Below are positions 1 to 55,324 of a DNA stretch of 55,324 bases, one piece after another. The notes beneath the pieces were generated by a model, which had not been told where the DNA came from, ran no database searches, and was given only the letters and a program-made list of their open reading frames with translations. Position 1 is the first letter of the stretch. Every line of letters starts with the position of its first letter. The stretch is from a virus, in IMG/VR virus record IMGVR_UViG_3300031673_000055, positions 1-55,324 of that record. One strand, given 5' to 3'. The translations under genes were made by a program, and so were the position numbers.

Positions 1-6
1 TGTCAT
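1..6 (-). CDS. First two codons of the 178-aa gene seen whole at 52278-52814
   Basis: The reverse complement of bases 1-6 reads ATG ACA, the first two codons of the coiled-coil protein encoded at 52278-52814. The window therefore opens inside this gene. Confidence 0.9.
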
Positions 7-26
7 TTTTCGTTCCTTTTTTTTGC

Positions 27-341
27 CTAATCAATAATATTTTCTGAATTAGTCCATAGGATAATTGATTTATTGCCTATATAAGCCCTTACTTTTGATA
101 TACCCCATGAGTTACTTAAAACAGTTACAGGAATATCAGGTTTTGTAACTATACACAAAGTATTACTAACTAAAAAATTAATTGCATAATCATCTTTATC
201 ATTAATTGCATCTAGTAATTGATTGAAATAATTTTCAGATATACATGCAGGATAACCACCAACTGTTACTTTTGCTTGAGCTGATACATTTATTCCTAAA
301 GTTAAAGCAACGCATATTATTAATGTTTTAATTTTATTCAT
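27..341 (-). CDS. Small secreted protein of unknown function (104 aa)
   Basis: The N-terminus (MNKIKTLIICVALTLGINVSAQA, about 23 residues) is a classical Sec signal peptide with an AQA cleavage motif. The mature part is about 81 aa with two cysteines, compatible with one periplasmic disulfide. I recognise no family. It is the third gene of a four-gene - strand island whose last gene lies across the window junction (52278-52814), under the operator-promoter at 877-905. An exported accessory product in such an island could act at the envelope, for example in superinfection exclusion, but that is speculation. The one terminal-repeat difference falls here: residue 72 is Val in this copy and Ala in the copy at 52835-53149. 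Confidence 0.7.
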   Translation of the reverse strand: MNKIKTLIICVALTLGINVSAQAKVTVGGYPACISENYFNQLLDAINDKDDYAINFLVSNTLCIVTKPDIPVTVLSNSWGISKVRAYIGNKSIILWTNSENIID

Positions 342-364
342 TTTTTTATTCTCCTGTTAGTTAT

Positions 365-610
365 TTAATATTGAGCTTTGCAAGATTTAGAGCAGAATTT
401 ACCCCATCCTCTTTTTATATCAGCTTTTTTAGCTACAAAACCGCATTTGCAATTTTTACATTCAACTAATTTCTTATTGCTAGGTAAATTATCGTAAAAG
501 CCATTAGCTTTATTTTGTAAATATTGTTTTCTTTCAGCTTCATGTATTTTGTGCCTTGCGCTACAAAAATTTCTACCATCTAAAAACTCTATATCTTTAT
601 ACCTACCCAT
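365..610 (-). CDS. Small treble-clef/zinc-ribbon protein (81 aa)
   Basis: The C-terminal half carries CKNCKCGF, about 15 basic residues, then GKFCSKSCKAQY. This is a C-x2-C ... C-x3-C arrangement typical of a treble-clef zinc finger, of the kind that accompanies phage HNH or DNA-binding proteins. No nuclease motif is visible, so nucleic-acid binding is the only reasonable inference. Its start overlaps the stop of the upstream gene (TAATG at 610), indicating translational coupling in the - strand island. Confidence 0.65.
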   Translation of the reverse strand: MGRYKDIEFLDGRNFCSARHKIHEAERKQYLQNKANGFYDNLPSNKKLVECKNCKCGFVAKKADIKRGWGKFCSKSCKAQY

Positions 611-843
611 TAAATACCTAATTCATTTAAAATATTATCAATTTCTTTTTTACTAATTGGCTTTGCTTTACCAACTTTATAACCAGCTCTACGCAATTGC
701 AAAATTACATTATGAGCATCAAAATTAAATACCGATGCAACGCCATTCATTTTAACCGCCATTTCACGCCATGCAGTTTCACCCTCTTTAGATTGAGCTA
801 TAAATCTTGTAAACATTTTATCTTGAGTATAAGTTAAATCCAT
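610..843 (-). CDS. Hypothetical protein, first gene of the - strand island (77 aa)
   Basis: No family is recognised. The protein is mixed alpha/beta with a basic C-terminal half and no cysteines or membrane segment. It is the first gene behind the promoter at 877-905 and is coupled to the zinc-finger gene downstream. The leader has an AAGGAATAAG ribosome binding site before the ATG. Confidence 0.6.
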   Translation of the reverse strand: MDLTYTQDKMFTRFIAQSKEGETAWREMAVKMNGVASVFNFDAHNVILQLRRAGYKVGKAKPISKKEIDNILNELGI

Positions 844-876
844 AATCTTATTCCTTTATTTTAAATCCCTACACCC

Positions 877-905
877 TTTATATAATAGAACTTATTATAC
901 GTCAA
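877..905 (-). promoter_or_regulatory. Early-type promoter with embedded operator (site a)
   Basis: On the - strand, -35 TTGACG (905-900) and -10 TATAAA (882-877) are 17 bp apart. A perfect inverted repeat, TATAATA-GAACT-TATTATA (881-899), fills the spacer. The same 19-bp element recurs upstream of other early operons. The site is duplicated at 53685-53713. Confidence 0.75.
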
Positions 906-923
906 TACCTATTTTACAAATAA

Positions 924-951
924 TTGCATTTTCTTGTAAATAATATATAAT
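924..951 (+). promoter_or_regulatory. Late-type promoter giving a probable leaderless mRNA
   Basis: -35 TTGCAT (924-929) and -10 TATAAT (946-951) have a 16-bp spacer. The ATG of the next gene is at 958, where transcription would be expected to start. There is no Shine-Dalgarno sequence between. Leaderless transcripts are common in Alphaproteobacteria. Duplicated at 53732-53759. Confidence 0.55.
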
Positions 952-957
952 TATTCT

Positions 958-1401
958 ATGTTTAAAGTAACTCCTGACCCAAATAATAGGCAAGTTGAAT
1001 TCCAATTAACCCACTTGGAAGAAATAAACGTGCGCGGAATAAGGCAGGCTTTCTACGCAATTGGTGCTATTGCTAAAAGAACAATAAATGAAAATGTTTT
1101 AAAACGCCCACGTTCGGGACAAGTTTATAAATATAAAGGCAGGCGGCATCGTGCATCGGTTGAAGGTGAAAGTTTTGCTAATAGAAGCGGTGACGCTAGA
1201 AAAACTATTGGATTTAGTGTAAAAGGCGCGCAGGAATTAGAATTTGGTTTTAGGCAAAACGAAAAAACTATGTATACAAAAATATTAGAAGAAAAACGTA
1301 ATAGGCCAACTTTACGCATTGCATCAAAAGAAACACAAGGTAAGGCTGTTACTATTATGGAAAATGAACTTAAAAAAGCGCATGATGAGGGTTATAGATA
1401 A
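958..1401 (+). CDS. HK97 gp10-like tail completion protein (147 aa)
   Basis: The length, basic character and position match the HK97-gp10/minor tail family. It lies after the head-tail joining gene (51888-52277, across the junction) and directly before the tail terminator, which it overlaps by TAATG at 1401. The family acts at the head-tail interface in tail completion. The central KGRRHRASVEGESFANRSGDA segment and the aromatic ELEFGF motif are typical of these proteins. The ATG lies 6 nt after a -10 box and lacks a ribosome binding site. An identical second copy is at 53766-54209. Confidence 0.7.
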   Translation: MFKVTPDPNNRQVEFQLTHLEEINVRGIRQAFYAIGAIAKRTINENVLKRPRSGQVYKYKGRRHRASVEGESFANRSGDARKTIGFSVKGAQELEFGFRQNEKTMYTKILEEKRNRPTLRIASKETQGKAVTIMENELKKAHDEGYR

Positions 1402-2522
1402 TGATAAAAGCATCGACTATAGCAGGGCAATTGCAAAACGCACTACCAACACAAACAAGCTTGTTTAGCAATCCTGATATTACTATAAGCAGCTTAACGC
1501 GTTCAGGAACTACTATAACCGCTGTAACCGCAACGCCGCATGGATTAGCTACTAATAATTATATAACTATTTTAAATGCCAAAACTCCAATAAGTATAAG
1601 TTCTATTACTTCAATACCTAAGCCAGGGATAAGCGCGACTGGCTCAATAGTAACCGTTACAACGGCAACGCCTCATGATTTTACGGAAGGTTTTGATTTT
1701 GTAGCTGAAATTGCAGGGGCTAATCAATCTGCATATAATGGCAGTTTTGCAATAACGGACGTTCTAAATAGGCGAACTTTTAAATATGAAATAGATAGTC
1801 AACCAGTTACCCCTGCAACTGGTACTATCGTATTATTAAATAATGATGCAACTGGCTACAATGGCAGGCATCAAATAACAGTTACAAATAATACAACGTT
1901 TACCTATCAAACTACATTAACCCCTAATAGTCCAGCTCAAGGCACTCCAATTTTAAGAAGTGGTGTAAGAGTTGCAAGGGCTATCTCATGGGAACGCGCA
2001 ATGGAAGCTTATACAAAACAGAATACAAGCGCGCTATGGGCTTTTGTGGTACTTGGCGATATATCAATATCAAAAAGCCGTAGGGATAGTACGGATGCTA
2101 TACAAACTTTAACTTATGGCGATGAATATCGCACAAGGCTTATATTGCCGTTCTCAGTTTATATTTACGTTCCATGCTCAAATGAAATAAGTGGCGGTGC
2201 TGCCCGTGATTTAATAGAGGATGTAAGGGTTGCACTTTATAAATCAATGTTGCGTACTAGGTTTACACCTGTATTAGAAGAAGCTGCAACTTATGTAACT
2301 GTTGCCGCAGGTGATAGATTTATTCAATATAACAATGCGTATTACATTCATGAATTTATGTTTGAAACTGTTTGTGATATAACTATTGGTGATACAGTTG
2401 CACCTACTGAAAATGTTGCGTTCCGTGATTTCTCATTGATATATATTGACCCTATAACAGATGATGGGGATAATATTATCATGCAAACGCTTGATGTTAG
2501 TTTAGATGATGTTCCGATTTAA
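1401..2522 (+). CDS. Tail terminator-like protein with nested Ig-like insert domains (373 aa)
   Basis: Residues about 190-373 (RAISWERAME..., a beta-rich domain with an IEDVRVALYKSM helix) fit a tail terminator of Mu gp37 type, as does the position between gp10 and the sheath genes. Residues 28-186 are an insert. A module with the pattern TPHGL...I-L-N-A...YNG...TFTY is split (28-60 and 148-186) around a second, complete copy (about 65-147, TPHDF...IAGA...YNG...TFKY...TPATGT). The same module occurs twice in the baseplate J protein at 13764. The stop overlaps the convergent - strand gene at 2519. The terminator call is inferred mainly from context. Confidence 0.6.
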   Translation: MIKASTIAGQLQNALPTQTSLFSNPDITISSLTRSGTTITAVTATPHGLATNNYITILNAKTPISISSITSIPKPGISATGSIVTVTTATPHDFTEGFDFVAEIAGANQSAYNGSFAITDVLNRRTFKYEIDSQPVTPATGTIVLLNNDATGYNGRHQITVTNNTTFTYQTTLTPNSPAQGTPILRSGVRVARAISWERAMEAYTKQNTSALWAFVVLGDISISKSRRDSTDAIQTLTYGDEYRTRLILPFSVYIYVPCSNEISGGAARDLIEDVRVALYKSMLRTRFTPVLEEAATYVTVAAGDRFIQYNNAYYIHEFMFETVCDITIGDTVAPTENVAFRDFSLIYIDPITDDGDNIIMQTLDVSLDDVPI

Positions 2523-2755
2523 TTATCATTATTTATAGAAATTTTATATTTTAATTCTTGTTGTAATTTTTCAATATTTTCTTTGTCAGACACAACTTCG
2601 CCGGTTTTTATATTAACCAGTGACCATTTAACATAATTGGTTTTATAGCACTCAATATAAAAGCCAAGTTTATGTAATAACCAATTAGGCAATAATAATA
2701 TTAATAATTTAAAATATATTTTTTTAATCATAAAGAATAAGGATGTTGTTAACAC
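2519..2755 (-). CDS. Small membrane-anchored protein (78 aa)
   Basis: A hydrophobic segment near the N-terminus (KLLILLLPNWLL) precedes a charged C-terminus rich in Lys, Glu and Asn. The predicted start at 2755 is GTG. An ATG eight codons in (2731), directly before the membrane segment, is an equal alternative, and neither has a strong ribosome binding site. It is the last gene of the - strand rtcB island and overlaps the stop of the tail terminator by 4 bp. No function is assigned. Confidence 0.5.
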   Translation of the reverse strand: MLTTSLFFMIKKIYFKLLILLLPNWLLHKLGFYIECYKTNYVKWSLVNIKTGEVVSDKENIEKLQQELKYKISINNDN

Positions 2756-2835
2756 AACTCATTCTAATAATTATTATTAATAATACAAATTGTTTTTTAT
2801 TAACATACAAACAAAACTTCACTTTTCTTTACATG

Positions 2836-3120
2836 TTATTTATCCTCCTGTAGGGCTTGTTTAGCTATCTCAAAATTATGTGGTCTTTTTGTTATTTCAG
2901 GCCACGTTAGGTTTTCTGATAGCGCTATCAATTCCAAAGCGTCCCGCAGCCGCTTGTTTTCGGCTTTTAGATTTTTATATTCGGCTATAAGCTTGTCTAT
3001 GAGGGGTTTAGCATCATGTAGCGCGTACCAAGCATCTAGCGTTATCACATTTGCATCGCCTCTTGATTTAAATTGTGTCGCCAATTGCAAAGCCTCTTTT
3101 ATCTGCTGTAGTTTATCCAT
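2836..3120 (-). CDS. Coiled-coil hypothetical protein (94 aa)
   Basis: The protein is helical and charged, with a heptad-like stretch (LIAEYKNLKAENKRLRDALE) resembling the coiled-coil region of Ea22-like phage accessory proteins, though the match is weak. A strong ribosome binding site, GGGGGAG, lies 5 nt before the ATG. It follows rtcB in the same operon. Base composition is less AT-rich than in the neighbouring structural genes. Confidence 0.6.
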   Translation of the reverse strand: MDKLQQIKEALQLATQFKSRGDANVITLDAWYALHDAKPLIDKLIAEYKNLKAENKRLRDALELIALSENLTWPEITKRPHNFEIAKQALQEDK

Positions 3121-3162
3121 ATCACTCCCCCGCTATTTGTTCTCCCCTGGATAAGGCTTGTT

Positions 3163-4386
3163 TTACCCTTTAACGTTCACAATTTGTCTTAGCCTATATT
3201 TTATACTCACTAAATCATCTTGTGCCGCCATAACCGCACCAATATCTTTATATGCGGCAGGGCTTTCATCTAATACATCCACGTCAAGCCTCGCCTCTAT
3301 ACCTCGCATGGCATTTTTATGCTGCTCAAGGCTTATAAGCTTTTTAGCTTCACCACGCGACATAACCCTGCCAGCACCGTGTGAACATGAGCAAAAGGAT
3401 TCTTTGTTACCCAGCCCCTCAACTATAAAAGAGCCAGTACCCATTGAGCCGGGTATTATTCCTAAATCTCCTCTTCTTGCTCGTACAGCACCTTTTCTTG
3501 TTACAAGTACGTTATCATTAAAGTGATTTTCACGCTCAACATAATTATGGTGACAATTAACAGCCATATCGCTTGTTATTATTTCTTTAGTGTGACTTTG
3601 CAGAACCTTTAAAACCCTATCCATCATTATTTTTCTGTTTTCTAGTGCGTAATTTTGCGCCCAGCTTACAGCTTCAACATAATCATTGAATATTTCTGTA
3701 TGTTCAACTAAATAAGATAAATCCTTATCAGGTAAATATTGAGTTATATGGTAGCGTTCCATTTCTTCTTTTGCTTTTTCAATGAAATACATTCCAATTC
3801 TATTACCCACACCCCTTGACCCCGAATGAAGCATAATCCATACGGAGTCGTTTTCATCAAGGCATATCTCAATAAAATGGTTACCAGTTCCTAAAGTTCC
3901 TAAATGGCTAATGTTATTGAAGGCTCTAGCTTTTGGGTGTTTATCGGTTATCTTGTTATATTGGGAGTCTATTGCGCCCCATTTACTTATAACATCTTCT
4001 GGCAAGTCGCCACCCCAGCCACCTTTATCGTTTTTACCACCATTATCAGTACGACCATGAGGTACAGCAGCTTCAATGTCGCTTCTAACGTTAGATAGAT
4101 TTTCCGGTAAATCATGAGAGGTTAAATTGGTTTTTACAGCCATCATGCCACAACCAATATCAACACCCACTGCCGCAGGTATTATCGCCCCTTTTGTAGC
4201 TATAACAGAACCAACAGTAGCCCCCATCCCCCAATGGACATCAGGCATCCCAGCAACATGTTTATGTATAAACGGCATCTTTGCAACGTTGCGTAATTGC
4301 TGCATAGCGTTTTCATCAAACCCTTGGTGGCTATCCCATAATTTTAAAGGTGCGCCCTCAGTTTGATAATAGTTAAATTTCTTCAT
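3163..4386 (-). CDS. rtcB: RNA-splicing ligase RtcB (407 aa)
   Basis: RtcB is a Mn/GTP-dependent ligase that joins RNA 2',3'-cyclic-phosphate (or 3'-phosphate) ends to 5'-OH ends. All family signatures are present: VGVDIGCG (73-80, metal-binding Cys79), GTGNHFIE (166-173), HSGSRG (187-192), NCHHN (277-281) and CSHGAGR (334-340), whose His336 corresponds to the guanylylated histidine of E. coli RtcB. I chose the start at 4386, not the longer frame at 4482, because of the GAGGGGGA ribosome binding site and the ATGA-type overlap with the 28-aa gene upstream. The length is normal for the family. In a phage it would plausibly reseal tRNAs or other RNA cut by host defence nucleases (inference). Confidence 0.95.
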   Translation of the reverse strand: MKKFNYYQTEGAPLKLWDSHQGFDENAMQQLRNVAKMPFIHKHVAGMPDVHWGMGATVGSVIATKGAIIPAAVGVDIGCGMMAVKTNLTSHDLPENLSNVRSDIEAAVPHGRTDNGGKNDKGGWGGDLPEDVISKWGAIDSQYNKITDKHPKARAFNNISHLGTLGTGNHFIEICLDENDSVWIMLHSGSRGVGNRIGMYFIEKAKEEMERYHITQYLPDKDLSYLVEHTEIFNDYVEAVSWAQNYALENRKIMMDRVLKVLQSHTKEIITSDMAVNCHHNYVERENHFNDNVLVTRKGAVRARRGDLGIIPGSMGTGSFIVEGLGNKESFCSCSHGAGRVMSRGEAKKLISLEQHKNAMRGIEARLDVDVLDESPAAYKDIGAVMAAQDDLVSIKYRLRQIVNVKG

Positions 4387-4469
4387 AAATCCCCCTCTGC
4401 CATGTAAAATTGCTTGCCGTTGCCCGTGATTATCGCCGCTTTTAGCGGGTCTGTGTAGTATAGGCTCAT
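4383..4469 (-). CDS. 28-aa leader-like peptide coupled to rtcB
   Basis: The ORF MSLYYTDPLK...AEGDL* starts at 4469 with GAGGAAAA upstream. It overlaps the stop of the 58-aa gene by ATGA, and its own stop TGA overlaps the rtcB ATG. Such tight coupling suggests it is translated and sets rtcB translation. No homology is recognised. Confidence 0.45.
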   Translation of the reverse strand: MSLYYTDPLKAAIITGNGKQFYMAEGDL

Positions 4470-4642
4470 TGTTTTTCCTCACCTTCTGGTAATTTATTTA
4501 AAAATTCATCGCTAAATGATAGCGAATTCTTAAAATCCTTTATTTGCTTCATAACTTCTAGTGAATAAACGTCTTTTATTTTGCAAGCCCCGCCAAAATT
4601 ATGTTTCGGGATTGTGCCGATATTTCTATCTTTTTTACTCAT
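4466..4642 (-). CDS. Hypothetical small protein upstream of rtcB (58 aa)
   Basis: The frame begins MSKKDRNIGTIPKHNFGG and ends LPEGEEKQ. It has an AAGGAG ribosome binding site 6 nt before the ATG at 4642. Its stop overlaps the next start (ATGA). The protein is charged and soluble, with no recognised domain. Part of the rtcB operon. Confidence 0.5.
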   Translation of the reverse strand: MSKKDRNIGTIPKHNFGGACKIKDVYSLEVMKQIKDFKNSLSFSDEFLNKLPEGEEKQ

Positions 4643-4662
4643 AATTTCTCCTTCACTTGTTG

Positions 4663-4836
4663 TTAATACGGGACTTTATCTTGTGCATCTAGAATACCTA
4701 CCAACTCATTAACTAATTCATCGGTGATATTCATCCCGTAGCTGCTATTTATAGCGCAGCCTAACTTCCTTAGTAGCCTTATTCTAATTTCAATACTAAC
4801 CTCGTCCATACGAAAAACTGCCATTATATCACCCAT
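4663..4836 (-). CDS. Hypothetical small protein (57 aa)
   Basis: The frame starts MGDIMAVFRMDEVSIEIRIR and ends AQDKVPY. A GGAGGG ribosome binding site lies 8 nt upstream. It is predicted helical and amphipathic, has one Cys, and matches no family I know. It lies in the rtcB island, 20 bp from the next gene. Confidence 0.5.
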   Translation of the reverse strand: MGDIMAVFRMDEVSIEIRIRLLRKLGCAINSSYGMNITDELVNELVGILDAQDKVPY

Positions 4837-4906
4837 ACTCAATCCCTCCTCAATATATAACGGCCCTCGCTGTTTATTTGCTTAAATATCATAAATGTAG
4901 TGCATG

Positions 4907-5158
4907 TCACTCTATCCACTCCTTTAGTTTGTTTAATAATTCTTGCTCACCCTCAAGCGCAAATCCACCTTCTTTAATGTTATACTCTATATTGTCTATA
5001 GCGGCTTGCATTAGCGGTATAGCAGCCCTTAGTTTGGCTTCCATGCGTAAAACCAACTTTTCACCATTAACAACCTCTCCGCCATCGTAGGAAGGAGAAT
5101 AATCTTTCACTATTTTTTGGTAGTATCGCGGTACGAACTCTTTTAGTTTAGTTTCCAT
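4907..5158 (-). CDS. Hypothetical protein (83 aa)
   Basis: A mostly helical, acidic protein with a central RMEAKLRAAIPLMQAAIDNI helix and a C-terminal helix ending LNKLKEWIE. No family is recognised. It overlaps the start region of the next upstream gene (5148-5330) and belongs to the - strand rtcB island. Confidence 0.6.
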   Translation of the reverse strand: METKLKEFVPRYYQKIVKDYSPSYDGGEVVNGEKLVLRMEAKLRAAIPLMQAAIDNIEYNIKEGGFALEGEQELLNKLKEWIE

Positions 5159-5330
5159 CTTTTAACCATCCTGATATTATTTTTTCTTTCAAAGTTCCGC
5201 ATTTTTTACATTGCAATATAAATTGAGTCTTTGGCGTTTTACGATTATAGGAAAGGTCAAAATATTGTTTAAAATTATAAATTTTCCATTTATGAATACA
5301 CCCACAATTAAGCCAATCTAATATAAACAT
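5148..5330 (-). CDS. Small zinc-binding-type protein (60 aa)
   Basis: The start MFILDWLNCGCIHKWK is chosen because its ATG overlaps the stop of the upstream 45-aa gene (TAATG at 5330-5332). The pattern C-x-C-x-H-x-W near the N-terminus and LQCKKCG later resembles phage single-zinc-site proteins with a C-x-H-x-W ... C-x2-C-G layout. Function unknown. Confidence 0.6.
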   Translation of the reverse strand: MFILDWLNCGCIHKWKIYNFKQYFDLSYNRKTPKTQFILQCKKCGTLKEKIISGWLKDGN

Positions 5331-5467
5331 TATTCGCAATCCTCATAATCATCATCATAAGGCCCATCATTATCCGCAAAACATGATAGACATTCTTTGC
5401 GTTGTTGCTCAAGATAATTTAATTCGCAATCACATGACCAACAAATATTTTCAATGTTATTGTGCAT
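5330..5467 (-). CDS. Cys-rich acidic mini-protein (45 aa)
   Basis: The frame MHNNIENICWSCDCE ... QRKECLSCF ... DDDYEDCE has two C-x2-C pairs, suggesting one zinc knuckle, and a very acidic tail. Both ends overlap neighbouring genes by TAATG, so it sits in a coupled chain between the LapG-like protease and the 60-aa gene. It is too short for most gene finders. Confidence 0.5.
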   Translation of the reverse strand: MHNNIENICWSCDCELNYLEQQRKECLSCFADNDGPYDDDYEDCE

Positions 5468-6054
5468 TATTTAGTACTCCATCCATTTTCATTTAATCTA
5501 AACATTAATTTAAATTCTTTGTGCATATAATCACTTGCTAACATAATCTTATTATTAAAATTATCAAGTATATATTGCTTGCCATCAATATCAACCGCTA
5601 ATACAGCATGTTGCATATTATCGTGATTAGGCAACCAACCAACCCATATATTAAGCTGATTAGCTTTAAATCCAGCCTCACGGGCAGCGTAATACCAACT
5701 TATAGCATAATCTTCGCAATCTCCGCCATTGTTAGCTTTAAACTCATTAGGAGTAGCCCAATAATCAAAATTAACATTAGGTTTAAACCAAAAAGATTGA
5801 TAATTATAACTATCTGATTTGTAAATTCCTCTTACACTTTCAAAAACATTTACTAAAGTTTCATAATTTACTTTTGCATTACCTTCTTTTATAGGTTGCC
5901 TTTCTAAAACTTTATGCCATTTTTCAATTAATTTTGTGCCATTTTTTAAAGGAATTACATAATCAGTTACATTTTTATTTATATCAACTTGTGCAAATAC
6001 ACCCTTTGGTAAACATAATAAACACAAACAAACTACAAATATTCTTAAAATCAT
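5467..6054 (-). CDS. Exported LapG/BTLCP-type transglutaminase-like cysteine protease (195 aa)
   Basis: A signal peptide (about residues 1-21, ending GVFA) precedes a domain matching the bacterial transglutaminase-like cysteine protease family (BTLCP/DUF920). GGDCEDYAI holds Cys113, MQHAVLAV holds His149 and YILDN holds Asp164, so the Cys-His-Asp triad is complete. LapG of this family is a periplasmic protease that cuts surface adhesins and releases biofilm cells. A phage copy could alter the host envelope or adhesin display, but the substrate is unknown. It is the first gene of the rtcB island, behind the operator-promoter at 6091-6119. Confidence 0.85.
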   Translation of the reverse strand: MILRIFVVCLCLLCLPKGVFAQVDINKNVTDYVIPLKNGTKLIEKWHKVLERQPIKEGNAKVNYETLVNVFESVRGIYKSDSYNYQSFWFKPNVNFDYWATPNEFKANNGGDCEDYAISWYYAAREAGFKANQLNIWVGWLPNHDNMQHAVLAVDIDGKQYILDNFNNKIMLASDYMHKEFKLMFRLNENGWSTK

Positions 6055-6090
6055 TTTATTATTCCTATTTAATATCTATGCCTTACACCC

Positions 6091-6119
6091 TTTATATAAT
6101 AGAGAATAATAGAAGTCAA
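6091..6119 (-). promoter_or_regulatory. Early-type promoter with degenerate operator (site b)
   Basis: -35 TTGACT (6119-6114), 17-bp spacer, -10 TATAAA (6096-6091). The operator TATAATA-GAGAA-TAATAGA (6095-6113) has an intact left arm and two mismatches in the right arm. It would drive the whole rtcB island leftward. Confidence 0.7.
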
Positions 6120-6205
6120 TAGGCATTTTACATTTTATTTTAAAATCACCTTTTTATTTTTTAATAATCAATTTATAATTATAGAATTATAAAAACGGTA
6201 AAATT

Positions 6206-6409
6206 ATGATTGTTTTAAAAATAAATACCGCAATAGCAGGATTTAAGCCTAACGATATTATTAAATTAAAAACAGATAAAAATAATAATATTGTTGATAA
6301 TTTTTGGTTTAGACGTTTAAAAGACGCTGAAATTGATGGTTGTGTAGAAGTTGTATTATCAAAAGACATTAATTTAAAAGAACAAAAAAACAAAAAAGGA
6401 AATAAGTAA
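6206..6409 (+). CDS. DUF2635-like protein preceding the tail sheath (67 aa)
   Basis: Mu-type myophages carry a short gene (Mu gp38/DUF2635) directly before the sheath gene. Its hallmark is an aromatic-x-RRL-x-D motif, seen here as FWFRRLKDAEIDG. The stop overlaps the sheath start (TAATG at 6409). The upstream region 6165-6205 has TATAAT and TATAAA boxes close to the ATG and only a weak ribosome binding site. The exact role is unknown. Confidence 0.7.
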   Translation: MIVLKINTAIAGFKPNDIIKLKTDKNNNIVDNFWFRRLKDAEIDGCVEVVLSKDINLKEQKNKKGNK

Positions 6410-7953
6410 TGACAATTTCACAACCTGATATTACTTTTAATATTATACCTGCTGCATCTACAATTTCAAACGCCCCACAAAAAGTTTTATTTATAGGGCA
6501 AATGCTTTCTGGAACTGCAACAGCTGGTTCGCTTGTTACAAATATAGGTAATTCAGGCGAAGAAACTGCCCTCTTTGGTGCAAAAAGTATGATTGCTCAA
6601 ATGGTAAGGCAGGCAAGGCGTATAAATAAAGTTACTCAATTTGACGCTATACCCCTTGCAGATGCAGGGGCAGGCACTGCCGCAACTGGCACTATTGCCT
6701 TTTCAGGTACAGCAACAGCTAACGGAACGCTTGTTATATCCATTGGATCAGGTGCTAACTATGCCGTGTCTTTACCTATAGCTATTGATGATACCGCAGA
6801 TGAAATTGGAGATGCTTTTGTAGCTTTAGTAAACGCATTGACAACAGCCCCCTTTACGGCTGCTAACTCCACTGGAACTGTTACTATAACCAGCTCTCAT
6901 AAGGGCGAATTTGGTAATAATGTAGGCTATAAAGTAGAAGGCGCAGTTGCAGGAATAACAGTAGCATTAACACTACCAACGAATGGAGCAACTAATCCGA
7001 CTTTAACAAATATATTTGATGTTATAGATGGTGAACGCTATCAAACTATAGTATGGCCTGAAACTTACACGCTTTCTACACTAACAACTGAATTAGATAC
7101 TAGGTTTAACGTTAGTAATGACATATTGGATGGCGTTGGTATTCAAACATTATCAAACACTTATTCAAATTTAGTTAGCGCAGGTAACGCGCAAAATTCA
7201 AAATCTTTAGTTTTGATAGGTAATAAAAAACTTAACGCAACAGCTCATAAAGGCGGCGCATTACTTGAGTTTAGCGATGTTATATCAGCTCAATTTGCGG
7301 CATTGCGGTCTTTGAGGCTTACTGAAGGTGCTAATATATCGCAATATGTAATTAGCCCTAATGGTGCTTTAGATACTATTGGTGGCCCTGCAATATCAGC
7401 ATTGCCTTATTTTAATTCACCATTTCCGCTACTTGATTTAATTGATGTCGGTGTTGGATTTTCAAAAACTGAAATTGAAGGTTTAATAACTGCAGGCGTA
7501 TCTACATTTGCAAATAATAAAACTAGAACTTCAATTATATCAGGTGAAATTGTTACAACTCGCAAAACTGATAGTGCCGGCAATGCAGAAACTACATTTA
7601 AATTTTTAAACGCTGTAGACACTTCAACTGCAGTTCGCGAATTTTATTTTAATAATTTAAAAGCACGATTTGCACAATCAAGGCTAACTCAAGGCGATTT
7701 AATACCTAATCGCAACATGGCAAATCAAGCTGTTATTGAGTCTTATCTTGATAATCTATTTCAGCAACTTGGCGGTGATAATTATGTATTAGTTCAATCT
7801 GGAGCAACTGCACAAAAATTCTTTAAAGACAATAGAACTGTTACATTAAGTTTAATTGATGGTTCAGTAACTATAACTATGCAAGCTCCAATTGTAACGC
7901 AATTACGCACAATTATAGCAACTATGCAAATTTCATTTTCAACAGAAGGGTAA
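6409..7953 (+). CDS. Contractile tail sheath protein, Mu gpL type (514 aa)
   Basis: The sheath polymerises around the tail tube and contracts to drive DNA injection. The length, the opening ISQPDITFNIIPAAS, the phrase KVLFIGQM, the central AxxGxNISQYVISPN region and the conserved C-terminal QAVIESYLDNLF followed by MQAPIVTQLRTI are typical of Mu-like sheaths. The gene is followed six bases later by the tube gene, as in Mu and related phages. It is the best marker that this phage is a myovirus. Confidence 0.9.
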   Translation: MTISQPDITFNIIPAASTISNAPQKVLFIGQMLSGTATAGSLVTNIGNSGEETALFGAKSMIAQMVRQARRINKVTQFDAIPLADAGAGTAATGTIAFSGTATANGTLVISIGSGANYAVSLPIAIDDTADEIGDAFVALVNALTTAPFTAANSTGTVTITSSHKGEFGNNVGYKVEGAVAGITVALTLPTNGATNPTLTNIFDVIDGERYQTIVWPETYTLSTLTTELDTRFNVSNDILDGVGIQTLSNTYSNLVSAGNAQNSKSLVLIGNKKLNATAHKGGALLEFSDVISAQFAALRSLRLTEGANISQYVISPNGALDTIGGPAISALPYFNSPFPLLDLIDVGVGFSKTEIEGLITAGVSTFANNKTRTSIISGEIVTTRKTDSAGNAETTFKFLNAVDTSTAVREFYFNNLKARFAQSRLTQGDLIPNRNMANQAVIESYLDNLFQQLGGDNYVLVQSGATAQKFFKDNRTVTLSLIDGSVTITMQAPIVTQLRTIIATMQISFSTEG

Positions 7954-7958
7954 AATAA

Positions 7959-8339
7959 ATGGCAATCACTTTAGCTAATCCAACTATATTGGTTAATAAT
8001 TTATCAACTCCAATAGTTGCTAACTCATTTAGTTATACCGAAGGCAAAGGCGAGCAAACTGTAAGAGTTCAATCGGCCGGTGGTGGTAGCGTTCAAACTG
8101 TTTTATCAAATAATGTTGAAACTAATCTTTCTATGGTTAAATTTTCAATGTTTCCAACTGCTGAAAATATTGCAACTATCCTTTCATGGAAAAATAACGG
8201 CAATGCAAATGTTATAAGTGCTTCAGGTGCAGGTCTTACACGTTCTTTTACAAATGCAACCTTGATAAATGATTATGAAATTAATTTAGGTTCAGATACT
8301 CAAATTGATTTAGAATTTAAAACCGATGCAGCAATTTAA
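7959..8339 (+). CDS. Tail tube protein, Mu gpM type (126 aa)
   Basis: A small beta-rich protein placed directly after the sheath, with the tube-family pattern FSYTEGKGEQTVRVQSAGGG, a central KFSMFPTAENI segment and an acidic end. It would form the hexameric inner tube. Identity rests on gene order, length and these motifs together. Confidence 0.85.
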   Translation: MAITLANPTILVNNLSTPIVANSFSYTEGKGEQTVRVQSAGGGSVQTVLSNNVETNLSMVKFSMFPTAENIATILSWKNNGNANVISASGAGLTRSFTNATLINDYEINLGSDTQIDLEFKTDAAI

Positions 8340-8351
8340 TGTAGGATTTTT

Positions 8352-8819
8352 ATGACTGATTATAAAAGTGAATTTGTTTTTCAATTAAGCAACCCTTTAG
8401 AATATCACGAAAAAGGGCAAATTGAATTTGCTAACGAATTAACTTTAAAAGCCCCATCAAACAGGCAGCGTCATCAATCCGCTAAATTAAAGCAGGGTTT
8501 TTTTCGCGCAATAAAAAGCATGGCTGATAACACTGGACGCGTAGAAACTAACGCTGATAAAAGTGGCGAAAAAGAAGAAGAATTAACAGGTGAAAGCGTA
8601 ATAGAAATAATAATGATGTCAAGCGTAGATTTAGTTGATTATCAAGAAAGCTTTCGTGAGTTAATTTTAAATGATGTTTGTTACGCAAAAGAACAAAAAT
8701 TAACAGCTCCTATGTATGATAAATTATCAGATAATGATACTGAAAAACTTATGGGGGAATATATTGCAAATTTTTTGCTTTCTTCCCATCTTGCGAAAAT
8801 GGGGAACAAGAAAAAATAG
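8352..8819 (+). CDS. Tail assembly chaperone, short form (155 aa)
   Basis: It lies between the tube and tape-measure genes, where contractile phages encode an E/gp41-type chaperone with a programmed frameshift. The N-terminus (EFVFQLSNPLEYHEKGQIEF) fits the family's opening beta segment, and the rest is helical and charged. The frame ends GNKKK* in an A-rich run. The -1 frame continues open for 51 codons (8816-8971), giving the predicted long form. Chaperone partners are the tape measure and tube proteins. Confidence 0.8.
   Translation: MTDYKSEFVFQLSNPLEYHEKGQIEFANELTLKAPSNRQRHQSAKLKQGFFRAIKSMADNTGRVETNADKSGEKEEELTGESVIEIIMMSSVDLVDYQESFRELILNDVCYAKEQKLTAPMYDKLSDNDTEKLMGEYIANFLLSSHLAKMGNKKK
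8808..8819 (+). promoter_or_regulatory. Probable -1 programmed frameshift site
   Basis: The zero frame reads AAG AAA AAA TAG. A -1 slip on the AAA AAA run enters a frame that stays open to 8971. The site is a poly-A slippery run rather than the textbook G-GGA-AAG, and the zero-frame stop directly after the run would promote slippage. Confidence 0.65.
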
Positions 8820-8971
8820 ATTATATGATTGCTAACCTTATGGTATTTTATAAAGGTGGTTTATCATATACAGAATTGCAAAATATGCCATTGCCTGAAG
8901 TTTACAAACTAAATAAATTTGCAGAACGTATAAATAAAGAACGTGAAAGGGCAATGAAAAATGGCGTTTAA
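8816..8971 (+). CDS. Frameshifted C-terminal extension of the tail assembly chaperone (51 codons)
   Basis: The -1 frame encodes IDYMIANLMVFYKGG...LPEVYKLNKFAERINKERERAMKNGV. The short 'MPLPEVYKLNKFAERI' helix is like the second half of phage G-T/E-E' chaperones. It overlaps the tape-measure start by 11 nt. An independent start at ATG 8825 has no ribosome binding site, so a fusion product is favoured. Confidence 0.7.
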   Translation: MDYMIANLMVFYKGGLSYTELQNMPLPEVYKLNKFAERINKERERAMKNGV

Positions 8972-10364
8972 TATTTCATACGTTTATAGGGCTGTTGATA
9001 AATTCTCACCTATTGCTAAAAAAATTAAAGATAATGTTGCTGAATTGAAACAAAAAATTGGCAATACAAGTCAATCAATGCGTGAATTTGGTACGTCCAT
9101 ACGCAATACAGGCGCAAAATTAACAGCCTTTGCAACTATCCCATTAGTGTTTCTTGGCAATAGAATGATTAAAGCTGCATCCGATGCGGAAGAAATGCGC
9201 GCAAGGTTTGAATTTGTATTTTCCGATGTTTCTAAAAATGCCGCAAATTCAGCAAAAATACTAGGAAGTAGTTATAATTTTTCTAATAAAGAAGCTCAAG
9301 AATTTTTAGCTAATTTAGGTGATTTTGCACAAAATTTAGGATTTTCTCAAGAAAAATCTTTAGAATTATCATTCGAACTAAATAAACTTGCAGCCGATGT
9401 TGCCTCATTTAAAAACGTGCAAGGCGGTGCTTCGCAAGTAAGTAGAGCATTTCAATCTGCATTAGTTGGCGAGCGCGAATCATTAAAAACATTAGGTGTT
9501 GCCATTAACGAAGAAATGGTTAAAAACCAAATACTTGTAATGTCCAAACGTGGTGTTCGCTTCGAAACTATGATGCAAGCTAAAGCTTTAGCTACAATTG
9601 AATTACTTCATAAAAACTTCTCAAGCTCAATTGGTGACGTTGCAAGAACTCAAGATGCCCATGCAAATACTATGAGACGTTATAGGGCTAGGCTTGATGA
9701 CGCTTCAGTTTCTATAGGTAATTATTTAATACCAATACAATTAAAACTTGCTGAAATTACTTTGAAACTTTTAAAAGTGTTTGATGATTTATCGCCGCAA
9801 TTAAAAAAGACAATATTAATTATCGCTGGATTGGTTGCAGCCCTTGGCCCACTTCTTTTAATAATTGGAACTTTAGTAATTGGATTTGGATTATTACTAA
9901 CTCCAATTGGGTTGACGGTTGCCGCAATTGGGGGGCTAATTGCAATTGGTGCAATGTTAGCAATAAAATATAAACCTGTATTTGACTTTCTAAGAATGGG
10001 ATTTGAAGTCGTTGCATTAACAGTTACTCATTTTATAAATGGCCTAAAAGTAGTAAAAGATATTATATCTGATTTAATGCCTGATTTTGAATGGATGTCA
10101 AAATTAGCAGAAAAAATAGGCGGCATGTTTGGCGGTGTTGGTGGTGGAATGTCAAGCATTGCTGATAGGCTTGCTGAAAAAAGACGTGAAATTAACACCG
10201 ATGGAAATAAATCAAATGTTAATTCATCAACTTGGAATAAAGCAACCCTTGATGGTACTATTATAGTTGAAGCTTTAGGCAATAGCCGTATAGTTAATAC
10301 TAAAATGAGTCAAAAAGGAATGTCAGGCAACCTTGGAATGAGTATGCCTCAAGGAGCTTATTAA
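8961..10364 (+). CDS. Tail tape-measure protein (467 aa)
   Basis: It sets tail length and is ejected during infection. The N-terminal half is helical and contains the conserved tape-measure core (about residues 40-200: FGTSIRNTGAKL, then AEEMRARFEFVFSD, then VGERESLKTLGVAI). Two or three hydrophobic segments lie at about 285-335. It is short for a tape measure, implying a short contractile tail. The ATG at 8961 overlaps the frameshift extension; the in-frame ATG at 8954 belongs to the other frame. Confidence 0.9.
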   Translation: MAFNISYVYRAVDKFSPIAKKIKDNVAELKQKIGNTSQSMREFGTSIRNTGAKLTAFATIPLVFLGNRMIKAASDAEEMRARFEFVFSDVSKNAANSAKILGSSYNFSNKEAQEFLANLGDFAQNLGFSQEKSLELSFELNKLAADVASFKNVQGGASQVSRAFQSALVGERESLKTLGVAINEEMVKNQILVMSKRGVRFETMMQAKALATIELLHKNFSSSIGDVARTQDAHANTMRRYRARLDDASVSIGNYLIPIQLKLAEITLKLLKVFDDLSPQLKKTILIIAGLVAALGPLLLIIGTLVIGFGLLLTPIGLTVAAIGGLIAIGAMLAIKYKPVFDFLRMGFEVVALTVTHFINGLKVVKDIISDLMPDFEWMSKLAEKIGGMFGGVGGGMSSIADRLAEKRREINTDGNKSNVNSSTWNKATLDGTIIVEALGNSRIVNTKMSQKGMSGNLGMSMPQGAY

Positions 10365-11552
10365 ATGTCATTATTAGAAAAATTACAACCTGCAAGCTTT
10401 AAAGGTGTTAGGTTTTTAATTGATAGCACGTCAACAACCGCTGGACGTAAAACCGTAACTCATGAATACCCAAATCGTGATAGTCGATTTGTTGAGGATT
10501 TAGGGGCGTTACAAGAAACTTATTCAATAACTGGTATAGTTAGTGGTGAAAATTACATTGCAGACCGTGACGCATTAATTGCAGCTTTAAAATCCCCTGG
10601 ACGCGGCGAGTTAGTACATCCGTTTTTTGGTAGCTTGCAAGTAACTGCTAAACCGTTTTCGTTATCAGAAAATTTAACTGAATTAGGCATTGCCCGATTT
10701 TCAATGACATTTGAAAAATCGGAAGAACTTATATATGTTAGTAGCTCAAGTAGTAAAAAATCATTAATAAATCAAATTACAGATAATTTAAGTGGATTAG
10801 TTGGTAGAGATTTAACTAATTTATTTAGTGTAAATAAAAAATATCCTCTTAATTTTCTTAGCGCAAAACAAATATTAACAGGTGTAACTGATAATATAGG
10901 ATTAAATGCAAATGAAATATTAAAAACAGCCGATGAAATTTCATCATTTGTAGGTTTTTTAAATGGTTTTTCTAATAATATAGTTAAAACAATTAATGAC
11001 CCTTCAAATTTAGCAACTGAATTTCAAATATTATTTAGAAGCTTTAGCACTATAGGAAGTAATGCTAAAAATCAATTTGATTTAATAAAATCACTTTTTA
11101 ATTATGGCAATAATGAACCTGCAATACCGCAAACAACCATTCCACGGGTTGAACGTGAAACTAACAGGCAAATAATTAATAGTGCTGTAAATATAAATGC
11201 CCTTGCTTATGCTTATAATACAGTTCCGGTTTTAGATATAACAACCGATGAAGATATTAAAAAGATAGAAGAAACTTTAGAAGTTCAATTCAATTACATT
11301 ATGCAAAATAATAATGTAAGCGATGAAACTATACAGGTTTTAAAAGATTTAAGGGTTGAAGTTAGTATATTTTTAAAAGAAAAAATTGTAAATACTTTTA
11401 AAATATCTACAATACAAACTAAACAAATACCTATGACCATATTAGCATATCAATATTATGGCAATGTAAATAATACGGTAGCACTTTTAGATTTAAATCA
11501 AACAATCAATTCATCTTTTGTGGAAGGTGATACAAAAATATTAACAATATGA
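10365..11552 (+). CDS. DNA circularisation N-terminal / Mu gpN-like tail protein (395 aa)
   Basis: The opening LEKLQPASFKGVRFLIDST and the HEYPNRDSRFVEDLG segment are the DNA_circ_N (Mu gpN) signature. YSITGIVSGENYIADRDAL and GRGELVHPFFG follow as usual. Despite the family name, in Mu-like phages this is a baseplate or tail-hub component. AAGGAG lies before the ATG, and the stop overlaps the next start (ATGA). Confidence 0.88.
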   Translation: MSLLEKLQPASFKGVRFLIDSTSTTAGRKTVTHEYPNRDSRFVEDLGALQETYSITGIVSGENYIADRDALIAALKSPGRGELVHPFFGSLQVTAKPFSLSENLTELGIARFSMTFEKSEELIYVSSSSSKKSLINQITDNLSGLVGRDLTNLFSVNKKYPLNFLSAKQILTGVTDNIGLNANEILKTADEISSFVGFLNGFSNNIVKTINDPSNLATEFQILFRSFSTIGSNAKNQFDLIKSLFNYGNNEPAIPQTTIPRVERETNRQIINSAVNINALAYAYNTVPVLDITTDEDIKKIEETLEVQFNYIMQNNNVSDETIQVLKDLRVEVSIFLKEKIVNTFKISTIQTKQIPMTILAYQYYGNVNNTVALLDLNQTINSSFVEGDTKILTI

Positions 11553-12661
11553 TAACACTTGAAATTTCAGGTATAAAATACGATGGATTTACTTCCATAT
11601 CTGTCTTTAGAAGTATTGAAACTATAAGTGGAAGTTTTAGATTTTCAGCAACTTCAACTGATAAAACTGTTTTTCCGATTAAAGCGGGTTCGCCTTGTTC
11701 GGTTTTTGTAGATGATATAAAGGTTATAAATGGTTATGTAGATACCGTTTCAGTATCTTATGATTCGCAAAGTCATAGTATTAACATAACTGGCAGGGAT
11801 AAAACTTGCGATATTGTAGATAGTAATATAACAGGCAATAAAGAGTTTATAGGGTTAGGATTAGTTGATATTATTAAAAGGGTACTTGCTGATAATAATA
11901 TGAATGATATATCAGTAATTAATCAAGCTGGAACTATAGCCCCGTTTGATGATATTGACCCTGCAAGCTCACCTGTTGGAGATACTATATTTAATTTTTT
12001 AGAGCAATACGCAAGAAAAAGTCAAGTATTACTTACAACCGATGGCAATGGCAATGTTTTAATAGTGCGTTCAGGTGATACAAGCGCAATAACTGTTTTA
12101 GAAAATATTATAGGTGGTAGGTTTAATAATATATTATCAGCAAGTGCTAATTATGATTTTAGCAATAGATTCAACAAATATATTATACAATCAGACCAAT
12201 CAGGCAATGCGTTTGATTTTGGTGGAGGTACTCCTAATTTTAATGATATATCAGCGCAATCAGGTGAATCTATAGATACAAAAATAAGGGCAAGCAGAAT
12301 AAAAGAAACTATTGCTGAAGTATCGGCAGAAAATACGACATTAACTGAACTTGCAACATGGACTAGAAATATAACAGCTGGACGGTCAACTGAATATGAA
12401 TGTACGGTTCAAGGTTTTTATCAAGATAGCTTAAAAACACAATTATGGAAGCCTAATTTACTTACAAAAGTTACTGATAATTTTGCCGATGTTGATGCAA
12501 TTTTATTAATTAAATCAGTTGAATATTCAGTATCTTTAGAAAGTGGCTCAACTACAAATATTACGCTTGTTGATAAAGACACTTATACATTACAAAATAA
12601 AATAGATGCCGCAACAGCAAGGGCAAATAATCAAGGCAGTGAGTTTACATTTGGATTATGA
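11549..12661 (+). CDS. Baseplate hub protein, Mu gpP / late control D type (370 aa)
   Basis: The beta-rich N-terminus (ISGIKYDGFTSISVFRSIE) and the VFVDDIKVINGYVDTVSVSYD and NITGRDKTCDIVDS segments are typical of gpP/gpD hub proteins, structurally related to T4 gp27. Its position between gpN and the gp45 spike confirms the Mu order. Coupled at both ends by ATGA overlaps. Confidence 0.88.
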   Translation: MITLEISGIKYDGFTSISVFRSIETISGSFRFSATSTDKTVFPIKAGSPCSVFVDDIKVINGYVDTVSVSYDSQSHSINITGRDKTCDIVDSNITGNKEFIGLGLVDIIKRVLADNNMNDISVINQAGTIAPFDDIDPASSPVGDTIFNFLEQYARKSQVLLTTDGNGNVLIVRSGDTSAITVLENIIGGRFNNILSASANYDFSNRFNKYIIQSDQSGNAFDFGGGTPNFNDISAQSGESIDTKIRASRIKETIAEVSAENTTLTELATWTRNITAGRSTEYECTVQGFYQDSLKTQLWKPNLLTKVTDNFADVDAILLIKSVEYSVSLESGSTTNITLVDKDTYTLQNKIDAATARANNQGSEFTFGL

Positions 12662-13302
12662 AAATTATAACATTTATCAGAAATTTAATTAAAAGGGGTG
12701 TTGTCACAAGGGCAACCGATGATACAGGGCAATTTGCAATTGCTCAAGTGCAGTGGATTGCGGGTAAATCTGGCAATGTAGAAGTTGTTTATCCTTATGG
12801 CGTATCTGGTTATGCTCCAGTGGGTTCGCTTGCTTTAATGTTTAATGTAATGGGGCATGAAAGTAATCGCGCTGCTATAATTAATAATCCTAAGATGAGG
12901 TTTAAAGACCTAAAGGAGGGTGAAGTTGCCATTGGTAACTTTTTAACAAGAAGTTATATAAAGTTTTTAGAAAATGGCGATATTGAAGTTATAGGAGTTG
13001 CAAGTCAAAATGTAACAATAACGGGCGATGTTAATTTAACAATTGGTGGGAATTGCAATATAACAGCAACAGGTAATATTAATGCAACTGCTGCAAATTT
13101 AACCGCAAATATATCAGGTAATGCTGATATAACCTGCCCGCAAGTTGATATAACGGGCGCATTAAGTGTAACAGGTGACGTTACTGCTTTTGCAGGTGGT
13201 GTAAATGAAATAACATTTAGTGATATTATATCAACTTACAATTCACACACTCATAACGAAACTGGCAGCGTAACAAACGCGCCAAATCAACCATTACCAT
13301 AA
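12658..13302 (+). CDS. Baseplate spike, Mu gp45 type (214 aa)
   Basis: An N-terminal OB-like domain (VVTRATDDTGQFAIAQVQW) is followed by a repetitive beta-helix (about 110-185, with recurring N-I-T-A-T/G units) and a tip containing NSHTHNE. The HxH tip is where related membrane-piercing spikes bind an iron ion. The trimeric spike would puncture the outer membrane. Length and order match Mu gp45. Confidence 0.88.
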   Translation: MKIITFIRNLIKRGVVTRATDDTGQFAIAQVQWIAGKSGNVEVVYPYGVSGYAPVGSLALMFNVMGHESNRAAIINNPKMRFKDLKEGEVAIGNFLTRSYIKFLENGDIEVIGVASQNVTITGDVNLTIGGNCNITATGNINATAANLTANISGNADITCPQVDITGALSVTGDVTAFAGGVNEITFSDIISTYNSHTHNETGSVTNAPNQPLP

Positions 13303-13311
13303 GGTTATAAA

Positions 13312-13764
13312 ATGGCAGTAGATATAGCGTTAATACAAAATACAGAAAATGAATTTGATGTTCAATTTGAAAATGGCGATTTTAAACTTGTTGATAGTTT
13401 TGATACATCATTAACAATATCGCTTTTTGCCGATGCAAGGGCATTGCCAAGTCAAATACCCATTTCACAATTGAGGCGTGGATGGTGGGCAGACCAATTC
13501 GACGATGATTTTCCATTGTTTGAAACCGGCTCACGTTTATGGCTACTAGAACAAGCTCGCAACAATCAACTAACTTTAAATAATGCTATTGATTTTGCTA
13601 AAAATGCTTTACAATGGTTAGTTGTAAAAAATCATGCAATTAGTGTTGATGTTACAGGTAGTTTTACACAAAATGGCATAAGATTAGCTATTATTATTAA
13701 TCGTGCTAATAGTATAGTTGAAACTAGATATTTTGACTTATGGAATAATACAGGGCAGCAATAA
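13312..13764 (+). CDS. Baseplate wedge protein, Mu gp46 type (150 aa)
   Basis: The motif RRGWWADQF followed by GSRLWLLEQAR is characteristic of the GP46 family, which is related to the T4 gp25 fold and links the tube-sheath to the baseplate wedge. The gene ends by TAATG overlap with gpJ. Confidence 0.9.
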   Translation: MAVDIALIQNTENEFDVQFENGDFKLVDSFDTSLTISLFADARALPSQIPISQLRRGWWADQFDDDFPLFETGSRLWLLEQARNNQLTLNNAIDFAKNALQWLVVKNHAISVDVTGSFTQNGIRLAIIINRANSIVETRYFDLWNNTGQQ

Positions 13765-15314
13765 TGGTATTTAACATCCCAAGTTCACAACAGCAAGTTA
13801 TTGATAGGGCATCAACAGACGTTCAGCAGGCTTTACCTAATACTAATCCTTTTTTTAGAAATAGTTTTTTAGGTGCTATTGTAAAAAGTTTTTCAGGTAG
13901 AATTTGCGATTTTTATTTACAATTAAATATATTAATTCGTGAATTATTTGTAGACACTGCAACCAATTCTTTTTTGGAAAGGTGGGGCGTTTATAAGGGT
14001 ATAACTAGAAATGCCGCAACTCAAGCGATAGGAGATATAACCGCAACTGGAACTTTAGCAACTAATATTCCTATTGATACTCAATTATCAAGTGCTGAGG
14101 GTGATTTATATATAACAACTGCAACCGCAACTATAACTGCAAATACATTATCAGTAAGTAGTTTGACACGTTCAGGATCAACTGTAACTGCAACAACTAC
14201 AAGCCCCCATAAATTAGGTTCAACTCAATCAGTTGTTATGGCAGGCGCAGTCGAAACTGGTTACAACGGAACTTATTTAATAACTGTTATAAGTGAAACT
14301 GAATTTACTTATACAATTAGCACAACTCCAACAACTCCTGCAACGGGAACTATAACTGCCTCAATAAATAAGGCAAATTTAAACGTGCGTTCGGTAGCCT
14401 TTGGAAGTACCCAAAATTTAGGCAATGGCAGTCAATTAACTTTTGTTACTCCTATATCAGGCGTAAATGATGTTGCAATTGTGCAATTTGGTGAAGTTGC
14501 AGGAGGTACTGATTTAGAAAGCGATGAGGATTTAAGATTTAGAATAATTGATATATATCAAAATCCAATATCCCATTTTAACCGCAATGATATTATAGCT
14601 AAAGCTAAATCAGTTGCAGGGGTTACAAGGGTTTTTGTGTATAGTTCAGGCGAACTCTTTGGAAGCTCAATAGCTATTGATTCAATTAATAGAAGTGGTG
14701 ATATTGCAACAGTTGTTACAACTACCCCTCATGGGTTAGAAAATGCTATGAATATTACAATTGAAGGCGCAGACCAATCAGATTATAATGTAACCGCAAG
14801 GGCATTGGTTATAGATGGCACTACTTTTGCTTACGTTGTGCAAAATGACCCTGACACCCCTGCAACAGGCACTATAACTGCATTACCTACAGTGCCGTTA
14901 GGGCAAACTATAGTTTATTTTACCCGCGATAATGATATAAATGTTATTCCGTCAACATCCGAAGTTGCGGCAACTGAAACTGTTTTAAGAACTATTCAAC
15001 CTGCAAATACTGCAAATGTTGATTTTATCATATCAGCTCCTAATCCTGTTACGGTTGATTTTGTATTTACAACATTAAGCCCAAATACAAGCACTATGCA
15101 AGCTGCGATAACTGCAAATTTAGCCGCGTTATTTCAAGAGCAAACAAGCGTAGGAGTTAATTTAAAACAATTTGCTTATAATTCAGCAATATTTCAAACA
15201 ATAGACCCTGAAACCGGAGATACAATAAGTAATTTTGCACTATCATCTCCAAGTGGTGACGTAACTATAGCTTCAGGACAACTGGCAGTTTTAGGAGGCA
15301 TTACGTTTCCATAA
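13764..15314 (+). CDS. Baseplate J protein with two Ig-like inserts (516 aa)
   Basis: Baseplate_J family (Mu gp47, T4 gp6-like wedge). The N-terminal RASTDVQQALPNTNPFFRNS and LERWGVYKGITRNAA, the central GGTDLESDEDLRFRI and the C-terminal VDFVFTTLSPN segments are conserved. Two extra modules of about 70 residues interrupt it: 131-200 (SVSSLTRSGST ... YNGTYLITV ... TPATGT) and 302-373 (TTPHGLENAMNITIEGA ... TPATGT). Both resemble the modules in the tail terminator at 1401. They make the protein longer than a plain J protein and may project from the baseplate. Confidence 0.88.
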   Translation: MVFNIPSSQQQVIDRASTDVQQALPNTNPFFRNSFLGAIVKSFSGRICDFYLQLNILIRELFVDTATNSFLERWGVYKGITRNAATQAIGDITATGTLATNIPIDTQLSSAEGDLYITTATATITANTLSVSSLTRSGSTVTATTTSPHKLGSTQSVVMAGAVETGYNGTYLITVISETEFTYTISTTPTTPATGTITASINKANLNVRSVAFGSTQNLGNGSQLTFVTPISGVNDVAIVQFGEVAGGTDLESDEDLRFRIIDIYQNPISHFNRNDIIAKAKSVAGVTRVFVYSSGELFGSSIAIDSINRSGDIATVVTTTPHGLENAMNITIEGADQSDYNVTARALVIDGTTFAYVVQNDPDTPATGTITALPTVPLGQTIVYFTRDNDINVIPSTSEVAATETVLRTIQPANTANVDFIISAPNPVTVDFVFTTLSPNTSTMQAAITANLAALFQEQTSVGVNLKQFAYNSAIFQTIDPETGDTISNFALSSPSGDVTIASGQLAVLGGITFP

Positions 15315-16588
15315 TGAAATTATTTAAAACTACAACAGCACAAGAACAATCAAATAATTTTGCGGCATTTTTCCCTCAAGGGAAAGCTTTTTGCTCCATA
15401 AATAATCCAAGTTCGAACTTTGGGAAGTTTATAGACGCTTTAGCTATTGAATTAAAAAGGGTTTATGATGATTTAAATAATGTATCTGAGGATTATGATA
15501 TATTAGTTACCGATGAATTATTAAGTAGATGGGAAAGTGCGGTTGGTATTCCTGATAATTGTTTTTCTGCAACAGGAAGTAAAGCTGAAAGGCGTTTGCA
15601 TGTATTACTTAAATTTGCAAAAATGAACGTGCAAACAGCCCCCCAAATGGTACAGCTTGCAGTTGCTTTAGGTTTTACCGACACTACAATTCAGCCTTTA
15701 CAGCAAAACGCATTACCGCCTTATAACGTGCCTTTTATTCCTAGCACTTCCCCTGGCTCACGTTATGTAATTGTAGTAAATGCAACAAACGCAATAAATA
15801 ATTTGCCGCCTTATGATGTACCTTTTACCCCTGCTGCTGATAATACAAGCTTGTTAAATTGTATAATGAATGTTGTAAAACCTGCAAATACTGAAGTTAT
15901 ATTTGGTAATTTTGAAGCCCCTGCATTTATGCCAACTGATATACAAAATTGCGCTTGCTGGTTAAATCCTACTTATTTAGACACTGTAACAAAAACGGAA
16001 TTAAACGTATTAGAAACTATAACCGATAAAGCAACTGATAATGATGCAAGTCAAAGTGACGTAGGATTGCGCCCCACTTGGATGGCAAATGCTATAAATG
16101 GTCAAGCTGCTATACGATTTAATAATGCACAAAGTTTATCAATTGTAGGTTCAACTATAAATGATATTCCTGCAGGTGATAGCACTATATTTATAGTTGC
16201 GCGTCAAAATACAGGCGGTGAGAATGATTGTTTGATAAGTTTTTTCGATGGAACAACTCCAACTGCTCAAATTTTATATGATGATAATAGTGTTTTAACT
16301 GGCTCAAGTTATTTGGAATATAGCGTTAATGCGTCAAATAACTTTCAAATGATTATGGCAAGGCGCGAAGGCACTACTCAATATTTATCCCTTGGCGATG
16401 ATGCAGAAGAACAAAACGAATTAGGCAGTGCAGTAACGGGTACGGATGCTGTTTATTTGGGTTCTTTTTTAGAAACCTTTGGATTTTTTACAGGTGATAT
16501 TGCTGAAGTTATTATTTATTCACGTTCACTTTTAGAAGAAGAAATTTTACAGGTTAAAAATTATTTAAGAAATAACTTTGCTTTATAA
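15314..16588 (+). CDS. Mu gp48-like baseplate protein fused to a lectin-like domain (424 aa)
   Basis: Residues about 1-200 match the gp48/YmfQ (DUF2313) baseplate family (FFPQGKAFCSINNPSSNFGKF; LLSRWESAVGIPDNCF; AERRLHVLLKFA). The remainder (about 215-424) is a concanavalin A/LamG-like beta sandwich with INGQAAIRFNNAQ, GDSTIFIVARQ and FTGDIAEVIIYSRSL motifs. It is homologous to the domain in the fibre gene at 18261. The fusion puts a possible sugar-binding domain at the tail tip. Confidence 0.82.
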   Translation: MKLFKTTTAQEQSNNFAAFFPQGKAFCSINNPSSNFGKFIDALAIELKRVYDDLNNVSEDYDILVTDELLSRWESAVGIPDNCFSATGSKAERRLHVLLKFAKMNVQTAPQMVQLAVALGFTDTTIQPLQQNALPPYNVPFIPSTSPGSRYVIVVNATNAINNLPPYDVPFTPAADNTSLLNCIMNVVKPANTEVIFGNFEAPAFMPTDIQNCACWLNPTYLDTVTKTELNVLETITDKATDNDASQSDVGLRPTWMANAINGQAAIRFNNAQSLSIVGSTINDIPAGDSTIFIVARQNTGGENDCLISFFDGTTPTAQILYDDNSVLTGSSYLEYSVNASNNFQMIMARREGTTQYLSLGDDAEEQNELGSAVTGTDAVYLGSFLETFGFFTGDIAEVIIYSRSLLEEEILQVKNYLRNNFAL

Positions 16589-16641
16589 TATAAGTTTTAC
16601 AGTTTTATAAACTATCATCTTTTATATTTTGATAATTATAG

Positions 16642-16647
16642 TATAAT
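16642..16647 (+). promoter_or_regulatory. Putative -10 box for the fibre-lysis segment
   Basis: The 86-bp gap 16589-16674 contains TATAAT (16642-16647), no convincing -35, a weak AGTTT-TAT-AAACT hairpin (16601-16613) and an AAAGGTAG ribosome binding site before the fibre gene. Confidence 0.35.
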
Positions 16648-16674
16648 TATAGCTAAACTAAAGGTAGTTAAACT

Positions 16675-17688
16675 ATGGGTATTCAAAATTTAACATTTAC
16701 TGATAATTCACCGCCTCAATGCGGGGCGTTGTTTTTAAATAGCGCACGTTCTGAAGTTAATAATATTATAACCAATTCAGGGCAATCAATAACAACTTCT
16801 AATTTAAACCAATTAGGTATTGCTGCTGCTGTTTATGCTGCTGGTGCTGATTTTTATACTGATTCAGGCGTTGCGGATGCTTATGTATTATCTGCTATAG
16901 GTTCAAAACAAACTCCTAATGCTTATTTTACAGGAATGAGAGTTCGCTTTATAGTTGGAAATACCAATACGGGCGCATCAACTGTAAATGTTGCAACTTT
17001 AGGTGTTAAGAATATTAAAGGACGCGATGGAACAAGTGACCCGTCCGCAGGTGACTTCCCCGCTGGACAAATAATTGATTTAACTTATAACGGCACAAAT
17101 TTTATTGTATCAGCGGGCGTTGCTTATGCAGCTTCTATATTCCCTATTGCGTCCATGTTGCCTTATGCCGCAACCTCCGCTCCAAGTGGGTGGTTGCTAT
17201 GCTATGGTCAAGCTGTAAGCCGCGCAACTTATGCAAGCTTATTCGGTGTTATAGGCACTGCATACGGTTCAGGCGATGGTTCAACTACATTTAATCTTCC
17301 CGATTATCGTGGGCGTACTTTTGTAGGCTTGGATAATATGGGTGGTTCAAGTGCAAATCGCATTACAAGTGCAAATGCCGATAGTTTAAATAATACGGGA
17401 TTTGGTAGTGAAACCGATGCGGGTACAAATGGCGCGGTTGGCGGCACATCACTTACAACTGACCAATTGCCAAGTCATACTCATCCTTATGCCCGTTCTG
17501 GTGGAGCTTCCTTAAGTGGAGGTAATCAATTTCCAATTTATGATGGCGTATCTGGCAATGCAATTGCTAACGCTACAGGTTCAACAGGCTCAGGCAACTC
17601 ACATACACATACAGCACCAACTATAACAATGACAACAGGCGGTAACGCCCAACCTTCACTTGCAAGTGCTGTAATAATTAAATTTTAA
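16675..17688 (+). CDS. Tail fibre with phage tail-collar domain (337 aa)
   Basis: The C-terminal half carries the tail-collar signature: SAPSGWLLCYGQAVSRATYA, then IGTAYGSGDGSTTFNLPDYRG, then a Gly/Thr/His-rich tip with LPSHTHPY and GNSHTHTAPT motifs that are metal-binding in related fibres. The N-terminal half (about 1-160) is beta-rich and would attach to the baseplate. It likely binds the host receptor. Confidence 0.85.
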   Translation: MGIQNLTFTDNSPPQCGALFLNSARSEVNNIITNSGQSITTSNLNQLGIAAAVYAAGADFYTDSGVADAYVLSAIGSKQTPNAYFTGMRVRFIVGNTNTGASTVNVATLGVKNIKGRDGTSDPSAGDFPAGQIIDLTYNGTNFIVSAGVAYAASIFPIASMLPYAATSAPSGWLLCYGQAVSRATYASLFGVIGTAYGSGDGSTTFNLPDYRGRTFVGLDNMGGSSANRITSANADSLNNTGFGSETDAGTNGAVGGTSLTTDQLPSHTHPYARSGGASLSGGNQFPIYDGVSGNAIANATGSTGSGNSHTHTAPTITMTTGGNAQPSLASAVIIKF

Positions 17689-17699
17689 AGGTTAATATA

Positions 17700-17930
17700 A
17701 TGTCTTATATTTTTAAATATCATCCTGATAATGTTATATATTTAAATGGCGCATATCATTCAACTTTTGCAGAATTTATTGAAGTTAATCCTGATTTTCC
17801 AATTGTTGAAGGTGCATTTTTTGAATTAAAAGAACAATCAGTTGAATTAATAGATAATAATGGATGCCATACAAGCGGCAATATAAATGATTTTAATAAC
17901 GTTATTGGTGCAATAGATGGCATTGTTTGA
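17700..17930 (+). CDS. Small fibre-associated hypothetical protein (76 aa)
   Basis: It starts MSYIFKYHPDNVIYLNGAYHSTF and has no recognised domain. AAAGG lies 8 nt before the ATG. It sits directly after the fibre gene and overlaps the next gene by 14 bp, so a fibre chaperone or accessory role is possible on position alone. Confidence 0.6.
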   Translation: MSYIFKYHPDNVIYLNGAYHSTFAEFIEVNPDFPIVEGAFFELKEQSVELIDNNGCHTSGNINDFNNVIGAIDGIV

Positions 17931-18264
17931 TAATTTAAGTTTATATCAAGGCGATGATTTTTCGCAGGAAATTCTGTATTTAGAACAGGATAGTACGCCT
18001 GTAAATCTTACAAACTATTCTGCAAGGATGCAGGTTCGCCAAGATTATGGTATAACTCCAATTATAAGTGTTACAACTGAAACCGATGGCGGCATAACAA
18101 AAGATAACGCTAACGGTATTTTTATTATTACAATTACAAATGAATTAACAAGCACTTTAATAGCTGGTTCTTATATTTATGATTTTGAAGTAACCGATGG
18201 CGATGATAAAGTTACAACTATATTAAAAGGCAATTTTTTAATAAATAAAGAAGTTACAAAATGA
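17917..18264 (+). CDS. Ig-like/BppU-type tail protein (115 aa)
   Basis: The segment YQGDDFSQEILYLEQDSTPVN, then LTNYSARMQVR, resembles the N-terminal beta-sandwich of BppU-like (DUF2479-type) receptor-binding apparatus proteins, followed by GSYIYDFEVTDGDDK. It would be a small structural adaptor near the fibres. Coupled to the next gene by ATGA. Confidence 0.6.
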   Translation: MALFDNLSLYQGDDFSQEILYLEQDSTPVNLTNYSARMQVRQDYGITPIISVTTETDGGITKDNANGIFIITITNELTSTLIAGSYIYDFEVTDGDDKVTTILKGNFLINKEVTK

Positions 18265-19079
18265 TAATAATATCAAAAGAAAAAAAAGTAATTACTTGCA
18301 CAAAAGAAACTAACGATATTATTACAGTTAAAAAAATTGTAAAAGAAATAACTATTACTCGGAAAGACCCGCCGCCGATTATTCCTGTAAATCCTTTTAA
18401 TGATTTTATGCAGGAAAATTCTTTAGCATGGTTTAAAGCTGATAGTGAAAAATTAGTTCTTAGCGAAGATAATAAAGTTATTGAATGGCTAGATAATTTG
18501 GGGCGTGATTTTAATTTTAACAATACCACTGAGGCCAGTCAGCCTTTATTTGGAGTTAATCAATTAAACGGCAAGGATACTTTAAATTTTAATGGCAGTA
18601 AAAGATTATTTGGCAGTGAAAATTTATACAATATCCCCAATGGTGATAATACAGTTTACATTCTTTGTAATAGATTTTCGATATCCGATACTGCAAGTGT
18701 TTTAGATGGTAGGGTTGGCGCAGCAGTTAGATTGTATGGTTTTAGAACGCAAAGTTCAGCAGTTGGTTATTTCGGTCAAGGAAATAATAATATATCAAAC
18801 GCCCCCCGCGTTTTTATGAGTCCTAACAATACAGCTTGGCGCATTTACCGCGGGCGTAAAGAAGGCGCAACGCTTGGCATGAGAGTAAATAGCGGCACTG
18901 AAAATACCAATAATAACGGCATAAATCAAGTAATTAATCTTTTAACTTTAGGCGTGCAATCTAACGGGGCAGACGCTTTTAACGCAGATATTGCCGAAAT
19001 TATGTTTTTCGACAAAGTATTAACATCCGAACAAGATGCTTTAGTAATGTCTTATTTTAATGAACAGTGGGGCGTGTAA
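18261..19079 (+). CDS. Tail fibre/receptor-binding protein with ConA/LamG-like domain (272 aa)
   Basis: A short charged N-terminal stalk (1-45, ending in a DPPPIIPVNP linker) leads to a lectin-like domain (about 50-272). It shares LNGKDTLNFNGSKRL, NIPNGDNTVYILCNR, GRKEGAT and FNADIAEIMFFDKVLT with the C-terminal domain of the gp48-like protein at 15314, so the two are paralogous. A host-glycan-binding role is inferred. Confidence 0.72.
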   Translation: MIIISKEKKVITCTKETNDIITVKKIVKEITITRKDPPPIIPVNPFNDFMQENSLAWFKADSEKLVLSEDNKVIEWLDNLGRDFNFNNTTEASQPLFGVNQLNGKDTLNFNGSKRLFGSENLYNIPNGDNTVYILCNRFSISDTASVLDGRVGAAVRLYGFRTQSSAVGYFGQGNNNISNAPRVFMSPNNTAWRIYRGRKEGATLGMRVNSGTENTNNNGINQVINLLTLGVQSNGADAFNADIAEIMFFDKVLTSEQDALVMSYFNEQWGV

Positions 19080-19339
19080 TGTTTTTGCGCGGTACTTTAC
19101 AACAATTTGAAAGCTGGCATGAAACTGCCAAAATATCAGAAAATATACCTCAAGAAGGTAAAGTAGGATATTTAAAAGGCAAGCTTGCAATAAATAGGCA
19201 AAAAACTATAAATTATAGCGATGCAATTAAACATCCTATTAATGAAAATGATTATATATGGCTATGCGGCAATTATTGCACAAATGAAAATTTAGATTTA
19301 GAACAAGTAAAATTATTAGGCTGGTTTAACGATGAGTAA
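19079..19339 (+). CDS. Hypothetical protein after the fibre genes (86 aa)
   Basis: The start MFLRGTLQQFESWH is preferred over a longer frame because its ATG overlaps the previous stop (TAATG at 19079). The sequence is reminiscent of small phage proteins placed between fibre and lysis genes, but I can name no family. It overlaps the next gene by 8 bp. Confidence 0.6.
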   Translation: MFLRGTLQQFESWHETAKISENIPQEGKVGYLKGKLAINRQKTINYSDAIKHPINENDYIWLCGNYCTNENLDLEQVKLLGWFNDE

Positions 19340-19646
19340 TGACATACCGGAGCGGGTTGCGATTGTGGAACAGATAGCAGCAAGCGCACATAAGCGAATA
19401 GATAGCAATGACATTGAAATAAAGGGCTTGCGTGATTCCCGCCATGGACATGCAAATATGCTGCAACGTCATGATGGGTTAATAGCGCAGCATACTGATA
19501 TTTTAAAAAGTCAAAATGAAACACTTAAGACAATGTCGGATGTTGTTGTATCCATAAAAGCTATGGTAGTTATGGCTATATTTTTAGGCACAATCTTTTT
19601 AACTTTTTGCGGATTTGTCGGAAACGAAATATTCAAATGGTGGTAA
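19332..19646 (+). CDS. Coiled-coil protein with C-terminal membrane anchor, XhlA/holin-like (104 aa)
   Basis: Residues 1-75 form a soluble helix with His- and Asp-rich heptads. Residues about 78-100 (VMAIFLGTIFLTFCGFVG) are a single membrane helix, and the end is FKWW. This topology matches XhlA-type lysis accessory proteins. Its place directly before the endolysin and a 3-TM holin supports a lysis role. Confidence 0.65.
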   Translation: MSNDIPERVAIVEQIAASAHKRIDSNDIEIKGLRDSRHGHANMLQRHDGLIAQHTDILKSQNETLKTMSDVVVSIKAMVVMAIFLGTIFLTFCGFVGNEIFKWW

Positions 19647-19648
19647 AT

Positions 19649-20026
19649 ATGAATTGGGATTTATACAAAAATTTTAGTAAATCAGAATTTGATTGCAAAC
19701 ATACAGGCAAAAATGAAATGCGCCCTGAATTTATGCAAGTTTTACAAGAAATAAGAATAGCATATAACAAACCAATGGTTATCAATTCAGGTTATAGAGA
19801 TAAGACACATCCTAAAGAAGCTAAAAAATCTACAACAGGAAGTCATCCTTTAGGCTGTGCTGCTGACATATCAATTGAAGGTGTAAATGCAATGCAGCTT
19901 ATTAATATAGCTTACAATATGGGTATAAGGCGCATAGGAGTTAATCAAAAGGGCGGTGGTAGATTTATTCATTTAGACATTGCTGATAAACTACACGGCT
20001 TCCCTCAATCAATATGGAGTTATTAA
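19649..20026 (+). CDS. Endolysin, peptidase M15 family (125 aa)
   Basis: The Zn-peptidase motifs are complete: NSGYR (46-50), GSHPLGCAADI with ligands His66 and Asp73, and FIHLD with His108. Family members cleave D-Ala-containing peptide cross-links of peptidoglycan. The start MNWDLYKNFS at 19649 gives the expected family N-terminus and follows the previous stop by 2 bases. The longer frame from 19607 would overlap the membrane protein. No signal peptide, so it needs the holin. Confidence 0.9.
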   Translation: MNWDLYKNFSKSEFDCKHTGKNEMRPEFMQVLQEIRIAYNKPMVINSGYRDKTHPKEAKKSTTGSHPLGCAADISIEGVNAMQLINIAYNMGIRRIGVNQKGGGRFIHLDIADKLHGFPQSIWSY

Positions 20027-20027
20027 T

Positions 20028-20492
20028 ATGCTATCAGTTGCATTATCATTATTACAATACGCCCCTGCTGCTGTAAAATTAATAGCAGGTGATAAAGCCG
20101 GTAATGTTGCAGAAAAAATTGTAAATATTGCAGAAAAAATAACAGGCAAAAAAGGCAATGAAGCTGTTGAAGCTATAAAGGAAAATCCACAGTTCGCTTT
20201 AGATTTTGAAAAATCAATTATGGATTATGAAATTGAATTGCAAAGGTTAGCCATAGAGGATAGAAAAAGCGCGAGGGAACACGACAAAGCAACTTATGGC
20301 ATAATGTTTGTAGATGTAATCCGTGGACTTGTGCGCCCAATTATTGCCTTATATTTCGCGTGGTTAATAAGTCATTGTTTGATAAAAGGCATTGAATTAT
20401 CTATTGAGCAAATGGGATTACTTGCCGCCCCCGTTATATACTATTTTGGCGAACGTGGATTCTTTAAAAATAAATCTACAAAGGATAAATAA
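20028..20492 (+). CDS. 3-TM holin, gene-transfer-agent type (154 aa)
   Basis: The domain resembles 'holin of 3TMs, for gene-transfer release': an N-terminal hydrophobic helix, a charged middle with EIELQRLAIEDRKSAREHD, then VIRGLVRPIIALYFAWLIS and MGLLAAPVIYYFGERG. The start at 20028 has GGAG 9 nt upstream; the earlier in-frame ATG lies in the endolysin. This family is common in Alphaproteobacteria and their phages. Confidence 0.85.
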   Translation: MLSVALSLLQYAPAAVKLIAGDKAGNVAEKIVNIAEKITGKKGNEAVEAIKENPQFALDFEKSIMDYEIELQRLAIEDRKSAREHDKATYGIMFVDVIRGLVRPIIALYFAWLISHCLIKGIELSIEQMGLLAAPVIYYFGERGFFKNKSTKDK

Positions 20493-20639
20493 ATGATAAA
20501 CCCTTTATTTTCACTTATAAAACGCATCAAAGAAATTATTGTTTTTATATATAAAACAGGCAGTAAAGTGCCTCAACCAGTTTATAATTGGGGTGTATTT
20601 TTTCTTATTATTATTGCTATTATATTTAACATGTTTTAA
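20493..20639 (+). CDS. Small single-span membrane protein at the end of the lysis cassette (48 aa)
   Basis: The frame MINPLFSLIKRIKEIIVF ... NWGVFFLIIIAIIFNMF* has a basic amphipathic N-terminus and a C-terminal membrane helix. AAGGA lies 9 nt before the ATG, which follows the holin stop directly. It could be a pinholin, antiholin or spanin-like helper; the sequence does not decide. It ends against the convergent gene at 20636. Confidence 0.55.
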   Translation: MINPLFSLIKRIKEIIVFIYKTGSKVPQPVYNWGVFFLIIIAIIFNMF

Positions 20640-20830
20640 TAAATTTCTATAACATCATTATCATTATAAAAAGCAGTGCATTCAGTATCATCTTTATCTA
20701 AACAATAAAAATTTTCTTCTACATATTTTGAAGTTTTAGAAAATTTTTTCTTCTTATCTTTATTTTTAACTAAAGAAGTTTTAATAATTTCAAGATGTAA
20801 AATTTCTATATCACTTAATTGACGCGCCAC
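20636..20830 (-). CDS. Hypothetical protein with GTG start (64 aa)
   Basis: The GTG at 20830 opens a frame reading (M)ARQLSDIEILHLEII, then a Lys-rich stretch and an acidic end. No family recognised, and the ribosome binding site is weak. It lies 31 bp downstream of the ribbon-helix-helix gene and probably shares its transcript. Confidence 0.5.
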   Translation of the reverse strand: MARQLSDIEILHLEIIKTSLVKNKDKKKKFSKTSKYVEENFYCLDKDDTECTAFYNDNDVIEIY

Positions 20831-20861
20831 AATATATCCAATTTTTTAGATATTAATATAA

Positions 20862-21029
20862 TTAATTAGGTTTTGTAGATTTATTATCTAAAAATGATTT
20901 AAATATTTTACGCACTAATTGACTTGTTGACATATCACGCCTTTTAGCTTCATTTTCAAGCTCTTTAGATAGCGTTTCAGGTATATAAAAAGTTTTACTT
21001 TTTTGCTCATTGTTTTTTTCAGTAGTCAT
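20862..21029 (-). CDS. Ribbon-helix-helix DNA-binding protein (55 aa)
   Basis: Direct translation gives MTTEKNNEQKSKTFYIPETL then SKELENEAKRRDMSTSQLVR, ending KSTKPN. The pattern beta-strand (KTFYIPE), helix (LSKELENEAKRR), S/T-x-S/T-x-L, helix (LVRKIFKSFL) is that of CopG/Arc-type repressors. A promoter with TTGCAT-N17-TATAAA (21090-21062) precedes it in a region of repeated ATATAATAAT, suggesting autoregulation. It is a candidate regulator of the early operators. Confidence 0.75.
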   Translation of the reverse strand: MTTEKNNEQKSKTFYIPETLSKELENEAKRRDMSTSQLVRKIFKSFLDNKSTKPN

Positions 21030-21061
21030 AATGCAAATATCCCTTGTTAAATTATAGTATG

Positions 21062-21096
21062 TTTATATAATAATATATAATAATATGCAATATAAA
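21062..21096. promoter_or_regulatory. Divergent promoter region between the RHH gene and rusA
   Basis: On -, TTGCAT (21090-21085), 17 bp, TATAAA (21067-21062) faces the RHH gene. On +, TATAAA (21091-21096) lies 5 nt before the rusA ATG at 21102, so its mRNA would be leaderless. The middle is ATATAATAAT repeated twice, a degenerate relative of the phage operator. Confidence 0.5.
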
Positions 21097-21101
21097 AGAT
21101 T

Positions 21102-21485
21102 ATGTCAATTAATAAATTTATTATACCGTTTCCGCCAAGTGTAAACGCTAAATATAATATATCCCGTGGTAAGCGCGTAAAAAGCAAAACTGATTTAGAA
21201 TGGATAAAATCAGCAACCAACGCTATAAATCAACAAAATGTAGTACCTTTTTCAGGACGTGCATTTATCATTTATGAGTTATGCCATCCAGATAATCGTC
21301 ATAGGGATGCCGCAAATTATGAAAAAAAAGTAACTGATTTATTAGTTAGTTTAAATATCATAGCAGGGGATGATAGGCGTTATTTGAAAGGCGTAACATC
21401 CCTATGGAATGATACAAAAGGCGATTATATCACTGTTAAAATAATGAGTGTTGATAGTTTTGATTTAAACTACAACGCTCATTAA
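21102..21485 (+). CDS. rusA: RusA-family Holliday junction resolvase (127 aa)
   Basis: Endonuclease that resolves branched DNA before packaging. The family opening IPFPPSVNAKY, the PDNRHRDAANYEKKVTDLL motif (63-81) and AGDDRR (88-93) are present. The canonical motif is R-D-x-D-N; here it is R-D69-A-A-N72, so one of the usual acidic residues is Ala while D69, D79, D90 and D91 remain. It is the only + strand gene in the early region, with no ribosome binding site and a -10 box 5 nt before ATG. Confidence 0.85.
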   Translation: MSINKFIIPFPPSVNAKYNISRGKRVKSKTDLEWIKSATNAINQQNVVPFSGRAFIIYELCHPDNRHRDAANYEKKVTDLLVSLNIIAGDDRRYLKGVTSLWNDTKGDYITVKIMSVDSFDLNYNAH

Positions 21486-21495
21486 TCTATTACAA

Positions 21496-22191
21496 TTACT
21501 TCCTGTTATTTTGCCAAGCTTGAACGCACACAGGAACAACTGGCTTAATTAATTCTAACATTGCATCTGCATAAACTCTTATCTCATATTGTGCATGTTC
21601 ATGCGTTCTAAGTGTTAGGAATTTTAACAAATTTAATAAATTCATAGTTACAAACATATGGCTGTATGTTGAAACTGGCAAAACAGTTCTTGCTAATTCT
21701 CGAGGCCATCCACTTTCAAGTAAATCACGATACAATTCAAATGCTAATTCATTTTGATTGCGTAACAATTCAGTTTCGCATTTACGAAGTGACAAATTGT
21801 TTTTATCAGTATTATTAACGTCCCTTGCTTGTTTACTGCTTTTTGATTGCTTGCCGATTAATTCAGGATTAGGAATGTAAAATTCTTCAGGTAATTCTTT
21901 ATAACGTGCGGATAGCTCATTAATACTTTGCGTTCTATGCCTATGCCATTGCCTAAATACAAATATAGGGGCCTTAACTTCAAACGTGAATGTTACCGCT
22001 TCAAATGGCGTTGTATGATAGTTTTTCCATAAGTAATTGATTAACTTTGCATCGCCTTGTGTATCATCTCCAGCGCGCCATGCGGCATCATAACTAACCC
22101 TTGCAGCTCTTACAACTGATACGTCACTCCCCATGTGGTCAACAAGTCTAACAAACCCGTGGTCAAGTACATTTATTTTATTATTTTTCAT
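21496..22191 (-). CDS. thyX: Flavin-dependent thymidylate synthase ThyX (231 aa)
   Basis: Converts dUMP to dTMP using FAD and methylene-tetrahydrofolate. The diagnostic RHR-x7-S motif is intact (RHRTQSINELS, 84-94), with PFEAVTFTFEVKAPIFVFRQW before it. The length is normal for the family. It overlaps DUF3310 by 11 bp and is the last gene in the dnaN operon, securing thymidine for an AT-rich genome. Confidence 0.95.
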   Translation of the reverse strand: MKNNKINVLDHGFVRLVDHMGSDVSVVRAARVSYDAAWRAGDDTQGDAKLINYLWKNYHTTPFEAVTFTFEVKAPIFVFRQWHRHRTQSINELSARYKELPEEFYIPNPELIGKQSKSSKQARDVNNTDKNNLSLRKCETELLRNQNELAFELYRDLLESGWPRELARTVLPVSTYSHMFVTMNLLNLLKFLTLRTHEHAQYEIRVYADAMLELIKPVVPVCVQAWQNNRK

Positions 22192-22399
22192 TTTCTAATT
22201 CCTGAATTATTTTATCTAAATACCATTTAGCTTTAATTAAATCTTCCAATTTATTTTTATGTTCTGCCCTTGATACATATTTAATAACATTGCCAAGTGC
22301 AAAACCTTTTAAGGCTTGACTTGACAATTTAGCTTTTAAATAATCCCACGTTTCAATACCACCAACTTTGTAATGATTTGGATTAATGTTATCTGCCAT
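22181..22399 (-). CDS. DUF3310 protein (72 aa)
   Basis: The sequence NPNHYKVGGIETWDYLKAKL, then GFALGNVIKYVSRAEHKNKL and EDLIKAKWYLDKII, is the full DUF3310 pattern common in phage nucleotide-metabolism clusters, often beside thymidylate synthase. The biochemical role is not established. It sits between dnaN and thyX in one operon. Confidence 0.88.
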   Translation of the reverse strand: MADNINPNHYKVGGIETWDYLKAKLSSQALKGFALGNVIKYVSRAEHKNKLEDLIKAKWYLDKIIQELENEK

Positions 22400-22400
22400 A

Positions 22401-23519
22401 TTAAACCTTCATACCCATAATTAAATAAATTTCATTCGGATTATTTTGATTTAAAATACTGCAAGGAATGCCGTTATCGTTAAAATTAACAGTTACATTT
22501 AAACTATCAATATTTGATAGCGTTTCTATTAAATATTTAAAATTAAATCCGCGTTCAATTGATTCAATCTCACTTTCAATTTCAATAATTTCTTCGGCTT
22601 GCCCTTCAGTTTCACTTGATGCGGTTAATTTTAATTCATTTTTTGATACAAATATTTTAATACCGTTTTCTTTATCACTTGATGCAATAGAAATTCTATC
22701 AATAGCTCTTAAAAGTAACTCACGGTTAATTCCTAAAATATTACTAGCACTTTTTGGAATAATTCTATCAACGTCAGGAAAGTTTCCATCTACTAATTTT
22801 GATATAAAATGCAAAGAACCTTGAGTAATTGATATTTTTTTATCAGATACTTCAATATTTAATTCAATTGCACTATTTTCAAATATTTTTGAAATAATAC
22901 CAACTGATTTTAAAGGCACTATAATATTAGGAAAATTTTCTAAAGTTTCAGTTAATGTTATAAAATTCTTTGCAAGCTTATGTCCATTTGTTGCGTGTGC
23001 AATTAAATTATTTTCTTCTACTTTTAGATTAACCCCTTGCAAATAATACCTAGCTTCTTCGGTTGACATTGCAAATTTAGTTTTATTTAATAATGATAAA
23101 AATTCAAGCGGTGCAATGTTTAATTTGCAATCCATATCGTTTTTTTCAACAATTGGGAAATCATCTGAGTTTAAACAAGGTAATGTAAATTTACAACCTT
23201 TTGATTTAATCTGAACGCGCCCACTTTCTGCATCGCCTCTTATCGCAATATCATCATCGCCTGACATTTTGCGAACTATCTCATATAATTTTCTTGCACT
23301 TAAAGTTAAAGTGCCTTCAACATCAACTGTTGCTTTTGCAGTTTCCGAAATAGAAATATCCATATCGGTTGCAGTAATTGTAATTTTATCATTTGTTGCA
23401 TCAATTTTAACATTAGATAAAATTTCTAAAGTATTTTTACTAGCAACAACCATTTGCACCTTTCCAAGGGCGTTTGATAACGCTGCTTTTGATATTTTTA
23501 CACTTATGGAATTATTCAT
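22401..23519 (-). CDS. dnaN: DNA polymerase III beta subunit (sliding clamp), 372 aa
   Basis: A full-length clamp: MNNSISVKISKAALSNALGK opening, TDMDISI and SARKLYEIVRKM in domain 1, LQGVNLKV and ATNGHKLA in domain 2, NFPDVDRIIP in domain 3, ending YLIMGMKV where cellular clamps have a similar M-x-M-R/K-L/V end. It tethers polymerase to DNA. No DNA polymerase gene is visible, so it may recruit the host Pol III to phage DNA. Its ATG overlaps the stop of the coiled-coil gene. Confidence 0.95.
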   Translation of the reverse strand: MNNSISVKISKAALSNALGKVQMVVASKNTLEILSNVKIDATNDKITITATDMDISISETAKATVDVEGTLTLSARKLYEIVRKMSGDDDIAIRGDAESGRVQIKSKGCKFTLPCLNSDDFPIVEKNDMDCKLNIAPLEFLSLLNKTKFAMSTEEARYYLQGVNLKVEENNLIAHATNGHKLAKNFITLTETLENFPNIIVPLKSVGIISKIFENSAIELNIEVSDKKISITQGSLHFISKLVDGNFPDVDRIIPKSASNILGINRELLLRAIDRISIASSDKENGIKIFVSKNELKLTASSETEGQAEEIIEIESEIESIERGFNFKYLIETLSNIDSLNVTVNFNDNGIPCSILNQNNPNEIYLIMGMKV

Positions 23520-23761
23520 TTGTTTTTTTCCTTTTCTAATTTTAATAATTTTTCTTTTAACTTTTTATTTTCTTCTTCTAAATCACAAACGTCACTTTCT
23601 AAACTATCAATGTGATTTTGTAAGTCTGAAATTTCATTATTTAAAGCTTTAATTTGATTATATTCACCTTTAATAATATGATTAAATTCATCCCTTGTAA
23701 GTGTAATTGAGTTTTTATAACCCAATCTTATATCTAAATTCATTAAAAAATTATCTGCCAT
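23516..23761 (-). CDS. Coiled-coil hypothetical protein (81 aa)
   Basis: The C-terminal half is a long heptad repeat (LNNEISDLQNHIDSLESDV, continuing to KEKNK), consistent with a dimeric coiled coil. No DNA-binding basic region is obvious. First gene of the dnaN operon, behind the operator-promoter at 23791-23819, and coupled to dnaN by ATGA. Confidence 0.7.
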   Translation of the reverse strand: MADNFLMNLDIRLGYKNSITLTRDEFNHIIKGEYNQIKALNNEISDLQNHIDSLESDVCDLEEENKKLKEKLLKLEKEKNK

Positions 23762-23790
23762 TTTTAAACCTTTTTTATTATGATTATTAT

Positions 23791-23819
23791 TTTATAATAT
23801 AATCTATTATAATTTACAA
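23791..23819 (-). promoter_or_regulatory. Early-type promoter with perfect operator (dnaN operon)
   Basis: -35 TTGTAA (23819-23814), 17-bp spacer, -10 TATAAA (23796-23791). Operator TATAATA-TAATC-TATTATA at 23793-23811 is perfectly symmetric in the arms. Confidence 0.72.
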
Positions 23820-23837
23820 CAACTAAATTAATTATTT

Positions 23838-24047
23838 TTAATATGGGATTGTATCAAAAATTTCCCATGCCTCACACCCACTTATTATTACATGTTGTGG
23901 AGGCTGTTGGTAATTAGCAAGTTTACATCCGTCTTTCCAATTAACGCAAGATATACACCCTTGCTGGACTTCTAAACTTTCAATAAAAGCTTTTAAATTT
24001 TCTAAAGAGTTTAGTAACTCCTTTTGTTGCGTAGCATCTATTTTCAT
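23838..24047 (-). CDS. Small cysteine-rich protein (69 aa)
   Basis: Four cysteines arranged GCISCVNWKDGCKL ... SGCEAW suggest one zinc site, C-x2-C-x6-C and a later C. The N-terminal half is helical (QQKELLNSLENLKAFIESLE). No family recognised. GGAAAT precedes the ATG. Last gene of the methyltransferase-helicase operon. Confidence 0.65.
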   Translation of the reverse strand: MKIDATQQKELLNSLENLKAFIESLEVQQGCISCVNWKDGCKLANYQQPPQHVIISGCEAWEIFDTIPY

Positions 24048-24066
24048 TTTTATATTTCCATGGTTG

Positions 24067-24390
24067 TTAATTTATAAAAGTATCAAAAATTAAACTTTCT
24101 ATACGTTCTAATTCTGATTTTTTTAATGGCTTTTGCTTAATTAGTAAATGCCTTGTGCTTTTATTTTTACCTTCTAAACTATCAAGATAAATTCGTTTAA
24201 ATGCGTTTAAAACAATGCTATACTCTAAATTTGCATATTCACAAACCAGTTTGCATTTATTGCTTTTAGCCCATGTGTAATGCCATTTTGCGCCCCTTTG
24301 CTCATTTATTATAACGTCTAAATTTGCGCTTGCGTCAAGGGCAGCCTTGCAAATAACTGCCCTCCATAGTTTTATTTCAGAAGCTTCCAT
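24067..24390 (-). CDS. Hypothetical protein (107 aa)
   Basis: Helical protein opening EASEIKLWRAVICKAALDAS and containing WHYTWAKSNKCKLVCEYANL. Similar short proteins occur beside phage replication genes, but I cannot name a function. It lies 8 bp after the methyltransferase stop. Confidence 0.6.
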   Translation of the reverse strand: MEASEIKLWRAVICKAALDASANLDVIINEQRGAKWHYTWAKSNKCKLVCEYANLEYSIVLNAFKRIYLDSLEGKNKSTRHLLIKQKPLKKSELERIESLIFDTFIN

Positions 24391-24398
24391 TTTTTTAC

Positions 24399-25274
24399 CT
24401 ATAAATCAAATAAACCAGGGGATTTAATCGTAACATTTGATATGTTTTTAACTGCCTGATTAAAATAACTTTCTTTTAATTCACAACCAATAAATTTACG
24501 CCCCTTTTCAATAGCAACGTAACCTTCACTGCCAATACCCATAAATGGAGATAGAACAACATCATTAGGATTACTCCAAAGGTCAATACCGCGCTCAATA
24601 ACTTGTAATTGTAGAGGGCATATATGACGTTCATCATCATTTTCTCTTGCGCTTCTATATTGTAATGTTTTTGAAGGGTTAATATCAGTCCATATTGGGC
24701 TTGCATATTTTTGCCATATTCCCACAGGGAAGCTTTCATTTGTATGGGTTATAGGCTCTTCGTTTTCTCCAGGTTTTCGCATTGTTACTAAATAATCAGG
24801 TATTCCCTGCCTTGACATTGCACTATCTTTTTTTATCTGCTTATGCAATAATCCAAGTGCTTTAGTGCGCTGCATGGCAACTACAGGGTCTTTCCATATA
24901 CAAACTTCCGAATGATATATAAAACCCGCATCTTGATAAGCCCTAATTATATCGCCTCTAAAATCAGTTATACCTATCATTCCGTCACGTTGCTTACTTG
25001 TTGGTAAATTCATACAATGTATGGAAACTAAACGTCCGGCTTTTTGTATGCGGAACTGGTGTTTTATCATAAATTTGTAATGTTCCCAAAATTCGCCATA
25101 TGTTTTACTATTTCCTAAGTCGCGTTCAGAATTGGAATAAGTATACAATGACGCAAAAGGCGGACTGAAAATCTGATAATGAATGGAGTTTTCAGGTAAC
25201 TCTTGCAAAACTTCGCAACTATCCCCATGATATAATGTGTAATTATCGTGTGAAACTTGATTAAATGCTTTCAT
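24399..25274 (-). CDS. DNA methyltransferase, beta-class N4/N6 type (291 aa)
   Basis: Catalytic motif IV is SPPF (37-40), near the N-terminus. The AdoMet motif I region SPFMGIGSEGY lies near the C-terminus (about 243-253), followed by EKGRKFIGCELKESYF. This motif order defines the beta class. S/D-PP-F/Y fits N4-cytosine or N6-adenine transfer. It is adjacent to a SNF2-type helicase and no restriction nuclease is seen, so protection of phage DNA or regulation is likely. The target site is unknown. Confidence 0.88.
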   Translation of the reverse strand: MKAFNQVSHDNYTLYHGDSCEVLQELPENSIHYQIFSPPFASLYTYSNSERDLGNSKTYGEFWEHYKFMIKHQFRIQKAGRLVSIHCMNLPTSKQRDGMIGITDFRGDIIRAYQDAGFIYHSEVCIWKDPVVAMQRTKALGLLHKQIKKDSAMSRQGIPDYLVTMRKPGENEEPITHTNESFPVGIWQKYASPIWTDINPSKTLQYRSARENDDERHICPLQLQVIERGIDLWSNPNDVVLSPFMGIGSEGYVAIEKGRKFIGCELKESYFNQAVKNISNVTIKSPGLFDL

Positions 25275-25278
25275 TATT

Positions 25279-26652
25279 TTATTCTCCTAAAAATGATGGG
25301 ATTGTTATTTCTTTAGTTGGTAAATATTCAGTTTTATTTGCTTTTGTGCTACGGATTTCTTTGCTTTGTAAATCAATCATATTAGCAATCATAGAGTCAC
25401 GCATATAAATAGCATCTTTTTCTTTTCTTTGAATGTTAGCAAGTACATTACCTTCAGTTTCAGCAATAACAATATGCACATGCACCTCATTTTTCTGCCC
25501 AAATCTATAACAACGTCTAACAGATTGATAAAATGATTCATATGAATCAGATAATCCAAGGAAAATCATATTATGGCATCGTTGCCAGTTCATTCCAAAT
25601 CCTGCAATTTTTGGTTTAGTGGTTATACTGTCAATTTCACCGCTTGCAAATCCAAGGAGTTTTTTTTCCTTAATATCAGACTTATCACTGCCAGTTATTT
25701 CAATGCATTTTGTATTTTTCTTTATATATTCAGATTCCCCATTTCTATCGCACCATACAAGCCAACTATCATCGCTTTCATTTATTATTTCAGCAGCTTT
25801 TTTAGCTCTTAAATCAATAGTTGCGCTGCGCTGTTTTATTCTTTCTTGCAATCCGCTTGCTTGCACGGGAAATAAATATCCAACGGTTGGAGTATCAACT
25901 GAGCATATATGTTGATGGTAATGAATATTTGGCAATTCAAATCCTTCATTGCTATAGCCTAAATCACTTGGCTTACTTATCATAACTGCCCAAGAACAAA
26001 CCCAATTCCAAAAAGCCTCTTTTGCATGACCTTTTAAACGCCATTTTGAAGTTTCACCGCCATCATGCACAAAAAACATAGATAACATTTCTTCTCGGCT
26101 CATAGCCCCCACGAATTCAGAGTGATTGCCAAGCTCCATAATATCATTTGGTGAAGGTGTAGCAGTGCATGCAAGCCTATATTGTACATTGCGGATATTA
26201 GTTAATATTTGCGTTCTAATTTTACCAGAAAAACTTTTTATTATTGACGATTCATCGCATACTATTCCGTCAAACTTTGTAAAATCAAAATTATCTAATC
26301 TTTCATAATTGGTTATATTTAAACCATTTATTACTTCTGATTGATTAATTACATATTTAATATCAACATCTAAATTAGTTTTTGCCTCTAAAATTGTTTG
26401 ACTAGCAACTGCCAATGGGGCTAATAATAATACAGGTTTTTTAGTATTTAAATGCACATGCTTAGCCCATTCAACCTGCATGCCTGTTTTTCCCATTCCA
26501 CAATCTGCAAATATAGCACATCGCCCCTTTCTTAAAGCCCATTTAACAATATCAGCTTGATACGGAAATAGCCATTTGTTTACATTATCAACTTCAATTC
26601 CTTTAGAATTAAATGTAAATTCTTTTTTACTTAAAAAAGTTTGATAATCCAT
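25279..26652 (-). CDS. SNF2-family DNA helicase/translocase (457 aa)
   Basis: Motif I is DCGMGKT (50-56), motif II DESS (133-136), motif III region ACTATPSPND, motif V region TKPKIAGFGMNWQ and motif VI QSVRRCYRFGQ (about 385-395). These match SNF2-like phage helicases often paired with a methyltransferase. It probably remodels or translocates on DNA during replication or recombination. It ends 4 bp before the methyltransferase start, so the two are co-expressed. Confidence 0.9.
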   Translation of the reverse strand: MDYQTFLSKKEFTFNSKGIEVDNVNKWLFPYQADIVKWALRKGRCAIFADCGMGKTGMQVEWAKHVHLNTKKPVLLLAPLAVASQTILEAKTNLDVDIKYVINQSEVINGLNITNYERLDNFDFTKFDGIVCDESSIIKSFSGKIRTQILTNIRNVQYRLACTATPSPNDIMELGNHSEFVGAMSREEMLSMFFVHDGGETSKWRLKGHAKEAFWNWVCSWAVMISKPSDLGYSNEGFELPNIHYHQHICSVDTPTVGYLFPVQASGLQERIKQRSATIDLRAKKAAEIINESDDSWLVWCDRNGESEYIKKNTKCIEITGSDKSDIKEKKLLGFASGEIDSITTKPKIAGFGMNWQRCHNMIFLGLSDSYESFYQSVRRCYRFGQKNEVHVHIVIAETEGNVLANIQRKEKDAIYMRDSMIANMIDLQSKEIRSTKANKTEYLPTKEITIPSFLGE

Positions 26653-26894
26653 TATTTACTTCCTGTTTTTAATTTATTTAATGATTTTCTTAATGTCTTT
26701 GCTTTGCGTTTAATTTTTATATCAGAAAATAAATCACTAATTAAATAATTTAAATTACTAAATAAAGATTGCTTAACGCATATTGATTTATAAGCAGTGC
26801 AATCAGATAATTTATAATTATAAGTTAAATCAGCTCGCCAAGTTGAATTACTTATTGGTAAATTAACTTGTTTTTTATTTTTTAAACAATTCAT
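26652..26894 (-). CDS. Hypothetical basic protein (80 aa)
   Basis: Lys-rich, with a C-terminal IKIKRKAKTLRKSLNKLK helix that could bind nucleic acid, and three cysteines in the first half. No family recognised. Its stop overlaps the helicase start (TAATG). Confidence 0.55.
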   Translation of the reverse strand: MNCLKNKKQVNLPISNSTWRADLTYNYKLSDCTAYKSICVKQSLFSNLNYLISDLFSDIKIKRKAKTLRKSLNKLKTGSK

Positions 26895-26896
26895 AA

Positions 26897-27109
26897 TTAA
26901 TCCTTTTTACATTTTGATATTTCTATAATTTTAAAATTATTATATTTAGGTATTTTTGCATTTATCAAAGAATTATTAAGTAAACTTAATATAATTGGTT
27001 TATCAACATTATTAATTAATGAACTATTATAAATATGAGAAATAGCACCTTTTAACCTTAAAATTTCCCAGTTACGCGTCCTTGCTGCTTTTTGATTTTC
27101 AGTTTGCAT
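26897..27109 (-). CDS. Conserved phage hypothetical protein (70 aa)
   Basis: The KAARTRNWEILRLKGAISHI opening is a pattern seen in short proteins of many phages. The rest is helical and basic, ending ISKCKKD. Function unknown. Overlaps the pentapeptide-repeat gene by 11 bp. Confidence 0.6.
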   Translation of the reverse strand: MQTENQKAARTRNWEILRLKGAISHIYNSSLINNVDKPIILSLLNNSLINAKIPKYNNFKIIEISKCKKD

Positions 27110-27551
27110 TTTTTTTACTTTCTTCAGCTTTAATTAAATGTTTTGCCATGTGCTTTTTGGCAATCGGCATAATTAACGACTTGTGTTCAGTCCACCAATC
27201 TGCTGCCCTTTTATCCATTAATTTAATTCTTGATTTTTTCAACTTATCCCAATCCTCGATTTTATGCAGCTCGCAACCTATTTTCATGTGCGTACCGGCA
27301 ATAATAATATTCCAAGGTTGAAAGCCAGAAAATTGAATTGGCTGTAAATATATTAATTCTTCGTTAAAACATTTTGCACCAGCCAGATTTGCACTTGTTA
27401 GATTTACACCCTCAAGATTTGCACCAACCTTCGCCGCCTCTTCAATAACAAAGCCAAGCTGCAAACTATATTCTTTTTTCGCTATTTCGACAGGTAATTC
27501 ACGTTCAAACTGAACAGCATTTGTAAATCTATTTTTTATTTGAAATATCAT
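27099..27551 (-). CDS. Pentapeptide-repeat phage protein (150 aa)
   Basis: Residues about 43-58 (ANLEGVNLTSANLAGA) form a short A(D/N)LxX-type pentapeptide stretch. The second half has IIIAGTHMKIGCELHKIEDW and KRAADWWTEHK, a layout found in a recurrent phage protein family of unknown role. The repeat is too short for a full quadrilateral beta-helix. First gene behind the operator-promoter at 27592-27620. Confidence 0.7.
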   Translation of the reverse strand: MIFQIKNRFTNAVQFERELPVEIAKKEYSLQLGFVIEEAAKVGANLEGVNLTSANLAGAKCFNEELIYLQPIQFSGFQPWNIIIAGTHMKIGCELHKIEDWDKLKKSRIKLMDKRAADWWTEHKSLIMPIAKKHMAKHLIKAEESKKNAN

Positions 27552-27591
27552 TTTTTTAATCCTTTATATTTTTTATTAACCTAATAATTAT

Positions 27592-27620
27592 TTTATAATA
27601 GGTTTTATTATACAAGTCAA
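27592..27620 (-). promoter_or_regulatory. Early-type promoter with perfect operator (site c)
   Basis: -35 TTGACT (27620-27615), 17-bp spacer, -10 TATAAA (27597-27592). Operator TATAATA-GGTTT-TATTATA at 27594-27612. Drives 27551 leftward to at least the 23838 gene. Confidence 0.75.
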
Positions 27621-27643
27621 TAGGCTTGATTGATTTATTTTAA

Positions 27644-29296
27644 TTAAAATTCAAAATCCGTTATTTCCATGTATTTGCCTGATTTTTTAGCAAATAAAGC
27701 TTTTGGTAATGTAAACTTATCACGGATTGAAAAGGCTTGATTTGTATCTTGTGGAATATCATAAACTCCCCTAGATTTACACCATTTAATAACAACTCCT
27801 TTAGCCCCTGATTTAGGACTTGAAAAAGGCACAAACTCACTAGCAATTAAACCAAATAAATCATAATAAGACACGCGTAAACAAGGATAGCCGGAAGGGC
27901 CTGTATGACTTTTATATATAACTCTTGTTATATCAAATCTTTCAGGTTTAATTTCTGAACTCATTATAGCAGCATTCGTTGCTGCATGAGTATGTTTTGG
28001 TTTATCGTTAAATTCAAATATATGCCCGCATTGACACTCTCTAACAACTATATGCACAGGCTCACGACAATTTGGGCAGGTTTTTTGCGGTGGAATTTGA
28101 GGCTTACCATCATCATTTTTATTACTTTTTTTATGAGGCATTTGAATTAAATCAACCGCTCCAAATCTCTCTATATTTCCAGCGTAATCCAATATTAAAC
28201 AATTCTTTTTTGTTCCGTTAGCTATTGCTGCAATTCTTCCTTCATCGGTTTCTAAATCGTAACCTTGCGCGTAAACAGGCCTTGCACCCCGCCCGCAAAT
28301 TTGAATATAAAGAGAACTTGATTTAGTGGGGCGTAATAAAACGAGGCAATCAGCATTTGGTAAATCAGTTCCGGTTGTTAAAACTTCATTATTAACAAGC
28401 GCATATCTTGTTTTTGAATTTCTAAATTTATTTAATAATCTTATACGTTCAATTTCAGGTGTTGCACCTGTTATAATATCAGCATCCCATCCCCTTAGTT
28501 TTAATTCATCCAATACATGATAACTATGGTCAATACCAGCGCAGAAAAACATAAAATGCTTTCTATCTTTTGCTAATTGTTGAACTTCATCAATTGCCGC
28601 TTTTGTTAATTCGTAATTATCCATTGCCGTTTTCATTTGCTCGGCTGTAAATTCACCTTTTAATTTTTCAAATTTTGACAAATCACCTTGAATTAAACTA
28701 TTTTTACTAATAAGCGGCGATAAAAACCCGCGTTTTACTAAATATCCTAATCCAATATCATATATAATATCAGTAAATATTGCATTTTTCTGATTGATTA
28801 AACTACCCCCTATTTCACGCCAAGGGGTTGCAGAAAAGCCAATTACTTTTAAATAAGGATTCTGTTTTTTTAATTCATTTATAAGCGTCATATACATTCC
28901 GTCATCTTTTGGGCTTAGTAAATGCGCTTCATCTACTAATAAAAATGCCCTACGGCCTAATATATGCGCTTTTTTATATATGGATTGAATACTAACACAA
29001 ACAACATCTGCCCACGGTTGACGCTTTCCGAGTCCTGCGCTATAAATGCCAGCAGGGGCATCTTTCCATTGGGTTATTATTTTCTGATAATTTTGCGATA
29101 CAAGACTTGCAACATGAGTTGCCATAACTATGCGCTCATTTGGATAAGCTTGCAATACTTGCCTCACAAATTCAGCAATAATATGTGATTTACCCGCGCC
29201 TGTTGCAGCACTAATTATAGGGTTTCCTTTATTGCCATCATCATAATAATCAAAAATAGATTTAACAGCATCCCTCTGGTAATCGCGCGATTTCAT
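27644..29296 (-). CDS. SF2 DEAH-box helicase with C-terminal zinc ribbon (550 aa)
   Basis: Motif I AATGAGKS (30-37), motif II DEAH (122-125), motif III FSATP, and a C-terminal RecA domain with TGTDLPNADCLVLLRPTKS and QICGRGARP (motif VI). A zinc ribbon, CPNCREP...CQCGH, follows at about 405-425. This resembles phage helicases of the UvsW/SSL2 type used in recombination-dependent replication and fork remodelling. It follows the small gene at 29297 directly. Confidence 0.9.
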   Translation of the reverse strand: MKSRDYQRDAVKSIFDYYDDGNKGNPIISAATGAGKSHIIAEFVRQVLQAYPNERIVMATHVASLVSQNYQKIITQWKDAPAGIYSAGLGKRQPWADVVCVSIQSIYKKAHILGRRAFLLVDEAHLLSPKDDGMYMTLINELKKQNPYLKVIGFSATPWREIGGSLINQKNAIFTDIIYDIGLGYLVKRGFLSPLISKNSLIQGDLSKFEKLKGEFTAEQMKTAMDNYELTKAAIDEVQQLAKDRKHFMFFCAGIDHSYHVLDELKLRGWDADIITGATPEIERIRLLNKFRNSKTRYALVNNEVLTTGTDLPNADCLVLLRPTKSSSLYIQICGRGARPVYAQGYDLETDEGRIAAIANGTKKNCLILDYAGNIERFGAVDLIQMPHKKSNKNDDGKPQIPPQKTCPNCREPVHIVVRECQCGHIFEFNDKPKHTHAATNAAIMSSEIKPERFDITRVIYKSHTGPSGYPCLRVSYYDLFGLIASEFVPFSSPKSGAKGVVIKWCKSRGVYDIPQDTNQAFSIRDKFTLPKALFAKKSGKYMEITDFEF

Positions 29297-29551
29297 TTAT
29301 TTATCACTTTCAAAAACAACTTTATTAATTGCATCAAGTCGCAATGGTTTTCCTTTTAAATCAGGATAAAGTTGATAAACTTTCTGCCAAAATTCATTAT
29401 TTAATTTTAATTGATTTTCGAAAGATTTTTTGGCTTTTTTAAAACCAAATGGTAATTTAACATAAAGATTGCCCATTGCGTTATAAGCATTTGATTCATT
29501 TGATATATCAATTAATTCTTGCGGTATTGTGTAGGTTTTTATATCTGTCAT
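29297..29551 (-). CDS. Hypothetical protein (84 aa)
   Basis: I place the start at MTDIKTYTIPQEL (29551). The longer frame begins with TTG inside the upstream 54-aa gene. The protein contains NLYVKLPFGFKKAKKSFENQ and is mostly helical. No family recognised. Coupled closely to the SF2 helicase. Confidence 0.6.
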   Translation of the reverse strand: MTDIKTYTIPQELIDISNESNAYNAMGNLYVKLPFGFKKAKKSFENQLKLNNEFWQKVYQLYPDLKGKPLRLDAINKVVFESDK

Positions 29552-29555
29552 ATTG

Positions 29556-29720
29556 TTATTTAATTTTATTGTTAATTTCAATAGCTACTTCATCGCATGT
29601 TTTATTACTTATTAAAGCAAATTGATTAGGATTAAATAAAATTTTACATCCTTTTTCACTAGGCATTAAAAAAGATATATTAGCCGCTATTAGCCAAGCT
29701 CCAAAGATGTTTATCAGCAT
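29556..29720 (-). CDS. Small protein with hydrophobic N-terminus (54 aa)
   Basis: The frame MLINIFGAWLIAANISFLMP (membrane or signal-like), then SEKGCKILFNPNQFALISNK, then TCDEVAIEINNKIK, has two cysteines that could pair outside the membrane. AAGGAT lies 7 nt before the ATG at 29720. The stop is 4 bp before the next start. Function unknown. Confidence 0.5.
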   Translation of the reverse strand: MLINIFGAWLIAANISFLMPSEKGCKILFNPNQFALISNKTCDEVAIEINNKIK

Positions 29721-29775
29721 AATTTAATCCTTATATAATTTATATTAAAAAAAATAGATTATAATAGTAAGCCAA

Positions 29776-30528
29776 TTATAAAGTTATATTTTTATTCAAT
29801 GAAGGGCATGTATTATAAAAATCACACAACTTGCATTTATAAAATGATGGGTTTGTTGATATTCCAACGGGGGGTGATATATAGTTAATTATACGTTGCG
29901 CCTTATCCCTTAAGTGTATAGCAAGCTTAGGATTTTCATTTGTTCTTATTGATTGCAAGCCTCGAGTGCCTGCAAGGGCAACTGTTGTATAATGGCGAGT
30001 TGTTCCGCTATAGTGCATATAAGTTATCCCTTGACAATAGTAATTATAATCCCATTCTTCTAATACGTTTTTTTCAGGTACTTTTTCTTTTAATTTTGTT
30101 AATGCGTCATAATATTTTTGATTTTTTGCTTTATGCTCCCATACATGCATTGTTTTTGGGGCTTGCGGAATACCCAATATTAAACCATCCCAATGACCTT
30201 TATAATTGCCTTCTAAATCAGAAAATCCAAGTTGCTTGCCGTTACTATCGTGCGTTGTAAGTTCAATATTATATGGCGATTGTCTTATTAATGATGCTAC
30301 TAAATCCTCACTTCTATGACCATCATTTGCAGCCATTATAGTTGTGGCAGGCTTTTGTTTTTTAAGTTCAGGTTTTTTATATTGCAGCCATAGTTTTAAT
30401 TCACATTCATCGCCAATTGATGAAGCTCCTATATACCCCCTATACGGCTGTTTTGCGTCCTCAATTTCAATATTTTTATAAATTGATTCAATTAATTTAT
30501 CAGGTTCAGCTTTTTGCATTATTATCAT
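29776..30528 (-). CDS. PD-(D/E)XK exonuclease, Cas4/RecB-like (about 250 aa)
   Basis: The nuclease core shows GHWDGLIL (catalytic Asp) and HVWEHKAKN (E-x-K), preceded by the LWLQYKKPE region. A C-terminal CKLCDFYNTCP supplies clustered cysteines as in Fe-S-containing Cas4/AddB-type nucleases. It would process DNA ends for the Sak4-type recombination system nearby. The start is uncertain: ATG at 30528 or 30519, while the longest frame begins with TTG at 30543. Confidence 0.82.
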   Translation of the reverse strand: MIIMQKAEPDKLIESIYKNIEIEDAKQPYRGYIGASSIGDECELKLWLQYKKPELKKQKPATTIMAANDGHRSEDLVASLIRQSPYNIELTTHDSNGKQLGFSDLEGNYKGHWDGLILGIPQAPKTMHVWEHKAKNQKYYDALTKLKEKVPEKNVLEEWDYNYYCQGITYMHYSGTTRHYTTVALAGTRGLQSIRTNENPKLAIHLRDKAQRIINYISPPVGISTNPSFYKCKLCDFYNTCPSLNKNITL

Positions 30529-30730
30529 TTTTGCTACTTTCAATAATTTTTAATATTTCACCATAACCGCCTTGCTTGCCGTTTTTTTCGCATATATTAA
30601 TAATATCATTTATTTTATATTTACCGCCGGCGCGTCTTTTATTTCGACTGTATTCACGGCAACTATCGCACATACTGTATTTTGTATTATGCTCTTCAAA
30701 ACAACCCTTAACGCTGCATATTTTCATCAT
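30506..30730 (-). CDS. Small zinc-finger protein (74 aa)
   Basis: CSVKGCFEEHNTKYSMCDSC contains C-x4-C, His and C-x2-C, a plausible zinc site, followed by basic REYSRNKRRAGGKYK. Similar treble-clef-like minis accompany phage HNH nucleases, but no nuclease domain follows. The start overlaps the upstream stop (ATGA) and the 3' end overlaps the exonuclease start. Confidence 0.6.
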   Translation of the reverse strand: MMKICSVKGCFEEHNTKYSMCDSCREYSRNKRRAGGKYKINDIINICEKNGKQGGYGEILKIIESSKNDNNAKS

Positions 30731-30912
30731 TTTATACTTATTATATATTTATCATCCTCAAACATTTCTGGACGTGGTGTTTTGCCTTTATCTAACCCCT
30801 TTTGGAAATACACCCTTGCAACATTTTCTAAAGTTTCCTCAATGGCGTTTTTAAAAGTTGCACTATCCGCATCTTGTAAGTTAATTAATCGCCTTATTTC
30901 ATTGTCTATCAT
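30727..30912 (-). CDS. Hypothetical protein behind a tandem ribosome-binding repeat (61 aa)
   Basis: Helical acidic protein (MIDNEIRRLINLQDADSATF...). Its start is preceded by AAAGGAT repeated three times in tandem, giving several possible Shine-Dalgarno sites. Family unknown. Confidence 0.55.
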   Translation of the reverse strand: MIDNEIRRLINLQDADSATFKNAIEETLENVARVYFQKGLDKGKTPRPEMFEDDKYIISIK

Positions 30913-30917
30913 TTCTT

Positions 30918-30942
30918 ATCCTTTATCCTTTATCCTTTATCA
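30918..30942 (-). repeat. Tandem AAAGGAT repeat overlapping a stop codon and serving as ribosome binding site
   Basis: On the - strand the 7-mer AAAGGAT occurs three times in a row just before the ATG at 30912. It also encodes the last codons and stop of the upstream gene (KDKG*). Confidence 0.7.
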
Positions 30943-31339
30943 TTTGTGTGACGGCATGCTTAAATTCTTCCCCATTATTCCAAGTGTAAGTTCTACCATC
31001 GTCTACATCTATAATTCCTGCACCAGTTGGTCTTTCGTATAAATAATAACTTGCAAGCTCGCTAAATCCAGTTAGTGAAAATAAAACATCATCTAAAACA
31101 TCCACAAAAGCTTGCTCTAAATAATTATCCATAGGGTTAATTCTACTGTAAAAATCATTATCGTGTTGGGCTGCTGCAATTTGTTTATTAATGCCATCAT
31201 AAATATTAATCTGCGATTTTATCTTTAGCACTGCGTCTATGTATAAATTGATATTCATTTCTATCTCCTTAATTGGCGAACAGCGACCCCATAACATGAC
31301 CTCTGGGATAGTGAGCTTTTCCCATGGTGCGCTGTTCAT
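30923..31339 (-). CDS. Hypothetical protein with two plausible starts (138 or 111 aa)
   Basis: The frame from 31339 has GAGGAA upstream. An internal ATG at 31258 (MNINLYIDAVLKIK) has a much stronger AAGGAG site 7 nt before it, so a 111-aa product is likely and both may be made. The sequence contains DNYLEQAFVDVLDDVLFSLT and ends FKHAVTQMIKDKG. No family recognised. Confidence 0.6.
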   Translation of the reverse strand: MNSAPWEKLTIPEVMLWGRCSPIKEIEMNINLYIDAVLKIKSQINIYDGINKQIAAAQHDNDFYSRINPMDNYLEQAFVDVLDDVLFSLTGFSELASYYLYERPTGAGIIDVDDGRTYTWNNGEEFKHAVTQMIKDKG

Positions 31340-31344
31340 AAACT

Positions 31345-31575
31345 TTATTCCTCTTTTTGAAAATCTGCGGCTATGCTCTGTACAATCTCTGGGTTGATAG
31401 CAACCATAGAGTTGTTACTGCCATAAACCTTAGCCCTTATTTTTTCTGGCAGTGGGATTACAGCTTCCACATCTTCAACATATTTACACACATTCAGGAA
31501 TGAGGTGTATTCACGCTCCTTTTTGCGGGTAAATTCTTTTAGTTCGTTAATTTTATCTTCAAGGGTTTCTATCAA
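31345..31575 (-). CDS. Hypothetical protein with TTG start (76 aa)
   Basis: The only available start in frame is TTG at 31575, one base after AAAGGAT, an unusually short spacing. The N-terminus is a charged helix (LEDKINELKEFTRKKEREY). Family unknown. GC use is higher than in the replication genes upstream. Confidence 0.45.
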   Translation of the reverse strand: MIETLEDKINELKEFTRKKEREYTSFLNVCKYVEDVEAVIPLPEKIRAKVYGSNNSMVAINPEIVQSIAADFQKEE

Positions 31576-31605
31576 ATCCTTTAACTCTGGAGTGCCTACA
31601 AATAC

Positions 31606-31932
31606 CTAGCCTATATAACAACCGTTGTTGTATGCGATTTCCATCAAGCCGCAATCTTCTTGATATTCATACGGAACATTAAAACCGAATACACCGCCAC
31701 CCTCTGGAAGGGAAAATTTAAGGCAGTAATCGTACCTTACACATTCATACTTGCGTAGGATTTCCATGTCACTCGCTGGAAATTCCTTAATTAAAATCTC
31801 ATTAGAAGCCCCACAAACAGCTTTTATAGCAGAAAGCACATCGTTTTTTTCTGTGGAATTGTTTATTTTTTCTTGTTTCATCCACTTTAGGATACACTCA
31901 CGGGTGCTTTGCTTTAATCTGGTTTTAGCCAT
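31606..31932 (-). CDS. Hypothetical protein downstream of the structured RNA region (108 aa)
   Basis: Opens MAKTRLKQSTRECILKWMKQ, with four cysteines spread in the second half and a Gly-rich PEGGGVFGFNVPYEY segment. AAGGAG lies before the ATG. It is the first gene after the non-coding structured segment. No family recognised. Confidence 0.6.
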   Translation of the reverse strand: MAKTRLKQSTRECILKWMKQEKINNSTEKNDVLSAIKAVCGASNEILIKEFPASDMEILRKYECVRYDYCLKFSLPEGGGVFGFNVPYEYQEDCGLMEIAYNNGCYIG

Positions 31933-31978
31933 GTTAGCTCCTTTCTGTTAAATAATAATCGTTCGGGTATTAAAGATT

Positions 31979-32275
31979 AAAAAAGTACAGGCAGGGGCGT
32001 TACTCCCTCGCTAGCTTTCCCCAACTATGACGTGTGCGCGTTGCTTAAAACCGATTTAGCTGACTTCCTCCTTTGAAGAAATTGCCCTTACGGTTACGTC
32101 CCGGAACTATCCGACTTGCCTGTACTCCAATGCGATTGCTGATTAGGCGCGGGAATCACCCCATCGCATCTAACCCTTTCGGGTATTTACGCCGCTCATT
32201 GACCCTAGTGGAGCGGCACACCGTATAGGTACTAACTAGCTTTCCCTACATACCAATTTTGAGCATTGTTAAGAT
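31979..32275 (-). ncRNA. Candidate structured non-coding RNA (about 300 nt)
   Basis: No convincing ORF covers this gap, and it is visibly richer in G and C than its surroundings. Read on -, it folds into two domains. Domain 1 has helices 32251-32254/32228-32231, 32217-32211/32197-32191 (7 bp), an ACCC-GAAA-GGGT hairpin (32184-32173) and 32169-32163/32136-32130 (7 bp) enclosing TGATT/AATCA. Domain 2 is closed by a perfect 10-bp helix (AGTACAGGCA 32126-32117 with TGCCTGTACT 31993-31984). It holds CGGA-TAGT-TCCG, nested 5-bp helices (32100-32096/32033-32029 and 32095-32091/32053-32049) and GGGG/CCCC. Six Ts follow. GGGAAAGCTAG occurs twice in loops. The GAAA tetraloop and the T-run favour the - strand. 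The family is unknown to me. Confidence 0.7.
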
Positions 32276-32299
32276 GCTTTGGTGGTCTATCTTTTTAAC

Positions 32300-32881
32300 T
32301 TATCTAGCCCATGAGGGGCTTGCATTTTGCTGCTGTCCTGCATTATTATATTGCTGTTGTTGTGCAGGAGCTTGATTATATTGCCCTTGTGCAACTGCAT
32401 TATTTACAGGTTGATTATTATTATTACTAATTGGCTTTAATCCTTTAAAACGAACATTTTTCCTTGGATTGCCGTTATCATCCAATATAAAATCTCCTGT
32501 TTGCTTATTAATTTGATTCGCAACAATAAATAATCCTTCAAACGGTTTAAAATACATTTTTTCATTAAATTCAAAACGTTTATTAGCTTGATTTACTTCA
32601 GTTATAACTGACGCAATGTCTATAATTGCCTCAATCGCTATACGCCTAGCAGTATCATTGCTACTGCCAGTTAAGTAATGAATTTGCACTTTTTGGCCTT
32701 TTAAAGTGCCATCTAAACATTCAAAAGTAATAATAAATTTAGGCTCTTTATTATTAGTTTCCCCTGGTTCAGCATTACAAACATGATAAATTCCAGGGTA
32801 ATTTCCAACTTCTGGAATTGGTATCCCTGATGAATTTGGAGTGTAATTTGTAAATTCCGAACCTGTAGCATCTATATACAT
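32300..32881 (-). CDS. DUF669-like ssDNA-binding protein (193 aa)
   Basis: The beta-rich N-terminal 150 residues (GIPIPEVGNYPGIYHVCNAE; FIITFECLDGTLKGQKVQIH; FEGLFIVANQI) fit DUF669-type proteins that pair with Sak4/AAA_24 ATPases as single-strand binding partners. The tail (about 155-193) is Asn/Gln-rich and disordered, like SSB tails. AAAGGAA lies 7 nt before the ATG. Downstream lies the structured RNA. Confidence 0.75.
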   Translation of the reverse strand: MYIDATGSEFTNYTPNSSGIPIPEVGNYPGIYHVCNAEPGETNNKEPKFIITFECLDGTLKGQKVQIHYLTGSSNDTARRIAIEAIIDIASVITEVNQANKRFEFNEKMYFKPFEGLFIVANQINKQTGDFILDDNGNPRKNVRFKGLKPISNNNNQPVNNAVAQGQYNQAPAQQQQYNNAGQQQNASPSWAR

Positions 32882-32919
32882 AGTAATTTCCTTTGTTAAA
32901 TTTTAAAAATAGTTAATAA

Positions 32920-33684
32920 TTAATTAGTGGGATGGGAAGTTCCAATTACTTTTACAAAATCATTCCAGCCGTTAGAATATGTTATATTAATTTCCTCTGG
33001 CAAATGTAAATTGTTTTTTGCATTTATACCTTTTGCGCGCCTTGTTATTAAATATCTTTCCTCAGTTGGAATAACGCGCCCCTTTTGGTCTAAATGTTCT
33101 TTTTTCTGCAAATAAACTTTAGCTTCAACTAAATCAGATATTTTAGCACCTAATTTATCATGAACTCTTAAATCTTGCATAATATATTCATCCTTATCAG
33201 CCTCTTTCTGCTTAGTTGGCAAACATTGCGCCCCTATAACAATAGGCATGTTATGCTTTTTTCGTATTGCGTCAAGTAAAGGATATACATCGCTTAAAAA
33301 CATATTAGCTGCTAAATCGTAACCCTTATTAAAGTTCAGGGCTTTGCAATGATCATCATTAATAACTTTAACTTTGAAAGTTTCGCAAATTTTATCATGT
33401 ATGCAACGTTCAATCCAATCAAGCGTATCAATCGCAATTAAACCGTATTCTAATTTATCTTGATTTAATAAATATTGTAAAGCTTCTATAAATTCATCTA
33501 AATTTTCAGGGCGATAAACTGAAGCTTGCTTTTCGCTTTTGAACTTTTTTTCAGCGTCTATAACAAAAGGGTTTTTTGCGCTTGCTATAAAACTTGATTT
33601 CCCGTGGCCGTTAGGGGCAAAAACCATAACTAAAGGGGCTTCTTCGGGCGGGGTGGTCATTATATTATTTGGTGAAAATACCAT
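32920..33684 (-). CDS. Sak4-like AAA ATPase, recombination (254 aa)
   Basis: RecA-fold single-strand annealing/recombination ATPase of the AAA_24/Sak4 type. Walker A is APNGHGKSSF (23-32) and the Walker B region is LIAIDTLDW (82-90). KNPFVIDAEKKF and DKLGAKISDLVEAKVYL also fit. It likely works with the DUF669-like protein and the Cas4-like exonuclease. AAGGAG precedes the ATG, with an operator-promoter at 33731-33759. Confidence 0.85.
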   Translation of the reverse strand: MVFSPNNIMTTPPEEAPLVMVFAPNGHGKSSFIASAKNPFVIDAEKKFKSEKQASVYRPENLDEFIEALQYLLNQDKLEYGLIAIDTLDWIERCIHDKICETFKVKVINDDHCKALNFNKGYDLAANMFLSDVYPLLDAIRKKHNMPIVIGAQCLPTKQKEADKDEYIMQDLRVHDKLGAKISDLVEAKVYLQKKEHLDQKGRVIPTEERYLITRRAKGINAKNNLHLPEEINITYSNGWNDFVKVIGTSHPTN

Positions 33685-33730
33685 TTTTAAAACTCCTTAA
33701 AATTAACTTCAAAACACTAAACACTAACAA

Positions 33731-33759
33731 TTTATAATATATTTTATTATACCTGTCTA
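33731..33759 (-). promoter_or_regulatory. Early-type promoter with perfect operator (site d)
   Basis: -35 TAGACA (33759-33754), 17-bp spacer, -10 TATAAA (33736-33731). Operator TATAATA-TATTT-TATTATA at 33733-33751. Drives the recombination genes and the structured RNA leftward. Confidence 0.72.
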
Positions 33760-33780
33760 TAACTATTTTATAATTTTTTA

Positions 33781-34188
33781 TTATTTTTTTACTATTGAAA
33801 AACTTGGTTTTTTAGGCTTAATTGTCAAAGCCTCCGCAAATGTATTATTAAAAATTTCAGGCATCGTTTCTTTTAATAATGCCATTTTTTTACTATCTGG
33901 CTTCCATTCTTTTTTAAATGGAAAAAACGGCAAATTTAACTCATTGCTATTAAATTTATCATGCAAATCATTTACGCAATCATTATCAAATTTTTCATCA
34001 ATTCCAGTGGTTATCTTTAATCCAAGGGGTAAATTATTAGTGCCTTTTTCTTTTAAATCATTACTAACTATTTTTAATAATTCACGCTCAACTTGCAACC
34101 GTGAATTATTAGCCATAGTTTCTATTTCCTTATACTCATTCCATTTTTTTACAAGTTTTATGTAATCTTTGTTAGTTTCGTAATTCAT
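33781..34188 (-). CDS. Hypothetical protein (135 aa)
   Basis: Helical first half (KWNEYKEIETMANNSRLQVE) followed by a region with DEKFDNDCVNDLHDKF and FPFKKEWKPDSKKM, ending in a basic KPKKPSFSIVKK tail. Proteins of this shape are frequent beside Sak4 genes, but the role is unknown. Confidence 0.6.
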   Translation of the reverse strand: MNYETNKDYIKLVKKWNEYKEIETMANNSRLQVERELLKIVSNDLKEKGTNNLPLGLKITTGIDEKFDNDCVNDLHDKFNSNELNLPFFPFKKEWKPDSKKMALLKETMPEIFNNTFAEALTIKPKKPSFSIVKK

Positions 34189-34210
34189 GTTATTTATTCC
34201 TTATTATTTA

Positions 34211-34432
34211 TTAATTTAAATTAGGTAAATAGAATTTGCCGTCTATTTTTAATGGTGATTGTGCATAAGAATTGTTTATCACCTCATACAATTCAGGATA
34301 ATCATTTTCATTAACTAATTGACCATTTGTGATTAATAATGAATCATTGTTTGTTGAATATGATTTTATAATTGTACCAACAGGGTAATAATCATTTGGT
34401 TTAGCAACTATAAAATATTGAAGTTTAGCCAT
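34211..34432 (-). CDS. Tail-collar-like mini-protein in the early region (73 aa)
   Basis: The start MAKLQYFIVAK at 34432 has AAGGG 7 nt upstream. The longer frame overlaps the preceding gene. The second half (LLITNGQLVNENDYPELYEV ... GKFYLPNLN) matches the core of phage tail-collar domains (NGQ-x-(4-6)-YP-x-L ... F-x-LP-(D/N)-L). It is far from the fibre genes and on the opposite strand, so either the fold is reused or this is a remnant. Confidence 0.55.
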   Translation of the reverse strand: MAKLQYFIVAKPNDYYPVGTIIKSYSTNNDSLLITNGQLVNENDYPELYEVINNSYAQSPLKIDGKFYLPNLN

Positions 34433-34433
34433 A

Positions 34434-34676
34434 TTAAAACCCTTCATTTGTTAAATTACTATTTAAAGCCGCTATATTTTGCTCAATCATAAATAAATTA
34501 TTCATTCTATTAAATATATCCTTACGCGCATTAATTTTTTCATTTTCAGTTTCAGCTTTTACAAGCCGCTTTTGTGCCTGATTTAATAAATCCTTTGCAT
34601 CAGCGCGCTGAATAATCATCATAGCTTGCGGAGTATAATATTTAATTGGTATAATTTTTGCAGCTAATCTATCCAT
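34434..34676 (-). CDS. Hypothetical helical protein (80 aa)
   Basis: Helical (QAMMIIQRADAKDLLNQAQK, continuing charged), no recognised domain. AGGAGAA lies before the ATG. First gene behind the operator-promoter at 34699-34729; its stop is one base before the collar-like gene start. Confidence 0.6.
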   Translation of the reverse strand: MDRLAAKIIPIKYYTPQAMMIIQRADAKDLLNQAQKRLVKAETENEKINARKDIFNRMNNLFMIEQNIAALNSNLTNEGF

Positions 34677-34698
34677 TTTTTATTCTCCTGTTAGTAGA

Positions 34699-34729
34699 TT
34701 TATAATAGCTTCTAATATAAACAAGTCAA
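34699..34729 (-). promoter_or_regulatory. Early-type promoter with near-perfect operator (site e)
   Basis: -35 TTGACT (34729-34724). The -10 is less clear: TATAAA at 34704-34699 is 19 bp away, while ATTATA at 34706-34701 is 17 bp away. Operator TATAATA-GCTTC-TAATATA at 34701-34719 has one mismatch. Confidence 0.6.
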
Positions 34730-34738
34730 CAACTTTAT

Positions 34739-35212
34739 TTAATTAAATTTAGGAGGCGTTTTATCAAGCTTCCATCTGGCTTTTAAATATTGTTTGTAAG
34801 CTTCATGCACATTATTAATATGTTTAAAATCTAAACCTAAAGATTTATTTGCAGCACAATTAACAAATGGCGTTTGTTCTATTTTTTCAACATCAAGTAA
34901 AGGCAAATCACTTGCTATTAAAGTGCAAGCATGAACTTTACCAAATCTAATTTTATATTCCCCACAAAGTTCCATTGCGTGAATATTAAGCCAAAAGAAA
35001 TTTTCTTGTGACTCCCCCGCCCATTTAACGCATGGGTGATTTTTATGAGTTGATTTATAAGGTGTTATTTTTTCACCTGCATTTTCATTTATAACAGTAC
35101 ATAATATTTGTGTAGTTTCTAAACACATTTTAACAAGACGTTTATTATCAAGAAATTTTGCACTTTCTTTAGGGCAAGGTGACGTTGCAAATATATTCAT
35201 TTTATTATTCAT
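34739..35212 (-). CDS. Phage conserved protein, pyrimidine-dimer glycosylase-like (157 aa)
   Basis: The pattern MNIFATSPCPKESAKFLDNK, RLVKMCLETTQILCTV, HPCVKWAGESQENFFWLNIH and ELCGEYKIRFGKVH is a widespread phage family, sometimes labelled pyrimidine-dimer DNA glycosylase (T4 endonuclease V-like). I recognise the pattern but am not certain of the enzymatic role. Start at 35212 follows the previous stop directly; ATG 35200 is possible. Confidence 0.6.
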   Translation of the reverse strand: MNNKMNIFATSPCPKESAKFLDNKRLVKMCLETTQILCTVINENAGEKITPYKSTHKNHPCVKWAGESQENFFWLNIHAMELCGEYKIRFGKVHACTLIASDLPLLDVEKIEQTPFVNCAANKSLGLDFKHINNVHEAYKQYLKARWKLDKTPPKFN

Positions 35213-35446
35213 TTAATTAAACAAAGAGTTATCAATCCAAATTTGGTCAAGTTTTTTTAAAATTCTTTTTAAAGCTTTTAATTTATTTTTATGTTTACAA
35301 GCCCTAATAGCATTAGGAAAATAACCTTCCGGGCAAATTACTAAAAAATAAATGTCATTTTCTTCTAAAGAAAAACAACAAGGGTGACTTTGAATTTTTA
35401 TTTTTATTTCATTTATATTTTCTATGTTATTCTGAACGCTTAACAT
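35213..35446 (-). CDS. Hypothetical protein (77 aa)
   Basis: Alpha/beta protein with SHPCCFSLEENDIYFLVICP and a Lys-rich C-terminal helix (HKNKLKALKRILKKLDQIW). AAGGAAT precedes the ATG. First gene of the operon controlled by site f. Family unknown. Confidence 0.6.
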   Translation of the reverse strand: MLSVQNNIENINEIKIKIQSHPCCFSLEENDIYFLVICPEGYFPNAIRACKHKNKLKALKRILKKLDQIWIDNSLFN

Positions 35447-35482
35447 TATGTATTCCTTATTAATTATCGTTTTGATAATTAA

Positions 35483-35511
35483 TTTATAATAGAAGTTGTT
35501 ATATATGTCAA
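35483..35511 (-). promoter_or_regulatory. Early-type promoter with near-perfect operator (site f)
   Basis: -35 TTGACA (35511-35506, consensus), 17-bp spacer, -10 TATAAA (35488-35483). Operator TATAATA-GAAGT-TGTTATA at 35485-35503 has one mismatch. Confidence 0.75.
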
Positions 35512-35519
35512 TAATAAAA

Positions 35520-35538
35520 TATAATAGAAGTTATTATT
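35520..35538. promoter_or_regulatory. Second operator in the prim-pol divergent region (site f2)
   Basis: TATAATA-GAAGT-TATTATT, one mismatch, 35 bp centre-to-centre from site f. It lies between the - operon and the prim-pol gene and could control both. The prim-pol ATG (35604) has no ribosome binding site and a TATATG box about 8 nt before it. Confidence 0.6.
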
Positions 35539-35603
35539 TTTTTGCTTTACTTTTAAGCTTTATTTTGCATATATATGTATATTGTTAATTATATGGGTTT
35601 TAT

Positions 35604-37844
35604 ATGTCTAAAATTTTTGAAAATAATGCGTTAAAATACTATGAAATGGGATATAACGTATTGCCAGTTGAGCCAAATTCTAAAGCCGTTCTAATGGAAA
35701 GTTGGCAAAATTACTGCGAAAAAAAACAAATGGGATGGCAGGTTGAAAGCTGGTTATCATCTTTTGCAAATCATAATATTGGCATTCCTTTAGGTGCTGC
35801 AAGTGATATTATTGCGCTTGATTTTGATATAGATATAAATAACTTGCATGAAAAAGTTCAAGAATTACTCGAAGGCTCTTTAGTTAAGAAAAAAGGGCAA
35901 AAAGGTTTTACGGCATTTTATAAATATAACGGTGAAATAACAAAAAGATGGCGTTATGAAAATAAGTGCGTTGTTGAGTTATTATCAAGCGGCACTTATA
36001 CCGTCATGCCGCCTTCAATCCACCCTGATACAAAGCAACCTTATGTATGGGTTACACCTGATACGTTGCTTGATTTAAATTCAAGTGAATTAACAATATT
36101 ACCTGTTGATTTTATTAAAAATGTTGATGAATTATTTGGTTATAAAGAAAAAATAATTAATTTTAATGATAAATACGATGGCGAATTACCCGAATTATCA
36201 GAAATAGAAAAAGCATTATCTTTTATACCGTCAATGGATTATGCGACATGGATAACTATTGGAATGGCATTGCAGCACAATTATGGCGATGCGGCCTATA
36301 ATGCGTGGGATGCGTGGTCAAGGAAAGCCCCCAATTATACTGAAAAAGGGATGCAGTATAAATGGAATAGTTTCGGTAAATATTCCGGCAATCCTGTTAG
36401 TATAGGGACTATATATCATAGCGCGGTTGGTTATGGCTATATTATCAAACATGAGCCTGAATTTATTATACCAGCTGATTTTAAATTAATTGCTAACGGC
36501 ATAGATTTAATGACCGGCAAAAAAGAAATTGTTGATAAAATATTAATTTCGGAAAATGATGATATTAACGAATTGGAGTTTCCTAAACATTTATTAGATA
36601 ATGCGCCAGGGTTGCCAGGGGAAATAGCAGCTTGGATAAATAGCACGTCAAGGCAAAGGCAACCTATATTAGCACTTGGCGCAGCAATATGCGCTTCAGG
36701 TACTATAATGGCGCATAGGGTTAAATCAGATAGTAACTTAAGAACTAACTTTATGGCACTTGGCCTTGCCGAATCATCAACAGGTAAAAACCATGCGCGA
36801 AATTGCATAAAGAGTTTGTTTTTTAATGCTAATCTTGAAAATTTAACCATAGGGAAGGCGGCAAGTGATACTGGCTTAATAAATAGGTTATATGATAATA
36901 ACAGCGTAGGCATTGCCCTTATGGATGAGATAGGGCGTGAGATGCAAAGCTTAACGTCAAAAGGGGCAGGAAGCCATGAAAGCAGGTTATTAACACTCCT
37001 TATGGAGATTTATAGCGAAGCGGGTACTTATTACGATGGTAAATGTTACGCAAATGCAGAAAATAGTAAAAAACTTATACAGCCATTATTAAATATTTAC
37101 GCAACATCCGTGCCTAAAAGATTTTTTGATAGTATGACTTCAGATGAGGCGATAGATGGCTTTTTAGCAAGATGGCTTATATTTCAAAGTCATGATATTG
37201 ACCCGCCATTACAGGAACATGCTAATATTGATAATATACCTAAAGATTTAATGGATAATGTAATGTATATCCGCAATATGCCTATTTACGCGCCCGTAAA
37301 TCATACGGCAGGGAATAATTTTGCAGTTCAAACACCAATACCACAACCAAAGGTAATTCATTATACGGGCGGTGCAGAAGATATATTGCGTGAATTTTCC
37401 GAGGCTTGTAATAAAAAAAGAATAGCGGAAATAAAAAGAGGCGGCTTATTAGCTCCTATATGGGGGCGTAGTCGGGAACATGCTATAAAGCTTGCATTGG
37501 TAGCGCATCCTTATCGCTATAGCGTTATAGATAGCGTAACGATGCAATGGGCTTGTGAAGTCGCTATGCACTTATCACATGTAGCTATAAAAGCCATTGG
37601 TGATAATGTCGCCGATACCGAACATGAAAAATTATTAAATAAAGTTCGTAATGTTATAAAAAGATGGTGCGATAGAAATAAAGGGCAATATTTAAATCAT
37701 CATCAATTATGCAATTTGGTAAGGTTTATCAAAGGGCGTGAACGCAACGAAATCTTGCAACAATTGTATGAAAGTGGTATGATTGACGTAAAGGAAGTTA
37801 AAAATCCTAACGGAAAAATTTCCAATAGTTATAAGTCGCTGTAA
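35604..37844 (+). CDS. Prim-pol / PriCT-2 / DUF3987 replication protein (746 aa)
   Basis: Domains in order: bifunctional primase-polymerase (about 1-190) with IIALDFDID acidic motif (73-77) and SSGTYTVMPPSIHP (about 127-140); PriCT-2 (about 198-280) with ALSFIPSMDYATWITIGMAL; DUF3987 ATPase-like domain (about 330-650) with AESSTGKNHA as P-loop and IALMDEIGREM as Walker B. Such fusions act as primase-helicase initiators in phages and plasmids. The gene sits beside the candidate origin and has its own direction, divergent from the rest of the early genes. Confidence 0.88.
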   Translation: MSKIFENNALKYYEMGYNVLPVEPNSKAVLMESWQNYCEKKQMGWQVESWLSSFANHNIGIPLGAASDIIALDFDIDINNLHEKVQELLEGSLVKKKGQKGFTAFYKYNGEITKRWRYENKCVVELLSSGTYTVMPPSIHPDTKQPYVWVTPDTLLDLNSSELTILPVDFIKNVDELFGYKEKIINFNDKYDGELPELSEIEKALSFIPSMDYATWITIGMALQHNYGDAAYNAWDAWSRKAPNYTEKGMQYKWNSFGKYSGNPVSIGTIYHSAVGYGYIIKHEPEFIIPADFKLIANGIDLMTGKKEIVDKILISENDDINELEFPKHLLDNAPGLPGEIAAWINSTSRQRQPILALGAAICASGTIMAHRVKSDSNLRTNFMALGLAESSTGKNHARNCIKSLFFNANLENLTIGKAASDTGLINRLYDNNSVGIALMDEIGREMQSLTSKGAGSHESRLLTLLMEIYSEAGTYYDGKCYANAENSKKLIQPLLNIYATSVPKRFFDSMTSDEAIDGFLARWLIFQSHDIDPPLQEHANIDNIPKDLMDNVMYIRNMPIYAPVNHTAGNNFAVQTPIPQPKVIHYTGGAEDILREFSEACNKKRIAEIKRGGLLAPIWGRSREHAIKLALVAHPYRYSVIDSVTMQWACEVAMHLSHVAIKAIGDNVADTEHEKLLNKVRNVIKRWCDRNKGQYLNHHQLCNLVRFIKGRERNEILQQLYESGMIDVKEVKNPNGKISNSYKSL

Positions 37845-38353
37845 AATGGTGTGTATTTTTAAAAACTACACTCTGGATTTTAAAAACGCTTATAATTCAA
37901 TAACTTAAAAATGGCGTGTAGTCAGTGTGTAGTGTCAAACTACACGCCATTTTAAGGAAAAACCTTTATAAAACAAACACTTATAAAACAGTGTGTAGAA
38001 AATGTAGATATACACCCCTTAGAAAATTTTAGGGGTATCCCCCTACATTTTATACACACTGTTTTTTTATGTCTATATATGTATATATATAATATATATA
38101 TTATTATTATATATTAATAACTTATATATAGTATTCTTAATTAGGGGTGTAACATTTTTGTATAAAATGGCGTGTAGTGCAAAACTACAATTTAACTACA
38201 CGGTGCTACACACTGTTTTTTTATTTGATTTTTTTATTTATACAAAATGTATAAAATAGTTTTTTATTTTTATTTTTTAAAAATAATTATTGATTAATAT
38301 AATAGAAGTTGTTATAAGTCGGTTATTGTAGTTTTTAATTAAGGGGATTTAAT
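37845..38353. other. Candidate replication origin with iterons, palindromes and an AT-rich core
   Basis: This 509-bp gene-free region has about eight GTGTAG/CTACAC hexamers. A perfect 15-bp inverted repeat AAAATGGCGTGTAGT has arms at 37908-37922 and 37939-37953, and the same 15-mer recurs at 38164-38178. A 22-bp inverted repeat with one mismatch (37986-38007/38043-38064) encloses an ACCCCT/AGGGGT hairpin and is followed by seven Ts. TACACACTGTTTTTTTAT is repeated exactly at 38053-38070 and 38207-38224. Between them lies a nearly pure A/T stretch (about 38070-38140). This layout is typical of an origin beside an initiator gene. The T-tailed palindrome may also terminate prim-pol transcription. 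Confidence 0.65.
38290..38318 (+). promoter_or_regulatory. Operator-containing promoter on the + strand (site g)
   Basis: -35 TTGATT (38290-38295), 17-bp spacer, -10 TATAAG (38313-38318). Operator TATAATA-GAAGT-TGTTATA at 38298-38316 has one mismatch. It drives the MGCDIH gene. Confidence 0.65.
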
Positions 38354-38767
38354 ATGGGTTGTGATATACATTTTTTTAAAGAAGTTAAAATTAACGGCAA
38401 ATGGCATTTTTACGGTGAAGCTGATATTGATAGGAATTATGAATTATTTGCATTTTTAGCAGGTGTTAGAAATTATGATAATGTAACGCCAATTGCAAAA
38501 GATAGGGGACTGCCAAATGATATTAGTGATGTAACAAAATTATTTGTCAACCAATGGAAAGGTGACGGCCATAGTTATAGCTATTTAGAAGCTTGCGAAA
38601 TGGAAGAATTAGAAAAATATTTTGAAAATAGGCGTGAATCAATCTGCTATACAAAATATCCTTTAGGTTACTTATTTGGAGGTGATTGGAGTGAGTTTGC
38701 AAAATATCCTAGGGAACGTCAAGAAGGCTTACAAGATGTTAGGTTTATCTTTTGGTTTGATAATTAA
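38354..38767 (+). CDS. Conserved phage protein, MGCDIH family (137 aa)
   Basis: The opening MGCDIHFFKEVKINGKWHFY, then DIDRNYELFAFLAGVRN and GDGHSYSYLEA, belongs to a recurrent phage family of unknown function. AGGGGA precedes the ATG. It is the only gene on + with the early operator, so it is probably expressed early despite its position before terminase. Confidence 0.75.
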   Translation: MGCDIHFFKEVKINGKWHFYGEADIDRNYELFAFLAGVRNYDNVTPIAKDRGLPNDISDVTKLFVNQWKGDGHSYSYLEACEMEELEKYFENRRESICYTKYPLGYLFGGDWSEFAKYPRERQEGLQDVRFIFWFDN

Positions 38768-38773
38768 AAGAGT

Positions 38774-38834
38774 TTGACTTGTAAAGATATATTATATATT
38801 ATTATAATTTAACAATTATTAAAATTTTTATAAA
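38774..38834 (+). promoter_or_regulatory. Putative promoter(s) for the packaging and head genes
   Basis: TTGACT (38774-38779) is followed by TATATT (38795-38800, 15 bp) or TATTAT (38797-38802, 17 bp). A second -10-like TATAAA (38829-38834) lies 10 nt before the terminase ATG at 38845, which lacks a ribosome binding site. Confidence 0.45.
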
Positions 38835-38844
38835 AATACCCCGT

Positions 38845-39387
38845 ATGATAAAAAAATTAGATAATAAAGAAAAAATATTTGTAAGTGAATATTTAATAGA
38901 TTTGGATACTGAAAGGGCGGCAATAAAAGCTGGATATTCAAAATCAATGGCAAAAAGTAAAGCTTATTCGTGGGTAAGTAATAGTAAGACCAACACTAAA
39001 CCCCACGTTTATCAGTCTATTTTAAAGAAAATGAAAGCTAAAAAAGAGCGAAATGATGTTGACGCTGATATGATTATCAAAGAATTAATGCGTATTGGTT
39101 TTGGTGATATAAGAAATATAGTTAAATGGAATGGCGATATTGCGCTGATTAAAAATAGCGATGAATTAACTAAAGACGATATGGCAATGGTTGCAGGGGT
39201 GGTTCAGAAAAAAAGTAAATTTGGCGATACTGTTGAAATAAAATTTAATGATAAACTTGCGGCACTCGATAAATTAGCTCGTCATGTTGGTTTGTATAAA
39301 GACATGGTGGAAGTTAAAAAAACAGTTGCTATATCCGATGAAGATAAAGAATTATTAGAACGTATCGGAATAAAAGTTGATGATTAA
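38845..39387 (+). CDS. terS: Terminase small subunit (180 aa)
   Basis: Terminase_2 pattern: KIFVSEYLIDLDTERAAIKA then GYSKSMAKSKAYSW (HTH region) near the N-terminus, followed by VDADMIIKELMRIGFGDIRN and DKLAALDKLARHVGLYKD. It recognises the phage packaging site and hands DNA to TerL. The 3' end overlaps the large subunit by 8 bp. Confidence 0.9.
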   Translation: MIKKLDNKEKIFVSEYLIDLDTERAAIKAGYSKSMAKSKAYSWVSNSKTNTKPHVYQSILKKMKAKKERNDVDADMIIKELMRIGFGDIRNIVKWNGDIALIKNSDELTKDDMAMVAGVVQKKSKFGDTVEIKFNDKLAALDKLARHVGLYKDMVEVKKTVAISDEDKELLERIGIKVDD

Positions 39388-40816
39388 TGTTTCAAAAGAA
39401 AAGGCTATAACCTTATTAAATGAAACTTGCAGATTAAAATTAAGTACGTTTACACAACGTGCATTTCATACGATTGACCCTGGAGCGTCTTATTTGCACA
39501 ACTGGCATATTGACGCTATAGCGGAATATTTAACAGCTTGTTATAACCGCGATATAAAACGATTGATTATTAATATACCTCCAAGGTATATGAAAAGTAT
39601 TAGCGTTACAGTTGCATGGCCTGCTTGGCTTTTGGGGCGCAATCCAGATGAGAAAATCCTTGCGGCTTCATATTCGCAACAATTATCAACTAAACATTCA
39701 CTTGATTGTCGCCATTTAATACAATCCAAATGGTATGGCGATGTTTTTCCTAATGTTATATTATCTAAAGATGAAAATCAAAAAACAAGGTTTGAAACTA
39801 CAGAAAAAGGACATAGAATAGCAACATCCGTTGGAGGTTCATCCACTGGTGAGGGTGGCAATATACTTATTGTAGATGACCCTCATAATCCTATGCAGGC
39901 GGCCAGTGAAGTGCAAAGATTAACTGCGCTTACATGGTTTGACCAAACGTTTTCAAGCCGTTTAAATAATAAAAAAGATGGTGTTATTGTTGTAGTTATG
40001 CAAAGATTGCATACAAATGATTTAACTGGCCATTTAAAAGAAAAAGGCGGATGGGAACACTTATGTTTACCTGCCATTGCAGAAAAAAAGCAAATAATTC
40101 ATATAGGGAATTTTTATAAAGAACGTAATGAAAATGAAGTTTTGCACCCAGAAAGGGAAGGATTAAAAGAATTATCTATAGTTAAAAAAGAACTTGGCAG
40201 TTATGCTTTTTCGGGGCAATATCAGCAATTACCATCCCCCCTTGGAGGCGGTATATTTAAAGATATTTGGTGGAAGTATTTTGAAATATTGCCAAAAATT
40301 AAATATTCACTTATAATAGCTGATACCGCAATGAAAACAGGTGAAATGAATGATTATTCTGTTTTTATGTGTATATGTATGGGTGAAGATAAAAACGCTT
40401 ACATTATTGATATTTTAAGGGGCAAATGGGAAGCCCCGCAATTAAAAACTCAATTTGTAGCTTTTTATAATAAACATAAAGCTAATAGTAATATTAAATT
40501 AAGAAACGCAGCAATAGAAGATAAAGCAAGCGGAACGGGTTTAATACAATCAATAAAACAAGAAAGTAAAATACCTGTTAAAGCTATAAAGCGCGATACA
40601 AAAGACAAAGTAACAAGGGCAATGTCGGTTGCTCCTTATGTTGAAAGTGGATATGTTTATTTACCTAAAAATGCAACTTGGCTATCTGATTTTACAAGTG
40701 AAGCTTCAGGTTTTCCAAATGCGCCTCATGATGACCAGGTAGACGTTCTATCCGATGCACTTGACCAGTTATATAATAAAAAACAAGAATTTAATATAAG
40801 GGTAATAAATGTTTAG
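39380..40816 (+). CDS. terL: Terminase large subunit (478 aa)
   Basis: ATPase-nuclease that packages and cuts the genome. The Walker A-like NIPPRYMKS (65-73), Walker B NILIVDDPHN (161-170), the RNase H-like nuclease acidic residue in LIIADTAMK (Asp315), AAIEDKASGTG and PHDDQVDVLSDAL are all present. I take the ATG at 39380; the longer frame begins with TTG. It overlaps the portal gene by 8 bp. Headful packaging would explain a circularly permuted assembly (inference). Confidence 0.95.
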   Translation: MINVSKEKAITLLNETCRLKLSTFTQRAFHTIDPGASYLHNWHIDAIAEYLTACYNRDIKRLIINIPPRYMKSISVTVAWPAWLLGRNPDEKILAASYSQQLSTKHSLDCRHLIQSKWYGDVFPNVILSKDENQKTRFETTEKGHRIATSVGGSSTGEGGNILIVDDPHNPMQAASEVQRLTALTWFDQTFSSRLNNKKDGVIVVVMQRLHTNDLTGHLKEKGGWEHLCLPAIAEKKQIIHIGNFYKERNENEVLHPEREGLKELSIVKKELGSYAFSGQYQQLPSPLGGGIFKDIWWKYFEILPKIKYSLIIADTAMKTGEMNDYSVFMCICMGEDKNAYIIDILRGKWEAPQLKTQFVAFYNKHKANSNIKLRNAAIEDKASGTGLIQSIKQESKIPVKAIKRDTKDKVTRAMSVAPYVESGYVYLPKNATWLSDFTSEASGFPNAPHDDQVDVLSDALDQLYNKKQEFNIRVINV

Positions 40817-42266
40817 TAAATTTTTTAACAAAAAAGATGTAATAATTGTTGAAAAAAAATCAGCATTTACAAACTTCCCTTGGCTTATGAACGGTAATGC
40901 AGGTGCTAACAATGAAATGACTATAAAACGTGCTTTACGTTTTTATGATGAGTGCGCCCCTGTTGCAACTGCTATAGATTGGATAAATGATGAATTTAAA
41001 ACATTATCACTTATATTAAAAGAAAATGATGAAATAGAATATGATGCAGAAATATTAAAGTTTTTACGCACTCCAAATGATGATATGGTGCAAGAAGATT
41101 TTTTAGAAACTTTAGGTGCTTATTTCTTAATAACAAATGAAGTTTATATTATAGCATACGGCAACCCAAATAAAAAACCATCTGAGCTAATTATAGTATC
41201 ACCTGAATATGTTACACCTGAAAAAGGCAAAGATGGGTTTGTAAATTCCATGAGGGTTCGTATAAACGGAACATCCGAAGAAATATTTAAACGCGATGAA
41301 AATCAATATAGGTTTTACAATTCAAGTTTAACCGCTGAAATATGGCAAATAAAAGGCTTTAGCGCAATTGGCGATACTGTTTATGGTTCTTCCGGTGTAG
41401 TGGGTATTAATAACGTGCAAAACGCCCGAGGACGTTCTAAATTATCATCAATCCACCGCGAAATTAATCAATATATTGAAATATCAACTCATAATCTTGC
41501 TGTACTCGATAATGGTATGATACCGTCAGGAACAATTGAAGTTCCGGAAGGTACTACGCTTGATGATGATCAATTTGAAAAATTGCGTGAGCAAGCGGTT
41601 AATTTTTATTCAGGTGCAAAAAATGCAGGCAAAGTTTTAATACTTGAAAACGGAATGAAATTTATTCCTGCAAATTTAAATGCAAAGGATATGGATTTTG
41701 AAAAATTATCAAGGCGTGTAGAAATAACCGTATTTAATCGTTATAAAGTTCCGTTACCTTTAGTAAGCCCCGATAATATGACACTTGCTAATATGGAAAG
41801 CGCAAAACTTAATTTGTATGATAATTGTGTTATTCCTATAGCGCATAGGTTATTGCGCGAGCTTACAAACTTTCTAGCCCCTCGCTTTGGATTGTCAGAT
41901 AATGCTTTAATTTGCGCTAATTTAGATAAAATAAGTGCATTACAATTGAGGCGTAATGAGGAATTAAAACTTAAAAAAGAACTAGATGTTTTAACTAAAG
42001 ATGAATTAAGGCGTGAAATAGGATTGGAAGAAATAGAGGGCGGTAATCAACTTTACATGCTAAATAACATGATACCTTTAGGAACTACTCCATTTATTGA
42101 AAATGATTTAATAACTGTTGTAGATAGTCAAAATGAAAAAAGTTTAAAACAATCAATATGCCGTAAAGAATTTATTAAATTAATGCAAAATCAAATTGAT
42201 GTAAAAGGTAATAAAATATTTACCGATATTGAAATAAATCAAATTGCCGATGGTGAGGGGCTTTAA
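40809..42266 (+). CDS. Portal protein, HK97 type (485 aa)
   Basis: Dodecameric ring at the capsid vertex. MTIKRALRFYDECAPVATAI opening, FLRTPNDDMVQEDFLETLGA, LEIIVSPEYV-like segment, and the PLPLVSPDNMTLANMESAKL stretch are typical of phage_portal. The gene is bounded by overlaps with terL and the MuF gene. Confidence 0.92.
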   Translation: MFSKFFNKKDVIIVEKKSAFTNFPWLMNGNAGANNEMTIKRALRFYDECAPVATAIDWINDEFKTLSLILKENDEIEYDAEILKFLRTPNDDMVQEDFLETLGAYFLITNEVYIIAYGNPNKKPSELIIVSPEYVTPEKGKDGFVNSMRVRINGTSEEIFKRDENQYRFYNSSLTAEIWQIKGFSAIGDTVYGSSGVVGINNVQNARGRSKLSSIHREINQYIEISTHNLAVLDNGMIPSGTIEVPEGTTLDDDQFEKLREQAVNFYSGAKNAGKVLILENGMKFIPANLNAKDMDFEKLSRRVEITVFNRYKVPLPLVSPDNMTLANMESAKLNLYDNCVIPIAHRLLRELTNFLAPRFGLSDNALICANLDKISALQLRRNEELKLKKELDVLTKDELRREIGLEEIEGGNQLYMLNNMIPLGTTPFIENDLITVVDSQNEKSLKQSICRKEFIKLMQNQIDVKGNKIFTDIEINQIADGEGL

Positions 42267-43111
42267 TGGCAACTAGGCAACAAAAATTAGCATCTTTGCA
42301 ATTAGCAAAGAAAATTAAACTTGAAAATAAGTTTAAACCAAAACTTACGCGCTTTTTTAGGCAATTAGGCAAAGATATAAATGTTGTATGGGCTACTACT
42401 GGCAATATTCCAAATTTAAAACCGTTTGAGCCTGAACTTGTATTTTTATTGCGCGAACATTATAGGGATGTTGCTAAATTATTTAGCGGTGAAGTTAGAG
42501 CTGAAATAAAACATTTTAATTTACAATTAGAAACTAAACAAATAAGTGAAACCGTGGATAGCGATATTATGCAATATATTATGTCGCATAGTATTGAAAA
42601 TGCAGGCATTATACTTGCGACAACACAAAAAGAATTACAAACTATTGTTGCCGGTGTATTGGTTAATTCTGCATTGCAAGATATTCCTTTAACTAATTTA
42701 CAAATTGGAAACCAAATAAAAGAAAATTTTATCAATAAAACCGGTAAACGTGTTGAAACCATTGCAATAACTGAAACTAATACAACTGCAGAAAGAATAA
42801 AATATATTGAAGCTAATGCGTTTCAAAGTGTTATAAATGAAAGCCCATCCCCTGCAAAATTAGTAGACACATGGAATACAACACTTGATGAGCGTACAAG
42901 GGCATCTCATGTTGCGGCTGATAGGCAAGAAGTAACTCACGGTAGGCCATTTACAGTACAAGGGCAATTATTGCGTTTTCCCGGCGATACGGCACTTGGC
43001 GCATCACTTGATAATGTAATAAATTGCAGGTGTAGCGCAATAACGTCAATTAGTGGTGTTGACGCTCCCATTGCTACAATCCCTGCAATTCCTATTATTA
43101 GGTTAAATTAA
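42266..43111 (+). CDS. MuF/SPP1 gp7-like minor head protein (281 aa)
   Basis: The C-terminal third has the phage_Mu_F signature WNTTLDERTRASHVAADRQE, GRPFTVQGQLLRFPGDTALG, VINCRCSA. The protein sits inside the capsid near the portal in related phages. The family can carry toxins fused at the C-terminus, but here the domain ends the protein. Coupled to portal by TAATG. Confidence 0.9.
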   Translation: MATRQQKLASLQLAKKIKLENKFKPKLTRFFRQLGKDINVVWATTGNIPNLKPFEPELVFLLREHYRDVAKLFSGEVRAEIKHFNLQLETKQISETVDSDIMQYIMSHSIENAGIILATTQKELQTIVAGVLVNSALQDIPLTNLQIGNQIKENFINKTGKRVETIAITETNTTAERIKYIEANAFQSVINESPSPAKLVDTWNTTLDERTRASHVAADRQEVTHGRPFTVQGQLLRFPGDTALGASLDNVINCRCSAITSISGVDAPIATIPAIPIIRLN

Positions 43112-43113
43112 TG

Positions 43114-43138
43114 ATAAGCTTTAATCTTATGATTTTTT
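43114..43138 (+). terminator. Weak hairpin-T-run terminator after the MuF gene
   Basis: ATAAG (43114-43118) pairs with CTTAT (43126-43130), followed by a T8 run. Only 5 bp of stem, so strength is uncertain. Confidence 0.4.
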
Positions 43139-43196
43139 TTATTTTTACTTTCAAATAATAATTGTATTAAATTAAACTATCTATATATTGCGTAAA

Positions 43197-43279
43197 CGCA
43201 AGGTTACAGGTAGTCAATTAACAGGTAGTTAATAGTTTATTAAATCTTTTATTTTATTTAATAATACCTTGCGGCTTTT
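43197..43279 (+). terminator. Larger compound hairpin with T-run
   Basis: CGCAAGGT (43197-43204) pairs with ACCTTGCG (43266-43273), enclosing a 9-bp helix TTATTAAAT/ATTTAATAA (43237-43245/43256-43264) and two ACAGGTAGT direct repeats (43206, 43221). TTTTTATT follows. On + it would terminate transcription from the portal side. It overlaps the 46-aa - strand ORF. Confidence 0.45.
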
Positions 43280-43369
43280 TATTATTAGTAATAACACAAA
43301 CAGCCAAAAAGTAGTTACATATAATAATATTGGTAATCCAATAATTACATTTGTTAAATTTAATTCCAT
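43229..43369 (-). CDS. Tiny membrane protein downstream of the HTH gene (46 aa)
   Basis: The frame MELNLTNVIIGLPILLYVTT, then FWLFVLLLIIKSRK and a basic tail ending KDLINY, has one long membrane span. AGGGGA lies 5-6 nt before the ATG, which is 2 nt after the HTH stop. It could be a superinfection-exclusion or toxin-like peptide. It overlaps a hairpin on the other strand, which lowers confidence. Confidence 0.5.
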   Translation of the reverse strand: MELNLTNVIIGLPILLYVTTFWLFVLLLIIKSRKVLLNKIKDLINY

Positions 43370-43370
43370 T

Positions 43371-43562
43371 TTATTCCCCTAATTTCATTTCTAAAAATTC
43401 AATAACTATTTTAGGCACTGGGCTTTTTCCACTTACCCAATGACTAATTGTCTTTTGGCTATAATCAGTTGCAGTTGCTAATTGCCCTTTCCAATATTTA
43501 CCGTAAAGCCTAAATCCTAATTCTTGCAATCTATTAATATCTTGTATCTGCAAATTCGACAC
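43371..43562 (-). CDS. Small HTH transcriptional regulator (63 aa)
   Basis: Residues 24-50 read YWKGQLATATDYSQKTISHW then VSGKSPVP, a helix-turn-helix of XRE/Cro type: QLATATDYSQKTISHWVSG has the usual A-x3-G-like turn and W-x-S-G-K end. The start is GTG at 43562 with AAGGAG 7 nt upstream. It is flanked by two tiny membrane proteins on the - strand, between the MuF and protease genes. Candidate Cro/CI-like regulator or antitoxin. Confidence 0.75.
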   Translation of the reverse strand: MSNLQIQDINRLQELGFRLYGKYWKGQLATATDYSQKTISHWVSGKSPVPKIVIEFLEMKLGE

Positions 43563-43680
43563 GCAATTGCTCCTTATATTTTGTTAATTCTATATCATTT
43601 TTAATATCATAACCTTTTAAAGCTAAAGCTAATAATACTAATAAAATTAATCCTAATCCATTGTAAAATTTTTCACTCAT
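43534..43680 (-). CDS. Tiny membrane protein upstream of the HTH gene (48 aa)
   Basis: MSEKFYNGLGLILLVLLALA then LKGYDIKNDIELTKYKEQLR, ending EFADTRY, has one N-terminal membrane helix and a charged cytoplasmic-type tail. AAGGA lies 7 nt before the ATG. Its 3' end overlaps the HTH gene, whose ribosome binding site it contains, so the two are coupled. Confidence 0.55.
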   Translation of the reverse strand: MSEKFYNGLGLILLVLLALALKGYDIKNDIELTKYKEQLRVEFADTRY

Positions 43681-43807
43681 AATTAATCCTTGTAATTATT
43701 GCCTTAAATCTTTTTAACATTTTGTTAAATGTATTGCAAGCTTTATTTTTCACCTTTTTATTTTTTTTTAATCCTTTATAATATTATAATTATGAAACTA
43801 TTATGGT

Positions 43808-43813
43808 TATAAT
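43808..43813 (+). promoter_or_regulatory. -10 box for the capsid segment, leaderless start
   Basis: TATAAT ends 5 nt before the protease ATG at 43819, and no ribosome binding site is present. No clear -35 is visible. Confidence 0.45.
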
Positions 43814-43818
43814 ACCTT

Positions 43819-44574
43819 ATGGAAAATCTACTTTTTAAAAAAATCAATTCACCTTTAGAATTCAAAGAGCTTGATGATGGCTTTGTGCATATAAAAGGTT
43901 ACGCCTCAACCTTTGGGAATATTGATAGAGTTGGTGATAAAATAGAACAAGGCGCATTTTCCATGAGTTTAACGGAACGTATGCCAAAGTTATTATATCA
44001 GCATAAAATGAGTGAGCCTTTAGGGGTTATTGATAAAGCATATGAAACTGAAGTGGGATTGGTTATCGAAGCGCGTATGCCAAAAGATAACAGCACTGTT
44101 AAAGATTTATTGCCATTATTAAAAATGGGTGCTTTAGGTGATTTTAGCATTGGATTTAGCGTTAAAGAAGCCGAAATGGGTGAGGATGGCATAAGAATAT
44201 TAAAAGAAGTAGATTTATGGGAAGTATCAATAGTTACTATTCCTGCAAATGCCAGGGCAAAAATTATGCAGGTTAAAAAACTTGAAACTGAATTAAATCA
44301 AATAAAACAAAAAAAAGGTACTGATATGGATGAAAAAACAGTTGATGCTTTTAAAGCTGAATCCATAAGTACTAAACGCGAATTTGAACAAATGCTAAAA
44401 GATACAGGTGTATTTACTAAAAAAGCCGCCGTTATTTTAGCTTCAAAGTTCAAAGAAGTTGAAGTGCAGGGTGACCCTGTTACTACAAAGAATAATCAGA
44501 GTGATTCTGTTGATATTAAATGCCTATTAGAGGCAATAAAAGAAACTCAAAAAACTTTTAATAAAGGAAACTAA
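43819..44574 (+). CDS. HK97-family prohead protease (251 aa)
   Basis: Serine protease that matures the prohead. Opening VHIKGYASTFGNIDRVGDKI, catalytic His62 in YQHKM, catalytic Ser110 in DFSIGF, and DLWEVSIVTIPANA (132-145) are all family hallmarks. The last 100 residues are a charged tail. Directly upstream of the capsid gene by one base after its stop. Confidence 0.92.
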   Translation: MENLLFKKINSPLEFKELDDGFVHIKGYASTFGNIDRVGDKIEQGAFSMSLTERMPKLLYQHKMSEPLGVIDKAYETEVGLVIEARMPKDNSTVKDLLPLLKMGALGDFSIGFSVKEAEMGEDGIRILKEVDLWEVSIVTIPANARAKIMQVKKLETELNQIKQKKGTDMDEKTVDAFKAESISTKREFEQMLKDTGVFTKKAAVILASKFKEVEVQGDPVTTKNNQSDSVDIKCLLEAIKETQKTFNKGN

Positions 44575-44575
44575 A

Positions 44576-45967
44576 ATGCCTAATGAAAATGAAATGAAGG
44601 ACGTTTTAAGCGGACTTGCAAGCATTCGTGAAATAGCTGAAAAATCAACCTCTATGGGAGCTGAAGCTAAAGAGCAACTTGCAAAACTTGGCGATGAAAC
44701 TTCTAAAAAACTTGCTGAAGTTCAAGCTAAAAGCCTTGAAACCGAAGCTGAAACTAAAAAACTACAATCTGAAATAGAACTTGTTAAAAAAGACTATGAA
44801 GATATGTATAAAAAAGCTAATCGTTTAAATGTTACCAATTCAGGACTTGATGAATTTGCAGAAACTAAAAGCAAATTTAAAAATGAATTTTCTCAATATT
44901 TGCGTAAAGGTGTCGCCCCTTCAAGCGATGCACTTAATGAACTTGCAACTGCTTTTGTTAAAAAAACCATTGATACTAATGATGAATTAGCTTTGAAAAA
45001 TTCTATTTACAATATGGTTAATGAGCAAGGCACTGAGGACGGTAAAGGCTTTTACATGTTTAGCGATGTAAAGTCAATGGTTACAGGTAACAATCCCGAT
45101 GGTGGTTATTTGGTGCGCCCTGACCAGCGTTCAGATGTAACTGTTACCCGTATATTTGAAAGCTCCCCTATGCGCGCTGTAGCTGGAATTATCACAACTG
45201 GAACAAATGAAGTTGAAATTCCTATTGATGATAATGAAGGTGTTTCGGGCGGATGGGTTGGTGAAGTTGAAACCCGCGCATCAACCGGTACTCCTAAAGT
45301 CGGAGTTCTTAAAATTGCAGTTCATGAGCAATACGCTGAACCCCTTATTACTCAAAAAATGCTTGATGATGCTGCAATAAATATTGAAGCTTGGCTTGCC
45401 CGTAAAACTGATGAAAAACTTATGCGTCTTGAAAATACTGCATTTGTATCAGGCGATGGTGCTAACAAGCCTAAAGGCTTTTTGTCTTATGCTGCATGGG
45501 CAACCCCTGGAGTTTATGAGCGCAATAAACTTGAGCAGATAAAATCAGGCACTTCAGGCGTTATAACCGCCGATGGTTTGCGTAAACTTCAAGGTGCATT
45601 GCTTGAGGCTTATCAGCCGGGTGCTGTATTTATGATGAAACGTGATGCCTTTACCGATGTATCATTACTAAAAGATGGTGCTGGACGTTACCTACTTAAT
45701 GAGCGGTTACTTGCTGACGGTGTAGATGTTAGGTTGCTTGGCAAGCCTTTATTCTTTGCCGATGATATGCAGGCAGTTGCAGCCGATGCGCTTGCTGTTG
45801 CTTATGGTGATTTTGGCGTAGGTTATACAATTGTTGACCGTATGGGATTGCGCGTACTTCGCGACCCTTATACCGCAAAACCATTCATCAAATTCTACAC
45901 TACTAAACGTGTAGGCGGTGACGTTACTAACTATCAGGCAATTAAAATACAGAAACTTGCTGTATAA
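44576..45967 (+). CDS. HK97-fold major capsid protein (463 aa)
   Basis: An N-terminal coiled-coil delta domain (about 1-105, many Glu/Lys heptads) acts as internal scaffold and is normally cleaved by the protease. The mature HK97 fold follows: GGYLVRPDQRSDVTVTRIFE, EVEIPIDDNEGVSGGWVGEV, VHEQYAEPLITQKMLDDAAI, FVSGDGANKPKGFLSY, and the C-terminal FIKFYTTKRVGGDVTNYQAI. AAAGGAAAC precedes the ATG. Codon use is less AT-rich than its neighbours, as expected for a highly expressed gene. Confidence 0.95.
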   Translation: MPNENEMKDVLSGLASIREIAEKSTSMGAEAKEQLAKLGDETSKKLAEVQAKSLETEAETKKLQSEIELVKKDYEDMYKKANRLNVTNSGLDEFAETKSKFKNEFSQYLRKGVAPSSDALNELATAFVKKTIDTNDELALKNSIYNMVNEQGTEDGKGFYMFSDVKSMVTGNNPDGGYLVRPDQRSDVTVTRIFESSPMRAVAGIITTGTNEVEIPIDDNEGVSGGWVGEVETRASTGTPKVGVLKIAVHEQYAEPLITQKMLDDAAINIEAWLARKTDEKLMRLENTAFVSGDGANKPKGFLSYAAWATPGVYERNKLEQIKSGTSGVITADGLRKLQGALLEAYQPGAVFMMKRDAFTDVSLLKDGAGRYLLNERLLADGVDVRLLGKPLFFADDMQAVAADALAVAYGDFGVGYTIVDRMGLRVLRDPYTAKPFIKFYTTKRVGGDVTNYQAIKIQKLAV

Positions 45968-45975
45968 TTAAAAAG

Positions 45976-45997
45976 GTGGGAGTGTAAAAACTCCCAC
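45976..45997 (+). terminator. Hairpin after the major capsid gene
   Basis: GTGGGAGT (45976-45983) pairs perfectly with ACTCCCAC (45990-45997), 6-nt loop. The tail TTATTAAATTT is weak in Ts, so this may attenuate or stabilise the capsid mRNA 3' end. Confidence 0.65.
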
Positions 45998-46031
45998 TTA
46001 TTAAATTTATAAAATATAAGGATTAAAAATT

Positions 46032-46454
46032 ATGGCTATAAATGATATTCGCAGTAATTTACTGCCTAAACTTGCTTTTCGTGCAATAATCACAACTGAT
46101 ACTACTACCAATGGTGCTATTATTGATACTGCTGATTTTGATGGCGGCGTTGTGTTTACGTTGCTTTCAACTGTTTATGGTGCTGGTACTTATACGCCTG
46201 TGCTAGAAGAATCAAATAATGCCGATATGTCAAGTGCTAACGATGTTGCGGATGCTAATTTGATAGGTACTGAAGCAGGCGCGGTTATTTCTGCACTTAC
46301 TGCCTCAGGTGCTAATCTGCCCTCAATTGGAGCTTTTGGCACTAAACGTTATTTGCGTTTAAAGATAGTTTCTGCTACTACTACCACTACTACAATAGCT
46401 GCTATATTCCAAGGTGTTCCAAATGTAATGCCAAGTGGTGATTTATCTGTTTAA
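46032..46454 (+). CDS. Putative capsid decoration protein (140 aa)
   Basis: Beta-rich, Thr/Ala-rich protein with TPVLEESNNADMSSANDV then GAFGTKRYLRLKIVSATTTT, a pattern common in small head-associated proteins found right after capsid genes. AAGGA precedes the ATG. A decoration role is inferred from position and composition. Confidence 0.65.
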   Translation: MAINDIRSNLLPKLAFRAIITTDTTTNGAIIDTADFDGGVVFTLLSTVYGAGTYTPVLEESNNADMSSANDVADANLIGTEAGAVISALTASGANLPSIGAFGTKRYLRLKIVSATTTTTTIAAIFQGVPNVMPSGDLSV

Positions 46455-46467
46455 TTAATAACAAATT

Positions 46468-46497
46468 AATGGTGGGTGTAAAATCCCGCCATTTTTT
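46468..46497 (+). terminator. Rho-independent terminator
   Basis: AATGGTGGG (46468-46476) pairs with CCCGCCATT (46485-46493) in 9 bp with one G-U pair; a T6 run follows. Strong candidate terminator after the decoration gene. Confidence 0.8.
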
Positions 46498-46509
46498 GAA
46501 AGGTATAAT

Positions 46510-46869
46510 ATGATTGTAACTATTATAAAAAGCGGCGCGCTTGCAATTTCTCCAAGGGAGGTTGTTATATTTTCTAAAGGTGATAAATTCAAAGAAGGTG
46601 ATAAAAATTTAACGCTTGAAAATCTTAAACGCCTTGTAGAATTAAACCTTGCTACTTTTGATAATAAAGATATTATCGTTAAAGAAGAAAAAATAGAATT
46701 TAATGATTTTGATATATCAATTGAAAATGATACTTTAGATGAAATTGATACATTTACTGATAAAGATGATTTAATTGAATATGCAAAAGAAATTTACAGC
46801 GTTAATCTTGATAAAAGAAAAACACTAGAAAAATTAAAAGAAACTCTTAAATTAGCAATAAAGGAATAA
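46510..46869 (+). CDS. Hypothetical head-region protein (119 aa)
   Basis: Short beta N-terminus (MIVTIIKSGALAISPREVVI) then an acidic helical C-terminus with DDLIEYAKEIYSVNLDKRKT. Proteins like this precede head-completion genes in some phages, but I assign no function. GAAAGG precedes the ATG. Confidence 0.6.
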   Translation: MIVTIIKSGALAISPREVVIFSKGDKFKEGDKNLTLENLKRLVELNLATFDNKDIIVKEEKIEFNDFDISIENDTLDEIDTFTDKDDLIEYAKEIYSVNLDKRKTLEKLKETLKLAIKE

Positions 46870-46873
46870 TAAT

Positions 46874-47443
46874 ATGACTGCTAACGTTCTTAATAGATTT
46901 GGCCAGCCTGATTTAACAGGTGATAATCCCCTTTATATTGGCGGTACTTTTGAAATACTACCTGATGCAACCGTAAGCCGTGCAGGCCGCAAAATAGTAA
47001 CTCCTATTTGCGGTAATGCAAAAGTTGGTGCAACTGCAGGATGGGTTATTACAGGCGGCACTAATATTTGTCATGCTACATTGCCTGCAAGTCAAACTTC
47101 ATCTACTTTAGTTGTTCCAATAACAGGATTAGAAATAGGCGATACGTTTACAGGCTTATCAATACAAGGACAAGTTGAATCCGCTGGTAACAACGTAACG
47201 CTTGTTCTATCAGTTCGCAAATTAACAACTGCCGCCGGTGCTGTAGTTGATGCTGAACTTGGAGCTGATAACGTGGGAACGCTAATAGCTGATACGCTTA
47301 TAAGTTCTGCTAATTTAGCAGTAACAGGTCTTACTGAAACCCTTGCGGAAGGTGAAACCCTTTACGCATTACTAACAGGAACTACCGCTGCATCTACTGA
47401 TATTGATTTAACAGGTATGATTGCAACTGTTAATCGTTCTTAA
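46874..47443 (+). CDS. Putative head fibre/decoration protein (189 aa)
   Basis: Low-complexity beta protein rich in Ala, Thr and Gly (ITGLEIGDTFTGLSIQGQVE; LVLSVRKLTTAAGAVVDAEL). AAGGAATAAT precedes the ATG. It lies in the capsid-decoration block between the capsid and connector genes. Identity not recognised. Confidence 0.55.
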   Translation: MTANVLNRFGQPDLTGDNPLYIGGTFEILPDATVSRAGRKIVTPICGNAKVGATAGWVITGGTNICHATLPASQTSSTLVVPITGLEIGDTFTGLSIQGQVESAGNNVTLVLSVRKLTTAAGAVVDAELGADNVGTLIADTLISSANLAVTGLTETLAEGETLYALLTGTTAASTDIDLTGMIATVNRS

Positions 47444-47449
47444 TTAAAT

Positions 47450-47476
47450 ATAGGCAGTAAAAAATCTACTGCCTAT
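47450..47476 (+). terminator. Perfect 10-bp hairpin between decoration genes
   Basis: ATAGGCAGTA (47450-47459) pairs with TACTGCCTAT (47467-47476) with a 7-nt loop, followed by TTATT. Third hairpin in a row behind a capsid-region gene. Confidence 0.7.
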
Positions 47477-47490
47477 TTATTAGGTTATTT

Positions 47491-47811
47491 ATGCCCGGCG
47501 AAAATTACAAACAATTATTGCAAAACGTGGGAGCGGATGCAGGGGTTGCTATAATTGGTGAATGGCAAACGCATTTTGGCGGTGAAGCTGATTTTTGGGT
47601 GTGGGGTAATCTTGGCGGCGGTAAAGTTCATTTAGAAGGTGCTATTGATACAAATGCGCCCGTAATTGTTTGTAATAGCACTATAAGTAATACAAGCCCC
47701 ACAAATTCAGGCGTTATTAAATTTTATTTTGCGCCGGGAACTCAAATAAGGGCGGTTTTAACCAATTCAACTTTGCCAAGTTCAGGCGTTTATGCAAGGG
47801 TTAATGTTTAA
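47491..47811 (+). CDS. Putative head-associated beta protein (106 aa)
   Basis: Beta-rich, with GVAIIGEWQTHFGGEADFWV then VHLEGAIDTNAPVIV and INKFYFAPGTQIRAVL-like C-terminal strands. Its stop overlaps the next gene (TAATG at 47811), so the two products may interact. Family unknown. Confidence 0.55.
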   Translation: MPGENYKQLLQNVGADAGVAIIGEWQTHFGGEADFWVWGNLGGGKVHLEGAIDTNAPVIVCNSTISNTSPTNSGVIKFYFAPGTQIRAVLTNSTLPSSGVYARVNV

Positions 47812-49289
47812 TGGTTTGTCAATCAACCGGCATAGTAAATTCTTTTGCAATTAATCCTAATGATACGGGTGCAAAATCTGCATTTAATGAAAATTATGCA
47901 GTAACTCCAATATCTTATATTGAAGGTTCAGCAACTTATAATTTAATACCTTCAAATTTTCGTACATTTACATCAAATAACGGTACTGTTACAACTGAAA
48001 ATAGGTTGTTTAAAATATCAACAAGCACAACTGAAAATGGCAGTGCATTATTAAAGTCTTTTAGGTCTTTACCTCATAGGGTGGGTAAAAGCGCAACAGG
48101 AAGGTTTAGCGGATATTTTGAAAATAATGCGGCAAATAGTGAGCAGGGTTTAGGCCTTATAACCATTGGGGAAGAAATGTCATTTGGTTATAACGGCACT
48201 ACTTTTGGTATATGGCATAGATATGATGGTATAGCAGAAGTTAGAACGATAACAATTACAATAGCAGCAACAGGAAATGAAACTTTAACATTAACTCTAA
48301 ATGGTATTGATTATTTAATCCCCTTAACAATAGGAACGATAGCGCATAATGCTTATGAAATACAATCATGGTTAAATGCTAATCAACTTATATGGGGTGC
48401 AAATCAAATAGGTTCAACTGTTATTATTAATGCGCTTTCCGATGGCGCAAAAAGTGGAGTTTATACATATAATTCTAGCGGCGATAGTGTGGGGAATATA
48501 ACGCAAAATACAATGGGCGTTACAAAAACAAGTAATTTTGTTGCACAATCCCAATGGAATGGCGAGGCTTTAATAGAGCAATTTGACCCTTCAAAAGGAA
48601 ATTTATATCAAATATCTTATCAAAATATGTGCTGGGGTGAAATAAAATATTTTATTGTAGATAGAATAAGAGGTTTTTATGTAAACGTACATACGGTTAG
48701 ATTTGTAAATACTACAACAGTATCAGGATTATCAAATCCAGCTATGAGAGTTGGAGTTTATGCTACTTCTTTAGGCAGTACAACCAATTTAAATGTTTAT
48801 GTAAATTCTTTTGAAGCTGCAATTGACGGCAATGTAAATAGAACAAGAAACCCACGTTCTATAACGGCAACTCAAGATGTTACAACAACAAATGAAACTG
48901 CATTATTAACTCTTAGAAATAGAAAAACTTATAATTATTTAACAAATCAAATCGAAATTGAGCCATTGTTTATAAATATAGCAAATGATACAAATAGAAA
49001 TATAAGAATTAGAGTAAGAACGGCTGTAACAACTGGTATTGAGCAAAATTTTGTAAGCGCAGGTAATAATTTAGTTGCTGATATTGATAGAACTCCTATT
49101 GTTTATACAGGTGGAACGCTTATTGCGTCAACCGCTGTTGCTGCATCAGGAATATCTAACATTGATTTAAATATGCGTCAAATTACACTACCTCCCGATT
49201 TAATGATGATTATAACCGCTGAACGTACTGCTGCAATTGGGGGGAATAATAATATTGAGGCAACTTTAGATTGGTATGAGGATTTATAA
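47811..49289 (+). CDS. Large head-associated protein (492 aa)
   Basis: Beta-rich throughout. The middle has GYFENNAANSEQGLGLITIG and FGYNGTTFGIWHRYDGIAEV, with ITITIAATGNETLTLTLNGI resembling a carbohydrate-binding-like sandwich. The C-terminus repeats short Thr-rich strands and ends IEATLDWYEDL. The layout recalls large head-fibre or capsid-decoration proteins of environmental phages, but I cannot name a family. Confidence 0.55.
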   Translation: MVCQSTGIVNSFAINPNDTGAKSAFNENYAVTPISYIEGSATYNLIPSNFRTFTSNNGTVTTENRLFKISTSTTENGSALLKSFRSLPHRVGKSATGRFSGYFENNAANSEQGLGLITIGEEMSFGYNGTTFGIWHRYDGIAEVRTITITIAATGNETLTLTLNGIDYLIPLTIGTIAHNAYEIQSWLNANQLIWGANQIGSTVIINALSDGAKSGVYTYNSSGDSVGNITQNTMGVTKTSNFVAQSQWNGEALIEQFDPSKGNLYQISYQNMCWGEIKYFIVDRIRGFYVNVHTVRFVNTTTVSGLSNPAMRVGVYATSLGSTTNLNVYVNSFEAAIDGNVNRTRNPRSITATQDVTTTNETALLTLRNRKTYNYLTNQIEIEPLFINIANDTNRNIRIRVRTAVTTGIEQNFVSAGNNLVADIDRTPIVYTGGTLIASTAVAASGISNIDLNMRQITLPPDLMMIITAERTAAIGGNNNIEATLDWYEDL

Positions 49290-49319
49290 TAAATAACTAC
49301 AATAATTATATTTATCATG

Positions 49320-49344
49320 TATAATAGTTCTATAACTATAAGGA
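49320..49344 (+). promoter_or_regulatory. Putative -10 box and ribosome binding site in a 64-bp gap
   Basis: TATAAT (49320-49325) lies in the gap 49290-49353 and AAGGA (49340-49344) is 9 nt before the next ATG. No clear -35. Confidence 0.35.
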
Positions 49345-49353
49345 TTTAAAACG

Positions 49354-49704
49354 ATGGAAGCTATAAATTTAGTTGATAAAGATGTTAAAGTATTAACCGC
49401 AACTATAGCAGTTGACGGCACAACTTCAAATGCTGTTTTACTTTATGGCGCAACTGCAATAGCCATAACAACTCCTGCTGCTATGGTAGGTACTGCATTT
49501 AGTTTTTTAGGTAGTGTTGATGGTGGATTAACTTTTGTTGCTATTCGTGACTCACTTAATAATTTAATTAGTTATACGTTTACAGCAAATAGCGGTTATC
49601 CGCTTGAGCCTAGAATTTTTGCAGGTTACGACCAAATAAAAGTTGTATCAAATGATACAGAAACCAGTGCAATATCTTTCCAAATTAAACCTTTTGCAAT
49701 TTAA
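49354..49704 (+). CDS. Small decoration-like protein (116 aa)
   Basis: Beta-sandwich-like sequence (LTATIAVDGTTSNAVLLYGA; FSFLGSVDGGLTFVAIRD; YDQIKVVSNDTE) resembling small capsid or tail decoration proteins of about the same length. AAGGA 9 nt upstream. Role inferred from position. Confidence 0.6.
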   Translation: MEAINLVDKDVKVLTATIAVDGTTSNAVLLYGATAIAITTPAAMVGTAFSFLGSVDGGLTFVAIRDSLNNLISYTFTANSGYPLEPRIFAGYDQIKVVSNDTETSAISFQIKPFAI

Positions 49705-49709
49705 TTATT

Positions 49710-50951
49710 ATGGCTAAAGTATTATTCTTTAATGGCGAGCAATTAGAGTTTCCAATAGTTAATGGAAGTCAGCTATGGCAAGGCGCAACCTTCACCCGCA
49801 ACTCACTTGCTAACGCCTTTGTTGGCACAACCCTAACCCCATTTGCGGTGGACGTTCCAAGGTTTGGTGCTTTAGAGAGTGGGGATGATGCGGGGCTTGT
49901 GGTTGAGGGGAGTAGGACTAATTTATTCTTGCGAAGTGAGGAATTTGATAATGCTTCTTGGACTAAGAATGATACTACCGTAACCGCTAACCAAACAACA
50001 GCTCCTGATAACACAACCACTGCTGATAAATTAAACGATACTGCGACCACCAGCGCCCATATCTTAAGTCAAAGCGTTACAGTTACGAGTGGCACTACTT
50101 ACACTGGCTCATTCTTTTTTAAGCAAGGTGAGCATAAATGGGTGCAATTATTATTCAGCACAACAAGCTCAACTTTTGCAGGTGATGCTTGGGCTAACTT
50201 CGATATAGAAAACGGTGTAGTTGGTAATACAGGAACGGACGCTGTTACCCCAACGATAACCGATGCAGGAAATGGCTGGTATAGATGTAGTATATCAAGG
50301 GCTGCTATAGCGTCGGCATCATCGGGCGTGGCAATACCTGCGTTAACTGGTAATGTAAATACCTCCGTAAGGGCTAGGTCATATCTCGGCACTGGAGAGG
50401 GTGTTTTTATATGGGGTGGACAATTTGAGGTTGGCAGTTTCGCCTCCTCCTACATACCAACCACAAGCGCAGCCGTAACCCGCGCCGCCTCCGTTCCGCT
50501 TATTGAGGATGTTAATACTAAGCCGTGGTTTAATGCAAGTGAGTTTACTGTTATTGCGGAATTTGAAGTGCCTCAATTTGTAACCAGCCAAAGGATACTA
50601 GCTTTCGGTACTGCTGGTAGTTTATTAAATAGGATAGAAATATTAACAACTGGAACATCCGCAAGGTTATTTGTTGAAGGTGGGAGTGGTGCTGTTGCCG
50701 ATTTTACGGCCGCTGGGCTAGTGGCAGGTGCATCAAATAAGATAGCATTGCGTTGTAAATTGGATGACTACGCTATGTCTGTAAACGGCGGGGCAGTTGG
50801 AACAGATACGTCAGCTATAGTACCGCCTGTTACCGCCTTATTCCTTGGAATGAGTACTGTTAGCGGTAATCATTTAAACGGCGTTATAAAGTCACTTACA
50901 TTAATTCCAAGGGGACTTACCAACGCACAACTACAGGCATTATCATCATGA
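49710..50951 (+). CDS. Virion protein with CBM-like and ConA-like lectin domains (413 aa)
   Basis: Opening region has RFGALESGDDAGLVVEGSRT then NLFLRSEEFDNASWTKND, a pattern shared by many phage carbohydrate-binding head or tail proteins. Residues about 75-260 form a CBM-like sandwich (QSVTVTSGTTYTGSFFFKQG). Residues about 270-413 form a ConA/LamG-like domain (FTVIAEFEVPQFVTSQRILA; LNGVIKSLTLIPRGLTNAQL). Base composition is clearly less AT-rich than in neighbouring genes, suggesting recent acquisition. Located in the head block. Confidence 0.72.
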   Translation: MAKVLFFNGEQLEFPIVNGSQLWQGATFTRNSLANAFVGTTLTPFAVDVPRFGALESGDDAGLVVEGSRTNLFLRSEEFDNASWTKNDTTVTANQTTAPDNTTTADKLNDTATTSAHILSQSVTVTSGTTYTGSFFFKQGEHKWVQLLFSTTSSTFAGDAWANFDIENGVVGNTGTDAVTPTITDAGNGWYRCSISRAAIASASSGVAIPALTGNVNTSVRARSYLGTGEGVFIWGGQFEVGSFASSYIPTTSAAVTRAASVPLIEDVNTKPWFNASEFTVIAEFEVPQFVTSQRILAFGTAGSLLNRIEILTTGTSARLFVEGGSGAVADFTAAGLVAGASNKIALRCKLDDYAMSVNGGAVGTDTSAIVPPVTALFLGMSTVSGNHLNGVIKSLTLIPRGLTNAQLQALSS

Positions 50952-51226
50952 TAGAAATATATTTAAAAGCAAATAGTGAGGATGAACTGATAGAAGCCCT
51001 ACCTATGTTTTATAATGAAGGCTGGCTTGATAATTATGGAAAAAGCTCGCTGCACGTTATCGGCACTATATACACCGATGGAGAATATGACGAAAATGGC
51101 GAGGTTATAACGCTTCCTGTTGCGTATGATGGCTTTCATGCGAATTTAGTTAATCGAGATAATATCGAAGTGCTAGAAAGCCTGATAATTCCTAAACCGC
51201 AAAATCCTAAATATGAGTGGGCGTAA
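50948..51226 (+). CDS. Hypothetical protein coupled to the lectin gene (92 aa)
   Basis: Alpha/beta protein (MIEIYLKANSEDELIEALPM; IYTDGEYDENGEVITLPVAY; FHANLVNRDNIEVLESLIIP). It overlaps the lectin gene by ATGA and shares its higher GC, so the two probably arrived together. Similar short proteins lie near fibre genes of other phages; it may be a chaperone or adaptor. Confidence 0.55.
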   Translation: MIEIYLKANSEDELIEALPMFYNEGWLDNYGKSSLHVIGTIYTDGEYDENGEVITLPVAYDGFHANLVNRDNIEVLESLIIPKPQNPKYEWA

Positions 51227-51885
51227 TGTTTTATAATAACAGTTACATTACAGATAGACGTAAAATAGCATATACATATAATGTTACAACTCCTGCTGCA
51301 AATTTGCCATTGACTTTAGCGGAAGTTAAAACGCATTTAAGGCTTGACCCCGATGATACAAGTGAGGATAGCTATTTAACCATTTTGATTGAAACTGCAA
51401 CCGACTTTGGGGAGCGTTATACTGGACGTGATTTTATAAATAAAACATATACAACTTTTAGAAATGATTTTTTTGAACCTTTACTTTTAAGGCGTTCAAA
51501 AGTATCAAGCATTACATCAATACAATATTTAATTAATGGTGTATTAACTACTGTTGCAAATACGGTATATGGATTAGAAGACGTTAATGATTATCCTTAT
51601 ATTTATTTAAAAGATAATCAAGAATGGCCAACTGATACTGATTGTATACCGCAATCAGTTAAAATAGTATTTGTTAGTGGTTATGGTGCTTCAAATGTTA
51701 ACATTCCAAGTGATATTAAACTTGCATTATTAAATCACATTGCTTTTTTATATGAAAATAGAGGCGATTGTAGTGGGGATTGCGGCGGTGCAATGTTGCC
51801 TGCAAATTCAAAAACCATATATGATAAAAGGCGTATTATTAATATTGGAAGTTACGAAAAACCAGCAAGTTATTACAGGTTGTAA
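51226..51885 (+). CDS. Head-tail connector, gp6-like (219 aa)
   Basis: The gp6 pattern LTLAEVKTHLRLDPDDTSED, YLTILIETATDFGERYTGRD and DIKLALLNHIAFLYENRGD is clear. The ring sits below the portal. I use the ATG at 51226 because it overlaps the previous stop (TAATG). A Cys-Gly-rich loop (CSGDCGG) near the C-terminus is unusual. Confidence 0.88.
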   Translation: MFYNNSYITDRRKIAYTYNVTTPAANLPLTLAEVKTHLRLDPDDTSEDSYLTILIETATDFGERYTGRDFINKTYTTFRNDFFEPLLLRRSKVSSITSIQYLINGVLTTVANTVYGLEDVNDYPYIYLKDNQEWPTDTDCIPQSVKIVFVSGYGASNVNIPSDIKLALLNHIAFLYENRGDCSGDCGGAMLPANSKTIYDKRRIINIGSYEKPASYYRL

Positions 51886-51887
51886 AA

Positions 51888-52277
51888 ATGCCAAAGTGCG
51901 AACAAATAAGACGTAAAAACAGGGCTGTTTGTATTGGTGATATGCGTGATAAAATTGTTATACAAGTAAGAACAATAACAAGCCCATCATCCGATGGTGT
52001 TGATTTTACCGAAGTATTTAATACTGATAAAACCGTATGGGCTATGGTTGAAACTAAAAATGGCGTAGAAATATTCGATGGAACTAATTTATTGGGTGTT
52101 GCTACTCATTATTTTTATATTCGTTATATAGAAAATCTAACAGCCGAATCATGGATAAAGTTTAAATCCAAATATTTTGACATTTTAGATATTCAAAATT
52201 TAGAAGAACGTGACGAATTTATGTTAATTAGATGTAATGAAAGAGGTGTTACATCTAAAGAAACTAATTTTGCTTAA
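51888..52277 (+). CDS. Head-tail joining/closure protein (129 aa)
   Basis: The Phage_H_T_join pattern IGDMRDKIVIQVRTITSPSS, TVWAMVETKNGVEIFDGTNL, HYFYIRYIENLTAESWIKFK and YFDILDIQNLEERDEFMLI matches the family well. The N-terminus has extra Cys residues (PKCEQIRRKNRAVC). The stop abuts the convergent - strand island. Confidence 0.88.
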   Translation: MPKCEQIRRKNRAVCIGDMRDKIVIQVRTITSPSSDGVDFTEVFNTDKTVWAMVETKNGVEIFDGTNLLGVATHYFYIRYIENLTAESWIKFKSKYFDILDIQNLEERDEFMLIRCNERGVTSKETNFA

Positions 52278-52814
52278 TCATTCAACTATAAATGAATTGT
52301 CATGTAATTGCTCTTGTAAAATTGCCAATCCCAACTCATACCCCTTTGGCTTATCGCCCATAATTTCTTCTACAATTTTCTTAGCTTTGCGTTCTAATTT
52401 TAACGTAAAATCCACACAATCTAAATCAATTTCTATTCTTTCTTTTTGTAGTTTTTCAACATCCCTAAGGGGCATAGATTTCAATAATTCGTGATATTTC
52501 CTTATAATATTACCAGAGGTTTCTATATGATTTTCCAATTTATCATCAGTTAAATTATCATCTAAAAAATCAAAATCTTTCATTACATCTAAAGTAAAAT
52601 TTTGATTATCTTGAATTTCTTCTAATTTACTTAATTTATCTTTATTATTATTTAAACGATTTTCATTTTCAACAAAAAACCATTCAAATTTTTTTTTTAA
52701 CTTTGCAAATTCTGATTCTATAAGTTTATTTTCTTTGTATATAAAATCTATTACAAATAACAATTCATCTTTAGTGCCTCTAAATCTGTATTTTTCAAAA
52801 ATATCATTTGTCAT
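52278..52814 (-). CDS. Long helical coiled-coil protein (178 aa)
   Basis: Almost entirely helical and charged (KENKLIESEFAKLKKKFEWF; NRLNNNKDKLSKLEEIQDNQ; VDFTLKLERKAKKIVEEIMG). No family recognised and no membrane segment. Last gene of the - strand island, downstream of the secreted 104-aa protein. Its first two codons are the first six bases of the window, which shows the circular join. Confidence 0.65.
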   Translation of the reverse strand: MTNDIFEKYRFRGTKDELLFVIDFIYKENKLIESEFAKLKKKFEWFFVENENRLNNNKDKLSKLEEIQDNQNFTLDVMKDFDFLDDNLTDDKLENHIETSGNIIRKYHELLKSMPLRDVEKLQKERIEIDLDCVDFTLKLERKAKKIVEEIMGDKPKGYELGLAILQEQLHDNSFIVE

Positions 52815-52834
52815 TTTTCGTTCCTTTTTTTTGC

Positions 52835-53149
52835 CTAATCAATAATATTTTCTGAATTAGTCCATAGGATAATTGATTTATTGCCTATATAAGCCCTTAC
52901 TTTTGATATACCCCATGAGTTACTTAAAACAGTTGCAGGAATATCAGGTTTTGTAACTATACACAAAGTATTACTAACTAAAAAATTAATTGCATAATCA
53001 TCTTTATCATTAATTGCATCTAGTAATTGATTGAAATAATTTTCAGATATACATGCAGGATAACCACCAACTGTTACTTTTGCTTGAGCTGATACATTTA
53101 TTCCTAAAGTTAAAGCAACGCATATTATTAATGTTTTAATTTTATTCAT
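52835..53149 (-). CDS. Small secreted protein, second copy (104 aa)
   Basis: Same gene as 27-341. Here residue 72 is Ala (GCA) instead of Val (GTA), the only coding difference between the two repeat copies. Confidence 0.7.
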   Translation of the reverse strand: MNKIKTLIICVALTLGINVSAQAKVTVGGYPACISENYFNQLLDAINDKDDYAINFLVSNTLCIVTKPDIPATVLSNSWGISKVRAYIGNKSIILWTNSENIID

Positions 53150-53172
53150 TTTTTTATTCTCCTGTTAGTTAT

Positions 53173-53418
53173 TTAATATTGAGCTTTGCAAGATTTAGAG
53201 CAGAATTTACCCCATCCTCTTTTTATATCAGCTTTTTTAGCTACAAAACCGCATTTGCAATTTTTACATTCAACTAATTTCTTATTGCTAGGTAAATTAT
53301 CGTAAAAGCCATTAGCTTTATTTTGTAAATATTGTTTTCTTTCAGCTTCATGTATTTTGTGCCTTGCGCTACAAAAATTTCTACCATCTAAAAACTCTAT
53401 ATCTTTATACCTACCCAT
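53173..53418 (-). CDS. Treble-clef/zinc-ribbon protein, second copy (81 aa)
   Basis: Identical to 365-610. Confidence 0.65.
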   Translation of the reverse strand: MGRYKDIEFLDGRNFCSARHKIHEAERKQYLQNKANGFYDNLPSNKKLVECKNCKCGFVAKKADIKRGWGKFCSKSCKAQY

Positions 53419-53651
53419 TAAATACCTAATTCATTTAAAATATTATCAATTTCTTTTTTACTAATTGGCTTTGCTTTACCAACTTTATAACCAGCTCTAC
53501 GCAATTGCAAAATTACATTATGAGCATCAAAATTAAATACCGATGCAACGCCATTCATTTTAACCGCCATTTCACGCCATGCAGTTTCACCCTCTTTAGA
53601 TTGAGCTATAAATCTTGTAAACATTTTATCTTGAGTATAAGTTAAATCCAT
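53418..53651 (-). CDS. Hypothetical protein, second copy (77 aa)
   Basis: Identical to 610-843. First gene of the island when the genome is read through the join. Confidence 0.6.
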   Translation of the reverse strand: MDLTYTQDKMFTRFIAQSKEGETAWREMAVKMNGVASVFNFDAHNVILQLRRAGYKVGKAKPISKKEIDNILNELGI

Positions 53652-53684
53652 AATCTTATTCCTTTATTTTAAATCCCTACACCC

Positions 53685-53713
53685 TTTATATAATAGAACT
53701 TATTATACGTCAA
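53685..53713 (-). promoter_or_regulatory. Early-type promoter with operator, second copy of site a
   Basis: Same element as 877-905: TTGACG, 17 bp, TATAAA with TATAATA-GAACT-TATTATA inside. Confidence 0.75.
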
Positions 53714-53731
53714 TACCTATTTTACAAATAA

Positions 53732-53759
53732 TTGCATTTTCTTGTAAATAATATATAAT
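53732..53759 (+). promoter_or_regulatory. Late-type promoter, second copy
   Basis: Same element as 924-951; ATG of the gp10-like gene lies 6 nt after the -10 box. Confidence 0.55.
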
Positions 53760-53765
53760 TATTCT

Positions 53766-54209
53766 ATGTTTAAAGTAACTCCTGACCCAAATAATAGGCA
53801 AGTTGAATTCCAATTAACCCACTTGGAAGAAATAAACGTGCGCGGAATAAGGCAGGCTTTCTACGCAATTGGTGCTATTGCTAAAAGAACAATAAATGAA
53901 AATGTTTTAAAACGCCCACGTTCGGGACAAGTTTATAAATATAAAGGCAGGCGGCATCGTGCATCGGTTGAAGGTGAAAGTTTTGCTAATAGAAGCGGTG
54001 ACGCTAGAAAAACTATTGGATTTAGTGTAAAAGGCGCGCAGGAATTAGAATTTGGTTTTAGGCAAAACGAAAAAACTATGTATACAAAAATATTAGAAGA
54101 AAAACGTAATAGGCCAACTTTACGCATTGCATCAAAAGAAACACAAGGTAAGGCTGTTACTATTATGGAAAATGAACTTAAAAAAGCGCATGATGAGGGT
54201 TATAGATAA
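53766..54209 (+). CDS. HK97 gp10-like tail completion protein, second copy (147 aa)
   Basis: Identical to 958-1401. In the circular genome it follows the head-tail joining gene, separated only by the - strand island. Confidence 0.7.
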   Translation: MFKVTPDPNNRQVEFQLTHLEEINVRGIRQAFYAIGAIAKRTINENVLKRPRSGQVYKYKGRRHRASVEGESFANRSGDARKTIGFSVKGAQELEFGFRQNEKTMYTKILEEKRNRPTLRIASKETQGKAVTIMENELKKAHDEGYR

Positions 54210-55324
54210 TGATAAAAGCATCGACTATAGCAGGGCAATTGCAAAACGCACTACCAACACAAACAAGCTTGTTTAGCAATCCTGATATTACTATAAGCAG
54301 CTTAACGCGTTCAGGAACTACTATAACCGCTGTAACCGCAACGCCGCATGGATTAGCTACTAATAATTATATAACTATTTTAAATGCCAAAACTCCAATA
54401 AGTATAAGTTCTATTACTTCAATACCTAAGCCAGGGATAAGCGCGACTGGCTCAATAGTAACCGTTACAACGGCAACGCCTCATGATTTTACGGAAGGTT
54501 TTGATTTTGTAGCTGAAATTGCAGGGGCTAATCAATCTGCATATAATGGCAGTTTTGCAATAACGGACGTTCTAAATAGGCGAACTTTTAAATATGAAAT
54601 AGATAGTCAACCAGTTACCCCTGCAACTGGTACTATCGTATTATTAAATAATGATGCAACTGGCTACAATGGCAGGCATCAAATAACAGTTACAAATAAT
54701 ACAACGTTTACCTATCAAACTACATTAACCCCTAATAGTCCAGCTCAAGGCACTCCAATTTTAAGAAGTGGTGTAAGAGTTGCAAGGGCTATCTCATGGG
54801 AACGCGCAATGGAAGCTTATACAAAACAGAATACAAGCGCGCTATGGGCTTTTGTGGTACTTGGCGATATATCAATATCAAAAAGCCGTAGGGATAGTAC
54901 GGATGCTATACAAACTTTAACTTATGGCGATGAATATCGCACAAGGCTTATATTGCCGTTCTCAGTTTATATTTACGTTCCATGCTCAAATGAAATAAGT
55001 GGCGGTGCTGCCCGTGATTTAATAGAGGATGTAAGGGTTGCACTTTATAAATCAATGTTGCGTACTAGGTTTACACCTGTATTAGAAGAAGCTGCAACTT
55101 ATGTAACTGTTGCCGCAGGTGATAGATTTATTCAATATAACAATGCGTATTACATTCATGAATTTATGTTTGAAACTGTTTGTGATATAACTATTGGTGA
55201 TACAGTTGCACCTACTGAAAATGTTGCGTTCCGTGATTTCTCATTGATATATATTGACCCTATAACAGATGATGGGGATAATATTATCATGCAAACGCTT
55301 GATGTTAGTTTAGATGATGTTCCG
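54209..55324 (+). CDS. Tail terminator-like protein, second copy, cut by the window end
   Basis: Same as 1401-2522 but lacking the last two codons because the window stops at 55324. Confidence 0.6.
   Translation, partial: MIKASTIAGQLQNALPTQTSLFSNPDITISSLTRSGTTITAVTATPHGLATNNYITILNAKTPISISSITSIPKPGISATGSIVTVTTATPHDFTEGFDFVAEIAGANQSAYNGSFAITDVLNRRTFKYEIDSQPVTPATGTIVLLNNDATGYNGRHQITVTNNTTFTYQTTLTPNSPAQGTPILRSGVRVARAISWERAMEAYTKQNTSALWAFVVLGDISISKSRRDSTDAIQTLTYGDEYRTRLILPFSVYIYVPCSNEISGGAARDLIEDVRVALYKSMLRTRFTPVLEEAATYVTVAAGDRFIQYNNAYYIHEFMFETVCDITIGDTVAPTENVAFRDFSLIYIDPITDDGDNIIMQTLDVSLDDVP

Follow-up and report, generated by a model that had tools for sequence, protein, structure and literature searches.

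The phage genome analyzed here (IMG/VR record IMGVR_UViG_3300031673_000055; the window is the whole stretch of 55,324 nt) carries on its minus strand a structured noncoding RNA, at 32286-31979, that is composed of two modules found apart in other phages. Comparison with known families shows the 5' hairpin to be homologous to abiF RNA, and comparison with a second phage contig shows the 3' module, a folded RNA of 209 nt (32187-31979), to be separately mobile and exchanged between phages. No Abi_2 (PF07751) gene was found in this phage record. We lean, with some reserve, toward reading the window as bearing a phage-borne mimic of the AbiF antitoxin, a decoy, within a composite RNA that also includes a separately mobile ornate RNA.

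The RNA and its genomic setting

The redundant ends of the window form a direct repeat of 2516 bp (1-2516 and 52809-55324; 99.96% identity, one difference), which suggests that the phage genome, of about 52.8 kb, is complete. The features of the locus are as follows, where L392 is the second phage contig and R1 a covariance model, both described below.

32920..33684, minus strand: Sak4-like ssDNA-annealing ATPase (phrog_124, E 7.6e-28; PF13479), upstream in the same gene cluster
32300..32881, minus strand: upstream gene, 193 aa (gene call), with its stop 17 nt before the abiF-type hairpin
32252..32283, minus strand: abiF-type hairpin (cmscan RF03085; exact pattern match 32279-32258; R1 match 32286-32207)
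32188..32251, minus strand: linker with GUAGGGAAAGCUAG and a 7-bp hairpin, GCCGCUC/GAGCGGC (32217-32211/32197-32191), missing in L392
32173..32184, minus strand: GAAA-capped hairpin, 5' end of the 209-nt module; its loop is AAAA in L392
32129..32170, minus strand: 8-bp helix with an internal stem (GAUGCGAU/AUCGCAUU), from the predicted fold
31982..32128, minus strand: multi-helix junction with a perfect 10-bp closing helix (32126-32117/31993-31984); z -4.38 for 31979-32128, fold common with L392
31979..31984, minus strand: T6 run at the 3' end, right after the closing helix (from the sequence)
31934..32187, minus strand: block common with L392, 254 bp at 96.5%, stopping a little short of the next gene's start codon
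31606..31932, minus strand: downstream hypothetical gene, 108 aa (gene call), without counterpart in L392

A first-pass annotation, made from the sequence, had described the interval between the 193-aa and 108-aa genes as gene free and richer in G and C than its AT-rich flanks, and it is both. Its GC content reaches 0.53 versus about 0.25-0.40 in the surroundings, the sole ORF of at least 50 aa is antisense with a TTG start, and no convincing coding potential was found in the gap, whose longest sense ORF has 21 aa. The closing helix at 32126-32117/31993-31984, the two 7-bp hairpins, the GAAA-capped hairpin, the GGGAAAGCTAG repeat, and the T6 run are likewise all present, and a structured noncoding RNA on the minus strand is confirmed: in comparison with dinucleotide shuffles, z was -2.42 for the 297 nt originally delimited, -3.29 for 31979-32187, and -4.38 for 31979-32128, and the fold of the 5' part alone was not exceptional (z -1.28). 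A terminator scan found no classical short-loop terminator at the T6 run. The borders 31979-32275 needed amendment, in that the upstream edge cuts through a conserved hairpin (32283-32252), and the feature runs from 32286 to 31979. The 193-aa gene, labeled DUF669-like in the first-pass annotation, found no match in Pfam or PHROGs. The 108-aa downstream protein also falls into no known family in Pfam or PHROGs.

The 5' hairpin and its relatives

No Rfam family matched the window at gathering score. The sole family in the region up to E 10 was abiF (RF03085), placed by cmscan at 32282-32252 with 23.4 bits (E 0.072), below the gathering score of 37. The conserved pattern AAGCnUCUnAACnAUGCUCAAA had one match in the 55 kb, with zero mismatches, against a chance expectation of 0.03 even when 3 mismatches were allowed, and the sole window match (E 2.2e-6) of R1, an abiF-led covariance model built from eight other phage RNAs with the window sequence left out, was at 32286-32207. 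The two-part stem of the family is present in the same register, with an outer helix (ACCA/UGGU, 32283-32280/32255-32252), an A bulge, a 3-bp inner helix (AGC/GCU), and a 6-nt 3' bulge (CAAAAU), closed by the loop AUCUUAACAAU. What the first-pass annotation had taken for a single unassigned RNA is a subthreshold abiF RNA at the 5' end followed by an independent module of 209 nt, which occurs without abiF in L392; the Rfam search that it had proposed as a check on novelty left the 209-nt part without a relative but matched the 5' hairpin to RF03085 below the gathering score.

The window hairpin has in common with abiF RNA (RF03085; RCd22/AbiFr) the AGC-nUCUnAACnAU-GCU-CAAA hairpin, the register of the outer stem, and an extra pair inside the loop. 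Unlike the known abiF RNA systems, it has no AbiF gene, scores below the Rfam gathering threshold, and is fused 5' of another structured RNA. Its outer stem also has 4 pairs versus the usual 6, and A stands at two near-invariant positions: one where, among the matches listed, 117/119 viral and 124/124 bacterial motifs have a loop C, and a second where C or U is found in 117/119 and 122/124, respectively. The short stem and the two unusual bases accompany the low Rfam score (other phage copies reach 42-58 bits in the abiF model); at the 19 other conserved positions of loop and bulge, and in the loop pair, it has kept the consensus. A search of 369 genomes from one bacterial class turned up no RNA that shares its loop A. 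Because two near-invariant bases differ and the loop variant is absent from those 369 genomes, the activity of the window hairpin on a given AbiF is uncertain.

In phages at large, the hairpins covary strongly and clearly evolve under pairing constraint. Over 46 distinct phage hairpins among the matches listed, the covariation score was 0.465, versus 0.156 +/- 0.018 in shuffled and at most 0.166 in slid alignments; both sides had changed in 89 cells versus 31.9 in shuffles, and compensatory changes occurred in all six outer pairs. The covariation that the first-pass annotation had asked for is thereby found for the abiF hairpin. The outer stem and the loop pair were free in the search pattern, in which the inner stem was fixed; the bare count of compensated pairs (7 versus a shuffled mean of 6.3) is uninformative by itself. 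In each of the 46 hairpins the extra loop pair, which is not drawn in the Rfam structure, was C-G, U-A, or A-U; it was Watson-Crick in 119/119 viral and 122/124 bacterial motifs among the matches listed.

The pattern scan of viral contigs yielded at least 119 loci with the motif, one of them (L080) on a contig near-identical to this phage, and the viral motif loci among the matches listed formed 48 flank clusters. Many of the viral records are fragments, and with that reservation Abi_2 was present in just one of the 119 viral motif records among the matches listed (L067; tallies of 0/40, 0/39, and 1/41, the 40 including L123, which is without the motif). As a control, the same pattern was run against bacterial genomes, where the matches listed were mostly Bacteroidales. 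With an HMM seeded from bacterial motif neighbors, an AbiF-like protein lay within 2 kb of 1/94 viral versus 55/93 bacterial motif loci (among the matches listed that had enough flank), and an independent Pfam scan found Abi_2 in 30 of the 64 bacterial motif neighbors scanned, again among the matches listed. At the bacterial loci the toxin gene often directly followed the RNA (-9 to +50 nt) and the AbiF proteins were of about 300 aa; one bacterial motif neighbor is closely related to an Abi family protein of known structure (PDB 8VZ6). The 38/93 bacterial motif loci among the matches listed that also lack AbiF within 2 kb (L272, L275, L291, and others) may include some prophages or trans-acting copies.

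Cultured phages also carry the hairpin: in Acinetobacter phage Acj61 (58.0 bits) and Roseobacter phage CRP-143 (50.8 bits) it is intergenic and exceeds the Rfam threshold, and no Abi_2 was found in either. An abiF sRNA had already been annotated in the genome of a lytic phage, cyanophage S-CREM1 (PMC9964418); the passages on it differ from the present analysis in giving the annotation only, with no survey of AbiF absence, decoy proposal, or attached ornate RNA described in them. Many phage abiF hairpins adjoin tRNA genes; among the matches listed, 10/41 representative phage loci lay within 250 nt of one, more than for randomly chosen positions (mean 3.1). In two contigs a permuted tmRNA directly follows the hairpin (L008, 7820-8128, RF04321 in that contig; and L102). 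The base 3' of CAAA was U in 119/124 bacterial motifs, whereas among the 119 viral motifs it was C in 75 and U in 42 (matches listed in both cases), a difference that could reflect host range or function. Eight contigs (L025, L032, L042, L090, L114, L115, L268, and L130) share a phage RNA family of ~150-200 nt with the abiF hairpin as its 5' domain, common elements GUAAGUCC...GGCAGAUAAUG, compensatory change in 8/21 predicted pairs, and, in the six members scanned, no Rfam match beyond abiF.

The 209-nt module

Neither Rfam (to E 10) nor ARAGORN matched the 209-nt part to any known RNA (tRNA, tmRNA, RNase P, group I/II intron, GOLLD, ROOL, or OLE), which upholds, as far as these two programs show, the earlier exclusion of tRNA, tmRNA, RNase P, and introns. 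GOLLD, ROOL, and OLE are likewise ornate noncoding RNAs; the window module differs from them in being much smaller and without an Rfam match.

A pattern drawn from the 3' part led to one further contig, L392, and the module is thus known from two distinct sequences. The two phages also have in common a second block (window 19248-20030, 98%); L392 is otherwise different, with genes for a family A DNA polymerase and SNF2 that have no counterpart in the window. The abiF hairpin and linker are missing from L392, and the Rfam abiF model found no match on that contig; the hairpin and the 209-nt module therefore need not work together. As judged by eye, the RNA in L392 sits 3' of a gene whose product has an acidic tail as in ssDNA-binding proteins. 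A 10-bp AATACCCGAA stands at the start of the shared block and again just after the T-run. The window phage and L392 exchange modules and may share a host.

The two copies differ by seven substitutions, five of which fall in helices and keep pairing (5/5). Random placement preserves pairing equally well with P = 0.056, so that these substitutions favor a folded RNA in a suggestive way only.

Other leads to relatives of the module were rejected. The eight-contig family resembled it by eye, and the matches of R1 were confined to the abiF part and GUAGGGAAA. The pattern GTAAGTCC...CAGATAATG returned mostly chance matches, with three likelier relatives of that same eight-contig family, and ATGCTCAAA...GTAGGGnAAA returned mostly coding sequence. 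Searching by way of the Sak4 protein gave only a near-identical contig and L123, whose gap is different: there (L123:1517-1690; Sak4 75% identical) the slot behind an ssDNA-binding-like gene holds another hairpin-rich gap that starts CCGAAAGG (z -1.47). A phage collection yielded no similar DNA besides abiF hairpins, with one chance-level plasmid match, and a search for the 209-nt RNA in 369 genomes from one bacterial class came back empty, which shows little.

Antitoxin mimicry and its alternatives

Published work describes AbiF as a toxic HEPN RNase, places it among the type III toxin-antitoxin systems, and regards it as the Cas13 ancestor (PMC12373285; PMC12737573). The abiF RNA RCd22 binds AbiF directly and neutralizes it in trans (PMC12373285). 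Phages have been reported to carry RNAs of this general kind: an RNA of PhiTE resembling ToxI protects the phage from ToxIN (PMC3475682), and solitary CRISPR repeats in phages act as RNA anti-CRISPRs, or Racr (PMC10651486). Given the analogy with both, the most likely reading of an orphan abiF hairpin is an antitoxin mimic. The proposed likeness to pseudo-ToxI is that a phage RNA copy of a type III antitoxin neutralizes a host RNase toxin; the window differs in its toxin and antitoxin family, in having a single hairpin rather than repeats, and in that the function here is a proposal (PMC3475682). With Racr the window has in common a solitary copy of a defense-system RNA in a phage from which the protein genes are absent, although the RNA resembles an AbiF antitoxin and not a CRISPR repeat (PMC10651486). 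Two features usual for the bacterial systems are absent from the window: the hairpin does not lie directly upstream of an abiF gene, a placement that is usual, not universal, for abiF RNA, and no toxin gene follows the RNA as in type III toxin-antitoxin systems. As with pseudo-ToxI, the phage does carry an antitoxin-like RNA but no gene for the toxin.

A decoy was among the options listed in the first-pass annotation, and we infer that the hairpin is expressed, binds a host AbiF, and acts as one. The position of the hairpin behind Sak4-type recombination genes suggests that it would be expressed together with them. In the proposed mechanism, the 3' side of the Sak4/ssDNA-binding gene cluster would give rise to a composite noncoding RNA with an orphan abiF RNA, an antitoxin without a toxin, as its 5' hairpin. 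Transcription of the recombination genes would bring the hairpin into the infected cell, where it would replace the cell's own antitoxin on a host AbiF-type HEPN RNase and keep the toxin neutralized at a time when infection would otherwise release it. The 209-nt RNA that follows, horizontally exchanged, might serve as a transcript stabilizer or as a second RNA effector.

Several other explanations account for part of these observations. The hairpin could be a functionless remnant of a host AbiF locus, decayed or captured, beside a functional 209-nt RNA that might, for example, regulate the replication or recombination genes. The two altered near-invariant bases and the short stem would fit such a remnant, as would a 209-nt module that moves alone and folds better than the 5' part. 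Decay is unlikely, however, since the 19 other conserved bases and the loop pair are intact, and the hairpins of other phages show a clear pairing constraint; on this evidence we consider a remnant unlikely. It is quite improbable that the whole 300 nt form a single large RNA, ornate or catalytic, that belongs to a new class and resembles abiF only incidentally. The strong 3' fold (z -4.38), the lack of an Rfam family for the 3' part, and differences from L392 that preserve pairs would suit such an RNA, but the hairpin agrees with the pattern at all 19 fixed bases, and because the 3' part stands alone in L392, with the 5' part missing, the two are not one obligatory unit.

An RNA or DNA structure acting in cis, controlling the downstream gene or kept as a recombination hot spot for module exchange, is very improbable in our judgment. 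The block shared with L392 reaches almost to the next start codon (31934) and has unrelated genes attached to it, with AATACCCGAA repeated at its start and after the T-run, as a cis element might be; the five of five helix substitutions that keep pairing nonetheless speak, weakly (P = 0.056), for a folded RNA, and the abiF hairpin would be left unexplained. We give least weight to a complete AbiF-type toxin-antitoxin system whose phage toxin has diverged too far to be recognized. In bacteria the toxin gene often follows directly, and the downstream 108-aa protein, without a known family, would be the candidate, but AbiF proteins have about 300 aa, the record has no Abi_2 match, and neither do 118/119 of the viral motif records among the matches listed.

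The antitoxin-mimic reading can be extended, more tentatively and as a possibility that we hold somewhat doubtful, to orphan abiF hairpins as widespread phage anti-defense RNAs against AbiF-type HEPN toxins, the putative Cas13 ancestors, with the hairpin here fused to a second mobile ornate RNA that would itself be a new anti-defense or protein-binding RNA. Experiments on pseudo-ToxI have established RNA antitoxin mimics, and solitary CRISPR repeats are a known case of RNA decoys. Should orphan abiF hairpins be decoys, the antitoxin-mimic trick would be aimed at the toxin family that gave rise to Cas13; decoys would be present in at least 48 viral flank clusters as well as in two phages in culture, Acj61 and CRP-143, and thus be testable at once, and AbiF would be a real pressure on phages in nature. 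Neither the wide occurrence of orphan abiF hairpins in phages nor the decoy reading was found in the literature searched. The abiF hairpin family is already known; its being joined to a mobile ornate RNA is, as far as the searches show, new. The 209-nt RNA, which moves as a cassette, may represent a new family of phage RNA.

AbiF may be evaded by phages in other ways too, because phage sk1, a DNA region of which protects a phage from AbiF according to the title of a study cited in PMC12737573, has no abiF hairpin; sk1 was accordingly set aside as an independent case of AbiF escape. The window phage also encodes an RtcB RNA ligase (3163-4482, minus strand; PF01139, E 1.6e-126), which possibly serves RNA repair against RNase defenses and would fit an RNA-cutting defense.
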